A stretch of 54,720 nt of DNA from an uncultured Pelagibacteraceae bacterium (GTDB taxonomy: Bacteria; Pseudomonadota; Alphaproteobacteria; Pelagibacterales; Pelagibacteraceae): assembly GCA_902560855.1 (NCBI GenBank), contig CACENJ010000005.1:1-54720 (forward strand), written 5' to 3'. The position numbers were made by a program, and so were the translations under genes. How positions within the stretch are numbered: position 1 is the stretch's first letter; each line of letters begins with the position of its first letter. This document shows positions 1 to 54,720 of this stretch, one piece after another. Under the pieces are notes generated by a model, which had not been told where the DNA came from, did not search any database, and saw nothing but the letters and a program-made list of their open reading frames with translations.

Positions 1-69
1 TTCCACATTTATACATTCGGCGGCTTGAAGGAAACTAACAAGTGGTTGATGGAGAATAAATATGTCTAA
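1..69 (+). CDS. metF: 3' end of a probable methylenetetrahydrofolate reductase (partial)
   Basis: An open frame runs in from the left edge and stops at TAA 67-69. Its last 22 residues contain FHIYTFGGLKETNKWL, which resembles the C-terminal 'FHxYT(F/L)N' strand of the MTHFR TIM barrel. It overlaps the next gene by 8 bases, so the two are almost certainly one transcript. A reductase that interconverts 5,10-methylene- and 5-methyl-THF beside a GcvT-type demethylase makes metabolic sense. Only the tail is visible, so the assignment is tentative. Confidence 0.5.
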   Translation, partial: FHIYTFGGLKETNKWLMENKYV

Positions 70-1420
70 TGAATTTGATTATAGTAAAGTAAAACAAACA
101 ACATCGGTAGATCAATCTGATAGAAATGTACCTTATAATTTAAGACAAAGTGGACCAACAAAAGTTGAAATGTTGATTTCTACTAGAGTAAGAAAGAATG
201 CTTACTGGCATCTTTCAATGAAAGCGGGATGTTGGAGAGCTACTGTTTATAATAGGGTTTACCACCCAAGAGGATATGTTAAACCAGAAGATGGTGGAGC
301 AATGGTAGAATATGATGCTATTGTAAATCATGTTACTATGTGGAATGTAGCATGCGAAAGACAAATAAGAGTTAAAGGACCAGATGCAGAAAAATTTACT
401 GACTATGTAATAACAAGAGATGCTACTAAAATTTCACCAATGAGAGCAAGATATGTAATTTTATGTAATGCTTATGGTGGAGTATTAAATGATCCAATAC
501 TTTTAAGAATTTCTAAAGATGAGTTTTGGTTTAGTTTGTCAGATAGTGATATAGGACTTTATTTGCAAGGAGTAAACGCTGATGAAAGATTCAACGTTGA
601 AATTGATGAAATAGATGTTAGTCCAGTTCAAATTCAAGGTCCAAAATCAAAAGCTTTAATGAAAGATCTTTGTGGAGGCCAAGTTGATTTTGATAATATG
701 CCATTCTACGGATTAGCTGAAGCTAAAATTGGAGGAAGAGATTGTGTAATTTCTCAATCTGGATTTTCTGGTGAAGCTGGTTATGAAATTTATTTAAGAA
801 ATTCTCTTCTTTATGCCGAAGATATGTGGAATACAGTTCTTGAAAAAGGAAAAAATCACAATTTAATGGTTATTGCTCCTGCTCACCACAGAAGAATTCA
901 AGCTGGAATTCTTTCTTGGGGTCAAGATATGGACAACCAACATAATCCTTTTCAATGTAATTTGGGATACCAAGTTTCACTTTCTGGAAAAGGTGAATGG
1001 AATAAAAAAAGTGATTATGTAGGAAAAAAAGCTTTAGAAAAAATGAAATCTGATCTTAAAGCTGGAAAAAAACCATACAAACTTCAGTTGGTAGGTTTAG
1101 AATTAGGTGGCAAACCGATAGAGGAGTATGCTCCTGATTTTTGGTTAATTTCTGGTGAGAACGGAGGTGATCCTGTTGGTTTTATTACATCGCCTTGGTA
1201 TCACCCTGAAAAAAAACAAAATATTGCTATGGGATATGTTCCATTTGATGGAACTTTAAATACTAACGGATTTCCAAAAAATAAAGTGGGAACAAAATTT
1301 AAAGTTCACCTTCCTGAAAAATACTCAGATACTACTGGTCAACCTGTAGATGCTGTTGTGGTTGATATTCCATTTAAAGAGTCATTTAACGCCAATACAA
1401 GAGAAGTAGTTAAAGGATAA
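62..1420 (+). CDS. GcvT/DmdA-family folate-dependent aminomethyltransferase or demethylase
   Basis: A 452-aa soluble protein of the glycine-cleavage T-protein fold. The N-terminal GCV_T domain covers about residues 35-300 (VWNVACERQ-like WNVACERQIRVKGPDAEKF, then SQSGFSGEAGYEIYLRN), and the C-terminal barrel about 330-445. The opening 'STRVRKNAYWHLSMKAG...TVYN' is closer to the DMSP demethylase DmdA ('SRRLRKTPFF...TVYN' as I recall it) than to true GcvT. At 452 aa it is about 80 longer than DmdA. The family moves a methyl or methylene group from an N- or S-methylated substrate to tetrahydrofolate. Overlap with a probable metF supports a C1-demethylation role. The substrate (DMSP, dimethylglycine, sarcosine or another) cannot be read from the sequence, so no symbol is given. 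A hairpin follows the stop codon. Confidence 0.75.
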   Translation: MSNEFDYSKVKQTTSVDQSDRNVPYNLRQSGPTKVEMLISTRVRKNAYWHLSMKAGCWRATVYNRVYHPRGYVKPEDGGAMVEYDAIVNHVTMWNVACERQIRVKGPDAEKFTDYVITRDATKISPMRARYVILCNAYGGVLNDPILLRISKDEFWFSLSDSDIGLYLQGVNADERFNVEIDEIDVSPVQIQGPKSKALMKDLCGGQVDFDNMPFYGLAEAKIGGRDCVISQSGFSGEAGYEIYLRNSLLYAEDMWNTVLEKGKNHNLMVIAPAHHRRIQAGILSWGQDMDNQHNPFQCNLGYQVSLSGKGEWNKKSDYVGKKALEKMKSDLKAGKKPYKLQLVGLELGGKPIEEYAPDFWLISGENGGDPVGFITSPWYHPEKKQNIAMGYVPFDGTLNTNGFPKNKVGTKFKVHLPEKYSDTTGQPVDAVVVDIPFKESFNANTREVVKG

Positions 1421-1430
1421 AATTTTGTAT

Positions 1431-1454
1431 TAAGAGGGGATTTATCCCCTCTTA
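1431..1454 (+). terminator. GC-rich hairpin after the demethylase gene
   Basis: The inverted repeat AAGAGGGGAT-TT-ATCCCCTCTT lies 11 bases after the stop of the demethylase gene and 20 bases before the next start. It is the most G/C-rich perfect stem in its neighbourhood. No U-run follows directly ('ATAAGTTATAAATAG'), so it may be a weak terminator or an mRNA 3'-end stabiliser that separates the metF-demethylase transcript from the Yip1 gene. Confidence 0.55.
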
Positions 1455-1474
1455 TAAGTTATAAATAGTAATTA

Positions 1475-2023
1475 ATGTTTGCTGAATTCTTAAATATAAT
1501 TTTTTCGTCAATAAAATTAGATAAAAATCTTTACAAAAATAATAAAAACTTTGGTGAAGCCGCAATATATTTCGCTGGGTTAATAATGATTCTTGATGGT
1601 GTTGCAGGAGCGGTAGCGGCTAACACATTTGTAAAAACTTCCATTGGAGTTTCAGGATTAACTGCAATTTTTACATGGTTGGTTTGGGCAATATTCATTT
1701 ATGTAATAGGAGTAAAAATTTTTCCAGATAAAGAAACCACTGTTGTTCCTTTTAAAAAAGTTTTAATTGGTGTTGGTTACGCTCATGCTCCAGGGTTGAT
1801 AAGATTTTTTGCTGTTACTCCAGAGTTGGTAATACCAATTATTTTTCTTACACAATTTTGGATTTTTGCTTCCTTGATAATTTCAACAAAACAAATTTTA
1901 AATTTAAGATCTAATTTTAAATCTTTTGGAGTAGTTTTCTTATCTTTTTTAATAATTGCAATTGTTTCGGTTTCCTTTGTAATGAGTAGAATGGAAGCTC
2001 TACCAATAAGTTCATATAGCTAA
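1475..2023 (+). CDS. Yip1-domain integral membrane protein
   Basis: 182 aa with about five hydrophobic helices (roughly residues 28-50, 58-83, 95-115, 118-135 and 150-168). The N-terminal 'F..(I/L)FSSIKLDKNLYKNN' start and helix spacing fit the bacterial YIP1 family, small inner-membrane proteins of unknown function. It is transcribed towards the 55-aa CxxC gene and shares its last four bases (CTAA) with that gene's stop. The family call rests on helix pattern and composition rather than a diagnostic motif. Confidence 0.6.
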   Translation: MFAEFLNIIFSSIKLDKNLYKNNKNFGEAAIYFAGLIMILDGVAGAVAANTFVKTSIGVSGLTAIFTWLVWAIFIYVIGVKIFPDKETTVVPFKKVLIGVGYAHAPGLIRFFAVTPELVIPIIFLTQFWIFASLIISTKQILNLRSNFKSFGVVFLSFLIIAIVSVSFVMSRMEALPISSYS

Positions 2024-2187
2024 ATCGGAAATATAGTTTTTGAAGTTCTACAAGATTTGCAAATTTTAAATCCTGTTAAAATCAAATTCTGAGAAACGCT
2101 TTCATCTTCTTTTTTGCATTCTTCACAAAAATTATTTAAATCTTTTAAATCTTTTTCATTTATTTTTTTTTCCAGATCTTTAGTCAT
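2020..2187 (-). CDS. 55-aa protein with two CxxC pairs (zinc-ribbon-like)
   Basis: A short frame starting ATG at 2187, overlapping the upstream DUF3726-type gene by 8 bases (AATGACTAA). It encodes 55 residues ending SKTIFPI. It contains CEEC at about residues 21-24 and CKSC at about 43-46, the spacing of a small zinc ribbon or knuckle. The N-terminal half is Lys/Glu/Asp-rich. Translational coupling to the gene before it, and a four-base convergent overlap with the Yip1 gene, argue that it is a real last member of the M19 operon. Function unknown; a metal-dependent adaptor or redox partner is conceivable. Confidence 0.6.
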   Translation of the reverse strand: MTKDLEKKINEKDLKDLNNFCEECKKEDESVSQNLILTGFKICKSCRTSKTIFPI

Positions 2188-2791
2188 TATCTGTCAAGCC
2201 AGCACCTGCTGCGCCCTTTTTTAAACTTTCACTTTCTTTAACAAATGTTTCTTCAGATATTTTGTAAAGTTGATTCCATTCTTTTTCAGAAAAAGAATCT
2301 GAATTTTCTAAGAAACTTATAGAAGCTAAATTTGCTATATCGATGATATCTTTTTTTAATAAATTCGAAAAAATACTTATATTAAAATTTAGTAAGAATT
2401 GATTTTCATCTAATTTAAACATTAATCTTTTTCCAATAATTTCGGATGCCCTACTAACAAATGGTAAGAAAAGCAAAGGATATCCTAATTTTTCAAATTT
2501 TATTTCGCCTAAGCTTTCTAAAGATCTTATCTGATCTAAAAAGCTCATTCCCGAAATTATAGGACAAAATTGATATGTTTTTATTTTATTTTCTTTGTTA
2601 ACAAGTTTTAAATTTTCAAATTTTTTTTCTTTTTTTATATTATAATATTCAATTAAATTTTTTATTCCTGGTAAACCAAACATTTCGAGCATGCGGATAT
2701 TTTTTCCAACTTCTTCTGAAACACCCCAAGAATATCCAACCGCTTTACTCGCTCTTTTTGAAGTTGTTTCTATTTCGCTTAGAGATTTCAT
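2180..2791 (-). CDS. DUF3726-type conserved protein
   Basis: 203 aa, soluble, no signal peptide. The N-terminus 'SLSEIETTSKRASKAVGYSWGVSEEVGKNIRMLE' matches my memory of DUF3726 proteins ('sLnEieatslkAArGaGlpwGlAeEaa...'), a family of unknown function in marine proteobacteria. The C-terminus ends in a Gly/Ala-rich tail (KKGAAGAGLTDND), also seen in that family. Its start codon directly follows the stop of the 553-aa gene (TAAATG), so both are in one operon. No catalytic motif is recognisable. Confidence 0.6.
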   Translation of the reverse strand: MKSLSEIETTSKRASKAVGYSWGVSEEVGKNIRMLEMFGLPGIKNLIEYYNIKKEKKFENLKLVNKENKIKTYQFCPIISGMSFLDQIRSLESLGEIKFEKLGYPLLFLPFVSRASEIIGKRLMFKLDENQFLLNFNISIFSNLLKKDIIDIANLASISFLENSDSFSEKEWNQLYKISEETFVKESESLKKGAAGAGLTDND

Positions 2792-4453
2792 TTAATTTAA
2801 TGAATTATATATCCATTGATCATTATATTTTTTTAATTCATTTGGTAATGGAGCTCCCTGAAACATAGAAATTCTTAACCATTTGTCGGATCTTGGGTCA
2901 AATTTTATTGCGCCAAAAAAAGATAATTTTAATCTAAGCATATCAATAGGAACAATAGTGTTGCTTATTGTGTTATCTTGTATTTCTGAATAAGGAAATT
3001 TTTCAGTTATAAAAGCTCTTCTCACAACATGTCTGAGATGATTGTTATTAACTAAAAACTTATCAATAGTAGAGCTATTTTTTGATGTGGATAATGTCTC
3101 GTAAAGTTTTTTAATATCTCTTGCTATTGCTAAAGGTTGTTCTAAATCTCCACCTTTCTCTTCAAACCTATTAGCCAATCTTGGTTCTTCTTTATTTTTT
3201 GAAATAAACCAGAAATTCTGATTATTTTCTTTTTTTGAAAAATCTATTTTTAACATTTCAGAATATTTTTCTTCTAAAATTTTTTTTAAATCTTCTACAG
3301 TTCTATGTGTCGGAATATTAAAATATTTTTCTTCTTCGGAGCTCATTTGAGTTGTTAATGGATTAATAATATTATCATATGGTTCCATCATCAAAGAAAC
3401 TATATATTCTATACATTCTTCTCCTAAATTTTTTTCAATCCATAAGTATATTTTGTTAAACAAATAATATTCTGAAGAATTAAAATCATTTTCAATAAAT
3501 TTATTAAATTTATTTAAATCATTTAATAAACTGTTAATTTTTTTTTTTTGATATTCGCTATCAGTATTCCAAGAAGTGATGTTTTTAATTGATTTTTTAA
3601 AACAATTTTTAAACAATTCCATATCTTCTTTTTTTACATTTTTAATTTCTCTTATATTTTTTAAAGCATTTTCTCTCGCTAATATCCAATTATTTAGAAG
3701 GGTTGGATGATTGACTATAAAAGGAGCCATACCTAGTCCTGTGGAGTTTCCTATACCTAAATTTCTACTTATATCATCATTTAATTTAGTTGATTTTTTA
3801 GGATTTTTAAATTTTGCAATATGATTTACTTGGTCAAAAGTAAACTGTCTAACTAAATAAACTAACATCATTTCTAACCTAAATGGGCCATAAATTTCCT
3901 CCCTATTCTTAATTCTAAATCGATCAGCTAAACCAAATTTTCCAGATCCATAAACTGCTGTTGTTCTGTACAAATAACCAACTTTTGATAAAAATTTTAC
4001 ATCTGGTTGTTTTCCATCGCTTAAACTTTCTACTACATGATTGAATGCACGTATCGATTTATTTGCTCTCGACAAGGTAAGTTCTTTATAGGACAACCTT
4101 CCAATTTCTTGTTTAGGAACTTCAAATTTTAATCTTTCAATATCCTTTTTTGATGGAATTCCATCATATAAGGTAAATGCTGCGTCCCATTTTGTTGCGA
4201 TAACTCTATCTGATCTTTCGTTTTCATTAAGTTCATTTGCAAAACAAATTAACGAATAAACTCTTTTTTCTTTTCTTAAGGAATAAATTGCTGTTCCATA
4301 TCCTAATTCATTTAAATCAAATAAATCTTTTCTATATTCCCAATTTTTAAATTCTTTTAAAAAACTTCTTAAAAATGAAAGTTTTGATTGATGAAAAGAT
4401 CCTAATCTTGATAGTTTCATAATAATATTTGGATCTCTTAATTCTACTTGCAT
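2792..4453 (-). CDS. conserved protein of unknown function (553 aa)
   Basis: I do not recognise this protein. It is 553 aa, charged and soluble, without signal peptide or membrane segment. The most conserved-looking part is a glycine-rich stretch at about 231-250 (RNLGIGNSTGLGMAPFIVNH), preceded by 'YRTTAVYGSGKFGLADRF' (about 162-179) and 'FRLEMMLVYLVRQF' (191-204). The region about 260-400 is Lys/Asn-rich and looks like a helical linker. The C-terminus again looks folded (DMLRLKLSFFGAIKFDPRSDKWLRISMFQGAP). The start ATG overlaps the M19 gene's stop by one base (TAATG). Size and gene order suggest the main functional subunit of this operon, with the DUF3726-type and CxxC proteins as partners. 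Confidence 0.75.
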   Translation of the reverse strand: MQVELRDPNIIMKLSRLGSFHQSKLSFLRSFLKEFKNWEYRKDLFDLNELGYGTAIYSLRKEKRVYSLICFANELNENERSDRVIATKWDAAFTLYDGIPSKKDIERLKFEVPKQEIGRLSYKELTLSRANKSIRAFNHVVESLSDGKQPDVKFLSKVGYLYRTTAVYGSGKFGLADRFRIKNREEIYGPFRLEMMLVYLVRQFTFDQVNHIAKFKNPKKSTKLNDDISRNLGIGNSTGLGMAPFIVNHPTLLNNWILARENALKNIREIKNVKKEDMELFKNCFKKSIKNITSWNTDSEYQKKKINSLLNDLNKFNKFIENDFNSSEYYLFNKIYLWIEKNLGEECIEYIVSLMMEPYDNIINPLTTQMSSEEEKYFNIPTHRTVEDLKKILEEKYSEMLKIDFSKKENNQNFWFISKNKEEPRLANRFEEKGGDLEQPLAIARDIKKLYETLSTSKNSSTIDKFLVNNNHLRHVVRRAFITEKFPYSEIQDNTISNTIVPIDMLRLKLSFFGAIKFDPRSDKWLRISMFQGAPLPNELKKYNDQWIYNSLN

Positions 4454-5421
4454 TAATTTATTCCTTTATAAAAATTATACCAATTGTTTCCTAAAATTCC
4501 GTTTACTTCATTTTCATTAAAACCAATTTTTTTTAAACCTTTTTCCAAGTTATTAAATCCTCTTGCATCTAAAAACCAAGTAGGCTGATTTGGAAATCCA
4601 GCTTTTTCTTTTGATCCTTCTCCGTAATTTTTTTTTTTAGCCCAGGTGCCATTTCTCATCCATTCTACAACGGTATCTGGATGGTTAATACATAAGTCAG
4701 ATCCAATGCCTAAATTTTTCACACCCATTATCTCGGCTGTTTTAGCTGTCATTTCGCAAAAACTTTCTAAAGTACAATTAGATCCATCCTTTAAATGATG
4801 TGGATACAAAGACAAACCTAACATTCCACCACTCTTTGCTAAGGCCTTTAATAAATCATTTGATTTGTTTCTTATTGCATTGTGCCAAAAAGATGGGTTT
4901 GCATGTGTAATTGCTATGGGTTTTTTACTTATCTCAATCGCATCAAATGTACTTTTTTCAGCAGAATGAGACATATCAACTACTATGCCTACTCTATTCA
5001 TTTCATAGATCGCTTCTTTACCAAAGTTTGTAACTCCACTATCATTTTTTTCGTAGCAACCAGTAGCTAATAAAGATTGGTTATTGTAAGTTAGTTGCAT
5101 AAATCTGCACCCTTGTTCGTAAACCTTTTCAATTAAATTAATATCATCTTCAACTGGAGAACAGTTTTGAAAGCCAAAAAAGATTGCTGTTTTTCCTTCT
5201 TTCTTTGCTTTGTCAATATCAGAAAAACTTTTTCCTAAAAAAATTAAATCTGAATTTTCATTAAAATGATTTTTCCATGTATCTATTACTTTTTGAAGTT
5301 CATCGAAATCTTCATGGTATACGATTGTTGCATGGATAGCATCTAGGTCTGCTTCTCTATTAATTTTAAAAATTTCTCTAGACCAATTGCAATACTGTAA
5401 ATTATCAATTCTATATTTCAT
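4453..5421 (-). CDS. peptidase M19 (membrane dipeptidase) family protein, betaine-locus type
   Basis: 322 aa, TIM-barrel metallohydrolase of the renal dipeptidase family. Visible core: EGKTAIFFGFQN (about 75-86), RFMQLTYNNQSLLATGCYE (106-124), NRVGIVVDMSH (H152), ITHAN (H173), R184 and GIGSD (D242). The canonical N-terminal HxD is replaced (IDNLQY at 5-10) and the bridging Glu is Gln85, so a normal binuclear zinc site looks unlikely. The same changes occur, as I recall, in the M19 protein beside the Pseudomonas glycine-betaine/dimethylglycine genes (PA5396), which this protein closely resembles ('NxxLxGTGCYE...GFGREIVAEMNRVGV'). It is the first gene of a four-gene operon behind a good promoter with almost no 5' leader. 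Function: perhaps a hydrolase acting on an N-methylated compound; true dipeptidase activity is doubtful. Confidence 0.8.
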   Translation of the reverse strand: MKYRIDNLQYCNWSREIFKINREADLDAIHATIVYHEDFDELQKVIDTWKNHFNENSDLIFLGKSFSDIDKAKKEGKTAIFFGFQNCSPVEDDINLIEKVYEQGCRFMQLTYNNQSLLATGCYEKNDSGVTNFGKEAIYEMNRVGIVVDMSHSAEKSTFDAIEISKKPIAITHANPSFWHNAIRNKSNDLLKALAKSGGMLGLSLYPHHLKDGSNCTLESFCEMTAKTAEIMGVKNLGIGSDLCINHPDTVVEWMRNGTWAKKKNYGEGSKEKAGFPNQPTWFLDARGFNNLEKGLKKIGFNENEVNGILGNNWYNFYKGIN

Positions 5422-5430
5422 TTTAAAAAT

Positions 5431-5459
5431 ATTATATTTGTTTATTTATTAAGCGGCAA
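5431..5459 (-). promoter_or_regulatory. predicted sigma-70 promoter of the M19 operon
   Basis: On the minus strand TTGCCG (5459-5454), a 17-base spacer and a perfect TATAAT (5436-5431) sit in the 39-base gap upstream of the M19 gene. The -10 box ends 9 bases before the ATG at 5421, so the expected start of transcription leaves a leader of only 2-3 bases. This suggests a leaderless or nearly leaderless mRNA. Confidence 0.5.
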
Positions 5460-5460
5460 C

Positions 5461-6933
5461 TTAAGGTTTAAACTTATTATTATATAAAATTGTAAGTTCT
5501 TCTTCTAACTTTTCAAAAACATAACTCCAATCATTAAATTTCTTTTGCTTAATTATATTGATACTTGGATACCAGAAAGTTTTTTTATCATTAAAAAACC
5601 ATGGCCAATGATTGTTATAATTAAGCAAAAGATATGCTTTAATATTTAACATTCCACATAAATGAATTATCGATGTATCTACGGAAACAATTATATCAAG
5701 TTCTGTTAAGCATTTTGATAAGTCATAAAAATTTTTTTGTCCTAAATCTTCAATTGAATTAAAAGATTTAAATTCATTAGCTTCTTCAGGTTTTAATAAA
5801 GTCTGAAGTTTAAAAAATTTAAAATTTTTAAATTTAATAATTTTGCTAAATTTTTTTAATGGAATGCTTCTATATTTATCAGTAGGATAATTTGGATTAC
5901 CACACCATGCTAAACCGATGTTTAATTTATTTTTTGAAATATTTAGATTTTTTTCTGTTTCGTCATACTTTATAATTAATTTGGAGTATGGAACTTCTTT
6001 AAAATTTTGCAATTTCAATAATTTTGGAATATCACATAAAGGTAATTGAAAATCATAATCTTTTTCTTTTACCTCTTTGCTTGAAATTATATTTATATCT
6101 TTTTCTAAATTTTTGAATAATTTTTTAAGACCATTATACGTTGAAAAAGTAATATTTTTATTTTTTTTAGGTAAACAATTTAAAAATCTTGAAAATAACA
6201 TATTGTCACCATAACCACCATCACCATCTCCCCAAAAAAGAACTTTGCTATTTGATACTTCTTTTAAATCTTTTAGTTCTTTAATTGATTGGTATTTTTT
6301 ATTTTGATTTTTATTTTTCCATCTAGAGTCATAAAAAAAAAATCCTTTTTTATAATTTCCTAATTTAAGTTCACATAATGAAATATTCCATTTCAAACCA
6401 TGAAAATTTTCTTTTATTTCGAATGCTTTATATAAATATGTTAGAGCTTCTTTTGGTTTTCCAATTTTATAATAAAAAGTACCGAAATTATAATAGTTGA
6501 TATGATTATCTTTTTCTATTGATAATATTTCTTTATATAAAGTTATAACTTCATCAAATTTGTTTAGATCGTCTAAATTTTTGATTTTTAAATTTATAGT
6601 TTGAACTTTTTGTTTTGAATTGTTTGGAGTTAATCCTTCGCAAATATTTAATGAAGTTTGATATTTTTTCTTAAAAAAATTTAAAAACCCAAGTCCAATT
6701 TTATAATCAAAAGTCTCTTCAAATTTATAATTTTTTTTTAAAAAATCGTTAAGTTTATTTATTTTTTCTAACTTAATATATATTTGTACTAAATTAGAGA
6801 ATATAGAAGTTCTATCGGGAGTTAGTTCGTATGATTCTAAAAATTTTTTTTCTGCATTATCAAAATCTTCGTTGACTAGATAATTCAGACCTTCTGAAAA
6901 TATTTTTTTAGATTTTTCAAAGATATTATTCAA
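5461..6933 (-). CDS. TPR protein with C-terminal heptosyltransferase-like glycosyltransferase domain
   Basis: 490 aa. Residues about 5-210 form tetratricopeptide repeats (for example YYNFGTFYYKIGKPKEALTY). Residues about 335-480 form a GT-B domain of the GT9-like type found behind TPRs: GLAWCGNPNYPTDKYRSIPL, then DIIVSVDTSIIHLCGML, then HWPWF...TFWYPSINIIKQKKFNDW. Likely transfers a sugar to protein or a surface polymer. No ATG exists at the N-terminus. The only reasonable start is TTG at 6933 (in-frame stop a few codons upstream), with a TATAAT 4 bases before it and no Shine-Dalgarno. It lies upstream of the M19 promoter and is divergent from purE. Confidence 0.75.
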   Translation of the reverse strand: MNNIFEKSKKIFSEGLNYLVNEDFDNAEKKFLESYELTPDRTSIFSNLVQIYIKLEKINKLNDFLKKNYKFEETFDYKIGLGFLNFFKKKYQTSLNICEGLTPNNSKQKVQTINLKIKNLDDLNKFDEVITLYKEILSIEKDNHINYYNFGTFYYKIGKPKEALTYLYKAFEIKENFHGLKWNISLCELKLGNYKKGFFFYDSRWKNKNQNKKYQSIKELKDLKEVSNSKVLFWGDGDGGYGDNMLFSRFLNCLPKKNKNITFSTYNGLKKLFKNLEKDINIISSKEVKEKDYDFQLPLCDIPKLLKLQNFKEVPYSKLIIKYDETEKNLNISKNKLNIGLAWCGNPNYPTDKYRSIPLKKFSKIIKFKNFKFFKLQTLLKPEEANEFKSFNSIEDLGQKNFYDLSKCLTELDIIVSVDTSIIHLCGMLNIKAYLLLNYNNHWPWFFNDKKTFWYPSINIIKQKKFNDWSYVFEKLEEELTILYNNKFKP

Positions 6934-7038
6934 TTTAATTATAAAAGTTTAAATGCAGCTTTTAAAAATACTAAATTATTACAATTGTTACAACGTTATT
7001 TATTGAATAAAAAAAATATAAAATTAATATATAAATAA

Positions 7039-7530
7039 ATGCCAAAAGTATTATCCCAAAAAGTTTCCCTAGTAATGGGAAGCCAATCAGACTTTAAAAC
7101 CATGAAGTTATGCCAAAAAGTTCTTAAAATTTTAAAAGTTAAATTTGAAACAAAAATTATTTCTGCACATAGAACCCCCGACCGAATGTATAAATTTGCT
7201 AAAAATGCAAAAAAAAAAAATATAGCAGTAATTATAGCTGGCGCGGGTGGTTCGGCACACCTACCTGGTATGATCTCATCTTTGACGTCTATTCCTGTTT
7301 TGGGCGTCCCAATTGAAAGTAAAAAACTTAAAGGACTTGATAGTTTATTGTCCATCGCGCAAATGCCTAAAGGTATACCTGTAGGAACATTAGCCATAGG
7401 TGAGGATGGCGCAATTAATGCAGCTTTATTAGCAGCATCTATTATTGCAATTAATGATAAAAAAATTAAAAAAAATTTAGATTATTGGCGACAAAGCCAG
7501 AGTAAATCAGTAAAGAAAAAACCAATTTAA
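7039..7530 (+). CDS. purE: N5-carboxyaminoimidazole ribonucleotide mutase
   Basis: 163 aa, usual class I PurE length. Carries the phosphate-binding MGSQSD near the N-terminus, ISAHRTPDRM with the catalytic His, and the AGAGGSAHLPGM loop. Converts N5-CAIR (made by PurK) to CAIR in purine synthesis; cytoplasmic octamer. purK follows after three bases, so the two form an operon. The 105 bases upstream, shared with the divergent TPR-glycosyltransferase gene, hold an ACAATTGT palindrome (6981-6988) but no promoter I would defend. Confidence 0.97.
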   Translation: MPKVLSQKVSLVMGSQSDFKTMKLCQKVLKILKVKFETKIISAHRTPDRMYKFAKNAKKKNIAVIIAGAGGSAHLPGMISSLTSIPVLGVPIESKKLKGLDSLLSIAQMPKGIPVGTLAIGEDGAINAALLAASIIAINDKKIKKNLDYWRQSQSKSVKKKPI

Positions 7531-7533
7531 ATA

Positions 7534-8580
7534 ATGTCTAAACCAGTACTTGGAATTATTGGGGGTGGTCAATTAGGAAGTTTATTGTCATCAGCTGCAA
7601 AAAAAATAAATATAAAAACTGTAATTTTTTGTGACGACAAGGATGCCCCAGCTCAAAATTTTTCTGATGATTTTGTATTTGGAAAATATAATGATGAAGA
7701 AAAAATTAATGAGTTTATTGAAAAAGTAGATTTAGTTACTTTTGAATTCGAAAATATTCCTTTTAATACTTTAAATAAAATAAATCAGGTAAAAAAAGTT
7801 TTACCTAAACCTGGTATCAATAAAATTATACAACATAGACTTTATGAAAAAGATTTTATAAACAAATGCAATTTTAGAACAGTTTTGTATGATTCTGTAA
7901 AAAATAATACTGAATTGAAAACCAAAAAAAACTTTGTACCTGGTATTATTAAAACTTGTACTTTTGGATATGATGGAAAAGGCCAGTATAAAATAAATTC
8001 CGCAAAAGATCTTGATAAAATTAATCTTGGTAAAGGAAAAGAATATATTATAGAAAAATTTGTAAACTTTAAAAAAGAAATTTCAGTAATTGTAACAAGA
8101 TTTGGTATTCAAAAATATGAAATATATGAACCAATTGAAAATGTGCATGAGGATCAAATACTTAAAAATTCTAAAATTCCAGCAGAAATAAGTAATGAAA
8201 TATTGAACAAATCTAAAAATTGGGCAAAAATTATTTCAGAAACACTAGATTATGTAGGAACTTTATGCGTAGAATTTTTTATAGATAAAAAAGATAATTT
8301 ATATGTAAATGAAATTGCTCCAAGAGTTCATAATTCTGGTCATTTAACAATTAATTCTTACAATATTAGTCAATTTGAAAATCATATAAGAGCAGTTTGT
8401 GGTTTGGAAAAAAAAGAAACAAAAAAATTATTTAATGCAAAAATGATAAATTTAATTGGTAATGATATTCTATTATATAGAAATAAAAAGTTTCTCAGTA
8501 ATGAGTTTTTCTTTGATTACTTAAAAAAAGAAATTAAACCTAAAAGAAAAATGGGTCACTTAACTATTGTAGAAAAATAA
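7534..8580 (+). CDS. purK: N5-carboxyaminoimidazole ribonucleotide synthase
   Basis: 348 aa ATP-grasp enzyme that carboxylates AIR with bicarbonate and ATP. Diagnostic segments: GIIGGGQLGSLL at the N-terminus, TCTFGYDGKGQYKI (ATP-binding loop), VEFFIDKKDNLYVNEIAPRVHNSGHLTI (metal-binding strand and PurK signature). Coupled to purE. Its stop abuts the stop of the opposing AsmA-like gene with no base between and no terminator. Confidence 0.97.
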   Translation: MSKPVLGIIGGGQLGSLLSSAAKKINIKTVIFCDDKDAPAQNFSDDFVFGKYNDEEKINEFIEKVDLVTFEFENIPFNTLNKINQVKKVLPKPGINKIIQHRLYEKDFINKCNFRTVLYDSVKNNTELKTKKNFVPGIIKTCTFGYDGKGQYKINSAKDLDKINLGKGKEYIIEKFVNFKKEISVIVTRFGIQKYEIYEPIENVHEDQILKNSKIPAEISNEILNKSKNWAKIISETLDYVGTLCVEFFIDKKDNLYVNEIAPRVHNSGHLTINSYNISQFENHIRAVCGLEKKETKKLFNAKMINLIGNDILLYRNKKFLSNEFFFDYLKKEIKPKRKMGHLTIVEK

Positions 8581-10797
8581 TTATTCTTTTCCTTTAGCTT
8601 TTTCTAAGGTTCTTGTAATGAATCTAGGTGTTAATGTTTTAATTGGATTCACAGTTGTTTTAAGTTTTTTTGGTGGGCCCTTAATTTTAAAACTAACTCC
8701 AAAAACACCTTCACCTGTTTTCTTACCTACTAAAATGTTTCCAATAAAGGGTAAAGATCCTATTACTTTATTTAATGTTGTTGCTGGAACCAAAGTTCCT
8801 CTTAAACTAATTAATTTATTGCTCTCTACATATCCACTCATTAAAATAGAAATTGCTGGACCAAGAGCATAAATTTCATCAATAGTCATAAGTTTATTTT
8901 TACTGCTAAAATTCATTTCAAATTCGTTAAATCTAATACCTTCACCTGTCATAATATCAGCAATACCTTGTAATGAAGCTAAAGATAATAACTTAGTTAG
9001 AGCAGGCATTTCTTTAAGCTTAAAATCAAAAATATTTAATGTAGAATTAGATACATTATCTTTTTTAACTGAATAAAAATCAATTTTACCATCTTTAAAA
9101 CCTTTAATAAATTTATAATGTTTAACAAAAGGTTCGGCATTATCAGAATAAAATGATGTAATTTTTTGATTGTTTTTCAATGTTTTTACATCAATTATAA
9201 ACTTTTCATTATTATCAAAAACTGAAGTTAAGCTTAAATTGTAAAGTTTATTATCTTTTATAACAGCTTTTGCAGATAAATCTTTAGAAAAATTTTTGTT
9301 ATCTAAAAAAATTTTATTTATAAATATATTTAGATGTCTTTCTTTATTAAAATTAAAATTATCTAAAAAACTTTTTTCATTGTCAGAAAATAATATTTCG
9401 TTTATAAGTTTATAACTGTCAAAAGATTTTCCATTTAAAATATAATTAGTTGAATTTCTTCTTATATCAAGTTCATTTATTTTTTTATTATCATTCAAAT
9501 AATGTACCATTGCCTGGTTTAAATCTAATATTTTAAAATTGTTATTTAAAACTAAATCACTAACTTCAAAAAGATTTTGGTTTTCTTTGTAAGTAATCTC
9601 ATTAAATTTAACATTATTTTTATTATAAGATCCTTTTAATTTTAAATTTGATTCTATATTTTTTTCTTTACTATATTGTGCAGGTTTAATTTTTAAAGAA
9701 TTTTTATCAATATTTATTAATGTTAAAAAATTAAAGTTATCTTTTTTCTTTGTGATTTTGTATTCAATTTTATCGTACAATGTATCAAAAGAAAATTCAC
9801 TTTCACCTTCTATGTTTAGAACTTTATTTTCATACTTTAAAGTTATTGAATTATTTTTTAACAAAATAGAATTATTATAATTGCTAAAATAATTTTTTAA
9901 AAAATCAATTTTTTTGTTTAAGCTTATTCTATCTAAGTTTGTTTTTAATAAATATTTTAGTTCTTTAATTTTTCCTTTTTCTAATATAAAAGAAAATTTA
10001 TTTTTTGCTTTAAAAGTGATTTCTTGATCATTAATAAATTCTAAATCATTTTCGAATATATCTTTAAATAGTTTTGAATTGATAGTGTTTTTCTGGGTTC
10101 CAATATCTCCATTTATTTTTTTTTTATCATCAGAGCCTGCTGATATAATTATTTCGTTAGAAAGTAACTTTATTTTATTATAAGAAAAATTTGCATTTTT
10201 TATTGAAATTTTGTCCTTCTGCTGAGTAAAATTAAAGTTAATATTTTCGAAAGAATATTTTTCATCATATTTTATTTTTGCATCCTTTATTTGACCTTCA
10301 AATTTATAATTACTGATTTTTCCATTTTCATCAAACTTCAGTGAGCCGTAAATATTGGCAAAACCTCCTTTTATAAATATATTGTATATAATTAATGATG
10401 GTTGTTTTATTGCGGCTATTGTAATTAAGTCTTTAATTTTATTGTCTTTGGTCAATATTTCAAATTCTTCTATTACAAAATTATCTTTAAAATATGATAA
10501 AATATCGATTTTGGCATCTATTGACTTAAGTTCTATTTTATTGCTTCCCAAAATTAGTGTTGGATCTTTAGTGCCAATTCTTATTTTTGGATTTATAAAA
10601 TCGCCAACAGAAATATAAATTTTAACTTTTTTAATATCTAAGTTTAGATCTTCATTATATTTTTTTATCTGCTCGGTAATTAAAGGATTGAATCTTTTAG
10701 TTTCTAGACCTATTTTTGAGAGAAAGATTATTAAAAATATACAAATGAAAAATAAAGTTAGAAATGAATAAGAAATGATTTTAATGAATTTAAGCAT
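8581..10797 (-). CDS. AsmA-like / DUF3971 envelope protein
   Basis: 738 aa with one N-terminal membrane helix (about residues 5-30) followed by a long repetitive beta-rich region. It ends in an AsmA-like C-terminal module (FNEFEMNFSSKNKLMTIDEI, then GPAISILMSGYVE, VPATTLNKVIGSLPFIGNILVG, GVSFKIKGPPKKLKTTVNP). This is the architecture of YhdP/AsmA/TamB-type bridge proteins that help move lipids between inner and outer membranes. The bulk should lie in the periplasm. Its ATG overlaps the end of prfB by 8 bases, so it is co-transcribed with mrcA and prfB, an envelope-linked unit. Confidence 0.8.
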   Translation of the reverse strand: MLKFIKIISYSFLTLFFICIFLIIFLSKIGLETKRFNPLITEQIKKYNEDLNLDIKKVKIYISVGDFINPKIRIGTKDPTLILGSNKIELKSIDAKIDILSYFKDNFVIEEFEILTKDNKIKDLITIAAIKQPSLIIYNIFIKGGFANIYGSLKFDENGKISNYKFEGQIKDAKIKYDEKYSFENINFNFTQQKDKISIKNANFSYNKIKLLSNEIIISAGSDDKKKINGDIGTQKNTINSKLFKDIFENDLEFINDQEITFKAKNKFSFILEKGKIKELKYLLKTNLDRISLNKKIDFLKNYFSNYNNSILLKNNSITLKYENKVLNIEGESEFSFDTLYDKIEYKITKKKDNFNFLTLINIDKNSLKIKPAQYSKEKNIESNLKLKGSYNKNNVKFNEITYKENQNLFEVSDLVLNNNFKILDLNQAMVHYLNDNKKINELDIRRNSTNYILNGKSFDSYKLINEILFSDNEKSFLDNFNFNKERHLNIFINKIFLDNKNFSKDLSAKAVIKDNKLYNLSLTSVFDNNEKFIIDVKTLKNNQKITSFYSDNAEPFVKHYKFIKGFKDGKIDFYSVKKDNVSNSTLNIFDFKLKEMPALTKLLSLASLQGIADIMTGEGIRFNEFEMNFSSKNKLMTIDEIYALGPAISILMSGYVESNKLISLRGTLVPATTLNKVIGSLPFIGNILVGKKTGEGVFGVSFKIKGPPKKLKTTVNPIKTLTPRFITRTLEKAKGKE

Positions 10798-11888
10798 TTA
10801 AATTATAAAGATTGCTTTCTAAAAACTCGTCCAAATCACCATCTAATACTTTATTTGGGTTAGAGTTTTCGTAATTTGTTCTATTGTCTTTTACCATTCT
10901 GTAAGGGTGCAAAACATATGATCTAATTTGGTGTCCCCAACCAATATCTGATTTGGAACTTTCTAAATTTTCATTTTTTTGTTGCCTTTTTCTTATCTCA
11001 AACTCATAAAGTCTTGCTTTTAGCATGCTCATGCAAGTTTCTTTATTTTTATGCTGTGATCTTTCGTTCTGGCATTGAACAACTATTTTTGTTGGCATGT
11101 GAGTAATTCTAACTGCGCTATCAGTAGTATTTACATGTTGACCTCCTGCACCACTTGATCGATAAGTATCTATTCTTAAATCTTTTTCCAAAATTTCAAT
11201 ATCTATATTTTCATCAACAACTGGGTAAACCCATACACTTGCAAAACTAGTATGTCTTCTTGCGCCAGAATCAAATGGCGAAATTCTGACTAATCTATGT
11301 ATACCTGACTCAAATTTTAATAAGCCAAAAATATAATCTCCAATTATTTTTATTGTAGAAGATTTTATACCAGCTTCGTCTCCCTTGTGTTCACTAATTA
11401 TTTGAAATTTAAAATCCTTATTTGAAGACCATTTTATGTACATTCTTCTTAACATTTCCGCCCAATCTTGGCTTTCTGTACCACCTGCTCCTGCATGAAT
11501 TTCTACATAACAATCTAGACTATCAGTTTCTTTTGATAAAAAACATTTTATCTCATTTTTTTTAGTTTTAGATCTTAATTCATTTAAGTTTTTTATTGTT
11601 TCATCAATTACTGAAGTGTTGTTTTCTTCCTTAGCTAAATTGAATAAGTCAGAAATTTCTTTACATTCTTTTATAGAAAAATTGTATGAATTTATTAAAT
11701 CTTCCTGAAATTTTTTCTCTTTAATTACTTTTTGTGACTCAACTTTATCTTGCCAGAAATTAGTTTCTAGCATTTTTGAATTATTTTTTTCTAATTTTAA
11801 ATAAATATTATTTTTTTCAAAGATACTCCTTAATCCTTGAATTTATTTTTTCTATCTCTAGCTTAATATTTGTAAAATCACTATCCAT
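10790..11888 (-). CDS. prfB: peptide chain release factor 2, expressed by programmed +1 frameshift
   Basis: The continuous frame alone (10790-11773) lacks the N-terminus. Reading from ATG at 11888 gives 23 codons ending TAT CTT, then an in-frame TGA. Skipping one base continues as GAA AAA AAT into the long frame. The product is 23 + 342 = 365 aa, the same length as E. coli RF2. Motifs: the UGA-recognition tripeptide SPF (RLVRISPFDSGARRH) and the catalytic GGQ (SSGAGGQHVNTTDSAVRITH). RF2 terminates at UGA/UAA, and the frameshift makes its own level self-limiting. The start codon overlaps the mrcA stop by one base (TAATG), and the end overlaps the AsmA-like gene by 8. Confidence 0.95.
11817..11831 (-). 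other. prfB: programmed +1 frameshift site of prfB
   Basis: On the minus strand the site reads AAG GAG TAT CTT TGA A. The Shine-Dalgarno-like AAGGAG (11831-11826) lies three bases before the CTT slippery codon and the in-frame TGA (11819-11817). The spacing is identical to the E. coli site (AGG GGG TAT CTT TGA C). It is therefore a working recoding signal, not a mutation. Confidence 0.93.
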
Positions 11889-14227
11889 TAGTAGAACTTT
11901 AATATATTATTGGTTTTTAATCTATCATTAATATTTCCCGATAAAAAATGCTCTTCATCAATTTTTTGTTTTTTAAAAGCTTCTATAATTGTTTTTTTTG
12001 ATCCAAAGTTAGCCTTTTTCCCTGTTTCAGATTCTATTACCATCATAGAAATCTTAGGAGGAACTTTAAATGGCCTTGCATCTTTTTTTCTTATAGCTTT
12101 CTTGATAAAATCTTTAAATACAGGCATTGCAGTCTTTGCTCCAGTTTCATAACGACCTAAAGTTTTTGGATCATCCATTCCAATATACACTCCCACAACA
12201 AGTTTTGAAGTAAAACCAACAAACCATGTATCGGTATTTTTATTTGTTGTCCCAGTCTTTCCTGCGATATCTAGTTTAAGATCTTTTAAACGTTTTCCTG
12301 TTCCTCTTTTTATTACTCCTTCAAGCATTGAAGTTATTTGATAAGCTGATTGAGCTGAAATAACTTGTTCAAAATTATCAGATATTTTTGGAATAGATTC
12401 ACTATAATGAGAAATTTGATTGCAATTATTACAAGATCTTGTTTCTGTATTATAAATAGTTACTCCTTCAGAATCTTGTATTCTATCTATTAAAATTGGA
12501 TTAATTTTTTTTCCACCATTCACAAATGAACAATATGCAGACGTTAATTTTAATAAAGTTGTTTCTGCAGAACCAAGTGAAATAGATAGAAGTTCTTGTG
12601 GATCATCATATATGCCTAACTGTTTAGAAAAATTAACTATTTTATTAACTCCAATTTCTTGTGCAATCCTTACAGTCATTAAGTTTCTAGATTTTTCAAG
12701 ACCCATTCTAAGAGTAGAAGGTCCATAAAATTTTTTCCCATAGTTTTCTGGTTTCCACATTTTTAAATCTGATCCTTGTTCTAAAACCAAAGGAGCATCT
12801 AAAATTAAAGTATTTGGAGAATAGTCATTTTCTAGAGCTAATGCATAAATGAAAGGTTTGAAAGCTGAGCCCGGCTGTCTTGATGCTTGAGAAGCTCTAT
12901 TGAATTCACTTTTTTTAAAACTAAAACCTCCTGATAAAGCATAAACCCTCCCAGTGAACGGATCCATAACGACTATGCCGCCATTAGCTTTAGGCAATTG
13001 TTTTAATTCATATTTGTTTCCATTAACTTTTTTAACATAAATGATATCCCCAGTATTAAACAAATCGCTAAATTCTTTTTTTGTCCAAGCTACATTTTCA
13101 TAATCAATTTTGCCTTCTAAATCATCTGCAGTTTTAATAAGTGTTTCAAATTTATTTACTTTTTTAACAATAGCTAATTGCCAGCCTATAGATTTTTCTA
13201 ATTCAAATTTTTCTAAATCTCTTTTCCAATTTTTATCAATTTTTTTATTTGTTAATGGTCCTCTCCATCCTTTTCTTTTGTCATAATTTTCTAAACCTTT
13301 TCTCAAAGACAAGGTTGCAATTTTTTGTAATTCCAAATTTAATGGGGTGTTAATATTCAATCCTTGTTTGTAAACTTTATCGAACCCAAGTCTATCAACC
13401 ACATATTTTCTTATATCTTCTACATAATATCTTGTATCCTCAAGATAAATTTTCTTTCTTTTTTTTAATTCAATTTTTTTTTTTATTAATTTATTATACT
13501 CGTTATTGTTTAAATAGTTATTATCTAATAAATTTTTTAATACTAAATTCCTTCTAAATTTTGCTAGTTCTGGATTCTTGTAAGGATTATACTTACTTGG
13601 AGCTTTAGGAAGTGCTGCCAATAATGCTGCTTCGGTGTAGTTTAGTTCGCTGATTGATTTGTTAAAATATTCTAAACTTGCAGAAGCTATTCCATATGAG
13701 CCCTGGCCTAAATAGATTTGGTTTAAATAAAGTTCTAAAATTCTTTTTTTTGATAAAGCTCTTTCAATTCTGAAAGCTAAAATAGCTTCTTTAATTTTTC
13801 TATTTAGACTCACTTCGTTTGTAAGTAAAAAATTTTTTGCGACTTGTTGTGTAATTGTTGAAGCCCCTTCTAATCTTTTTGAATAAATTATGTTTGAAAT
13901 GTTATTTATTGTTGCTCTAATAACGCCTTTAGCATCAACTCCAGGGTGTGAAAAAAAATTTTTATCTTCTGCTGATAAAAATGAGTTAATTACTTTATTA
14001 GGAATAGCATTATATGGAACGAAAATTCTTTTTTCTTTAGAAAAATCGCTTACCAACTGTCCTTCTCCAGCATATACTTTGCTTGAAACGGGAGGTTTAT
14101 AACCCTTTAAAAATTTATAATCTGGCAGTTTATTTGAAAAAGCCCATAAAATAGCAATTACTGCTACTGAAGCTATTAATAAACCAGCTGACGAAAATAA
14201 TATTATTTTTTTTAACAGTCTATTCAT
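11888..14227 (-). CDS. mrcA: penicillin-binding protein 1A (bifunctional transglycosylase/transpeptidase)
   Basis: 779 aa inner-membrane enzyme that polymerises and cross-links peptidoglycan. One membrane anchor at about 8-30. GT51 transglycosylase with SAEDKNFFSHPGVD (catalytic E87) and GASTITQQVAKN (about 121-132). Transpeptidase with the active Ser in SRQPGSAFKPF (S454-x-x-K457), SRN (513-515) and KTGTT near residue 650. Length is normal for alphaproteobacterial PBP1A. Contains an OB-like insert between the domains, as in E. coli PBP1a. First gene of a mrcA-prfB-asmA-like operon, divergent from rne by 87 bases. Confidence 0.95.
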   Translation of the reverse strand: MNRLLKKIILFSSAGLLIASVAVIAILWAFSNKLPDYKFLKGYKPPVSSKVYAGEGQLVSDFSKEKRIFVPYNAIPNKVINSFLSAEDKNFFSHPGVDAKGVIRATINNISNIIYSKRLEGASTITQQVAKNFLLTNEVSLNRKIKEAILAFRIERALSKKRILELYLNQIYLGQGSYGIASASLEYFNKSISELNYTEAALLAALPKAPSKYNPYKNPELAKFRRNLVLKNLLDNNYLNNNEYNKLIKKKIELKKRKKIYLEDTRYYVEDIRKYVVDRLGFDKVYKQGLNINTPLNLELQKIATLSLRKGLENYDKRKGWRGPLTNKKIDKNWKRDLEKFELEKSIGWQLAIVKKVNKFETLIKTADDLEGKIDYENVAWTKKEFSDLFNTGDIIYVKKVNGNKYELKQLPKANGGIVVMDPFTGRVYALSGGFSFKKSEFNRASQASRQPGSAFKPFIYALALENDYSPNTLILDAPLVLEQGSDLKMWKPENYGKKFYGPSTLRMGLEKSRNLMTVRIAQEIGVNKIVNFSKQLGIYDDPQELLSISLGSAETTLLKLTSAYCSFVNGGKKINPILIDRIQDSEGVTIYNTETRSCNNCNQISHYSESIPKISDNFEQVISAQSAYQITSMLEGVIKRGTGKRLKDLKLDIAGKTGTTNKNTDTWFVGFTSKLVVGVYIGMDDPKTLGRYETGAKTAMPVFKDFIKKAIRKKDARPFKVPPKISMMVIESETGKKANFGSKKTIIEAFKKQKIDEEHFLSGNINDRLKTNNILKFY

Positions 14228-14314
14228 TTTAGTTTTATTTAACTTATGAATTTGTTAAAGTTAAGGCATCAAAATTAAACAGAATTTATAAATGAAAGCA
14301 ATAATCAAAAAAAT

Positions 14315-16084
14315 ATGGAAAAAAATTTATATATTGATGCATCGCATCCTAATGAAACTAGAGTCGTTCTCAAATCAAATGGAAACATTGAAGATTACGA
14401 ATATGAAGGCGTAAAAAATAATCTAATTAAAAATAATATTTATTTAGGAAAAGTTAGCCGTGTAGAACCTTCTCTGCAAGCTGCCTTTGTTGATTTTGGA
14501 AGAGAAAGACATGGTTTTTTATCTTTTAACGACATTCAATCAGATTATTATCAAATACCACAAAGTGATCTTGATAAAATTAAACAAGAAGAAAAAGTAG
14601 CAAGAGAAAAATTATTAAAAGAAAGTGAGCAGTTAGAAGAAAAAAACTTAAGTGAAGGAAACCTTTCTGTAGAAGATCCTGTAGAAAAAAAAATAGAAAA
14701 TTATGAAAATGGAGAAAGTGTTAGCTTAGAAAAAAAATATCCTAGAAAAAGATATAAAATCCAAGAAGTAATAAAGCCAAATCAAGTAATACTTGTACAA
14801 GTTCTAAAAGATGAAAGAGGTTTAAAGGGGGCAGCTCTAAGTACTTTTATTTCAATAGCAGGAAAATACATTGTGCTTATGCCCAATACGCCCAAAGGTG
14901 GTGGAATTTCAAGAAAAATTTTTAATCCTTCGGATAGAAAAAAAATCAGAAGTATTTTAAACCAAATTGAAATTCCAAAAGAAATGGGAATTATTGTTAG
15001 AACAGCTGGTTCAAATAAAACTAAAAATGAAATTAGTCATGATCTTCAAAATTTACTAACAATTTGGAATTCAATTAAGGAAAATGCAATGAATTCTATG
15101 GCGCCTTCGTTAATCCATCATGAAAGTGAAATAATAAAAAGAACTTTAAGAGATATGTGTGATGAAGATACTAAAAATGTAATTGTTGAAGGAAATGAAG
15201 GATATCAAAAAGCAAAAAATTTTATGAAACTTTTAATGCCTAAATATTTAAAGAAAGTAAAAAAATATAGAGATAAAATTCCACTTTTTGTAAAAGAAAA
15301 TATAGAAGAAAAGTTAAATGAGATTTTTGAAACCACTGTTAAATTAACTTCAGGAGGATATTTGGTTATAAATCCTACCGAAGCATTAGTATCAATTGAC
15401 ATAAACTCAGGAAAATCTATTAAACAAAAAAATATAGAAAGTACTGCTTTAAATACAAATTTAGAAGCAGCAGAAGAAATAGCTAGACAAATAAAAATTA
15501 GAGATTTATCTGGTTTAATAATAATTGACTTTATTGACATGCATAGCTTTTCCAATAGAAGACTAATTGAAAGAAAATTAAAAGAGAAATGCAGATATGA
15601 TAGAGCTAGAATTCAAATTGGAAGAATTAGCAGTTTTGGTCTGCTTGAAATGTCTAGGCAGCGATTAAGGGAAAGTGCTGTAAAATGGGATATAAAATTA
15701 ACTACTGAGTCTTTTGCTCTAAAATTATTAAAAAATATTGAATTAAAATCGATAAAAAATAAAGCAAAAATTGTTAAAATAAAAATTTCAGAAAAAATTA
15801 ATAACTTTATAAAAGAAAACTTTTCTGAAGAAATAAAATACTTTGAGAAAAAAAATAAAGTAAAAATTGAAATTCTTAGTGATAATTCTTTAATTGTTCC
15901 AGATCACGTGATTGAATTTCAAAATAAATCAAAAAAAATTATTGAAAAAATTGAGTCCTTGTCAGATCTAAGAAAATTGGAAACATTAAATAAAGATAAT
16001 AAAAATATTAAAATTAATAACAAAAATAAAAAATACAAAAAGAAAAAATTCTACAAAAAAAAATTTTACAAAAAAAATAATTAA
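14315..16084 (+). CDS. rne: ribonuclease E/G, short form lacking the zinc-link cysteines
   Basis: 589 aa endoribonuclease for mRNA decay and rRNA processing. S1 RNA-binding domain from about 35 ([27 protein letters not shown]), split by an acidic insert at about 84-140 and resuming at [18 protein letters not shown]. 5'-sensor/RNase H-like and DNase I-like parts follow, with metal ligands in IDINSGK (D362) and DFIDM (D405). After [12 protein letters not shown] (about 441-452), where E. coli RNase E has the CPRC zinc-link, there is [17 protein letters not shown] and no cysteine pair. The C-terminal scaffold is reduced to a Lys/Asn-rich tail. Probably the sole RNase E/G type enzyme. Overlaps the thiG stop by four bases. 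Confidence 0.93.
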
Positions 16085-16857
16085 ATTTTACCTTTTATAG
16101 GAGAAGATGCACTTCCATAAATAGATTTTGCAATTCTGCCAGATAGGTAAGATTGTCTTCCAGATAACACGGCGTGTTTCATGGCAATAGCCATTTTCAA
16201 AGGATCTTTTGCTTTAGCAATAGCTGTATTAACTAAAACGCCATCACAACCTAATTCCATTGCAACTGTTGCATCTGAAGCTTGGCCTAAACCAGCGTCA
16301 ATAATAAGAGGTAAATTTGTTTGACTTCTAATTATTTTAATATTTGTTTTATTTTGTATTCCAAGTCCTGATCCAATCGGTGCAGCTAATGGCATAATTG
16401 CACATGCTCCAACATTTTCTAATCTTTTTGCAAATAATGGATCATCATTGCAATAAACCATAACTTTGAAACCTTCTTTAGATAAAACTTCTGTTGATTT
16501 TAAAGTTTCTAACATATCGGGGAAAAGTGTTTTCTTGTCTCCTAAAACTTCTAGTTTTACTAATTTCCATCCTCCTATTTCTCTAGCTAATCTTAATGTT
16601 CTAAGAGCTTCTTCTGATGTAAAACAACCTGCAGTATTTGGTAAATAAGTTATTTTTTTTGGATCTATATAATCCATTAATAATGGTTTTTTTTTATCAG
16701 TGATATTTACTCTTCTTACGGCAACGGTAACTATTTCTGCTCCAGATAACTTAACAGCCTTTGCACATTCAGACATGTTTTTATATTTGCCAGTTCCTAC
16801 TATTAAACGTGATTTAAATTTTTTTTTTGCAATTAATAAATTATCTAATTTTGTCAT
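16081..16857 (-). CDS. thiG: thiazole synthase
   Basis: 258 aa TIM-barrel enzyme that builds thiazole phosphate from deoxyxylulose 5-phosphate, ThiS thiocarboxylate and dehydroglycine. Seen: [12 protein letters not shown] near the N-terminus, [18 protein letters not shown] with the Schiff-base Lys region, VMVYCNDDP, and [11 protein letters not shown], then [31 protein letters not shown]. Its ATG overlaps the thiS stop by one base. The stop shares four bases (TTAA) with rne. Confidence 0.97.
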
Positions 16858-17075
16858 TAACCTCCGCCAATAAAATGCACTATTTCAATTTTATCATTTT
16901 TTTTTATTTTAATTTTTACTAATGATTTCTTGTTAACTATTTTTTGATTCAATTCAATAGCTACTTTTTTGATTGGCAACTTCAATATTTTTATTAAATT
17001 AAATAAAGTAATTTTCTCTTGTATTCTAATATATTTTCCATTTAATCTGATTTTTATTTTATTTACTTTTTTCAT
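16857..17075 (-). CDS. thiS: sulfur carrier protein ThiS
   Basis: 72 aa ubiquitin-like carrier ending in FIGGG, the C-terminal Gly-Gly that is adenylated and thiocarboxylated for thiazole formation. I start it at ATG 17075 ([14 protein letters not shown]). A longer reading to 17204 would run through the whole start of divergent aroQ and adds non-homologous residues. Coupled to thiG. The start lies only 16 bases from the aroQ start on the other strand. Confidence 0.9.
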
Positions 17076-17091
17076 AATATATAAGGGTTCA

Positions 17092-17538
17092 ATGAAAAAT
17101 AATATTATTGTTATTAATGGTCCAAATCTTAATCTATTAGGAGAAAGAGAACAATCACAATATGGATCTATTAAATATGAAGATTTAAAAAACAAATGTA
17201 TCAAACATTCTAAAGATTTAGGAATTAATATAGATTTTACACAGTCTAATATAGAAGGTGAAATTGTAACAATGATACAGGAAGCAAGAAAAAAATATGA
17301 TGGGATAATAATTAATGCAGCAGGATTTACTCACACTTCTGTAGCTATTCGTGATGCATTAGCCATTTTTAAAAAGCCTAGCATTGAACTTCATATATCT
17401 AATATATATAAAAGGGAAGAATTCAGACACAAATCAATGATAAGCGATGTAGTCAGTGGAGTTATTTGTGGATTAGGCGCTAATGGTTATATTTTGGCCA
17501 TAAATGCAATGCATGAATTGCTAAAAAATGGAAATTGA
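17092..17538 (+). CDS. aroQ: 3-dehydroquinate dehydratase, type II
   Basis: 148 aa, normal length for the dodecameric type II enzyme of the shikimate pathway. Motifs: IIVINGPNLNLLGERE with the active-site Arg, QSQYGSI with the Tyr, NAAGFTHTSVAIRDAL and PSIELHISNIYKREEFRHKS. The start at 17092 (MKNNIIVING) matches the family. An upstream in-frame ATG at 16969 would give an unsupported extension inside thiS. Overlaps accB by 11 bases, the usual aroQ-accB-accC order. Confidence 0.96.
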   Translation: MKNNIIVINGPNLNLLGEREQSQYGSIKYEDLKNKCIKHSKDLGINIDFTQSNIEGEIVTMIQEARKKYDGIIINAAGFTHTSVAIRDALAIFKKPSIELHISNIYKREEFRHKSMISDVVSGVICGLGANGYILAINAMHELLKNGN

Positions 17539-17884
17539 TAAAAAAATAATAAAAAAATTAATAGATGCTTTGGAAGATTTAAAAAAATCTTTAAATGATA
17601 AAGATATTATTAGTAATGATGACTCTGTTGAAGAAGAAATAGAAATTTCTAAAGCAGTTGTAAAAAGCCCAATAGTCGGGACAGCTTACCTTGCATCAGA
17701 ACCAGGAGCCAAACCTTTTGTCTCTGTTGGAAAAAAAATTAAAAAAGGTGAAACTATCATGATAGTTGAAGCTATGAAAACAATGAACCATGTACCTTCT
17801 TCAATGGATGGTACTGTAAAAAAAATCTTAGTTGAAGATGGTCAACCTGTAGAATATGACCAAGTCTTAATCGTTCTTGAATAA
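17528..17884 (+). CDS. accB: biotin carboxyl carrier protein of acetyl-CoA carboxylase
   Basis: 118 aa. C-terminal biotinyl domain with the biotin-Lys motif EAMKTMNHVPS and the flanking AYLASEPGAKPFVSVG and GQPVEYDQVLIVLE strands. The N-terminal part is short and acidic, so the protein is about 40 aa shorter than E. coli BCCP. Carries carboxylate between AccC and the transferase in fatty-acid synthesis. Its TAA overlaps the accC ATG (TAATG). Confidence 0.95.
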   Translation: MEIDKKIIKKLIDALEDLKKSLNDKDIISNDDSVEEEIEISKAVVKSPIVGTAYLASEPGAKPFVSVGKKIKKGETIMIVEAMKTMNHVPSSMDGTVKKILVEDGQPVEYDQVLIVLE

Positions 17885-19221
17885 TGTTTAAAAAAATATT
17901 AATTGCCAATCGAGGTGAAATTGCTGTTAGAATAGTTAGAGCTTGTAAAGAATGGGGTATTCAAACTGTAGCTGTTCATTCTACAGTTGATAAAGACAGT
18001 ATGCATGTAAGGCTAGCAGACGAAAGTGTATGTATTGGCTCTCACCAACCTACAAATAGTTATTTAAATATACCAGCAATAATGTCAGCTATAGAATTAA
18101 CTAATGCTGAAGCAGTTCATCCAGGCTATGGTTTTTTATCTGAAAATGAAAACTTTGCAAAAATTCTTGAAGAAAATAAAATAAAATTTATTGGACCATC
18201 TTCAAAGTTAATAAAAATGATGGGTGATAAAATTGAGGCAAAAAAAATTGCAAAGAAGCATGGTTTGCCAGTTATAGAAGGCTCAGAAGGAGGAGTTTCA
18301 AACTTAAAAGAAGCAAAAGAAATTTCTAAAAAAATAGGTTTTCCAGTTCTTATTAAAGCCGCTGGCGGAGGTGGTGGCAAAGGTATGAAAATTGTAAATG
18401 AGGAAAAAGATTTTGATTTATCTTTTTCTTCTGCAAAAACTGAAGCTCTCAAATATTTTGGAAATGATGAAATATATATTGAAAAATTTTTTCAAAATCC
18501 AAGACATATAGAAGTGCAAGTACTTTCTGGAAAAAATAGAACTGTTCATTTGCATGAAAGAGATTGTTCTGTTCAACGAAGACATCAAAAACTTATAGAG
18601 GAAACCCCAAGTCCACTTTTGACTGATGAAATAAGAAAAGAATTGTTTGAAAAAACAGTAAGTATGGTAACTAAAATTGGTTATGAAGGTGCTGGTACAG
18701 TTGAATTCATTTATGAGGATGGAAAATTTTATTTTTTAGAAATGAATACAAGAGTTCAAGTTGAACATCCTGTAACAGAAATGGTTACTGGAATAGATAT
18801 AATTAAAGAGCAAATTTGGATAGCGCACACTGGAAATACTGCTTTAAAACAAAGTGATATAATTCCAAGAGGACATGCTATCGAATGTAGAATAAATGCG
18901 GAAGATCCTAGTAAAAACTTTCAACCATCCCCAGGTACTATTAGTTTGTGTCATCAGCCTTCCGGTTTTCGAACTAGAGTTGATGGTTCAATTTATCAAG
19001 GCTATAAAGTCACTCCATATTATGACAGTATGGTCTGTAAGCTAATTTGCCAAGGTAGAAATAGAACCGAAGCAATTCAAAGAATGATACGTTCGCTAGA
19101 TGAATTCGTAATTGAAGGAATAACTACTACAATTGATCTACACAAAAAATTGTTAAGCCATAAAAAATTTATAGATTCTGATTTTAATGTAAGTTGGCTA
19201 GATAATGAAAAAATAATCTAA
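17884..19221 (+). CDS. accC: biotin carboxylase subunit of acetyl-CoA carboxylase
   Basis: 445 aa ATP-grasp enzyme. N-terminal KILIANRGEIAVRIVRACKE, glycine-rich ATP loop KAAGGGGGKGMKIV, HLHERDCSVQRRHQKLIEE, FLEMNTRVQVEHPVTEMVTG, and HAIECRINAEDP all match AccC. Carboxylates biotin on AccB using ATP and bicarbonate. The stop lies three bases from the stop of the opposing DUF2155 gene. Confidence 0.98.
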   Translation: MFKKILIANRGEIAVRIVRACKEWGIQTVAVHSTVDKDSMHVRLADESVCIGSHQPTNSYLNIPAIMSAIELTNAEAVHPGYGFLSENENFAKILEENKIKFIGPSSKLIKMMGDKIEAKKIAKKHGLPVIEGSEGGVSNLKEAKEISKKIGFPVLIKAAGGGGGKGMKIVNEEKDFDLSFSSAKTEALKYFGNDEIYIEKFFQNPRHIEVQVLSGKNRTVHLHERDCSVQRRHQKLIEETPSPLLTDEIRKELFEKTVSMVTKIGYEGAGTVEFIYEDGKFYFLEMNTRVQVEHPVTEMVTGIDIIKEQIWIAHTGNTALKQSDIIPRGHAIECRINAEDPSKNFQPSPGTISLCHQPSGFRTRVDGSIYQGYKVTPYYDSMVCKLICQGRNRTEAIQRMIRSLDEFVIEGITTTIDLHKKLLSHKKFIDSDFNVSWLDNEKII

Positions 19222-19224
19222 CAT

Positions 19225-19623
19225 TTAATAACACCTAGTTAACCAAATATCGTAAACGGGATGATCAAAAGGTCTAATTGAAGGACCTGAGGAAAAAGTC
19301 CATCCATTAAAAACAAATACCTCATCATTGCTTTTGTTGCTTAAATCTTGAACTTGTAAGTAAGCTGTTATTTCTGGATTATCATCAAATTCAGAATTTT
19401 TGCATTTTAGAGCTCTAATTAATAAATTTTTAAACTTTTTTTCTTCACCTATTTCAATTTCTAATTTACTATTTTTTGAACTTACTTTATCTAAAATTTT
19501 TATTTCAACAAATTTTCCATCATTAATTGTTTCTGAATTTGCATTAGAAAAAAATAAAAATAAACTAAAGAATATTAATAAAAAATTATTTTTTCCACGA
19601 CTTGTATTTTTTTCCAAGTTCAT
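19225..19623 (-). CDS. DUF2155 secreted protein
   Basis: About 132 aa from ATG 19623; another ATG at 19653 is possible and adds ten residues. A signal peptide (NNFLLIFFSLFLFFSNANSE) precedes the DUF2155 domain: KNLLIRALKCKN...TAYLQVQDL and the C-terminal FNGWTFSSGPSIRPFDHPVYDIWLTRCY. Two Cys may form a disulfide. Periplasmic, function unknown. In alphaproteobacteria it typically sits between accC and the NDUFA12 gene, as here. It overlaps the end of the NDUFA12 gene, so the two are translationally coupled. Confidence 0.85.
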   Translation of the reverse strand: MNLEKNTSRGKNNFLLIFFSLFLFFSNANSETINDGKFVEIKILDKVSSKNSKLEIEIGEEKKFKNLLIRALKCKNSEFDDNPEITAYLQVQDLSNKSNDEVFVFNGWTFSSGPSIRPFDHPVYDIWLTRCY

Positions 19624-19945
19624 TGCTTTCTCTATTAGGATGATAAGATTCATCAGTACCTGTTTTATTTGATAAATGCGGTTTTTGCCATTTGTGTTTT
19701 TTTATGTCGTGTAAGTTTTCAATTTTATTATTTGTATGGTGTATCCAAGAATACCACTCGTCCGAAATTTTTGTTGCCTCTATCTCTCCATTATAAATTA
19801 CCCATCTCTTACCATTTTTATTTTGATAATATTTATTTCCGAAGGAATCCTTTCCTACAAATTTGCCAAAAAAAATTGTTTGAATTCTTGTACCTAATGT
19901 CTGTTGATTCCACCAAACGAACAATTGTTTTAAAAATGTCAACAT
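19586..19945 (-). CDS. NADH:ubiquinone oxidoreductase accessory protein, NDUFA12 family
   Basis: 119 aa homologue of the mitochondrial complex I subunit NDUFA12/B17.2. Signature: LGTRIQTIFFGKFVGKDSFG, NKYYQN, KRWVIYNGEIEATKISDEWYSWIHHT. Binds the peripheral arm of complex I near the membrane in alphaproteobacteria. The C-terminus is shortened and basic. The gene lies away from nuo genes, in the conserved accC-DUF2155 neighbourhood. A long perfect inverted repeat stands 13 bases upstream of the start. Confidence 0.9.
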   Translation of the reverse strand: MLTFLKQLFVWWNQQTLGTRIQTIFFGKFVGKDSFGNKYYQNKNGKRWVIYNGEIEATKISDEWYSWIHHTNNKIENLHDIKKHKWQKPHLSNKTGTDESYHPNRESNELGKKYKSWKK

Positions 19946-19957
19946 GTTTTTTTATAT

Positions 19958-19984
19958 TTTTTTACAATTTAAAATTGTAAAAAA
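19958..19984. repeat. 27-base perfect inverted repeat in a divergent intergenic region
   Basis: The arms TTTTTTACAATTT (19958-19970) and AAATTGTAAAAAA (19972-19984) flank a single central A. The repeat lies between the divergent NDUFA12 and TSCPD-domain genes, 13 bases upstream of the first. It could be an operator or a hairpin acting on either transcript. A/T-only parts are expected often in such DNA, but the ACAA/TTGT core is mirrored exactly. Confidence 0.5.
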
Positions 19985-19988
19985 TAAA

Positions 19989-20017
19989 TTAGACTAAAAT
20001 TTTTAAATGTATATAAA
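19989..20017 (+). promoter_or_regulatory. possible promoter of the TSCPD-domain gene
   Basis: TTAGAC (19989-19994), a 17-base spacer and TATAAA (20012-20017). The expected start leaves a leader of about 38 bases that contains the AAGGA ribosome-binding site (20050-20054). The -35 box is poor, so this is a weak prediction. Confidence 0.3.
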
Positions 20018-20061
20018 TTAATTATCCAAAGATTCAAAAATTTTATTTTAAGGAATTGATA

Positions 20062-20886
20062 ATGGCAAAATACCTCGTAGAAACATACTATACATGCAGT
20101 TTCAAGGTAACCCATTATTTAGATAGCGTTAATGAAAAAGAACTTTCAAATCTAGAAAAGAAAGACGATGGTAAATTTGAAATACTAGATGTTAAGCTTG
20201 ATAACAGAAAAACCAAAAATTTAAGTAAAAATTCAAACAACATAAATAACAAAGATTTAGACAATAATGCTATAAATGAAAAAGCTAAACCTAAGGTTGT
20301 CTCTAATGATATCAATCAAAACTTTGTAAAAAAAATAAATGAAGGTATTGGAAAACGTTTTAGCATGCCGGATAGAAGAAAGGGTTATATTCAAAAAGTA
20401 TCTATCGGAAATCACAAAGTTTATCTTCATACTGGTGAGTATGAAGATGGAAAAATAGGAGAAATTTTTATTGATACAAGTAAAGAAGGCGAGCTTGTAA
20501 AAGCTTTAATGAATAATTTCGCGATAGCAATATCTTTAGGTCTTCAATATGGAGTCCCACTTGACGAGTTTGTAAATGCATATGTCGATACAAAGTTTGA
20601 ACCTTCTGGAAAAGTACATGGTAATGATCGTATATTGAGTGCTTCATCAATTTTAGATTACATATTTAGAGAACTAGCTATTTCTTATTTAAATAGAGAA
20701 GATTTAGCTCATACACCATCTATTGGAGGAAAAGATTCAACTCAAAAAGAAGAAGATTTTGATGGTCAAAATCAATTTTTAAAAATAGTAAAAGACATAA
20801 CTAGTAAAGGTTTTGTAAGAAGTAATTACAAAAAAAATTTGGTAGATCTTTCAGATATTAAGATTAACCTTAAAGGAAAGAAGTAA
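20062..20886 (+). CDS. stand-alone protein with the C-terminal domain of class II ribonucleotide reductase (TSCPD-like)
   Basis: 274 aa from ATG 20062, preceded by AAGGA; a TTG two codons upstream is less likely. Residues about 100-215 ([77 protein letters not shown]) correspond to the C-terminal region of long alphaproteobacterial NrdJ. Residues 1-52 ([19 protein letters not shown]...[11 protein letters not shown]) are a separate conserved piece, joined by an Asn/Lys-rich linker. No catalytic reductase barrel is present. It may act in trans on a reductase encoded elsewhere, or as an independent regulator. No neighbour is a nucleotide reductase. Confidence 0.65.
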
Positions 20887-20888
20887 AA

Positions 20889-22673
20889 TTATTTTTTTTT
20901 ATTTAAAAACAAGTTTAATTCTTTTAATTGATCAGATCCTACTTCTGACGGAGCATTCATCATTAAATCTTGAGCATTCTGATTCATTGGAAACATAGTT
21001 ACTTCTCTGATATTTTTTTCGTCTGCTAATAGCATAACAATTCTATCAATCCCAGGTGCTATGCCTCCGTGGGGAGGGGCTCCATAACTTAAAGCGTTAA
21101 TCATTCCACTAAATTTCTCATCCACTTGCTTTTTATCGTAGCCTGCAATGGAAAATAATTTATACATAAGTTCTGGTATATGATTTCTTATTGCACCAGA
21201 AGATAGCTCAACACCATTACACACTATGTCATATTGATACGCCATAATGTTAAGTGGGTTTTTAAAGTCGATTTTTTTTATATCTCCTTGTGGCATTGAA
21301 AAAGGATTGTGGCTAAATTTAAATTTTTTAGTTATTTGGTCTTTTTCAAACATTGGATAATCTACTATCCAACAAAAGGCAAATTCGTTTTCGTCTATTA
21401 ATTTTAATTCTTTTGCAATCTTATCTCTTGCTAGGGATGTAATTTTTTCTAAATCATAAATTTTTCCACATGCGAGAAAAATACTATCTCCTATTTCGGC
21501 TGAGGTTATTTTCATAATCTCTTTCAAAGACTCTTCTGAAAATAATTTTCCGACAGGGCCTCTTGCTGAGATTTTGTTGTTTTTTTCAAATGTGAAATAA
21601 GCAAGGCCTGATGCTCCTTCTTGTTTTGCCCAATTGTCAATTCCATCGAAAAAACTTCTAGGTTTATCTTTGGTGTTTTTAGTAACTATTGCTCTTACTG
21701 ATGAGCCTGATTTAACCAGTTTTTTAAAAATTTCAAATTTAACATCATCTCTTAAAAAAATATCAGTTATATCAGATATAATTAATGGATTTCTTAAGTC
21801 AGGTTTGTCAGTTCCATATTTTATCATCGATTCATTAAATTTAATTTTAGGAAATTTTTTATATTTAAGTTTCTTGTTTGAAAACTTGTTAAAAAGATTA
21901 ACCATCAGCTTTTCTATTACTTCAAAAACATCTTCTTGCTCAACAAAAGACATTTCCATATCCAATTGGTAAAACTCTCCTGGACTTCTATCAGCTCTAG
22001 CATCTTCATCTCGAAAGCATGGTGCAATTTGAAAATATTTATCAAAGCCTGCTATCATAATTAACTGTTTAAATTGTTGTGGAGCTTGTGGAAGTGCATA
22101 AAATTTTCCAGGGTTTAATCTGCTAGGAACTAAAAAGTCTCTAGCACCTTCGGGACTTGATGATGTTAAAATTGGAGTTTGAAATTCTAAGAAACCAAAT
22201 TTTGTCATTTCAGATCTTATAAATTCTATTATTTTTGATCTCAAAATAATATTTTCATGTATCTTTTTTCTTCTTAAATCTAAAAATCTATATTTTAATC
22301 TAATTTCTTCAGCATACTCTTGGTCAGAAAAAATGGGCATGGGTAATTCATTGCAATGGCCAAGTATTACAAATGAATCAATTTTAACTTCAATTTCTCC
22401 AGTTTTTAATTCAGAGTTTATGGTATCTTTTGTACGTTCTACAACTTTTCCTTCAACCTTAATAACGCTTTCTAATTGCAGCTTTTCTAAAACTTTAAAA
22501 AAACTGTTGCTTTTATCAATGACGCATTGGGTCAAACCATAATTATCTCTTAAGTCAATGAATAGTAAATTTCCATGATCTCGTTTTTTATTAACCCATC
22601 CTGATAAAATAATTTTTTGATCTTTGTTTTTTATGTTTAGCTCGTTACAGTTATGTGTTCTATATTTTTGCAA
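20889..22673 (-). CDS. aspS: aspartyl-tRNA synthetase
   Basis: 594 aa, bacterial-type class II synthetase with the GAD insertion. N-terminal anticodon-binding OB fold (YRTHNCNEL...GWVNKKRDHGNLLFIDLRD). Motif 2 FRDEDARADRSPGEFYQLD and motif 3 GIAPGIDRIVMLLADEKNIREV. Charges tRNA-Asp (and possibly tRNA-Asn in organisms lacking AsnRS). The start is TTG at 22673: it aligns with the usual 'MHxYRTHxC', no ATG is available, and AAGG precedes it by a few bases. It starts one base after the hda stop. Confidence 0.97.
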   Translation of the reverse strand: MQKYRTHNCNELNIKNKDQKIILSGWVNKKRDHGNLLFIDLRDNYGLTQCVIDKSNSFFKVLEKLQLESVIKVEGKVVERTKDTINSELKTGEIEVKIDSFVILGHCNELPMPIFSDQEYAEEIRLKYRFLDLRRKKIHENIILRSKIIEFIRSEMTKFGFLEFQTPILTSSSPEGARDFLVPSRLNPGKFYALPQAPQQFKQLIMIAGFDKYFQIAPCFRDEDARADRSPGEFYQLDMEMSFVEQEDVFEVIEKLMVNLFNKFSNKKLKYKKFPKIKFNESMIKYGTDKPDLRNPLIISDITDIFLRDDVKFEIFKKLVKSGSSVRAIVTKNTKDKPRSFFDGIDNWAKQEGASGLAYFTFEKNNKISARGPVGKLFSEESLKEIMKITSAEIGDSIFLACGKIYDLEKITSLARDKIAKELKLIDENEFAFCWIVDYPMFEKDQITKKFKFSHNPFSMPQGDIKKIDFKNPLNIMAYQYDIVCNGVELSSGAIRNHIPELMYKLFSIAGYDKKQVDEKFSGMINALSYGAPPHGGIAPGIDRIVMLLADEKNIREVTMFPMNQNAQDLMMNAPSEVGSDQLKELNLFLNKKK

Positions 22674-22674
22674 T

Positions 22675-23337
22675 TTAAACCTTCAAAGCTTCTTTAATAA
22701 TTTTAAAATCAATAGATTTTTTTTTTTTTAAACTGATTTCATCAAGTTTATATACAAATTCATATATCTTTCCATAAGATCTATCAATGTGTTTGATGAT
22801 AAAATCAATTAGTTTTTTATCAACACTGATCTGCCTATCTGAAAAATTTTTTAACAAAATAGCAAACATCATTTCATCATCAGGGCTTTCTATCTTAGCA
22901 AAAATACAGTTTTTAGCTCTAGATACAAAATCCTTAAGATTAAAATTTATTTCATTAATTGGAACTAAGGAGTTTATTAGAATATATTTATTATCTTGAT
23001 CAGCTACGTTAAATAAAGTGTACATTAATTTTTCATTAATATTTTCATCAAAATCTTCTAAAATTAAATTCTCAAAAATTTTAAACTCTTTTAAACTTTC
23101 ATTATCAAATTCCCTTGCTTTTACTTTATAAGCTTTATACTTTTTCTTAAATATATTTGATAAGTGAGATTTGCCACAATATTTTTCACCATATATATTT
23201 AATATATTTTTTTCCCATTTTGGCCATTTTTCAATTAAACTGTAAGCAAAAAAATTACTTTTGTTGACGTAAAAATCTTCATTTTTATAATTTTGCTTTA
23301 AATCAAATTTTAATAACAGTTGGTTTAAATCTTTCAT
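22675..23337 (-). CDS. hda: DnaA-related regulatory protein (Hda/HdaA type)
   Basis: 220 aa from ATG 23337, chosen because it gives the ATGA overlap with the upstream gene; a start four codons earlier is possible. Resembles DnaA domain III without the DNA-binding domain: QLLLKFDLKQNYKNEDFYVNKSN (clamp-binding-like N-terminus), P-loop NIYGEKYCGKSHL, LILEDFDE (Walker B-like), SRAKNCIFAKIESPDDEMMFAILLKNFSDRQI (sensor region). Hda with the beta clamp promotes DnaA-ATP hydrolysis to limit re-initiation. Sequence is quite diverged, but size and context (next to purMN and a DUF2066 gene) support it. Confidence 0.8.
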   Translation of the reverse strand: MKDLNQLLLKFDLKQNYKNEDFYVNKSNFFAYSLIEKWPKWEKNILNIYGEKYCGKSHLSNIFKKKYKAYKVKAREFDNESLKEFKIFENLILEDFDENINEKLMYTLFNVADQDNKYILINSLVPINEINFNLKDFVSRAKNCIFAKIESPDDEMMFAILLKNFSDRQISVDKKLIDFIIKHIDRSYGKIYEFVYKLDEISLKKKKSIDFKIIKEALKV

Positions 23338-24413
23338 TGAATTTCCCATTTTTGATTATTTCTCTCAATATTTAATCCTGAAGATTTAATTTCGTTAAAA
23401 AATTTATCTGGCGATCCATTGTAAGTAACTTTATAAAAAATTTTTTGATTATTAAAAGATAAAACTACAAAATTTGATACTAAATCTAAATCTTCTAAAG
23501 TATTTTCAAATAGTATGATTTTATCATGATTTTTAGATGACAATGATATAGTTAAAGGTAACTGTATTGAAGTATTTATTAAATTTAATTTCTTCCATTC
23601 GTCTTCATATAATTTTTTTAAGCTGTATATTAATTCATTGATAGATCTTTCATCTTTAAGATTCATACCCTTGTAATTTATATTAAAAATTTTGTAAGTA
23701 TTGTTTAGTTGAAGTTTAGATAATACATTAATTTCATTTTGATTTTGATAAATTATTAATATTATAAAATCTTTCAAATCATACTTGCTTACTATTTTTT
23801 TAAAATCATATTCTTCAATTAGTTCAATATTATTATCAAAAATTTGCATGTCTTCTATATCTTCAGTTGGAAGTATATAATTTAATAAATAATAGTTTTT
23901 TTTATATTTTTGCCAATTGCTATAAATTGGATTTTTGTCAAAATGGGCTATCTCATTTTCTTCAATATTAATCAAAACTGGCAGAAATAATAAATTTAAT
24001 TTTTTTGGTATTGATGGAAAAATATTTTTCGACTCAAAGTAATTATAAGCACTTTTTTTATTAAAATTTACATTAAATTTAGCGTAATATTTGTTTTCTA
24101 AAAACTTTTCGTCACTAACGTTGAAAGAATCAATCAGACTTTTTATGGTTGATAAACTTGCTTTTTCAACTTTTTTTATATCTTTCGAAACAATAACTTT
24201 AGAAATTAATTGAAAAAAAGCTAATTCGAAAGCTTTATCAAAGACCTTTTTTTTATTAAAATCCAAATTAAAATCTTCAGAAACTTCTATTTCATTTATT
24301 TTGAATGAATTAGCATGTAGTTTTGAAATCAAAAAAGTATTAAAAAAAATGATTAATAAAATAAAAAATTTCAAAAATTTTATCTCATTTTTAAGTATAT
24401 ATTTAAAAATCAT
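23334..24413 (-). CDS. DUF2066-like exported protein
   Basis: 359 aa from ATG 24413; a TTG four codons upstream is the only alternative. One N-terminal hydrophobic segment (FLKFFILLIIFFNTFLISKLHA) is a signal peptide or anchor. It is followed by FKINEIEVSEDFNLDFNKKKVFDKAFELAFFQLISKV, which fits the DUF2066 N-terminal pattern. Function unknown. Position upstream of hda and divergent from purM (17 bases between start codons) repeats an arrangement common in alphaproteobacteria. Four-base overlap with hda shows coupling. Confidence 0.65.
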   Translation of the reverse strand: MIFKYILKNEIKFLKFFILLIIFFNTFLISKLHANSFKINEIEVSEDFNLDFNKKKVFDKAFELAFFQLISKVIVSKDIKKVEKASLSTIKSLIDSFNVSDEKFLENKYYAKFNVNFNKKSAYNYFESKNIFPSIPKKLNLLFLPVLINIEENEIAHFDKNPIYSNWQKYKKNYYLLNYILPTEDIEDMQIFDNNIELIEEYDFKKIVSKYDLKDFIILIIYQNQNEINVLSKLQLNNTYKIFNINYKGMNLKDERSINELIYSLKKLYEDEWKKLNLINTSIQLPLTISLSSKNHDKIILFENTLEDLDLVSNFVVLSFNNQKIFYKVTYNGSPDKFFNEIKSSGLNIERNNQKWEIQ

Positions 24414-24430
24414 ATTTATTTTCAATAATA

Positions 24431-25459
24431 ATGAATAAACATAAATTTACATATGAAAAAAGTGGCGTTAATATTGCTGCTGCAGACAAATTTGTTCGGT
24501 TTATATCAAAAATATCAAATAAAAATAATAAAAATAAAAAATTTCAAAATATAGGTGGTTTTGGTTCAATATCAAATATACCTGGAAATTTAAAAAAACC
24601 AAAAATAGTTGCAAGCACAGACGGTGTTGGCACAAAAGTAGAAATAGCAAATATATTAAATAAATATGACACGATTGGAATAGATCTTGTCGCCATGTGC
24701 GTCAATGACTTAATAGTCCAAGGTGCTAAGCCAATATTATTTCTTGATTACATATCAATAAATAAAATTAATTTAAAAAAACTAAAATCAATATTAAAAG
24801 GTATTGTAAAAGGCTGTAAACTTTCTGGTTGCGAGTTAGTTGGAGGAGAAACTGCTGAAATGCCAGATACTTATGAAAAAGGTAAATTTGATATTGCGGG
24901 ATTTTCAGTAGGTTTAGTTGATCAAAAAAAAATACTTCACACAAAAAAAATTAAAAAAAATGATTTGGTTTTAGCAATTCCCTCAAATGGAATTCATTCA
25001 AATGGTTATTCATTGGTTAGGTATGTATTAAATAAAAAAAAGATAAATATAAAAAAAAATAAGTTCTTAAAGAAGGAATTATTAAAACCTACAAAAATTT
25101 ACGTTAAAGAGATTTTAAATTTAACTAAATATAATTTAATTAATGGATGTGCTAATATTACTGGCGGTGGTCTAGCTGATAACATAAAAAGAGTTATACC
25201 AGAAAAATTAACTGCCAATATAAATCTCAGTAGCATAAAAACTAAAAAAATATTTAAATGGTTAAAAAAAAATAAAATTACTGACAAAGAAATGCTTAAA
25301 ACTTTTAATTGTGGAGTTGGCTTCTGTATTATAATTAAATCAAAAAATTTAAAAAAAATAAAAAAATTTTTTACTAAAGAATTTGAGCCTTATGTTATAG
25401 GTAAAATTATTTCTGGAAAAAATAAAATAAAATTAAATGAAAAAATCAATTGGTCCTGA
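24431..25459 (+). CDS. purM: phosphoribosylformylglycinamidine cyclo-ligase (AIR synthetase)
   Basis: 342 aa. Recognised by KSGVNIAAADKFV, ASTDGVGTKVEIA, GIDLVAMCVNDLIVQGAKPILFLDYI, GGETAEMPDTYEKGKFDIAGF, SNGIHSNGYSLVR and NITGGGLADNI. Uses ATP to close the imidazole ring of AIR. Overlaps purN by 23 bases. Its start lies 17 bases from the DUF2066 gene start, so any promoter must overlap that gene. Confidence 0.97.
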   Translation: MNKHKFTYEKSGVNIAAADKFVRFISKISNKNNKNKKFQNIGGFGSISNIPGNLKKPKIVASTDGVGTKVEIANILNKYDTIGIDLVAMCVNDLIVQGAKPILFLDYISINKINLKKLKSILKGIVKGCKLSGCELVGGETAEMPDTYEKGKFDIAGFSVGLVDQKKILHTKKIKKNDLVLAIPSNGIHSNGYSLVRYVLNKKKINIKKNKFLKKELLKPTKIYVKEILNLTKYNLINGCANITGGGLADNIKRVIPEKLTANINLSSIKTKKIFKWLKKNKITDKEMLKTFNCGVGFCIIIKSKNLKKIKKFFTKEFEPYVIGKIISGKNKIKLNEKINWS

Positions 25460-26015
25460 TAAAGTTAAAACAGCAGTATTTATATCTGGTACTGGCTCAA
25501 ATTTAAAAAACTTAATTAAATTTTCTTTTAAAAAAAATTCACCTATTTCTATAAATTTAATTATTTCTAATAAAAGTAACGCAGAAGGTTTGAAATATGC
25601 AAATCAACAAAAAATAGAAAAAAAAATAATTAACTTTATTAACCCAAAAGAATCTGAAAAAAAAATTATAAATTTGTTAGAAAAAAAAAAAATTTCATTT
25701 ATTTGCCTAGCTGGCTTTATGAAAATATTATCAAATAATTTTCTTAAGAGGTTCAATGGGAAAGTGATAAATATACATCCATCTTTACTCCCTAAATATA
25801 AGGGTTTGGATACACATAAAAGAGTTCTGAAGAATAATGAAAAATTTTCAGGTTGTACTGTCCATTACGTTACGTCTAAATTGGACTCTGGAAAAATAAT
25901 ATTACAAAAAAAAATAAAAATAAGCAAAACTGATAAAGAAAATACCTTAAGAAAAAAAATTCTTAGAGAAGAACACAGGCTTTATCCCAGAGCTATAAAG
26001 AAAATTTTTTATTAA
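25437..26015 (+). CDS. purN: phosphoribosylglycinamide formyltransferase
   Basis: 192 aa folate-dependent GAR transformylase. FISGTGSNLKNLI (substrate loop), ICLAGFMKILS, VINIHPSLLPKYKGLDTHKR with the catalytic His, GCTVHYVTSKLDSGKII with the catalytic Asp. Transfers formyl from 10-formyl-THF in purine synthesis. Starts inside purM. Its stop shares four bases (TTAA) with the opposing ndk. Confidence 0.97.
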   Translation: MKKSIGPDKVKTAVFISGTGSNLKNLIKFSFKKNSPISINLIISNKSNAEGLKYANQQKIEKKIINFINPKESEKKIINLLEKKKISFICLAGFMKILSNNFLKRFNGKVINIHPSLLPKYKGLDTHKRVLKNNEKFSGCTVHYVTSKLDSGKIILQKKIKISKTDKENTLRKKILREEHRLYPRAIKKIFY

Positions 26016-26422
26016 TCTTTAAAGAAAAAATCAATTTCTATTTTTGCATTTTCAGCACTATCGGAACCATGAACAGAGTTTTTATCTATAGAAATTCCAT
26101 ATTTTTTTCTAATAGTGCCTTCTTCCGCATCTTCTGGGTTTGTCGCTCCCATTAAATCTCTATTTCGTAATACAGCATTTTCATGCTCAAGTATCATAAC
26201 TATAATTGGTCCAGATGATAAATATGCACATAAATCATTATAAAATGGTTTTGTCTCATGAACCTTGTAGAATTGTTCTGCTTCTGATTTTGTTATATGT
26301 ATTTTTTTTTCTTTGTGAATATTAAATCCTGTGTTCTTAAACATTGTTTTAATTTCATTTTCTAAATTTCTTTCAACTGCATCTGGTTTAATAATTGATA
26401 ATGTTTGTTCAATATTACTCAT
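26012..26422 (-). CDS. ndk: nucleoside diphosphate kinase
   Basis: 136 aa. IEQTLSIIKPDAVERN at the start, NRDLMGATNPEDAEEGTIRKKYG, and NSVHGSDSAENA with the phosphorylated His. Balances NTP and dNTP pools using ATP. Starts inside the end of pepA (8-base overlap), so the two are an operon. Confidence 0.98.
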   Translation of the reverse strand: MSNIEQTLSIIKPDAVERNLENEIKTMFKNTGFNIHKEKKIHITKSEAEQFYKVHETKPFYNDLCAYLSSGPIIVMILEHENAVLRNRDLMGATNPEDAEEGTIRKKYGISIDKNSVHGSDSAENAKIEIDFFFKD

Positions 26423-27878
26423 AATTATCTTCTACAAATTGATTTAATAATCTAACACCATAACCTGTAGCACCACCTGGATTTAAAGCACCTGCATATT
26501 TTGAAAAAGCCATTCCAGCTATGTCAAGATGAGCCCACGGTGTTTTATTAATTATAAATCTTTGTAAAAATTGCGCTGCTGTAGTTGAGCCAGCACCACC
26601 AACATAGTTTATATTCTGCATATCTGCAGTTTTTGAATTCATTAGTTTGTCATAATTTTTATGCAAAGGTAATCTCCATACTTTTTCATCAACTTTTTCT
26701 CCAGCATCAAAAATCTGTTTTGATAGTTTGTCATCATTTGAAAAAAGTCCGGCATATTCTGATCCTAAACAAACAATTATAGCCCCTGTTAATGTCGCTA
26801 GATCTACCATCAGTTGAGGCTTAAATTTTTTTTCTGTAAAAGTTAATGCATCTGCTAAAACTAATCTTCCTTCTGCATCAGTATTTAAAACTTCTATTGT
26901 CTTACCACTATATGATTTAACTATATCACCAGGTCTTTGTGCGTTTCCACCTGGCATATTTTCGACAAGGCCTACAACTCCAACTGCATTTATTTTTGCT
27001 TTTCTTATTGCAAAATTTTTCAAAAGCCCTACTACTACGGCCGACCCTGCCATATCATATGTCATGTCTTCCATAAATCTTGCCGGTTTTAAAGATATTC
27101 CTCCTGTATCAAAACAAACACCTTTTCCAACAAAGCCTAAAGGTTTTGATTTTGATTTAGTTCCTTTCCATTCAATAGTTACAAGATAAGATCCCCTTAT
27201 GCTTCCCTGGCCCACACCTAATAAAGCATTTAAACCTAATTTTTTTAATTTTTTCTCATCATAAACTGTAACTTTTAGTCCAAATTTTTTTAACTTAAGC
27301 AATCTTTTTGCGTATTCATCAGGATGCAAAATATTTCCAGGTTCTGAAACTAAATCTCTAGTAAAAAATGTTCCTTCTTCTAAAGCTTTAAATTTTAATT
27401 TGTTTTTTAAAGCTAAAGTGCTTTGTTTTCCAATTAAATGAATTGTTATTATGTTTTTTGTTTTTTTTGATTTGTAAATATTAAACTCGTATGATTTTAA
27501 TTTAAATCCATGCATAAACCGACCTATAAAATCTTTTCCGGTTTTACTTTTTACACTTTCGGTTATTATTGATACATCTTTAAATAAATTTTTTTTTATA
27601 AAATTGTAAAATTCTGCTCCTAAATTTTCTACATCTGAGCCTTTTAAATTTTTTTTTAAAGATATAAATATGAGGCTAGTTTTTTCGTTTAGGTTGAATG
27701 TAATAATATTTTCTTTAGTATTTTTTTTACTTTTTAAAATTTTTTCAATATACGAAGTTTCAATTTTTGAAAAAAAAGCACTTGTATTTGTTATTTTGAA
27801 TTTATCCTCAACAAATAAAGCAATTACACCTGAATTGCCTGATTTAGCCTTATTTTTATAGAGAACTTGAACAGTCAT
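26415..27878 (-). CDS. pepA: leucyl aminopeptidase
   Basis: 487 aa from ATG 27878 (MTVQVLYKNKAK). A TTG reading to 27938 would run up to the start of lptF and adds a non-homologous stretch. M17 family: FVGKGVCFDTGGISLKPARFMEDMTYDMAGSA with zinc ligands, and the NTDAEGRLVLADAL signature. C-terminal GATGYGVRLLNQFV. Cytosolic hexameric exopeptidase, here next to lptF as in most proteobacteria. The 59-base divergent region carries a TATAAT (27912-27917) on the lptF strand. Confidence 0.96.
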   Translation of the reverse strand: MTVQVLYKNKAKSGNSGVIALFVEDKFKITNTSAFFSKIETSYIEKILKSKKNTKENIITFNLNEKTSLIFISLKKNLKGSDVENLGAEFYNFIKKNLFKDVSIITESVKSKTGKDFIGRFMHGFKLKSYEFNIYKSKKTKNIITIHLIGKQSTLALKNKLKFKALEEGTFFTRDLVSEPGNILHPDEYAKRLLKLKKFGLKVTVYDEKKLKKLGLNALLGVGQGSIRGSYLVTIEWKGTKSKSKPLGFVGKGVCFDTGGISLKPARFMEDMTYDMAGSAVVVGLLKNFAIRKAKINAVGVVGLVENMPGGNAQRPGDIVKSYSGKTIEVLNTDAEGRLVLADALTFTEKKFKPQLMVDLATLTGAIIVCLGSEYAGLFSNDDKLSKQIFDAGEKVDEKVWRLPLHKNYDKLMNSKTADMQNINYVGGAGSTTAAQFLQRFIINKTPWAHLDIAGMAFSKYAGALNPGGATGYGVRLLNQFVEDNYE

Positions 27879-27937
27879 TGATTTTAAAATATATACTTGT
27901 AGTTGAAAGTATATAATTACTATTAAGCATAATTTCA

Positions 27938-29083
27938 ATGAAAAAATTGATTTTTAAAAAAATTTCAAAAGATATTTTCCAATTCTTTTTGCTGGTTTCT
28001 ATTAGTATTTCTTTAATTGTATGGGTAATACAAGCAGTAAATTTCTTAGAAATAGTTACAGAAGATGGTCATGGGCTCAGAGTATATTTTTTATATACAT
28101 TACTAAGTCTGCCAAAAATATTTAGTAAAATTCTCCCATTTATATATTTCATTAGTTTATTTTATATAATCCTAAAATATGAAAACGAAAATGAGTTAAT
28201 TATTTTTTGGACTATTGGGATAAAAAAAATAGATTTCTTAAAAACTTTATTAAAATTTTCAGTATTTTATTTAATTTTACAATTATTTTTAACTACTTAT
28301 ATTGTTCCAATAACTTTAGATAAAGCAAGATCCTTTATTAGAACTTCAAAAGTTGATTTTTTTTCATCAATTATGCAACAAAAAAAGTTTATAGACACGG
28401 TAAAAAATTTAACAATCTTTGTTGAAGAGAAAAGTGAAGAAGGTAAGTTAAAAAATATTTTTTTAAAAGAATCAATTGATGAAAATCAGTATCAAGTAAT
28501 ATTTGCTAAAAGAGGAGAAATTAAGAAAGATGATCAAAAAACAAGTTTAATGTTATTTGAAGGTAAAATAATAAACAACAATAAACAAAAAATAAACTCC
28601 TTCGAATTTTCAAGCACTGAAGTTAATCTGTCAAGATTTTCAACCAAGACAACTACACACCCAAAGATACAAGAAATTAAAACATATGATTTATTAACAT
28701 GCATTGTTGAATTAAAAAATTTCTCTAATTCTTTTATAAATAACATTTTTAAGTCAAAAAAAACATTAACTAACTGTAGCCCAAATAATATAAGTGCGGC
28801 TTTTCAAGAAATTATTAAAAGATTAGTCTCACCTTTTTATTTACCAGTACTATCTTTAATTGCATGTCTAATAATAATTAAATCAAAAGATGATTATGAA
28901 TACGTTAGATATAAGTTTTTATTATTTGTAATGGGTGTAATTACAATAATTATTTCTGAAATTTCTACAAAATATTCTTCGGTAAATGTTTCTCAAAATA
29001 TTTATTTAGTAATATTACCTATTCTATTTTTCTTTGTTACTTATTTTTATTTTAAATTTAAATTAAAAAAAACTAATTTATAA
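27938..29083 (+). CDS. lptF: LPS export ABC transporter permease LptF
   Basis: 381 aa, YjgP/YjgQ family. Six membrane helices as two sets of three (residues about 12-32, 50-75, 98-118 and about 300-375) flanking a periplasmic beta-jellyroll. Conserved features near the start: VNFLEIVTEDGHGLRVYFLYTLLSLPKIFSKILPF, then YENENELIIFWTIGIKK. With LptG and LptB it lifts lipopolysaccharide out of the inner membrane. First of a tight lptF-lptG-lptD-surA-pdxA-rsmA run. Confidence 0.9.
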   Translation: MKKLIFKKISKDIFQFFLLVSISISLIVWVIQAVNFLEIVTEDGHGLRVYFLYTLLSLPKIFSKILPFIYFISLFYIILKYENENELIIFWTIGIKKIDFLKTLLKFSVFYLILQLFLTTYIVPITLDKARSFIRTSKVDFFSSIMQQKKFIDTVKNLTIFVEEKSEEGKLKNIFLKESIDENQYQVIFAKRGEIKKDDQKTSLMLFEGKIINNNKQKINSFEFSSTEVNLSRFSTKTTTHPKIQEIKTYDLLTCIVELKNFSNSFINNIFKSKKTLTNCSPNNISAAFQEIIKRLVSPFYLPVLSLIACLIIIKSKDDYEYVRYKFLLFVMGVITIIISEISTKYSSVNVSQNIYLVILPILFFFVTYFYFKFKLKKTNL

Positions 29084-29087
29084 AACA

Positions 29088-30167
29088 ATGATTATAAATA
29101 CTTATAAAAAATATATTTTATCACTATTTTCTAAAAGTTTAGTTGAAGTGACTTTAGTTTTTTTCTCTTTAATTTTAATAATAAATCTATTTGAAGAAAT
29201 TAACTTTTTAAAAAATGAAAGTGTGGCAGGTTATTACCCGGTATTTTTATCTCTGCTAAACGCACCATCTGTTATTTTTGATATAATGCCTTTCATTTTT
29301 TTAATTTCTACATTATTCTTTTTTATAAAATTAATTGAAAAAAATGAGTTATCTATTTTTAAATATAATGGAATAACTAATAATCAAATTTTATCAACTT
29401 TAGTAATTTTTTCTTTTACAATTGGAATATTATTAATTGTTGCCTTTTATACATTCTCAGCAAAGTTAAAAAATCAGTATTTATTGATAAAAAATGGATT
29501 CACTTCTGATGATAAATATTTAGCTGTTATAACTGAAAATGGATTATGGATTAGAGATGAAGTTGATAATACAATAAATATCATTAATGCGGACAAAATA
29601 AAAAAAAACTTGCTAATAAATGTTTCAATAGTTCAATTTGATAAAAATTTTAATTTATTAAAAGTAATTCAAAGTGAAGAAATAAATATTAATTCAAAAA
29701 ATTGGATAATTAGTAAACCATTTATTACTAAAAAAAATATTACAAATGAGTCCTCAATGATAACATTTAAGAGTAATTTTGATATTGAAAAAGTAAATAA
29801 TTTATTTTCTAATCTTTCTTCAATGTCATTAATGGAATTGAATAAATTAAAAAAGGATTATTTGGCACTTGGATATTCCACAGTAGATGTTGAAGTTTAT
29901 GAGAATAAAATTTATTCAGTGCCTATTTATTTAGCAATAATGACGCTAGTTTCAGGGATAATAATGTTTAATTCAAAATATAGAAAAAGCAAAACTTTTA
30001 ACATTATTTTGGGAATTTCTCTTTCTGTAGTAATGTACTATATTAATTATTTTTCTGGTATACTTGGTGAAAATGGAAGAGTGCCAATTATTTTATCGGT
30101 ATGGCTGCCTTTAATTATTTTAACAATAATTTGTTTGATTGGTTTGGTTAGATTAAATGAGAAATAA
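29088..30167 (+). CDS. lptG: LPS export ABC transporter permease LptG
   Basis: 359 aa, same fold as LptF: ETVLVFF-like first helix, FEEINFLKN, APSVIFDIMPFIFLISTLFFFIKLIEKNELSIFKYNGI, a periplasmic domain, and C-terminal helices (IYLAIMTLVSGIIMFN, ISLSVVMYYINYFSGILG, LPLIILTIICLIGLVRL). Four bases after lptF and overlapping lptD by 11. Confidence 0.9.
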   Translation: MIINTYKKYILSLFSKSLVEVTLVFFSLILIINLFEEINFLKNESVAGYYPVFLSLLNAPSVIFDIMPFIFLISTLFFFIKLIEKNELSIFKYNGITNNQILSTLVIFSFTIGILLIVAFYTFSAKLKNQYLLIKNGFTSDDKYLAVITENGLWIRDEVDNTINIINADKIKKNLLINVSIVQFDKNFNLLKVIQSEEININSKNWIISKPFITKKNITNESSMITFKSNFDIEKVNNLFSNLSSMSLMELNKLKKDYLALGYSTVDVEVYENKIYSVPIYLAIMTLVSGIIMFNSKYRKSKTFNIILGISLSVVMYYINYFSGILGENGRVPIILSVWLPLIILTIICLIGLVRLNEK

Positions 30168-32613
30168 AAAAATTTTTTCATTTTTTTATATTGTCTTTTC
30201 TTTGCTATTTATAAATCAAGTTTTGTCTGAAGAAATCATTTTTGAAACCCCTGAAATAGAAACATTTGATAATGGCAATATCTTAAAAGCAAACAAAGGT
30301 GGTAAAGCTGTTGTGGACATTAACACACAAATTATCGCAGATCGATTTGAATATAATAAAACAACAAATATTCTCTCTGCGCACGGAAACGTTGAAGTGT
30401 TTGATAACTTAAATAATGTAAAAACAGAGTCAAATAAAATTACTTATTTAAAAAATCAAGAAAAATATTTTTCTGAAGGAAAAACAAAAATATATGTAGA
30501 GGATAAATATATAATTAACTCTAAAAACGTTCATTTATTAATTAATAAAAAACAAATTTTTTCAGATGAAAATACAGTTCTTGTAGATACAAAAAATAAT
30601 TACTACGAAGCTGAAAAATTTAAATATTCAATTGATAAAAAATTATTTAGAGGTAGCAATGTTACTTTAACAAATAGCAATAAAGATAAATATTTTTTTG
30701 AAGATCTTTTCTCAAATTTAAAAACAGATGAATTGCACGGTAAAGATCTTGAAGTAGATTTTAATAACGAAATGTTTGGAAATAGTGAAAATGAGCCGAG
30801 GTTAAAAGGAATTAAATCTTATTCTAACAAAAATATTACCACGGTCTCCAAAGGTGTTTTTACAACATGTAAAAAAAGAAAAGATAAATGTCCTCCATGG
30901 AAAGTTGAAGCAAACGAAGTTAAACACGATAAAAATAAAAAAACAATTTACTATAAGAATGCTTGGCTAAAAATTTACGATGTGCCAGTATTATATTATC
31001 CCTACTTTTTCCACCCAGATCCAACTGTTGAACGCCAATCTGGTTTTTTGACTCCTCAAATAGGAGATTCTCAAACGTTGGGGTCTTCTGCTTATATTCC
31101 TTATTTTTATGTAATATCTGATAAAAAAGACTTAACACTTAAACCTCGAATTTTTACAGACAATAAATTTTCAATTCAAACCGAGTATAGAAGAGTTACT
31201 AACAAAGCAAATCATATTTTTGATGTGAGTTTAACCCATGGTCACAGCTCATCATCAAGCGACAATGAAGACTCAAGAAGTCACATTTTTACAAATTCAA
31301 TTATGGATATTGATTTAAATTCTTTTGACAACAGCAATCTTGAGATTCAATTGCAAAAAACCTCTAATGACACTTATTTAAGATTATTTAATTTGGAGTC
31401 CCCACTTTTTGGCAGTTCTGGAAGCAAAGGAATTTCAACATTAAATTCTTTTCTAAATCTTACTGCCAATAAAGAAGATTTAGGTCTAAATGTTTCTACA
31501 AGAGTTTATGAAAAATTAGATACATCTAATAGTGATCGTTATGAATTTATTTTTCCAAGCTACAGTTTAAGTAAAAATATTCGTCACAATAATAAATTAG
31601 ATGGAAGTTTGTCATTTAATTCATCTGGTTCTCAACATATATACAACACTAATGTAAAAGAAAGTCATATAATAAATGACTTGTTATTTAATTCTCAAGA
31701 TAAATTTTTAACAAGTGGAATAAAAAATAATTATAACATATTGATTAAAAATGTTAACTCTGAAGGAACAAATTCAACAAAATACAAAAACACTTTAGAA
31801 TCGGAATTATTATCAACAATAATGTTTGAATCATCTTATCCTTTATTAAGAGAAGGAATGAATTTTAACAATTATTTAACTCCAAAAATATCATTACGAT
31901 ATAGTCCAAACAATATGAAAAACTTAAAAAATGAGGACAGAAGAATTGATATAAATAATATCTTCTCTTTGAATAGACTGGGATTTTCTGATTCCGTTGA
32001 AAGTGGACAATCATTAACAATCGGTTCGGAATTTAAAAAATCAAGGATAATTTTAGATAATAAAGATTTACCAATCGAAAAAGATTTTTTTGAAGCTAGT
32101 TTTGCAACAGTTTTCAGAGATGAAATTAACGATGATATGCCCACTTCTAGTTCTCTAGGTAAAACTAGCTCTGATGTAGTAGGAAAAATTATGTTTACAC
32201 CTAACAATTTCTTAAGTTCAGGTTATCAATTTTCTCTGGACAACAATATAGATCAAATTAAATACCACGATTTAAATGCAAAATTTACAGTAAATAATTT
32301 TGTTACTTCATTTAAATATATTGAAGAAAAAGATAATATCGGAAATGAACATTATTTATCAAATACTACTTCATATAAGCTAGATGAAAATAATTCTTTT
32401 TCCTTTTCAACTAGAAAGAATAAAAAAATTGATATGACAGAATTTTATGACTTAATTTACCAATATAAAAATGATTGTCTAACTGCTGCTGTAAAATATA
32501 ATAAAGAATATTATGCTGACAGCGATATTAAGCCAACGGAACAACTTTTCTTCTCATTAACAATTGTTCCTCTGGGAGCGTATGAATCAAAAAATGTACT
32601 TTCTAAAAAATGA
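30157..32613 (+). CDS. lptD: LPS assembly outer-membrane protein LptD
   Basis: 818 aa. Signal peptide (about 1-24), OstA/LptA-like jellyroll (about 45-180: ADRFEYNKTTNILSAHGNVEVFDN, then TYLKNQEKYFSEG), and a C-terminal beta-barrel with the conserved GFLTPQIGDSQTLGSSAYIPYFY plug-to-barrel entry. Inserts LPS into the outer leaflet together with LptE. Cysteines visible: two in TTCKKRKDKCPPW and one near the C-terminus (NDCLTAAV). The E. coli-type double disulfide pattern is thus only partly kept. Confidence 0.93.
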   Translation: MRNKKIFSFFYIVFSLLFINQVLSEEIIFETPEIETFDNGNILKANKGGKAVVDINTQIIADRFEYNKTTNILSAHGNVEVFDNLNNVKTESNKITYLKNQEKYFSEGKTKIYVEDKYIINSKNVHLLINKKQIFSDENTVLVDTKNNYYEAEKFKYSIDKKLFRGSNVTLTNSNKDKYFFEDLFSNLKTDELHGKDLEVDFNNEMFGNSENEPRLKGIKSYSNKNITTVSKGVFTTCKKRKDKCPPWKVEANEVKHDKNKKTIYYKNAWLKIYDVPVLYYPYFFHPDPTVERQSGFLTPQIGDSQTLGSSAYIPYFYVISDKKDLTLKPRIFTDNKFSIQTEYRRVTNKANHIFDVSLTHGHSSSSSDNEDSRSHIFTNSIMDIDLNSFDNSNLEIQLQKTSNDTYLRLFNLESPLFGSSGSKGISTLNSFLNLTANKEDLGLNVSTRVYEKLDTSNSDRYEFIFPSYSLSKNIRHNNKLDGSLSFNSSGSQHIYNTNVKESHIINDLLFNSQDKFLTSGIKNNYNILIKNVNSEGTNSTKYKNTLESELLSTIMFESSYPLLREGMNFNNYLTPKISLRYSPNNMKNLKNEDRRIDINNIFSLNRLGFSDSVESGQSLTIGSEFKKSRIILDNKDLPIEKDFFEASFATVFRDEINDDMPTSSSLGKTSSDVVGKIMFTPNNFLSSGYQFSLDNNIDQIKYHDLNAKFTVNNFVTSFKYIEEKDNIGNEHYLSNTTSYKLDENNSFSFSTRKNKKIDMTEFYDLIYQYKNDCLTAAVKYNKEYYADSDIKPTEQLFFSLTIVPLGAYESKNVLSKK

Positions 32614-33539
32614 AAATAGTTTTTTTTTTTATATTTCTCTTAAATTTTTTTTATAGCCAAATTTCATATTCCAATGAAATTTATGTGGTTATGAAAGTTA
32701 ATAATAAAATAATAACTAATATCGATATAAGTAATGAGTACAGATATCTTGTTGCACTAAGACCTAGCCTTCAAGATGTGGATAAAAAAAAAGTTTTAAA
32801 TCTAGCTAAAGATTCAATATTAAGAGAAAAAATTAAAGAGGAAGAAATAATTAAACACTTTGATTTAACTGTTGAAAATAAGTTTATTGATAAAATTGTT
32901 GCCAATTTTTACAAAAAAATGGGAATGAAAAATGAAAATGAATTTATAAATTATTTGAAAAAATATAACCTGGAACTTGAAGACATAAGAATGAAAATTT
33001 CTATAGAAACTGCATGGAACGATTTAATTTACAAAAAATTTTCCAATAAAGTTGAAATAGATAAAATAAGAATTAAAAAAAATATAGAAAAAATTATTTC
33101 AGAAAGTGGAGAACAATATAATTTTTTAATTTTTGAGATATTGTTTAATGCAGAAAATTATGAAGAAGTGCAGAAAAAATATAACGTGATTGAGAAAAGC
33201 ATATCAGAAATAGGTTTTAAAAATACAGCAAATTTGCATAGCGTTTCTGATTCTGCAAAATTAGGGGGAAAAATAGGTTGGATAAATGAATCTCAATTAA
33301 ATGAAATTATTAAGAGAGAAATTATAAATTTAGAAATTGGAAAATATACTAAACCAATAACAGTTCCTGGGGGGTTTCTAATTGTTAAATTAGAAGATAA
33401 AATAAAAGAAGAAATGAATATAAACTTTGAAGAAGAATATAAGAAACAAATAGCGAACGAGAAAAATACGCAACTAAAAAATTTCTCAGAAATATATTTT
33501 AAAAAAATAAAAAAAAATGCGACAATAAGTGAAAAATAA
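32610..33539 (+). CDS. surA: SurA-like periplasmic peptidyl-prolyl isomerase/chaperone
   Basis: 309 aa with signal peptide (about 1-21), a SurA N-terminal chaperone region (VMKVNNKIITNIDISNEYRYLVALRP...LREKIKEEEI) and one parvulin domain (about 170-265: FEILFNAENYEEVQKKY, SDSAKLGGKIGWINESQL, KPITVPGGFLIVKLEDK). E. coli SurA has two parvulin modules and 428 aa, so this is a shortened form. Assists outer-membrane proteins such as LptD, directly upstream and overlapping by four bases. Confidence 0.82.
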   Translation: MKIVFFFIFLLNFFYSQISYSNEIYVVMKVNNKIITNIDISNEYRYLVALRPSLQDVDKKKVLNLAKDSILREKIKEEEIIKHFDLTVENKFIDKIVANFYKKMGMKNENEFINYLKKYNLELEDIRMKISIETAWNDLIYKKFSNKVEIDKIRIKKNIEKIISESGEQYNFLIFEILFNAENYEEVQKKYNVIEKSISEIGFKNTANLHSVSDSAKLGGKIGWINESQLNEIIKREIINLEIGKYTKPITVPGGFLIVKLEDKIKEEMNINFEEEYKKQIANEKNTQLKNFSEIYFKKIKKNATISEK

Positions 33540-34515
33540 ACCAATAATCATAGTTGCTGGCGAACCGTATAGTACTTTTTCAGAAATTTTTTATAAAGTT
33601 TTTAAATCAAATTATTATAAAAAATATAATCGTCCAATAATATTAATTGGATCAAAAAAAATCATTGAAATGCAAATGAAAAAAATGAATTATTATTGCA
33701 AATTTAATTTGATAAATAAAAATCAAATTAAAAAAACTAAATTAAATAATGATAAAATTAATTTAATTGATGTTAAGTTAAAATTTAATAAACCTTTTGA
33801 TAAAATTTCAAATAAATCTTCAAATTATATTAAAAAATGCTTTGATATTTCTTTAAATATTATGAAAAAAAAATTAGCTTTTGCTTTAATCAATGGTCCA
33901 ATATCTAAAAAACATTTTTTTAATGGAAAACACAAAGGAGTTACAGAGTATCTAGCTTACAAAACACATAAACAAAATAATGAAGTAATGTTAATTTATA
34001 ATAAGTCGCTATCGGTGTCTCCAATTACAACACACATTCCTATTAAAAAAGTATCACAAAATATCTCAGGAAATAAAATATTTAAAAAAATAATTTTAAT
34101 TAATAAATTCTACAAAAATAAATTAAAAATAAAACCAAGATTTGCCGTTACAGGGTTAAATCCTCATTGCGAATCCAATTTTTACGATAGTGAAGAAGAT
34201 AGAATTATTAAACCTGCAATAAAAAAATTGCAAAAAAAGAATTTAAAAGTTAAAGGACCGTTTCCTGCAGATACATTATTTATAAAGAAAAATATTAATA
34301 GATTTGACGTTGTAGTTGGCATGTATCATGATCAGGTACTAACTCCTTTAAAAACCTTATACAATTTTGATGCAATAAATATAACTATAGGGCTGCCTTT
34401 TATTAGAGTTTCGGTAGATCATGGTCCAAATAATCAAATGTTAGGTAAAAAAAAATCTAACCCAAAAAGCTTAAAGGAAGCTTTGCTTTTTTTTAAAAGA
34501 CTTAATGACAATTAA
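33529..34515 (+). CDS. pdxA: 4-hydroxythreonine-4-phosphate dehydrogenase (divergent PdxA)
   Basis: 328 aa, GTG start at 33529 inside surA. Family features: INGPISKKHF, EYLAYKT, TTHIPIKKVS (metal His), GLNPHCESNFYDSEEDRIIKPAI, GPFPADTLF and VGMYHDQVLTPLKTL. The C-terminal motif reads SVDHGPNNQMLGKKKSNPKS where the usual form is 'VDHGTAxDIAG', and the N-terminal 'GDPaGIGPE' is replaced by GEPYSTFSEIF. Likely still oxidises 4-phosphohydroxy-threonine for pyridoxal phosphate, given its usual place between surA and rsmA, but the substrate loop is altered. Confidence 0.82.
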   Translation: MKNKPIIIVAGEPYSTFSEIFYKVFKSNYYKKYNRPIILIGSKKIIEMQMKKMNYYCKFNLINKNQIKKTKLNNDKINLIDVKLKFNKPFDKISNKSSNYIKKCFDISLNIMKKKLAFALINGPISKKHFFNGKHKGVTEYLAYKTHKQNNEVMLIYNKSLSVSPITTHIPIKKVSQNISGNKIFKKIILINKFYKNKLKIKPRFAVTGLNPHCESNFYDSEEDRIIKPAIKKLQKKNLKVKGPFPADTLFIKKNINRFDVVVGMYHDQVLTPLKTLYNFDAINITIGLPFIRVSVDHGPNNQMLGKKKSNPKSLKEALLFFKRLNDN

Positions 34516-35299
34516 ACCAAAAAGAAGTTTAGGACAAAACTTTTTATTAGACAAAAATATAATTAAAAAGATCGCAGAAATTGGAAACATTAAAAGCAAT
34601 GATATAGTTATTGAAATTGGACCTGGTACTGGAAATCTAACTGATTCTATTTTAAAAAAAAATCCAAAGAAAATTTTTGTTATTGAAAAGGATTATAATC
34701 TTGCAAAACTTTTATATGAAAAATTTAAAAACAAAATAATTATAATTAACAAAGATATTTTAAAATTTGAACCTACTTTTTTTTCTAATGAAAAGTGTAT
34801 AGTTTTCGGAAATCTACCATATAATATTTCTACTGAAATTTTAGCAACTTGGATTACTGAAAATGAAAAATTTAAATCTTACAAAAAACTTATTCTAATG
34901 TTTCAAAAAGAAGTTGCTGAAAGAATAGTAGCAAAAACAAATTCTAAAGATTATGGAAGGCTCTCAATAATTTCAAATTGGAGGTTAGAAGTAAAAAAAG
35001 AATTCAACGTAAGTCCAAATGCTTTCTTTCCTAAACCAAAGATTGATAGTACATTATTAAGCTTTGTTCCAAAAAAACAATATTTCAAAATTAAAAATCC
35101 AAAAAATATAGAAAAAATAACCAAAGTTTTTTTTAATCAAAGAAGAAAAATGATCAAAAAACCTCTGGGACAAATTTTTAAGAATGCAGATGATGTGGTT
35201 AAAAAACTTAAATTGAATATGAATTTAAGACCTCAGAATTTAAGTCCATTAAATTATTTTGAAATAACAAAAGAATATGAAGATCAGTTAATTAATTGA
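34505..35299 (+). CDS. rsmA: 16S rRNA dimethyladenosine transferase (KsgA)
   Basis: 264 aa. [23 protein letters not shown] loop [14 protein letters not shown], catalytic NLPYNIS, and [10 protein letters not shown]-like [16 protein letters not shown]. Dimethylates two adjacent adenines near the 16S 3' end during 30S maturation. Overlaps pdxA by 11 bases, and the opposing gmk by 16, the largest convergent overlap in the window. Confidence 0.97.
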
Positions 35300-35916
35300 T
35301 TTATATGCTTTTTAATTAATTCAATATCATAAGAATTATTAATTTTCTCAATTTCAGATTTAATTAAATTATTCACTTCTTTGTAACAATTATCTAAATT
35401 ATCATTTATAACTACATAATCGTAGTCTACCCAGTGAAGAATATCTTTGTTAAATTGTTTCATTCTCTCTTCAACTATAAGTTTATCTTTCATTTCCCTG
35501 TTTGATAATCTTTCAAATAAAACTTCTTTGCTTGGGGGTAATATAAAAAAAGTTATTAATTTATATTTCAATTTTTTTTCTTTAATTTGCTTAGTTCCTT
35601 GCCAATCAATATCAAAAATTACATTTAGACCTTTTTCTAAGCTATTTATAACTTTAGATTTAATTGTTCCATACAAATTATTAAAAACTTTTGCATATTC
35701 TAAAAATTCATTTTTTTTTACTAAAGATGCAAATTCATCTTCGTTAACAAAAAAATAATCTTTTGAGTTAATTTCATTAACTCTTGGTCTTCTAGTTGTG
35801 TGTGATATTGATATTATGTAGTTGTTATTTTCTGATAGTAGCTTTGTAAGTGTAGTTTTTCCAGCACCTGAGGGTGATGACAAAATTATCATTACCCCAT
35901 CTTCTTTTGAAGACAT
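35284..35916 (-). CDS. gmk: guanylate kinase
   Basis: 210 aa. P-loop [36 protein letters not shown] (GMP-binding), [12 protein letters not shown], and [14 protein letters not shown]. Phosphorylates GMP to GDP. Lies 10 bases after acpP on the same strand and ends inside rsmA. Confidence 0.97.
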
Positions 35917-35926
35917 TTAATAATAA

Positions 35927-36166
35927 TTAATTATTTTTACTTTCAATAAACTTAATTGCATCACCAACAGTTAGTATTTTTTCTGCCTCATTATCTGAAA
36001 TTTCAGAACCAAATTCTTCTTCAAAAGCCATAACTAGTTCTACTGTATCTAAACTATCTGCACCCAAGTCATCAATAAAACTTGATTCTTCAGTAACCTT
36101 AGCTTCATCAATACCTAAGTGATCTGCAACTATTTTTTTTACTTTACTTGAAATATCATCTGACAT
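35927..36166 (-). CDS. acpP: acyl carrier protein
   Basis: 79 aa acidic four-helix protein with the phosphopantetheine site [19 protein letters not shown] (Ser38). Carries acyl chains in fatty-acid synthesis. Good ribosome-binding site (AAGGGAA about 7 bases upstream of ATG). It has a likely promoter of its own that overlaps the end of fabG, in keeping with ACP being needed in far greater amounts than FabG or FabD. Confidence 0.98.
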
Positions 36167-36190
36167 TTTGTTCCCTTGTGTTTTAATTCG

Positions 36191-36218
36191 TTAATAAATT
36201 AATACACAGCTTTGTCAA
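36191..36218 (-). promoter_or_regulatory. predicted promoter of acpP, overlapping the fabG stop
   Basis: The minus strand has a perfect TTGACA (36218-36213) whose bases include the fabG stop codon, then a 16-base spacer and TATTAA (36196-36191). The expected start near 36184 gives a leader of about 17 bases holding the AAGGGAA ribosome-binding site. Confidence 0.45.
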
Positions 36219-36949
36219 CCCATATACATGCCACCATTAACATGTATTGTTTCTCCAGTTATATATGAAGCAGCGTCAGACGATAAAAAAGCTACAGTAT
36301 TTGACACATCTTCGCCTGTACCCAGTTTGGCCATGGGAATCCTTGATGTTAAAACTGCTTTAACGCTTTCAACAATATTATCAGTCATTTTAGATTTGAT
36401 AAAACCCGGAGATACGCAATTAACGGTAATATTTTTTTTCGCATACTCAATAGCTAAACTTTTTGACATTCCAATTATTCCAGCTTTGGATGCCGCATAA
36501 TTTGCTTGTCCCAAATTCCCAGTGTGCCCAACAACTGAAGTTATATTAACAACTCTTCCATTCTTATTTTTGAGCATTTTTTTTATTCCATATTTACACA
36601 ATAAAAAAGTTGATCCTAGATTCACATCAATGACTCTTTTCCATTCATCTTCTTTCATTCTTAATGATAAATTATCTATATTAACTCCTGCGTTATTAAT
36701 TAAAATATCTAAACCTGTTAATTGTGAAGTTACATTTTCTACGAACTCTTCGATTTTTGAATGGTCAGATATATCAAATTTTAAAATATTTATATTTGGA
36801 AATTCTTTTTTAAGATCGTCTAATTTTTCAGTTTTAGTTCCAGTGGCTAATACATTTCCATCCAAAGATATAAACTTTTTGACTATAGCTCTTCCAATTC
36901 CTCCTGTTGCTCCGGTAACTAAAATTTTTTTATTTTTAAAATTAATCAT
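36215..36949 (-). CDS. fabG: 3-oxoacyl-ACP reductase
   Basis: 244 aa short-chain dehydrogenase. KKILVTGATGGIGRAI (NADPH site), NAGVN, NITSVVG with the catalytic Ser, YAASKAGIIGMSKSLA with Tyr and Lys, and VSPGFIKSKMT. Reduces 3-oxoacyl-ACP. Overlaps fabD by 8 bases (ATGATTAA). Confidence 0.97.
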   Translation of the reverse strand: MINFKNKKILVTGATGGIGRAIVKKFISLDGNVLATGTKTEKLDDLKKEFPNINILKFDISDHSKIEEFVENVTSQLTGLDILINNAGVNIDNLSLRMKEDEWKRVIDVNLGSTFLLCKYGIKKMLKNKNGRVVNITSVVGHTGNLGQANYAASKAGIIGMSKSLAIEYAKKNITVNCVSPGFIKSKMTDNIVESVKAVLTSRIPMAKLGTGEDVSNTVAFLSSDAASYITGETIHVNGGMYMG

Positions 36950-37874
36950 TAGTATTTATTTTTCTTATATCGTCTTCTGAGTTTATTGAGTTTGTTGTAG
37001 AATTTCTATCTATCCTTTTAATAAGTCCTGATAAAACTCTACCTGGTCCAATTTCTATAAAATTATTTATTTTTCTATCCAACATTAAATTAACATTTTC
37101 TCTCCATCGAACTCTGCTTTCTATTTGTTTAACTAACAATGTTTTTAATACAGAAGCATCTTCGATTTCTTGACTAGTTACATTTGATATTAGTTTATTT
37201 TTAGGATTTTTAAAATGACATTTTTCGATTTCGTTTTGCATAATTTTTGTCGCTTTATTCATAAGTTTGCAATGAAAAGGCGCGCTTACTGGTAGTTTTA
37301 TACTTTTAATATTATTTTTCTTTAAATCAGACATTAATAAATCAAGATCTTTTATTTTTCCACTTACCACAAGCTGACCAACTGAATTATCATTTGCTAT
37401 ATAGCATTCGTAATTATTTCTATTTTCATTTAAAATTTCTTCAATTTTTTCTGGTGTGCTAGCAAGGATTGCAACCATTCCTCCTTCTCCTTTTGGTACA
37501 GCCTCTTGCATTGATTTGCCTCTTACTTTTAAAAGTTTCAACGTTTCTGCAAAACTTAACGATTCTGCGCATGCTAATGCCGTGTATTCTCCTAGAGAAT
37601 GTCCAGCAAAATAATTTGCTTTATGTAAATCTATTCCGAAGTCTCTTTTTACAAGTTGAAAAATTGAGAAACCTACTAAAAATATCGCTGGTTGAGTGTT
37701 TTCAGTTTGATCTAATTCTTCTCTTGGTCCTTCTAATATTAATTTGCTAATTGAAGTTTTTAATGTTTCGTCAGCTTCTTTGAAAAACTCTTTTACTGTG
37801 TTAAATTTGTTATATAAGTCTTTTGCCATTCCTACAGATTGTGATCCCTGGCCTGGAAAGATAACTGAAAACAT
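36942..37874 (-). CDS. fabD: malonyl-CoA:ACP transacylase
   Basis: 310 aa. VIFPGQGSQSVGMAKDL, the active-site Ser in FAGHSLGEYTALAC, LPVSAPFHCKLM with the catalytic His region, and NFIEIGPGRVLSGL. Loads malonyl groups onto ACP for chain elongation. A perfect TATAAT (37885-37880) sits only five bases upstream of the ATG, so the transcript may begin at or next to the start codon. Divergent from rpsF. Confidence 0.97.
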   Translation of the reverse strand: MFSVIFPGQGSQSVGMAKDLYNKFNTVKEFFKEADETLKTSISKLILEGPREELDQTENTQPAIFLVGFSIFQLVKRDFGIDLHKANYFAGHSLGEYTALACAESLSFAETLKLLKVRGKSMQEAVPKGEGGMVAILASTPEKIEEILNENRNNYECYIANDNSVGQLVVSGKIKDLDLLMSDLKKNNIKSIKLPVSAPFHCKLMNKATKIMQNEIEKCHFKNPKNKLISNVTSQEIEDASVLKTLLVKQIESRVRWRENVNLMLDRKINNFIEIGPGRVLSGLIKRIDRNSTTNSINSEDDIRKINTND

Positions 37875-37962
37875 TAAAAATTATAATCTTATTGTAGTTT
37901 TTTGTGTTGTAATTAAATAATTATAATAGTATATCCTCATTTTTTATAAAAGAATAATAATA

Positions 37963-38313
37963 ATGAATTTGTACGAACACACTATTATAGCAAAACAGGA
38001 TATAAGTCCTAGCCAGATTAAGCAGCTAATAGAAAAATATTCAAAAATAGTTGAAAAACTAAAAGGTGATATTGTTAAAACTGAAAATTGGGGTTTGTTA
38101 AATCTATCTTATATAATTAATAAAAATAAGAAAGGTAACTATATTCATTTTAAAATTAAGGGTCAGAGCAGTATAATAGCTGAATTGGAAAAAAATGAAA
38201 AAATTGATAAAAATCTTTTAAAATATATGACTATAAGGGTTAAAAAGTTTGATTTGGATACAAATTATTTTTCTAATAACAAAGAAAAAACTCAAGAATA
38301 TAGAAATAAATAA
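37963..38313 (+). CDS. rpsF: 30S ribosomal protein S6
   Basis: 116 aa. [49 protein letters not shown], and [12 protein letters not shown] match bS6. Binds S18 in the platform of the small subunit. A TATAAT lies at 37922-37927, about 35 bases upstream; no convincing -35 or S6:S18-binding hairpin could be made out in the leader. First gene of rpsF-rpsR-rplI. Confidence 0.97.
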
Positions 38314-38317
38314 AAGA

Positions 38318-38590
38318 ATGAAAAAAAAAAGAAATAATAATAGAAAAGGTAAGCAAAATAATTTTGCTAAGTTAAGCATTTTTCAACCTCAAAAATATAA
38401 ATTTAAAAAAAACTGCCCACTTTCAGGAAAAGGAGCGCCGGTAATTGATTATAAAAATATTAAACTATTAAAAAAATATGTTTCAGAAAATGGGAAGATA
38501 CTGCCCTCAAGAATTACTTCTATAAGTCAAAAAAAACAAAGAGAACTATCTCTTTCTATTAAAAGAGCTAGGAACCTGGCACTAATTTAA
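38318..38590 (+). CDS. rpsR: 30S ribosomal protein S18
   Basis: 90 aa from ATG 38318 ([15 protein letters not shown]), four bases after rps[36 protein letters not shown] and KRARNLALI are typical. A longer reading from 38249 overlaps rpsF in another frame and is not used. Stop overlaps the rplI start (TAATG). Confidence 0.97.
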
Positions 38591-39045
38591 TGAAAGTTAT
38601 TTTATTAGAAAATTTGAGAAAAATTGGATCAATTGGAGATATAATTGATGTAAAAAGAGGTTTTGCAAGAAATTACTTAATTTCCTTTAAAAAAGCACTT
38701 TATGCCTCAAAAGAAAATATTAAAGAAGTTGAAAAAATTAAAAAAGATTTAGATAAAAAAGATCAAGAAAAGAAAAAAAACGCAAAAAGTATTTATGAAA
38801 AAATAAATAATAAAGAATATTTAATTAAAAAATTAAGTACTGAAAATAATGAATTGTATGGATCAGTAAAACCAACTGAAATAGGTAAATTAATTCTTGA
38901 AATTGAAAAAACTGAAATAAAACCTTCGATGATACAACTTGAGAAAGAAATTAAATCATTAGGTAACTTTAAGGTTAAAGTAAATTTACATTCTGATGTT
39001 CAAGCGCAAATAAATATAAAAGTGGTATCTTCAGAGAATACATAA
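38590..39045 (+). CDS. rplI: 50S ribosomal protein L9
   Basis: 151 aa. N-terminal VILLENLRKIGSIGDIIDVKRGFARNYLI (rRNA-binding lobe), a long Lys-rich connecting helix, and the C-terminal lobe (ENNELYGSVKPTEIGKLI). Last gene of the rpsF-rpsR-rplI operon; a 76-base gap with an extended -10 box leads to dnaB. Confidence 0.97.
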   Translation: MKVILLENLRKIGSIGDIIDVKRGFARNYLISFKKALYASKENIKEVEKIKKDLDKKDQEKKKNAKSIYEKINNKEYLIKKLSTENNELYGSVKPTEIGKLILEIEKTEIKPSMIQLEKEIKSLGNFKVKVNLHSDVQAQINIKVVSSENT

Positions 39046-39104
39046 TAATTTAACTTATACAATTTTTTCCCCAGTAAATAATATTTATTGTATTAACTGT
39101 CTCT

Positions 39105-39113
39105 TGGTATAAT
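39105..39113 (+). promoter_or_regulatory. extended -10 promoter of dnaB (near-leaderless)
   Basis: TGGTATAAT is a perfect extended -10 (TGnTATAAT). TATAAT at 39108-39113 ends eight bases before the dnaB ATG at 39122. No good -35 is needed or seen. Transcription would start about one or two bases before the start codon. Confidence 0.5.
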
Positions 39114-39121
39114 TTTTACCT

Positions 39122-40540
39122 ATGATTAATAACAAATTAAACCTAGTAAAAAATAATTTTGAGGAACTTCCAAACAATATAGAAGCAGAACAATCTGTTA
39201 TTGGCACCATCTTAGTCTCAAACGAAATATTTGATGAGATTAATACTATTATTTCAAATAACAATTTTTATGACCCAATGCACCAAAAAATTTTTAGTGC
39301 AATTGAAAATCTTATTTTCAAAGGAATGCTGGCAAACCCTATAACTTTAAAAAACTATTTTGAAAATGAGAAAGATGATCTTAATGTGCCTGACTACCTA
39401 GTTAAAATTACAAAATTTTCTACTTCTTCAAGACAGGCTATTGAATATTCAAAAATAATTTATGATATGTTTGTGAGAAGAGAATTAATCAAAATATCTG
39501 AAAACATAATAGACTCGGCTAAATTAAAAGATTTAGATGTGAATGGCCAAAATATTATAGAAAATTCTGAAAAATTATTATTTGATCTGGCGGAAAAAGG
39601 ATCAGTCAGTTCTTCCTTGGTAAAATTTGATGAAGCTTTAAAGTTAACAATTGAAATGGCTTCAAATGCTTATAAGAATGAAGAAGGTATTGTTGGTGTT
39701 CCGACTGGTTTAGCTGATCTTGATGATAGATTGGGAGGATTACACAAATCAGACTTATTAATTATCGCTGGCAGGCCTTCGATGGGAAAAACAGCACTTG
39801 CAACTAATATAGCATTTAATGCAGCAAGAAATATTCAGGAAACTGGAAAAAAAACTACTATTGCTTTTTTTTCACTAGAAATGTCTTCTGAACAATTGTC
39901 CACAAGAATCTTAGCTGAACAATCTAGAATTAAATCTAATGACATTAGAAGAGGTAGAATTTCTGATGAACAATTTGATAAATTTATTGAAACTTCAAAA
40001 AATATTTCTGAGCTTCCTTTGTTTATAGACGAAACACCTGCTATAAGCATTGCAGCTTTAAGTAATAGATCAAGAAGAATAAAAAGATTATTTGGACTTG
40101 ATATGGTGGTTGTAGATTATATACAATTAATGAGAGCAACAAACTCAAACGAAGGAAGGGTTCAAGAAATTTCAGAAATAACTCAAGGGTTAAAAGCTTT
40201 GGCAAAAGAATTGTCTGTTCCTGTTCTTGCTTTGTCTCAATTGTCTAGAGCTGTAGAACTAAGAGATGATAAAAAACCAATACTTTCTGATTTAAGAGAA
40301 TCAGGCTCCATAGAGCAAGATGCTGATGTAGTAATGTTTGTCTATAGAGAAGCTTATTATCTTGAAAAAAAAGAACCAGCACCAGCCACAGTAGAACACG
40401 CAGAATGGCAGTCCAAAATGAGTGAAATTTCAAATCGAGCTGAAATAATTATAGGGAAACAACGTCACGGACCAACTGGCAATGTATTTTTAGAATTTGA
40501 AGCTATGTTTACTAAATTTAAAGATCTTCAAAATAACTAG
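39122..40540 (+). CDS. dnaB: replicative DNA helicase
   Basis: 472 aa hexameric helicase. N-terminal PNNIEAEQSVIGTIL, Walker A IIAGRPSMGKTALATNIA, FSLEMSSEQL, MVVVDYIQLM, LSQLSRAVELRDDKKPILSDLRESGSIEQDADVVMF, and IIGKQRHGPTGNVFLEF. Unwinds DNA at the fork. No intein. Preceded by a near-leaderless promoter. The stop codon lies within a perfect inverted repeat that reaches to the next gene. Confidence 0.98.
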   Translation: MINNKLNLVKNNFEELPNNIEAEQSVIGTILVSNEIFDEINTIISNNNFYDPMHQKIFSAIENLIFKGMLANPITLKNYFENEKDDLNVPDYLVKITKFSTSSRQAIEYSKIIYDMFVRRELIKISENIIDSAKLKDLDVNGQNIIENSEKLLFDLAEKGSVSSSLVKFDEALKLTIEMASNAYKNEEGIVGVPTGLADLDDRLGGLHKSDLLIIAGRPSMGKTALATNIAFNAARNIQETGKKTTIAFFSLEMSSEQLSTRILAEQSRIKSNDIRRGRISDEQFDKFIETSKNISELPLFIDETPAISIAALSNRSRRIKRLFGLDMVVVDYIQLMRATNSNEGRVQEISEITQGLKALAKELSVPVLALSQLSRAVELRDDKKPILSDLRESGSIEQDADVVMFVYREAYYLEKKEPAPATVEHAEWQSKMSEISNRAEIIIGKQRHGPTGNVFLEFEAMFTKFKDLQNN

Positions 40541-40562
40541 TTTAAAATATATAACTAGTTAT
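40533..40562. repeat. perfect 10-bp inverted repeat between dnaB and the RND gene
   Basis: ATAACTAGTT (40533-40542) and AACTAGTTAT (40553-40562) flank a 10-base A/T loop. The left arm contains the dnaB TAG stop and the right arm ends two bases before the RND ATG (40565). In RNA it would form a hairpin over the next gene's initiation region. In DNA each arm holds the palindrome AACTAGTT, so a two-site operator is also possible. Confidence 0.5.
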
Positions 40563-40564
40563 AA

Positions 40565-43015
40565 ATGTTTTCACGTTTTTATCAAAATATAGTAATTCAA
40601 AAACCAACTATAATATTAACGTTATTAATATCATGTCTATTATTTTTTGGATATTACACAAAAGATTTTAAATTAGATGCTTCTTCAGATACATTGCTAA
40701 TTGAAAATGATCCAGATCTAAAATATTTAAGAGAAATTACGGAAAGATATGGAGCAAAAGATTTTCTAGTTTTAACTTTTACTCCTAAGGAAAGCATAAT
40801 TTCTAATTATACTATAAAAAATTTACTGAATTTAAAAAAAGAAATTCAAAATTTAGATTGGGTTCATAGTGTTATAACAATACTAGATATTCCTTTACTA
40901 GAAAACTCTGATAAACCCTTATCTGAAAGACTAAATAACTTTGTAACCCTAAAAAGTGAAAATATTGATAAAAATAGAGGTTTTGAAGAAATATTAAATA
41001 GCCCAGTATTTAGAAATTTTGTTATTAGCGAAGATGGGAAAACAACAGGCATAATTGTAAATATAAAAGAAGATAAAAAATTAAAAAATTTAATTAAAAA
41101 AAATAATAAGTATAAAGAAAAAGTAAAAAATAAAGAGAAAGATTTAAATTACAATCAGTTTATAATTGAATTTGAAAATTATAAGACAATAGTTAAGAAA
41201 AAAAATCATAAAAATATATTAGAAATTAGAAATTTAATAAAAAAATATAATAGTGTGGGAAAAATTCATCTCGGCGGAATTCCTATGATAGCCGATGACA
41301 TGATGACATTTATTAAAAATGATATTACTGTTTTTGGCGCAGGAGTTTTTTTATTTATTGTTGCTACACTTTGGTTTGTTTTTAGAAAGTTGCTTTGGAT
41401 AATTGTTCCGCTTAGTAGTTGTTTCTTCTCTGTGGTAATTATGACAGGATTGCTCGGCTTACTTGGTTGGAAAGTCACAGTAATCTCATCAAACTTTATA
41501 GCTTTAATGTTAATTTTAACTATGGCTATGAATATTCACATGAGTGTTAGATACATACAAATTAGAAAAGAAAAACCAAATGTTCCTAATGAAGAAATAA
41601 TTTTAATAACAACTAAGAAAATGCTTTGGCCAATTCTCTATACAGTTTTAACAACAATATGCGCTTTTTTATCACTAATATTTAGTGAAATAAAACCAGT
41701 TATTGATTTTGGATGGATGATGACTTTGGGTTTAATTGTTTCATTTACAGTCACTTTCACTTTGCTACCAACAATATTAAATTTTTTATCTAAAGATAAA
41801 GTTAAAATAAAAGATACAAATAAATCTATAATTACAAATTTCTTCTCAAACGTAGCAATTAATAACTCAAAAATTATTTTTTCAACTACTTTTATTATAA
41901 TAATATTAAGTGCGATTGGAATAAATAAATTGGAAGTAGAAAATAGTTTTATTAATTATTTCAAAAAAAATACGGAAATATATAAAGGAATGAAACTAAT
42001 AGATGATAAGCTTGGAGGAACGACTCCCTTAGAAGTAATAATAAAATTTCCTAAAAAAAATAATGAAATTAAAGAAGATGAGGATTTTGATGATTGGGAT
42101 GAAGATGAAAACTCAAATGATGAAAAGTACTGGTTTACAAAAGATAAGGTAGATAAAATAGAAAAAGTACATAACTATCTTGATAGTTTGGACAGTGTAG
42201 GTAAAGTTTTATCTTTTTCGTCAATTTTACAAGTAGCAAAAAAATTAAATAATAATAAAGAACTTGGAACCTTAGAAATGGGTGTTTTATATAGTAAAAT
42301 ACCACAATCTATAAAGAAAGAAATTATAGACCCTTATATATCAATTAAAGATAATCAGGCTCGAATTAATTTAAGAGTTATTGACTCGAAAAAAGAACTC
42401 AGAAGAGAAAAATTAATTAAAAAAATTGAGTACGATCTTGAAAATAAACTTAAACTTAAAAAAGATGAATTTAAATTAGGAGGTGTTCTAATATTATTTA
42501 ATAACTTATTGCAGAGCCTTTTTAAATCTCAAATTTTAACACTTGGATTTGTTATGGTTGGTATTTTAGTTATGTTTATAATATTATTTAGAAATTTAAC
42601 ATTATCTTTAATTGGAGTTGTTCCTAATTTTATTGCTGCATTTTTTATTTTAGGAATCATAGGTTTGCTTGGAATACCTCTTGATATGATGACTATAACC
42701 ATTGCAGCAATTACTATTGGAATTGCAGTAGATAATAGCATTCATTATATTTATAGATTTAAAGAAGAATTTTCGATAACTAAAAAATATAAAAAAACAC
42801 TTAAAATTTGTCACTCTACAGTCGGCACTGCAATTCTAAATACGTCTATAACTATTGTATTTGGTTTTTCTATTTTAGTTTTTTCAAATTTTATACCAAC
42901 TATTTATTTTGGAGTGTTTACTGGAATAGCAATGCTTTTAGCTATGATATCGGTTTTAACATTATTGCCAAAATTAATTTTAATTGTAAAACCTTTTGGA
43001 TCAGAAATTAACTAA
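40565..43015 (+). CDS. RND-superfamily exporter (MMPL/COG1033 type)
   Basis: 816 aa. Two halves, each with one helix, a large periplasmic loop and a five-helix bundle: helix at about 15-32, bundle about 245-420, helix about 435-450, bundle about 660-810. Seen: FKLDASSDTLLIENDPDLKYLREITERYG, LGGIPMIADDMMTF, VGIAVDNSIHYIYRFKEE-like IGIAVDNSIHYIYRFKEEF. Likely exports or transports lipids or hydrophobic compounds by proton motive force. An unusually acidic insert (EDEDFDDWDEDENSNDEK, about 503-520) lies in the second periplasmic loop. No membrane-fusion partner is adjacent. Confidence 0.85.
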   Translation: MFSRFYQNIVIQKPTIILTLLISCLLFFGYYTKDFKLDASSDTLLIENDPDLKYLREITERYGAKDFLVLTFTPKESIISNYTIKNLLNLKKEIQNLDWVHSVITILDIPLLENSDKPLSERLNNFVTLKSENIDKNRGFEEILNSPVFRNFVISEDGKTTGIIVNIKEDKKLKNLIKKNNKYKEKVKNKEKDLNYNQFIIEFENYKTIVKKKNHKNILEIRNLIKKYNSVGKIHLGGIPMIADDMMTFIKNDITVFGAGVFLFIVATLWFVFRKLLWIIVPLSSCFFSVVIMTGLLGLLGWKVTVISSNFIALMLILTMAMNIHMSVRYIQIRKEKPNVPNEEIILITTKKMLWPILYTVLTTICAFLSLIFSEIKPVIDFGWMMTLGLIVSFTVTFTLLPTILNFLSKDKVKIKDTNKSIITNFFSNVAINNSKIIFSTTFIIIILSAIGINKLEVENSFINYFKKNTEIYKGMKLIDDKLGGTTPLEVIIKFPKKNNEIKEDEDFDDWDEDENSNDEKYWFTKDKVDKIEKVHNYLDSLDSVGKVLSFSSILQVAKKLNNNKELGTLEMGVLYSKIPQSIKKEIIDPYISIKDNQARINLRVIDSKKELRREKLIKKIEYDLENKLKLKKDEFKLGGVLILFNNLLQSLFKSQILTLGFVMVGILVMFIILFRNLTLSLIGVVPNFIAAFFILGIIGLLGIPLDMMTITIAAITIGIAVDNSIHYIYRFKEEFSITKKYKKTLKICHSTVGTAILNTSITIVFGFSILVFSNFIPTIYFGVFTGIAMLLAMISVLTLLPKLILIVKPFGSEIN

Positions 43016-43017
43016 TA

Positions 43018-43563
43018 ATGGGTGAGTATCTTAAAGATTTTTACGAAAATATATTAGCGTTCGATCTAATTTATATAATAATTACATTGCTATCTTTAAT
43101 TAAATGTTCAAGAAAAGGTTTCGTGTTAAGCATACTCGAAGCTGCTAAATGGTTGCTGGCATATGTTGTAACTTTAATTCTATTCCCAAGAATAAAACCT
43201 TATGTGGGCGATATTATAGATAATGAATATATTTTAGATATTATTTTAGGTGTTGGAATATTTATTGTAGTTATATTTACAATACTTATGATTAATAAAG
43301 GAATTAGCAAAGCTGTTAAATTTTCGGGTTTAGGAAAATTAGATACTGTATTTGGATTCTTTTTTGGATTTATAAGAGGTTATATTATTTGTGTATGTAT
43401 TTTTGCAACAATTAATATCTTCTACAATTATAACAAATGGCCATTAAATACCAAATCATCTTGGGCCTTTCCATATGTTCAAAAAGGTAGTAATTATTTA
43501 ATTAACGAATTCCCTAATGAAAAAAAATACAAAGAATCTAAAGAAAAAATTAAAGATATATAA
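43018..43563 (+). CDS. cvpA: CvpA family membrane protein
   Basis: 181 aa with four hydrophobic helices and the family start FDLIYIIITLLSLIKCSRKGFVLSILEAAKWLLAYV, then KAVKFSGLGKLDTVFGFFFGFIRGYIIC. Named for colicin V production in E. coli; true role unclear, linked to envelope homeostasis. Upstream of and overlapping purF, the same gene pair as in E. coli. Confidence 0.9.
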   Translation: MGEYLKDFYENILAFDLIYIIITLLSLIKCSRKGFVLSILEAAKWLLAYVVTLILFPRIKPYVGDIIDNEYILDIILGVGIFIVVIFTILMINKGISKAVKFSGLGKLDTVFGFFFGFIRGYIICVCIFATINIFYNYNKWPLNTKSSWAFPYVQKGSNYLINEFPNEKKYKESKEKIKDI

Positions 43564-44998
43564 TCCAAAACTAAAGGAGGAGTGTGGAGTATTTGGTATA
43601 AGTGATGTAGATGATGCCTGTACACTTACTGCTTTAGGCTTACATGCGTTGCAACACAGAGGTCAAGAAGGTTGTGGAATTGTTTCTTACGATGGAAAAA
43701 ATTATCATTCTGAAAAAAGATTTGGCCTAGTTGGTGATAACTTCAACAAAGAAAAAGTATTAAAAAAACTACCAGGTAAATATTCTATAGGCCATAATAG
43801 ATATAGCACTACTGGTGGTACTACTTTAAGAAATGTTCAGCCATTTTTTGCTGATACTAATGCTGGTGGAATAGTAGTTGCACACAATGGCAATCTTACT
43901 AATGCTATAACTTTGAGAAAAAAACTAGTTAAGGATGGCGCAATTTTTTACAGCACCTCCGATACAGAAACTATTATTCAACTTATAGCAAAATCAAAAA
44001 GAGAGAAGAAAATTGATAAAATTATTGATGCTCTTTTTCAAATTCAAGGTGCTTATGCTCTAGTATTTTTAACTCAAAACATGCTGATTGGTGTAAGGGA
44101 TCCTTTTGGTATAAGGCCCTTAGTAATTGGTAAGTTAAATAACTCATATATATTTGCATCTGAAACTTGCGCATTAGATATTATAGGGGCAAAATTTGTA
44201 AGAGAAGTTGAAAATGGTGAGATTGTTTGTGTTGAAAAAAATGAATTAAAAAGTATTAAACCTTTTCCCAAAAAAAAACAAAGACCATGTGTTTTTGAGT
44301 ATATATATTTCTCAAGACCAGACAGTATATTAAATGGCAAGTGTGCTTATGAATATAGAAAAGATTTTGGTAGAGAGCTTGCTAAAGAAGCTGACATTGA
44401 TGCAGATTTAATAGTTCCTGTTCCAGATTCCGGAAATGCTTCTGCTATCGGTTATAGCCAACATGTAGGAAGAAAATTTGATCTAGGTCTAATAAGAAAT
44501 CATTATGTTGGTAGAACTTTTATTGAACCAGTTCAAAAAATTAGAAGTCTAGGGGTTAAATTAAAATTGAATGCAAATAAATCAACTATAAAAAATAAAA
44601 AAATTGTTCTTATAGACGACTCTCTTGTAAGGGGTACAACGTGTCATAAAATAGTTAAAATGCTTTATGATTTTGGAGCTAAAGAAGTACATGTAAGAAT
44701 TGCGTCTCCTGAAATAAAATTTCCAGATTTTTATGGTATAGATACACCGACAAAAAAAGAACTCTTAGCAGCTAACAAAAGTGTTGAGGATATTTGCAAA
44801 TATATAAACGCAAAATCTTTAAAATTTTTATCTATAGATGGAATGTATAAGGCAATGGGATTTGAAAAAAGAAATAATACCTATCCACAACTTACTGATC
44901 ATTATTTTACTGGAGATTATCCTGTTAAACCAATCGACGATCTTGGCGACGATAAAGTTACTCAATTATCTCTATTAAGCACAGCATCAAATAATTAA
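43517..44998 (+). CDS. purF: amidophosphoribosyltransferase
   Basis: 493 aa. A 22-residue basic leader precedes the catalytic Cys of KEECGVFGISD, which must be exposed by processing as in the Bacillus-type enzyme. Ntn glutaminase: HALQHRGQEGCGI, GHNRYSTTGG, ANGNLTN-like AHNGNLTNA. PRTase: KIVLIDDSLVRGTTCHKIV. Commits PRPP to purine synthesis. Starts 47 bases inside cvpA; no later Met precedes the Cys, so the leader is real if this frame is used. Confidence 0.97.
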   Translation: MKKNTKNLKKKLKIYNPKLKEECGVFGISDVDDACTLTALGLHALQHRGQEGCGIVSYDGKNYHSEKRFGLVGDNFNKEKVLKKLPGKYSIGHNRYSTTGGTTLRNVQPFFADTNAGGIVVAHNGNLTNAITLRKKLVKDGAIFYSTSDTETIIQLIAKSKREKKIDKIIDALFQIQGAYALVFLTQNMLIGVRDPFGIRPLVIGKLNNSYIFASETCALDIIGAKFVREVENGEIVCVEKNELKSIKPFPKKKQRPCVFEYIYFSRPDSILNGKCAYEYRKDFGRELAKEADIDADLIVPVPDSGNASAIGYSQHVGRKFDLGLIRNHYVGRTFIEPVQKIRSLGVKLKLNANKSTIKNKKIVLIDDSLVRGTTCHKIVKMLYDFGAKEVHVRIASPEIKFPDFYGIDTPTKKELLAANKSVEDICKYINAKSLKFLSIDGMYKAMGFEKRNNTYPQLTDHYFTGDYPVKPIDDLGDDKVTQLSLLSTASNN

Positions 44999-45003
44999 AT
45001 TTT

Positions 45004-45558
45004 ATGAAAGAAGTAAGTTTCTTGCAAATGAAAGATGGAACTAAAGAAGATTACCTTTTATTAAATAAACATGAAAAAAAATTTATTGAGAATACTCCAG
45101 ATCGTTTAATAAAATTTATAAGTGGATTGACCAAAACTTTAGATGGCTATAAAATAAATAGACTGGAACATTCATTACAGACTGCCACTAGAGCTTTAAA
45201 TGACAAAGCTGATGATGAAATGATTGTAGCTGCTCTACTGCACGATATTGGAGACGAACTAGCTCCATTAAATCATGCAGAGTATGCTGCTGCAGTTATT
45301 AAACCTTATGTTACTGAAAAAACTCATTGGATAGTAGAAAAACATGGCGAATTTCAAATGTATTACTATGCCCATCACTTGGGAGGAAATAAAAATCAAA
45401 GAGATAAGTATAAAGGTCATAAATATTATCAAGATACTATAAATTTTTGTGAGAATTGGGATCAAAAATCTTTCGATCCCAATTTTAAATCATTGTCACT
45501 TAAAGAATTTGTGCCTTTTGTAAAAAAAATATTTTCTAGAAAACCGTATTCTAATTAG
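45004..45558 (+). CDS. HD-domain protein (COG4341 / PhnZ-like type)
   Basis: 184 aa metal-dependent HD-fold protein. RLEHSLQTATRAL (first His), AALLHDIGDELAPLNHAEYAA (HD and further ligands), VEKHGEFQMYYYAHHLGG (two more His), then KYYQDTINFCENWDQKSFDP. The conserved Gln after the first His and the extra ligands fit the group that includes the di-iron oxygenase PhnZ and uncharacterised 'predicted HD phosphohydrolases'. So it may be an oxygenase rather than a phosphohydrolase. Six bases after purF. Stop shares four bases (TTAG) with opposing bhmT. Confidence 0.75.
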   Translation: MKEVSFLQMKDGTKEDYLLLNKHEKKFIENTPDRLIKFISGLTKTLDGYKINRLEHSLQTATRALNDKADDEMIVAALLHDIGDELAPLNHAEYAAAVIKPYVTEKTHWIVEKHGEFQMYYYAHHLGGNKNQRDKYKGHKYYQDTINFCENWDQKSFDPNFKSLSLKEFVPFVKKIFSRKPYSN

Positions 45559-46613
45559 GCTTTGTTTCTATAATCTTTTATATGTTTTGGAATTCGTTTA
45601 TTTTTTCCAAACATATAATGATTTTCCATATTTTCTCTATATTTGCTAGCAGGAACTTTTAAACCAACTGCTTCAGCCGTTTCTCTGATCAACATTGGAT
45701 TTGCTCCACAACAAACCCCTAAATAATTTATTCCTAAACTATAAGCATCTCTTGCAAATTTTCCTATTTCATATCTACTGCATTGCATCGGATCTAAAGC
45801 TGTAGGAAATGTAGTTTCGTGAGGAGTGTGACAACTACATCCATTGTTATCTGGCAAATTAAAGAAAGTAGGATGATCGTTTGTTGTTCTATAAGTGATG
45901 GGTAGTCCCGCCATATGACACTTTAAAACTTTTCTAATCTCTTTAAGATAAGGAAGCATAGTATTGGGTCCTCTGTGACAATTCATTCCTACTACATCAC
46001 CTCCTCTTTGTTCTAACTCCTTACAGGTATCAAGAATTGAAACTCCATCTCTCATAATATTTTTACCATATGGAGCGATTGTAATAACAGACGGAAGTTT
46101 AGTTTCTTTCATCACTTTTAGAGCTGTGTAAGCTTCTTCAGCATAATAAAAAGTTTCACCAATTAAAATGTCTGCTCCTTCATCAACAGCCCATCCGACC
46201 ATTTCACGAAACATTTTTTCTACTTCTAATTGGGATTTTTTGTCATTTTGATTCCAAATGTTTGAGTTTGAAATGTTTCCAGCCATCAAGTTTTGTTCTT
46301 CTCCAATTGGGCTAATTGCAACATCTTTTGCAATTTGTAATGCTGCTCTGTTAAGAGGCTCTAATAATTCTTCCTTGCCAATAACACGCATTTTTTCTCT
46401 GTGTCCATTATAAGTAAATGCCTGAACAATGTCTGATCCTGCATGTTGAAAATCTCTGTGTAAATTTATTAATGCTTCAGGATTTTCCAGTGAAACCATC
46501 GGAACAAACTCACCAGAAGACATGTATCCTCTTTTTTCTATTTCAAAAAGAAAACCTTCTGCACATATAACTGGACCTTTATCTAGCCTCTCTATTAAAC
46601 TTCTTTTTTTCAT
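45555..46613 (-). CDS. bhmT: betaine-homocysteine S-methyltransferase-like enzyme
   Basis: 352 aa homocysteine methyltransferase barrel. LIERLDKGPVICAEGFLFEIEKRGYM, then zinc ligands in VVGMNCHRGPNT and YLGVCCGANPMLIRETAEA. Also ADILIGETFYYAEEA and the N-terminal AFTYNGHREKM. Transfers a methyl group from a betaine-type donor (glycine betaine, perhaps DMSP) to homocysteine, giving methionine without B12. A 300-base leader carries a SAM-II aptamer with terminator and a SAM-V aptamer that controls the ribosome-binding site, so SAM represses it at two levels. SD GGAG lies five bases before the ATG. Confidence 0.93.
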   Translation of the reverse strand: MKKRSLIERLDKGPVICAEGFLFEIEKRGYMSSGEFVPMVSLENPEALINLHRDFQHAGSDIVQAFTYNGHREKMRVIGKEELLEPLNRAALQIAKDVAISPIGEEQNLMAGNISNSNIWNQNDKKSQLEVEKMFREMVGWAVDEGADILIGETFYYAEEAYTALKVMKETKLPSVITIAPYGKNIMRDGVSILDTCKELEQRGGDVVGMNCHRGPNTMLPYLKEIRKVLKCHMAGLPITYRTTNDHPTFFNLPDNNGCSCHTPHETTFPTALDPMQCSRYEIGKFARDAYSLGINYLGVCCGANPMLIRETAEAVGLKVPASKYRENMENHYMFGKNKRIPKHIKDYRNKA

Positions 46614-46614
46614 A

Positions 46615-46643
46615 CTTTCTCCAAACTAATGGAGAAAAGAAGC
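46615..46643 (-). promoter_or_regulatory. SD-sequestering hairpin of the bhmT translational switch
   Basis: Minus strand: CTTTTCTCC (46639-46631) can pair with the bhmT Shine-Dalgarno region GGAGAAAG (46622-46615). The same CUCC strand can pair instead with GGAGAAAAGAGC (46682-46671), which directly follows the SAM-V core, over a longer stretch that takes in AAGC at 46643. The two pairings exclude each other. When SAM holds the aptamer's 3' end, the SD is masked. Confidence 0.75.
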
Positions 46644-46680
46644 TTTTTTAAACTTAGAGGAATAAACAAAGCTCTTTTCT

Positions 46681-46735
46681 CCTTTTTAGTGCTTTAGCTT
46701 TTGCTGGGTGCACAATATGGTTCAAATACCCGGTT
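46681..46735 (-). promoter_or_regulatory. SAM-V riboswitch aptamer
   Basis: The minus-strand leader of bhmT contains an H-type pseudoknot. P1 is GGGU (46731-46728) with ACCC (46709-46706). P2 is GUGC (46713-46710) with GCAC (46692-46689). The loop AUUUGAACCAUAUU and the 3' strand CUAAAAAGG (46689-46681) match the SAM-binding core shared by SAM-II and SAM-V. Position directly ahead of an SD-masking hairpin, downstream of a SAM-II aptamer, fits SAM-V as known from marine bacteria. Confidence 0.85.
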
Positions 46736-46754
46736 CTTAAATGAAAAATTATTC

Positions 46755-46783
46755 AAAAAAAAACCACCTGCTAAAGAGGTGGT
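46755..46783 (-). terminator. SAM-II-controlled intrinsic terminator
   Basis: Minus strand: ACCACCT (46783-46777), a seven-base loop, AGGTGGT (46769-46763), then a run of nine T (46763-46755). It is a textbook intrinsic terminator in the bhmT leader. Its loop and 3' arm, UUUAGCAGG (46775-46767), can pair with CCUGCUAAA (46809-46801) in the 3' part of the SAM-II aptamer, which then acts as antiterminator. Confidence 0.9.
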
Positions 46784-46796
46784 CCACATGGAAGCA

Positions 46797-46850
46797 TCTA
46801 TTTAGCAGGATTTATTATAGCGCCCCGCAAGTCGACATAAATCGGCGCTA
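46797..46850 (-). promoter_or_regulatory. SAM-II riboswitch aptamer
   Basis: Minus strand: P1 is UAGCGCC (46850-46844) with GGCGCUA (46824-46818), enclosing a loop that starts GAUUUA and ends ACUUGCGG. It is followed by AUAAUAAAUCCUGCUAAAUAG-type 3' sequence; GCGG in the loop can pair with CUGC there to close the pseudoknot. This follows the SAM-II plan (GAUUUA loop, UUGC, downstream AUAAAU and GCUAAA). The 3' strand doubles as antiterminator. The stretch 46851-46920 to the divergent EamA gene shows only A/T-rich sequence; promoters for both directions must lie there but I cannot place them with confidence. Confidence 0.82.
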
Positions 46851-46920
46851 ATTAAAAACTATCAAAAGATAAGTATAAAAACAATGATAAAAAATATATA
46901 TAAAAATAATATACTAAAAT

Positions 46921-47781
46921 ATGAAGCTTGCTGATCAAAAAAAAGGAACATTATTAGCTTTTACAGCTATAATGTTTATTACTCCGGATAGCTTGTTAAT
47001 TAGGTTGTCTAGCGTAGAATCTTGGAATTTAATATTTTATAGAGGTTTAATACCTTTTATTGTTGTCTTTATTGGCCTTCTAATAGTTCAAAAAAGTAAA
47101 ATTTTTCATTCAATAATAGAAAATGGATGGTATGGAGCAGGTTATATTTGTACTTTCATAGTGACAAACATTTTGTTTGTAATATCTATAGAAAATACCA
47201 ACGTTGCAAACACACTAATAATGGTAAGTCTTGCTCCAATGTTGTCTGCACTAATAAGTTTTGTTTTTCTTAAAGAATTTCCCGATAAAAAAACATGGGT
47301 AGCTATATCAATTACAACGCTAGCTGTAATTTACATATTTGTTGATTCATTTGAGAAAGGAGATGTAAAAGGAAATGTTTATGGGTTCATCTGCGCTATG
47401 GGTCTAGCTGCTGGAGCCGTGATAATAAGAGCTGGTAAAAAAAATGCCAACTTAATTCCTTCGGCAATGACTGCTAAGCTAATAATCGCTTTAATATGCT
47501 TGTTTTTTGTAGATGATCTAACTGTTAAAGGCAATGACTTGCTAATAATTCCTACGATGTGTCTGTTTTGTGTAGCTATACCTTTTGTTTTAATCACTTT
47601 GGCCCCTAGGTACATTACAGCAGCAGAAGTTAATTTATTCTTCTTGCTCGAAACTGTCTTGGGTCCTTTTTGGGTATGGTTAGTTATAAAAGAACAGCCA
47701 AGCATAGAGACAATTATTGGGGGTGCAGTAATAATCCTAACAATAGCAACTCACTCTTATTTAGCCTTAAAAAAAACATAA
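46921..47781 (+). CDS. EamA-family (DMT superfamily) transporter
   Basis: 286 aa with ten predicted membrane helices in two EamA repeats. First repeat ends in ENTNVANTLIMVSLAPMLSALISFVFLKEFPDKKTWVAISITTLAVIYIF, the second in EVNLFFLLETVLGPFWVWLVIKEQPSIETIIGGAVIILTIATHSYL; both are the hallmark helix 4-5 pattern. Likely exports or takes up a small metabolite; substrate unknown. Divergent from riboswitch-controlled bhmT. Confidence 0.88.
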   Translation: MKLADQKKGTLLAFTAIMFITPDSLLIRLSSVESWNLIFYRGLIPFIVVFIGLLIVQKSKIFHSIIENGWYGAGYICTFIVTNILFVISIENTNVANTLIMVSLAPMLSALISFVFLKEFPDKKTWVAISITTLAVIYIFVDSFEKGDVKGNVYGFICAMGLAAGAVIIRAGKKNANLIPSAMTAKLIIALICLFFVDDLTVKGNDLLIIPTMCLFCVAIPFVLITLAPRYITAAEVNLFFLLETVLGPFWVWLVIKEQPSIETIIGGAVIILTIATHSYLALKKT

Positions 47782-47831
47782 AATAAAATTAACTACTTGC
47801 TTTTTAACACCAAAGGCATACTCACTCAAAA

Positions 47832-49151
47832 ATGGGAAAATTATTTAAAAATTCATGGGCTCTTTTTTTAGGCTATGGAGTAATTATTCTTGCTCATGGG
47901 CTTCAAGGAAACTTACTAGGGGTTAGAGCAGTCATAGAAAACTTTAATATTGTTGCTACAGGTATATTAATGTCTGGTTATTTTATTGGTTACTTTACTG
48001 CAGCTAATGTTGTGCCAGATTTAGTTGGCAAAGTAGGACACATTAGAGTCTTTGCTGCATTTGCATCGGTAGCTTCTCTGAGCATTTTGATTCATGCTAT
48101 TTTTGTAAATCCATATGTGTGGGCTTTAGGGAGATTTTTAACAGGTTTCAGCATGTTAAGTATTTTTGTTGTTGTGGAAAGTTGGTTAAACGACCGAGCT
48201 ACAAACAGAACGCGAGGAAAAGTTTTATCAATTTATATGATAATCACTTTTACTAGTCTTGCATTAGGAGTTTTGTTATTAAATTTTAACAATCCAAAAG
48301 ATTTTGAACCTTTTATATTGGTTTCTTTATTGTTGTCTATGGCACTGATACCAATACTTCTTACAAAACGTAAACCTCCAACTTTTAAAAAAATATCATC
48401 AATTAAAATAAAAGAGCTTTACAAAATTTCTCCATTTGGAACTGTTAGTATGTTTTGTACTGGCTTTCTGCATCCTGTTATTTTTACTATGGGAGCTGTG
48501 TATGGAGCTTTAATGAATTTTTCTATTTTGGAAATTTCTTTATACTTATCTTTAATTACAATTTCAGGAGCACTATTCCAGTGGCCAGTAGGATATTTGT
48601 CTGATCGTTTTGACAGAAGAATTATTATGATTGTAACAGCTTTATTAGGATCTGTTTTTTCTATTTTATGTTTTTTTTCAGTTTCAGAATCGCCAGATTT
48701 TATAAATTTATCATCTGATTGGAAAAATATTTTTCAACATATTAATAATCACAGATTAATTTTTTATATTTTTATAAGTCTATATGCTGGAATGTGTCTA
48801 CCTTTGTTTTCATTAAACCTTGCTTACGTAAACGATTTTTTACCTAAAGAAAAATTTGTTTCTGCGGGAGCTGGATTACAACTTATATTTGGATTAAGTG
48901 CAATGAGTGCTCCTTTTTTATGTTCATTTTTTATTAGAGAATTAGGTCCTAATGGTTTCTTTGTTTTTTTATTTATATTTCAAACTATAATTGGTTTATT
49001 TGGTATTTACAGAATGACTAGGAGAGCAAGTGAAGAAAATCCTGACAATACATTTACTCCACTACCTAGAAACATTACACCAGTAGGTATTCAGCTTGAC
49101 CCAGATACAGGAGTAGATCTTTCAAATCCTGATACTAATAAGAAAAGTTAA
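47832..49151 (+). CDS. major facilitator superfamily transporter (YcaD-like)
   Basis: 439 aa, twelve helices. MFS features: GYFIGYFTAANVVPDLVGKVGHIRVF (loop 2-3), LGRFLTGFSMLSIFVVVESWLNDRATNRTRGKVLS, and in the second half QWPVGYLSDRFDRR. The 'ESWLN' and overall layout resemble YcaD-type MFS proteins. The hydrophilic C-terminal tail is Asp/Pro-rich (ITPVGIQLDPDTGVDLSNPD). Substrate unknown. Follows the EamA gene by 50 bases; the stop overlaps the opposing coiled-coil gene by four. Confidence 0.87.
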   Translation: MGKLFKNSWALFLGYGVIILAHGLQGNLLGVRAVIENFNIVATGILMSGYFIGYFTAANVVPDLVGKVGHIRVFAAFASVASLSILIHAIFVNPYVWALGRFLTGFSMLSIFVVVESWLNDRATNRTRGKVLSIYMIITFTSLALGVLLLNFNNPKDFEPFILVSLLLSMALIPILLTKRKPPTFKKISSIKIKELYKISPFGTVSMFCTGFLHPVIFTMGAVYGALMNFSILEISLYLSLITISGALFQWPVGYLSDRFDRRIIMIVTALLGSVFSILCFFSVSESPDFINLSSDWKNIFQHINNHRLIFYIFISLYAGMCLPLFSLNLAYVNDFLPKEKFVSAGAGLQLIFGLSAMSAPFLCSFFIRELGPNGFFVFLFIFQTIIGLFGIYRMTRRASEENPDNTFTPLPRNITPVGIQLDPDTGVDLSNPDTNKKS

Positions 49152-49849
49152 TTTTTTTTAGTCTGCTTTACTTCAAAACTTTCTAACCTCGAAGTTAACT
49201 CTTCTTCTAATACTTGTTTTTCTTGGTTTTTTAATCCTATTTTTTCCTGTTCTTTGCGACTCAATCTCTCAAATTTTAATAATTCTTTTTCTTCTTTTAA
49301 TTTCTGTTCACGATCAAAATTTTCTTCCCATTCTTTTACTCTTATAGCTTCTTCTTCCTTGCGTTTGTTCTCTTCAAGAATTTTTATTTTTAGTTCCTTA
49401 TTTTTTCGTCTTTCATCTTTTTGTTCTTTTCTTTTTTGTTCTTCTTCTCTTACTTTTAGATCAATATCTTTTCTTTTTTGTTCTTCATCTTTTAATTTTA
49501 ATTCCTTATCTTTTCGTATTTGATCGGTATCTTTACGTCTAAGGTCTGAATCTTTTAATCTTAAATCTTCATCTTTCAGTTTAAGCTCTTTGTCTTTTTG
49601 TTTTTGATCTTCTTCTTTTAGTCTTAATCTTTCTTCTTCTCTTTTAATTCTTTCCTCTCTTAATTTTAGTTCTTTTTCTTTTTGAACAAGGTCTTTAGAT
49701 TTTTCTCTCTCTTCGAGTTTAATTTTTTTTAGATTTTCAACTTCTTTTTTCTTTTTAAATTCTTTATAAAATTTACTAAGAGTATTTGGTAATTTTTCTA
49801 AATTAATTCCCTTAGAAATATTTGTTTTTTTTTTATTTTTCTTTTTCAT
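49148..49849 (-). CDS. highly charged heptad-repeat coiled-coil / single-helix protein
   Basis: 233 aa, almost only Lys, Glu, Asp, Arg, Leu and Gln, no Cys, Trp only once. Residues 59-142 are twelve uninterrupted seven-residue repeats (KELKLRE, ERIKREE, ERLRLKE, EDQKQKD, KELKLKD and so on), with Leu at repeat positions 3 and 5 alternating with Gln/Arg. Such a pattern forms a long rigid helix, as a coiled coil or a stand-alone E/K-R helix about 12-13 nm long. The basic N-terminus (MKKKNKKK) might bind nucleic acid or membrane. No known family recognised. It stands alone between an MFS gene and the glycan operon. Confidence 0.75.
   Translation of the reverse strand: MKKKNKKKTNISKGINLEKLPNTLSKFYKEFKKKKEVENLKKIKLEEREKSKDLVQKEKELKLREERIKREEERLRLKEEDQKQKDKELKLKDEDLRLKDSDLRRKDTDQIRKDKELKLKDEEQKRKDIDLKVREEEQKRKEQKDERRKNKELKIKILEENKRKEEEAIRVKEWEENFDREQKLKEEKELLKFERLSRKEQEKIGLKNQEKQVLEEELTSRLESFEVKQTKKN
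49424..49675 (-). repeat. tandem array of twelve 21-bp coding repeats
   Basis: The DNA behind residues 59-142 of the charged protein repeats with a 21-base period (units such as the one encoding KELKLKD, seen twice exactly at protein level at 87-93 and 115-121). It probably grew by unit duplication and could vary in copy number between strains. Confidence 0.7.
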
Positions 49850-49926
49850 TAGTATTTTTTACAAAAATAATTTAAGCAAAATTTTATCTCTGACACAAGA
49901 TAATGATAGTTTTTTGTAATTATATT

Positions 49927-50595
49927 TTACAACCTAAAAGTGAAATTATAAAAAAGGCTAAAAAAGATTATTTTAATTATCTTTAAATTTACTGCAAGAA
50001 TTGATCCAACTCTTGATTTTCCCTTTCTTTTATTAACTTTTATCTCAGCGCAAGCTATCTTGTATCCTTTATGAATTGAAATTAGAAGTATATCTACCAA
50101 AAATAAATTTCTAGAAACTTTTTGAATATTTTTTTTTATAATTTTTATATTATATAGCTTTAAACCAGAAATAGGATCGCGAAATTTATAAAAATAATGA
50201 AATAATAAAGATAAAATTTTTTCAGTTAATCTATTAAGTTTGTTTCTATTACCTATAATTATATCAGCATTACCTATTTTTTTTTTCTTTAATAACAGTG
50301 GTATTGCATTTGGTGGTAGTTCATTATCTGCATCTATTGTTATAATAAATTTTATTTTCTTCCATTTTTTTAAAACGTAATTAAATCCTTTTAATAAACT
50401 TTTTTCGTATCCAATGTTTTGTTTGTTGTTTAAATAAAAAAAATTTTTTTTTTTTAATATTTTTTCTGTACTATCTTTTGAATTATCATTTATTATTAAA
50501 ATTTTTCCAAATTTTTTTGCCTTATTACAAACTGAGTTAATTGTTTTGGACTCATTGTAACATGGAATAATTATTGCTATTTTATTTTTTTCCAA
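49927..50595 (-). CDS. family 2 glycosyltransferase (DPM1-like)
   Basis: 222 aa GT-A fold. IAIIIPCYNESKTINSVC, ILIINDNSKDSTEKIL, NIGYEKSLLKGFNYVLKK, ITIDADNELPPNAI (metal-binding DAD), then DIIIGNRNKLNRLTEKILSLLFHYFYKFRDPISGLKLYNI. Resembles polyprenyl-phosphate mannosyl/glucosyltransferases but lacks long C-terminal membrane helices. The only start at the right place is TTG 50595, inside the NeuB-like gene (19-base overlap). Last gene of the glycan operon. Confidence 0.85.
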   Translation of the reverse strand: MEKNKIAIIIPCYNESKTINSVCNKAKKFGKILIINDNSKDSTEKILKKKNFFYLNNKQNIGYEKSLLKGFNYVLKKWKKIKFIITIDADNELPPNAIPLLLKKKKIGNADIIIGNRNKLNRLTEKILSLLFHYFYKFRDPISGLKLYNIKIIKKNIQKVSRNLFLVDILLISIHKGYKIACAEIKVNKRKGKSRVGSILAVNLKIIKIIFFSLFYNFTFRL

Positions 50596-51644
50596 TTAAT
50601 GGTATCTCCTTTTTGAATATTTTGCTTAGCTGTTTTACCTACTATTCTTTTAAATTTGAATGGCTCTAAAGCATCTTTTGGACATGGCCTTAAAAACTCC
50701 AATTTTGATAGTATAATTTTTTCACCTTTTAAGATTTTTTTTTTGGCTCTTATCGCTCTTCTTTGAACAACAACTGATTTTTGTTCATTTTTTTCAATAA
50801 TCTTCATTCCTGTTCCAAGCGAAAATTCTAATTTTCTGCTTTCATCTACCATTTTTCTCCAAGTTTTTGGATTCATGGAAAATTTGTGATCTGGTCCAAC
50901 CCTATTATTGTCATCTGTAAAATGTTTTTCTACAACTCTTGCTCCCAAGGCTATTGCACCTAAAACTGAATTATTTCCTGCTGTATGATCACTTAGACCT
51001 AAAATAACTTTATTTTTAAAAATAGATTTATATTGTTTTAATACATTAAGATTCAAATATTTATAATTATTACCGCTAGCTGTATAGTTTGTATTACATT
51101 GCATCAAAACAACTTTTTTATTTATTTTTAATATTTGATTTGTTGCACTTTTGACTTCATTTATATTTGATGCACCAGTAGCAAGTATAACTGGTTTTTT
51201 TTTTCTAGAAATTTGTTTTATTATTTCATGCCAAGTTATATCGCCAGATCCTATTTTATAGGCAGGTATAAATTTATTTACAGAATTTACATAATCAAGA
51301 TCGTATGGCGCAGTTAAAAAGTCTATATTGCTTTTTTTACATTCCAACATAAGTGCTTCTGTCCAAGAATTATTGATACTAGCGTCTTTATAAACTTCAA
51401 ATACTGATTTTTTCCATTTTTTTTGATGAGTAATTTTGCCAATTTTTTTAAAACCAAAATCACTTACGATTGTTTCAGCTTTAAAATGTTGAAACTTTGC
51501 AGCATTAGCTCCGGACTTAGCACATAATCTTATTAACTTCTTTGCTCTACTTAGCGAGCCATCATGATTAGCTGCTATATCAGCAATAAAATATGTTTTG
51601 TTTTTTTCGGAAATAATTGATTTTCCAATTTTAATTTTAAGCAT
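50577..51644 (-). CDS. NeuB-like nonulosonic acid synthase with SAF domain
   Basis: 355 aa. TIM barrel: FIADIAANHDGSLSRAKKLIRLCAKSGANAAKFQHFKAETIV, NIDFLTAPYDLDYVN, PAYKIGSGDITWHEII, PVILATGASNINEV, LMQCNTNYTAS, VILGLSDHTAGNNSVLGAIALGARVVEKHFT. Antifreeze-like SAF domain at about 290-352 (RRAIRAKKKILKGEKI...RPCPKDALEPF). Condenses phosphoenolpyruvate with a six-carbon sugar to make a sialic, legionaminic or similar acid; which one is not decidable. Seven or eight bases of overlap on both sides place it in the operon. Confidence 0.85.
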   Translation of the reverse strand: MLKIKIGKSIISEKNKTYFIADIAANHDGSLSRAKKLIRLCAKSGANAAKFQHFKAETIVSDFGFKKIGKITHQKKWKKSVFEVYKDASINNSWTEALMLECKKSNIDFLTAPYDLDYVNSVNKFIPAYKIGSGDITWHEIIKQISRKKKPVILATGASNINEVKSATNQILKINKKVVLMQCNTNYTASGNNYKYLNLNVLKQYKSIFKNKVILGLSDHTAGNNSVLGAIALGARVVEKHFTDDNNRVGPDHKFSMNPKTWRKMVDESRKLEFSLGTGMKIIEKNEQKSVVVQRRAIRAKKKILKGEKIILSKLEFLRPCPKDALEPFKFKRIVGKTAKQNIQKGDTINWKKIK

Positions 51645-52497
51645 TTTTTATATAATTTTTAGATTCTTTTTTAATTTCTTGAAACAATTTAGGCAATTTT
51701 ATTTTATAAACTTTTTCAAATTTTTTAGAATTCATTATCATATATTTAGATCTTTTTACTTTTAATAAATTTGTAGATTTAATTACTTCATAGTTTTTAT
51801 TGTAAATTCTACAAAATTTTGCAAAATTTATTCCAAATTTATACTTACTCATACCACTTTTAGAACCTAAATTAAATATTCCTGTTTTGACTCCTTTGTT
51901 CAATATTAATTGAATTATTTTAGATAAGGTAGAAAGAGATAGGGGAGAAAAATATATATCGTTAAATAAATAAAAATTTTTTTTACTTTTAAAAGAACTA
52001 TAAAGCCAATCAGTAATAGATTTTTTACTGGACAAGGATTTGCCAAAAAAATTTGTTCTTATTATCATTCCATTATTTTTTAATACAATTTTTTCGCAGT
52101 TAAGCTTAGTTAATGAATAAAAATTCATAATTTTTGGCAAAATTTTTTCCGAATTTTTTTTATAATTTTTATTATTATAAAACTGATCTGTTGAAAATTG
52201 TAAAAAATCAAAATTTAAATCATATTTTTTTTTTATTTTAAAAATGTTTTTACTTATTAAAATATTAATTTTATTAGCTTTTTTTTTGTTTTTTTCACAA
52301 TATTCTATATTAGTTTCTCCTAAACAGTTAATTATCAAATCAGGCTTTTTGAGTAATAGGAACTTCAAATTCTTTAAATCGTTTAAATCTCTTTTTCTTT
52401 TATTGATACCGTTATGAATTATAAAATATTTTTTTTTTAAATAATGATAAATATTTTTTCCTAATAAACCACTTGAACCCAATATTAATATTTTCAT
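51637..52497 (-). CDS. RmlD-like NAD(P)-dependent sugar reductase/epimerase
   Basis: 286 aa short-chain reductase. MKILILGSSGLLGKNIYHYL (nucleotide site), PDLIINCLGETNIEYCEKNKKKA (as in RmlD 'V(I/V)NxAAYTxVDxxE'), FLQFSTDQFY, YSLTKLNCEK (YxxxK catalytic pair), MIIRTNFFG. Closest in plan to dTDP-4-dehydrorhamnose reductase, but rmlABC are not next to it, so the nucleotide sugar could be another. Overlaps the carbamoyltransferase stop by one base. Confidence 0.8.
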   Translation of the reverse strand: MKILILGSSGLLGKNIYHYLKKKYFIIHNGINKRKRDLNDLKNLKFLLLKKPDLIINCLGETNIEYCEKNKKKANKINILISKNIFKIKKKYDLNFDFLQFSTDQFYNNKNYKKNSEKILPKIMNFYSLTKLNCEKIVLKNNGMIIRTNFFGKSLSSKKSITDWLYSSFKSKKNFYLFNDIYFSPLSLSTLSKIIQLILNKGVKTGIFNLGSKSGMSKYKFGINFAKFCRIYNKNYEVIKSTNLLKVKRSKYMIMNSKKFEKVYKIKLPKLFQEIKKESKNYIKNA

Positions 52498-54353
52498 TAT
52501 TTTGAAATTGAGTCTTTTTTCATTATTAATAAGTTAGGAAATATTATCCCATCGAGATCGGTTTTTCTAAAAATTTCAAATGCGTCCAGCTCGTCATTTA
52601 CTATTGGTTTGCCATGTATATTGAATGAAGTGTTGAGTAATCCATAGGTTTTTGAAATTTTCCCAAATTGGGTAATTAAATCATAATATTCACTGTTATC
52701 TTTTTTTGTAACAATCTGAGGTCTACAAGTTTCGTCGTATGGATGAATGGCGGCTTTTAAATTTTTTTTTCCAATATTTTTGGTTTCTACGCAATTAGTC
52801 ATATATTTGTAGCCTTGACTAGAAAAATTTAAAAAAAAATACTTTTTTGAGTACTTGTCTAAAACTGATGCTGCGAATGGCATCCAAAAATCTCTGCCCT
52901 TTACTTTTTCATTAATTGTTTTTTTAACTTCAGGGTTTTTTGGAGAAGCTAATATAGACCTGTTTCCTAAAGATCTTGCGCCAAATTCTGCTTTTCCAAC
53001 TGCCCTACACAATACCAATCCATCGTTAAGAAAATTTGCTGCTTTCTTATTAATATTTTTTTTAAATAAAATGTATTTATTTTTTATTTTTTTTCTTATA
53101 ATTTTTTCTACTTTTTTACTTTCAATATCGTAACCTAAATAGGCATTATTAATAGGTTTTGGTAAAATATTGTTTATAATTGAATAAGCGTAGCATGCTC
53201 CCATAGCTTGAGAACTATCATCAGGAGATGGTGGTACATATAAATTTTCAATCTCTTTTAATTTTGATAATTCCAAATTTGCTTTTACATTCATAGCCAC
53301 ACCCCCAGCAATACAAACTTTTTTAAATTTTGTTATTTTGATACAGTTTTTTATCCAATTAATTAAAAGATTCTCAGTGTACTTTTGAAGTGCACCACAA
53401 ATAACATCAAACCTGTTTCCATTTATCTTATTTTTAATATCAAAATACATGTCTTTTGGTTTTTTTTTAAATTTAAAAATTAATTTTTTTACCTCTTGCA
53501 TTTCTTCAAAAGTTTTAAGAAGTTTAGAAAAATATTTACTTTTACTATAAGGTGCCATACCCATAAGTTTGTATTCATGTTCATTGGGTTTAAATCCAAG
53601 AAGCAAAGTTATATATCTATACAATCTTCCAATTATAAAATTTGATCCATTAACAATTTTTTTTGAAACTATTTTGTTATTTTTTTTATAAAATTTGTAA
53701 CAGCTGTAGTTAATATCGTCTCCATAAGCATCTACAGTAATGACTGTAGATTTTTTTCCATTGTTAATACCGGAACAATAAGCATATGCCGCATGTCCAT
53801 AAGAATGATCTATAAATTCAATTTTATCTTTTGAAATTTTAAGATGTTTAATTATTACTTCAGATCTAATCTCTTTTCCATAATTTATAAGATTATTTTT
53901 TTTATTATACTTTTTATTAAAATTTAAATTATTAACAATTTTTTTCCAATAATTTTTTCCTGGATATTGATTTAAATCAATTTTTTTTTTAAATACATTC
54001 AAAAAAGAAACGTTTTTTTTATTATAAATTCTTTCGTACCAAATTTCTTCTTGTTCTTTAATATAATCTTCAATAGTAAAATTTGTATAATGTCTAATTA
54101 AATTATAAAAAGGAGACCAGTATCTTGAGATAACACATACTTTTTCAATGTATGTTTTATTTATATTGTGCTTATTAATTAGATAATCTATAGCTTTTTT
54201 TGGATACCGCTCATCATTCTTTATTTTCGAAAATCTCTCTTCACTAGCCGAACCTAATATTTTTCCATTGACCATGAGGCATGCTGTGGAATTTTGCTCC
54301 CAATTTATACCAATAAAAATTCTATCTTTATTTGAAAGCTGACTATTTTTCAT
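52497..54353 (-). CDS. carbamoyltransferase (NodU/CmcH/TobZ family)
   Basis: 618 aa. N-terminal Kae1-like domain: FIGINWEQNSTACLMVNGKI, SASEERFSKIKND, DHSYGHAAYAYCSG with metal-binding His, VITVDAYGDDINYSCYK, ELKLMGMAPYS-like EYKLMGMAPYS, and CIAGGVAMNVKANLEL. C-terminal YrdC-like domain: AVGKAEFGARSLGNRSILASP, ARDFWMPFAASVL-like GRDFWMPFAASVL. Transfers carbamoyl from carbamoyl phosphate to a sugar hydroxyl through carbamoyl-AMP. In this operon the target is probably a surface glycan. First gene of the unit, with a 69-base gap to the divergent small gene. Confidence 0.9.
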   Translation of the reverse strand: MKNSQLSNKDRIFIGINWEQNSTACLMVNGKILGSASEERFSKIKNDERYPKKAIDYLINKHNINKTYIEKVCVISRYWSPFYNLIRHYTNFTIEDYIKEQEEIWYERIYNKKNVSFLNVFKKKIDLNQYPGKNYWKKIVNNLNFNKKYNKKNNLINYGKEIRSEVIIKHLKISKDKIEFIDHSYGHAAYAYCSGINNGKKSTVITVDAYGDDINYSCYKFYKKNNKIVSKKIVNGSNFIIGRLYRYITLLLGFKPNEHEYKLMGMAPYSKSKYFSKLLKTFEEMQEVKKLIFKFKKKPKDMYFDIKNKINGNRFDVICGALQKYTENLLINWIKNCIKITKFKKVCIAGGVAMNVKANLELSKLKEIENLYVPPSPDDSSQAMGACYAYSIINNILPKPINNAYLGYDIESKKVEKIIRKKIKNKYILFKKNINKKAANFLNDGLVLCRAVGKAEFGARSLGNRSILASPKNPEVKKTINEKVKGRDFWMPFAASVLDKYSKKYFFLNFSSQGYKYMTNCVETKNIGKKNLKAAIHPYDETCRPQIVTKKDNSEYYDLITQFGKISKTYGLLNTSFNIHGKPIVNDELDAFEIFRKTDLDGIIFPNLLIMKKDSISK

Positions 54354-54422
54354 TTGTTAAATTATTTGCAAACTAAACTATAAAGATTATTATTTAAATA
54401 AAAAACTATATACTTTTCATGT

Positions 54423-54650
54423 ATGAATAAAGAAAACGCAAGTAAACTCTGGAAAATTATTCAGGAAGCCGGCGATTATTTACATGGACAACTTCCAGAT
54501 CATCCCAACCATCCAAAAGGTAGAAATCCATATGCACACGTAGCAATATGTGTAAAAAGCAAATTTCAAATGAGCTATAAAGACATAGAAGACGAAAAAT
54601 TTGATGATGTTGTAAAATACATTGAATTTTTAAAAAAAAATCCAAGCTAA
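54423..54650 (+). CDS. small protein of unknown function (75 aa)
   Basis: 75 aa, soluble. EAGDYLHGQLPDHPNHPKGR is unusually Pro/His-rich, followed by PYAHVAICVKSKFQMSYKDIEDEKFDDVVKYIEFLKKNPS, which looks like a helix-strand-helix end. I do not know the family. Codon and residue use (Gly, Pro, His, aromatic) differs from random AT-rich frames, which supports a real gene. Convergent with the next gene, three bases apart. Confidence 0.65.
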   Translation: MNKENASKLWKIIQEAGDYLHGQLPDHPNHPKGRNPYAHVAICVKSKFQMSYKDIEDEKFDDVVKYIEFLKKNPS

Positions 54651-54653
54651 ATC

Positions 54654-54720
54654 TTATTGATTAGGAAAATAGTCTTCTAATTTACCTTCTCTATAAACGT
54701 CTGCTGTACAACAGTGAAGT
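54654..54720 (-). CDS. C-terminal end of an unidentified gene (partial)
   Basis: A minus-strand frame enters from the right edge and ends with LHCCTADVYREGKLEDYFPNQ and TAA at 54656-54654. It lies three bases from the stop of the preceding gene, like the other convergent pairs here. Too short to name. Confidence 0.5.
   Translation of the reverse strand, partial: LHCCTADVYREGKLEDYFPNQ

Follow-up and report, generated by a model that had tools for sequence, protein, structure and literature searches.

How can two SAM-responsive elements, placed one after the other in a single leader, share the control of one gene? The question is raised by the bhmT leader of an uncultured Pelagibacteraceae bacterium, carried on the minus strand of the window (the whole stretch of 54,720 nucleotides that was analysed), where the first-pass annotation had placed two switches in series, SAM-II and then SAM-V; covariance models and the comparison with relatives agree with this description. 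The kind of arrangement is already known: a tandem SAM-II/SAM-V element upstream of bhmT has been published for 'Ca. Pelagibacter ubique' HTCC1062 (PMC2704228, PMC5069961, PMC11508383), so that the annotation was right in recalling such tandems from Pelagibacter-type bacteria (PMC2704228, PMC9481103, PMC11508383). A review reports 149 SAM-II/SAM-V tandems and 44 doublet SAM-II elements and states that in each of the first 120 tandems a terminator follows SAM-II and the access to the ribosome-binding site is under the control of SAM-V (PMC9481103). The HTCC1062 bhmT mRNA is reported to rise 34-fold in sulphur limitation (PMC5069961); its SAM-V element binds SAM as measured by calorimetry, selective SAM binding being reported for both the bhmT and the metY elements (PMC6061858), and the isolated SAM-II and SAM-V aptamers of homologues respond to SAM (PMC11508383, PMC6061858).

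The reading proposed here, to which a probability of about 0.84 is assigned, is that SAM-II gates transcription through a terminator while SAM-V gates translation through a three-strand switch. What is added to the known kind of tandem is the detail of the second gate, an indirect platform from which SAM-V reaches a distant ribosome-binding site; this platform is absent from the available parts of PMC2704228, PMC5069961, PMC6061858, PMC9481103 and PMC11508383 and from the results of literature searches, the original 2009 study aside.

Organization of the bhmT leader

The leader occupies positions 46850–46611 of the minus strand and contains, as read from the sequence, the SAM-II element, the antiterminator and terminator, the SAM-V element and the three-strand translational switch.

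46844–46850, minus strand: SAM-II P1, 5' strand, UAGCGCC (sequence and pair counts in 63 leaders)
46825–46829, minus strand: SAM-II P2 pseudoknot, 5' strand, UGCGG, within the P1 loop (core UGC/GC(U)A invariant in 63/63 rows; the two pairs beyond the core taken from the window sequence only)
46818–46824, minus strand: SAM-II P1, 3' strand, GGCGCUA (sequence and pair counts in 63 leaders)
46801–46809, minus strand: CCUGCUAAA, SAM-II P2 3' strand and antiterminator 5' strand (sequence, covariance model R1, alignment of 63 leaders)
46767–46775, minus strand: UUUAGCAGG, antiterminator 3' strand, inside the loop and 3' arm of the terminator (perfect 9-bp complement of CCUGCUAAA)
46755–46785, minus strand: intrinsic terminator (stem-loop 46785–46761, 9 pairs; U tract 46763–46755, nine T)
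46676–46740, minus strand: SAM-V aptamer, RF01826 (Rfam, 72 bits)
46681–46682, minus strand: GG, proposed trigger (partner by position: CC 46720–46719 in P2a, SAM-bound, or CC 46632–46631, free)
46668–46682, minus strand: strand 1, antisequestor 5' strand, GGAGAAAAGAGCUUU (duplex with the middle segment, -21.2 kcal/mol)
46631–46646, minus strand: strand 2, AAAGCUUCUUUUCUCC, partner of strand 1 or of the Shine-Dalgarno (duplex, block-complementarity and folding data)
46615–46622, minus strand: strand 3, the bhmT Shine-Dalgarno (SD), GGAGAAAG (sequence, block-complementarity and folding data)
46611–46613, minus strand: bhmT AUG (sequence)
45555–46613, minus strand: bhmT, 352 aa, homocysteine S-methyltransferase family (open reading frame; Pfam PF02574, E 2.7e-34)

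The naming of the gene as bhmT agrees with the Pfam match and with the HTCC1062 homologue (79% identical over 131 aa); the product scores 58.8 bits against the NCBIfam betaine-homocysteine S-methyltransferase model, under its cut-off of 338. The perfect complementarity of CCUGCUAAA and UUUAGCAGG and the nine-U tail, both claimed by the annotation, can be read directly. A terminator scan found one terminator in the leader against a mean of 0.2 in shuffled sequences, and a scan for sigma-70 promoters found none between 46560 and 46960 (mean of 1.6 in shuffles). The convergent neighbour (45004–45558) encodes a protein that carries an HD domain (Pfam HD, E 4e-5) and has a weak likeness, under the NCBIfam cut-offs, to phosphonate-degrading oxygenases.

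The HTCC1062 bhmT locus (its leader, L090, was identified by length and coordinates) carries the same gene and the same elements in the same order, including the antiterminator, a nine-U terminator, strands 1, 2 and 3 and a start codon 66 nt past the aptamer; the species and the sequence differ.

Identity of the two aptamers

The SAM-V aptamer is matched by RF01826 with 72 bits (E 6.9e-10), above the gathering cut-off of 41, in a full-length alignment with no non-standard pair, and the core UUUGAAC...AUUGUGC...GCACUAAAAAGGAG is present, together with a P2 bearing a bulged U. It is the only SAM-V match in the genome (a 75% complete assembly). The end of the aptamer lies 62 nt from the AUG and a second SD is found at 46622–46615, so that this SD is not immediately 3' of SAM-V; the gap has no bearing on membership of the class, since the HTCC1062 bhmT element, an accepted SAM-V, has 66 nt.

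The check with Rfam models suggested by the annotation, which held for SAM-V, gave no SAM-II match above the Rfam cut-offs: RF00521 scores 22.5 bits, under the gathering cut-off of 36, and a search of the window with RF01726 did not list the element at E up to 5. The gathering score does not separate members from non-members here, since the published HTCC1062 bhmT SAM-II, used as a control, also gives no Rfam SAM-II match (at E up to 0.1); likewise, a second SAM-II in the window's own genome, upstream of metX (L002, L205; G000:C6:37203-37269, minus strand), scores 35.5 against a cut-off of 44 and 24.4 against one of 36. The hallmarks of SAM-II are present in the window, namely P1, the GAUUU loop, the UUGC and GCUAAA core and the P2 pseudoknot. 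Indeed, a covariance model (R1) built from 29 tandem leaders, with HTCC1062 included and the window excluded, finds the SAM-II/terminator stretch at 46757–46860 with 80.9 bits (E 1.4e-16; E-values are rough), the runner-up in the window scoring 18.1 bits (E 0.059); in the underlying alignment, A3, the terminator is one column off in three rows (L089, L090, L103), and R1 was built on it nonetheless. Across the 75% complete genome the second R1 match is the metX SAM-II (42 bits), which has no SAM-V match beside it in a genome-wide Rfam search.

The order found, SAM-II with an intrinsic terminator first, SAM-V second and a methionine gene downstream, is that by which tandems are defined in PMC9481103, and the division of labour matches the bi-mechanism tandems described there, in which the first aptamer acts with a terminator and the second controls the ribosome-binding site. 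The metY leader of the same genome (L200, G000:C29, minus strand) has no SAM-V match and retains SAM-V-like pieces, TTTGAAC and, just 5' of the start codon, AAAAAAAAGGAG; it is perhaps a strongly diverged SAM-V.

The proposed first gate: antiterminator and terminator

In the mechanism proposed for the first gate, CCUGCUAAA would pair, as it emerges in the absence of SAM, with UUUAGCAGG and keep the terminator open; in the presence of SAM it would be locked in the SAM-II pseudoknot, the terminator would form and transcription would stop. The pairing is favoured among relatives: the duplexes of each SAM-II 3' strand with its own terminator average -12.9 kcal/mol against -10.6 for swapped partners, and none of 20000 permutations is as low, bearing in mind that relatedness among leaders inflates permutation tests (53 unique pairs, all those from 107 loci; 12 loci with a T run and no GC(T/A)AAA strand were omitted). 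Five of the 53 have weak antiterminators, above -7 kcal/mol (L053, L188, L190, L194 and also L153, which is probably no tandem), and were dropped before alignment A2, which holds 63 of 88 distinct tandem segments, the other 25 having been omitted by eye as similar.

In these 63 leaders 90.2% of the 755 cells of the 12-pair antiterminator are paired, as compared to at most 50.6% in slid controls, although the pair at columns 57/98 fails in 32/62 rows. Cells altered on both sides number 25 against 5.3 in shuffles (0/500 as high); the two measures least fooled by relatedness, pairs altered on both sides (3 against 2.3; 217/500 shuffles as high) and further pair types (8 against 6.8; 109/500), are not above chance. 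P1, the P2 core and the terminator together are paired in 98.1% of cells, with 3 pairs altered on both sides against 1.1 in shuffles (3/500 as high) and 9 pair types against 8.1 (53/500); the inner pair of P1 shows two-sided changes.

A base shared by the two states is also found. Columns 65/90 of the antiterminator pair in 63/63 rows (CG 49, AU 13, GU 1), and column 90 can pair with terminator column 98 in 48/63; the triads 65-90-98 read C-G-C in 31 rows, C-G-A in 15 (the window's triad), A-T-A in 13 (that of HTCC1062), C-G-T in 3 and G-T-A in 1. Such triads match the trace expected of mutually exclusive pairing, the rows being related and the events possibly few. Folding, with a model that includes neither pseudoknots nor triplexes, gives the same alternatives: the first half of the window's leader is predicted to form the antiterminator when free (-27.9 kcal/mol) and the terminator when CCUGCUAAA is blocked (-22.5), and blocking the corresponding strand leads to the terminator in 88/89 tandem sequences, while with the strand free at least five of the GCUAAA bases are paired in 65/89 and fewer than five in 24/89. 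Since the antiterminator, once completed, should according to the predictions outlive the aptamer, the decision is probably taken co-transcriptionally.

The SAM-II element of HTCC1062 in the full-length RNA

The isolated SAM-II domain of HTCC1062 is reported to respond to SAM, hardly doing so in the refolded 177-base full-length RNA; earlier in-line probing is said to agree, and oligonucleotides directed to the linker restore the response for a reason called not understood (PMC11508383). This observation bears on the first gate in two ways. On the one hand, it provides an argument for the strongest rival explanation, according to which SAM is sensed by SAM-V alone, the SAM-II domain being either a relic or a decoy and the level of read-through being fixed by the terminator. 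The predicted energies point in the same direction, the antiterminator being more stable than the terminator state both in the window (by the values given above) and in the 181-nt HTCC1062 leader (-48.5 against -36.9). A relic, however, is not expected to be so tightly constrained: the P2 core pairs are invariant in 63/63 leaders and the six pairs of P1 are kept in 99.5% of cells. Moreover, the isolated domain does answer SAM, and the GC(T/A)AAA strand and the terminator are kept in 37/38 direct and 37/37 indirect unique bhmT leaders (the two platforms are defined below). Altogether, a silent SAM-II seems improbable, with perhaps one chance in eight.

On the other hand, the same observation may be explained by the gate itself. 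The best predicted fold of the 181-nt HTCC1062 leader (pseudoknots not being modelled) includes an antiterminator of 12 bp in which the SAM-II P2 strand is engaged; this fold is 11.6 kcal/mol better than the strand-blocked one, and the antiterminator may account for the weak response of the refolded full-length RNA. Since it holds the P2 strand in the predicted fold, the reported inactivity is what would be expected of a co-transcriptional switch after refolding; a first gate operated by SAM-II would thus probably work only during transcription, if at all, given that the refolded RNA barely responds (PMC11508383). A word search of that paper returned neither 'terminator' nor 'antiterminator'.

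As for the oligonucleotides, the sites of all three lie 10 bases further on in the leader numbering used here than in that of the paper; with this offset strand 1 falls at 160 in the paper's numbering, strand 2 ends at 214 and the AUG is found at 233, which indicates that the 177-base construct is too short to reach strand 2, the SD or the AUG. The effect of oligonucleotides 2 and 3 would follow if they opened a hairpin reaching from the 3' arm of the terminator to just before SAM-V; this is only an idea, drawn from the predicted HTCC1062 fold, where the hairpin is present. Its counterpart in the window, a linker latch between the terminator GGUUU and the AAACC preceding SAM-V (46754–46732), is likewise kept as an idea only, the complementarity being no better than in shuffled linkers in most relatives (in only 5/80 duplexes do 10 or fewer of 200 shuffles reach as low an energy; mean z -0.51); ACC or GCC stands just before the aptamer GG in 57/80 tandem linkers.

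The second gate: a proposed three-strand translational switch

In the RNA that is read through, strand 1, which starts with the last bases of SAM-V, would pair in the absence of SAM with strand 2 and leave the distant SD free; in the presence of SAM, the GG heading strand 1 would be pulled into P2a, the short helix proposed to form at the 3' end of SAM-V upon SAM binding (PMC6061858), strand 2 would move to the SD and the bhmT start would be shut. The annotation had claimed that the 3' GGAGAAAAGAGC strand of SAM-V (which starts at 46682) and the SD compete for one strand, of which CUUUUCUCC ends at 46631, and duplex energies, covariation and folding in relatives support it.

The tests were carried out on 35 unique leaders of the indirect platform (defined below) that are shorter than 90 nt, from 41 unique ones (47 in all); alignment A1, in which strand 1 is misaligned, was not used for counts. 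Both pairings are better with their own partners than in any of 20000 permutations, strand 1 with the middle segment giving -21.2 against -16.8 for swapped partners and strand 3 giving -12.35 against -11.0. All 100 dinucleotide shuffles are beaten by strand 1 in 29/35 leaders and by strand 3 in only 5/35. In the window, the strand 1 duplex (-21.2 kcal/mol against a shuffle mean of -11.3) is matched by none of 100 shuffles of the middle segment, and the SD duplex by 8 of 100, so that the SD pairing of the window taken alone is weak evidence. Strand 2 is complementary to the two SD-like strands at 304/315 and 277/315 block positions, in most of the 35 leaders, and at position 7 of the blocks both of its partners covary with it (A-T-A in 18 leaders, G-C-G in 9, others in 8). 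In the folding model, blocking the GG at 46682–46681 alone lowers the predicted unpaired fraction of the window's SD from 0.88 to 0.06 and, in the 35 leaders, the mean from 0.63 to 0.09, with exceptions in HTCC1062, which falls only to 0.38, and L139 (0.88 to 0.83). When the nine strand 1 bases are blocked the SD shifts by less than 0.2 in 8/35 leaders, mostly because it is already closed.

The metY SAM-V, whose structure is known (PDB 6FZ0), belongs to the same aptamer family by covariance model, and in the window CC and GG are likewise placed for P2a; in the metY model, however, the SD adjoins the 3' end of the aptamer and its occlusion is direct (PMC6061858), whereas here it begins about 60 nt off and access to it would depend on a third strand. 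In its available parts, the description of tandems in PMC9481103 gives no account of a second aptamer reaching a distant ribosome-binding site.

It could be argued that direct occlusion is the whole of the second gate, the GGAG at 46682 being itself a ribosome-binding site, perhaps for a UUG frame coupled in translation to bhmT. A GGAG does stand at the end of the aptamer, the position it has in metY, the bhmT AUG is overlapped by a UUG frame (46669–46610; 19 codons plus stop), and some relatives, HTCC1062 included, have an AUG at a similar place; yet a separate, strong SD is present in the window at 46622–46615, most of the 35 leaders show complementarity of strand 2 to both SD-like strands and the start codon of the frame is not, by eye, kept in all relatives, all of which makes this explanation highly improbable. 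As a conserved feature the frame was rejected, a matching start being AUG in L030, L056, L060, L061, L090 and L103 and AUA in L016 and L017 (by eye). Equally hard to sustain is the proposal that the antisequestor is a plain stabilising hairpin with no regulatory role, since, even if a stem of A/G-rich and U/C-rich strands scores well by composition (swapped partners reach -16.8) and strand 3 seldom beats every shuffle, both pairings prefer their own partners, strand 2 shows the double change at one position and the stem is placed exactly at the 3' end of SAM-V.

Sub-threshold Rfam matches within 46575–46714 (plastid psbA, ES222, mir-3202 and others), all under gathering, were discarded; they probably reflect the long hairpin.

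Direct and indirect platforms

Relatives were gathered as the best 80 of 298 bhmT loci from named genomes; as 80 SAM-V loci, namely all 61 matches outside the window from a search giving 62 matches in 101 genomes and 19 more hand-picked among the matches listed (three of the four in genome G126 and 16 others); and as 30 further loci from 49 listed matches, some duplicating earlier ones. One locus, L052, was dropped since no start codon was found. The platform was called from the distance between aptamer core and start codon (below 40 direct, 40–99 indirect, at least 100 long), structure not being used, and SAM-II from the presence of both a T run and a GC(T/A)AAA strand. In the direct platform only a few bases separate the GGAG of the aptamer itself from the start codon; in the indirect one the start codon is 61–73 nt past the aptamer in the leaders used, with the three-strand element between.

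The unique bhmT leaders in which a SAM-V core was recognised number 78, of which 38 belong to the direct platform, 37 to the indirect one and 3 have a longer insert; metY leaders are direct in 61 of 63 cases (2 long) and mmuM leaders in 18/18. Not included in these counts are 17 bhmT loci with no recognised SAM-V core, some of which may be diverged SAM-V leaders, and three leaders whose genes are unnamed. By pattern, SAM-II and a terminator precede nearly all bhmT leaders of either platform, in the proportions given above, and only 16/63 metY leaders.

On a tree of 86 BhmT proteins (a quick search with SH-aLRT support only, 28 of 78 inner branches being weak) parsimony requires ten changes between direct and indirect, six or seven being forced by branches with good support. 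Both platforms occur among the closest relatives of the window, L010 having the direct one and L011 the indirect one. Either conversion of the platform is easy, or leaders are transferred from one gene to another.

Two metY leaders from another genus (L169, L181) have, by eye, the three-strand element followed by a short AUG frame overlapping the metY start out-of-frame, and their metY may be reached by coupled translation. In L068, L086, L192 and L195–L197 the distance from the SAM-V GGAG to the gene start is about 130–145 nt; several of them have a frame of about 40 codons right after the GGAG (by eye), and a remote stretch close to the gene is able to pair with strand 1.

Implications for SAR11 bacteria

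From the leader anatomy, its conservation and the covariation within it, which are directly observed, together with the behaviour reported for homologues, we infer that both switches act in the same direction, high SAM closing each of them, and that the first operates co-transcriptionally. A fuller account may be offered, for which the odds appear about even. In it, SAM-V would have a second, indirect platform, also used in HTCC1062 bhmT, in which two G's drawn into P2a shift a pyrimidine strand from the antisequestor to a start about 60 nt off; the linker would inactivate SAM-II because the antiterminator captures the P2 strand, a state perhaps locked by the later hairpin between the terminator GGUUU and the bases just before SAM-V; SAM-II would be a one-shot co-transcriptional gate and SAM-V a lasting one; and direct and indirect platforms would have been swapped repeatedly.

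A concrete and testable reading is thus offered for the puzzle of why a well-formed SAM-II barely responds to SAM within the full-length tandem. SAR11 bacteria are plentiful in the sea and possess few regulators, and the way in which they gate methionine synthesis is for this reason of general interest.
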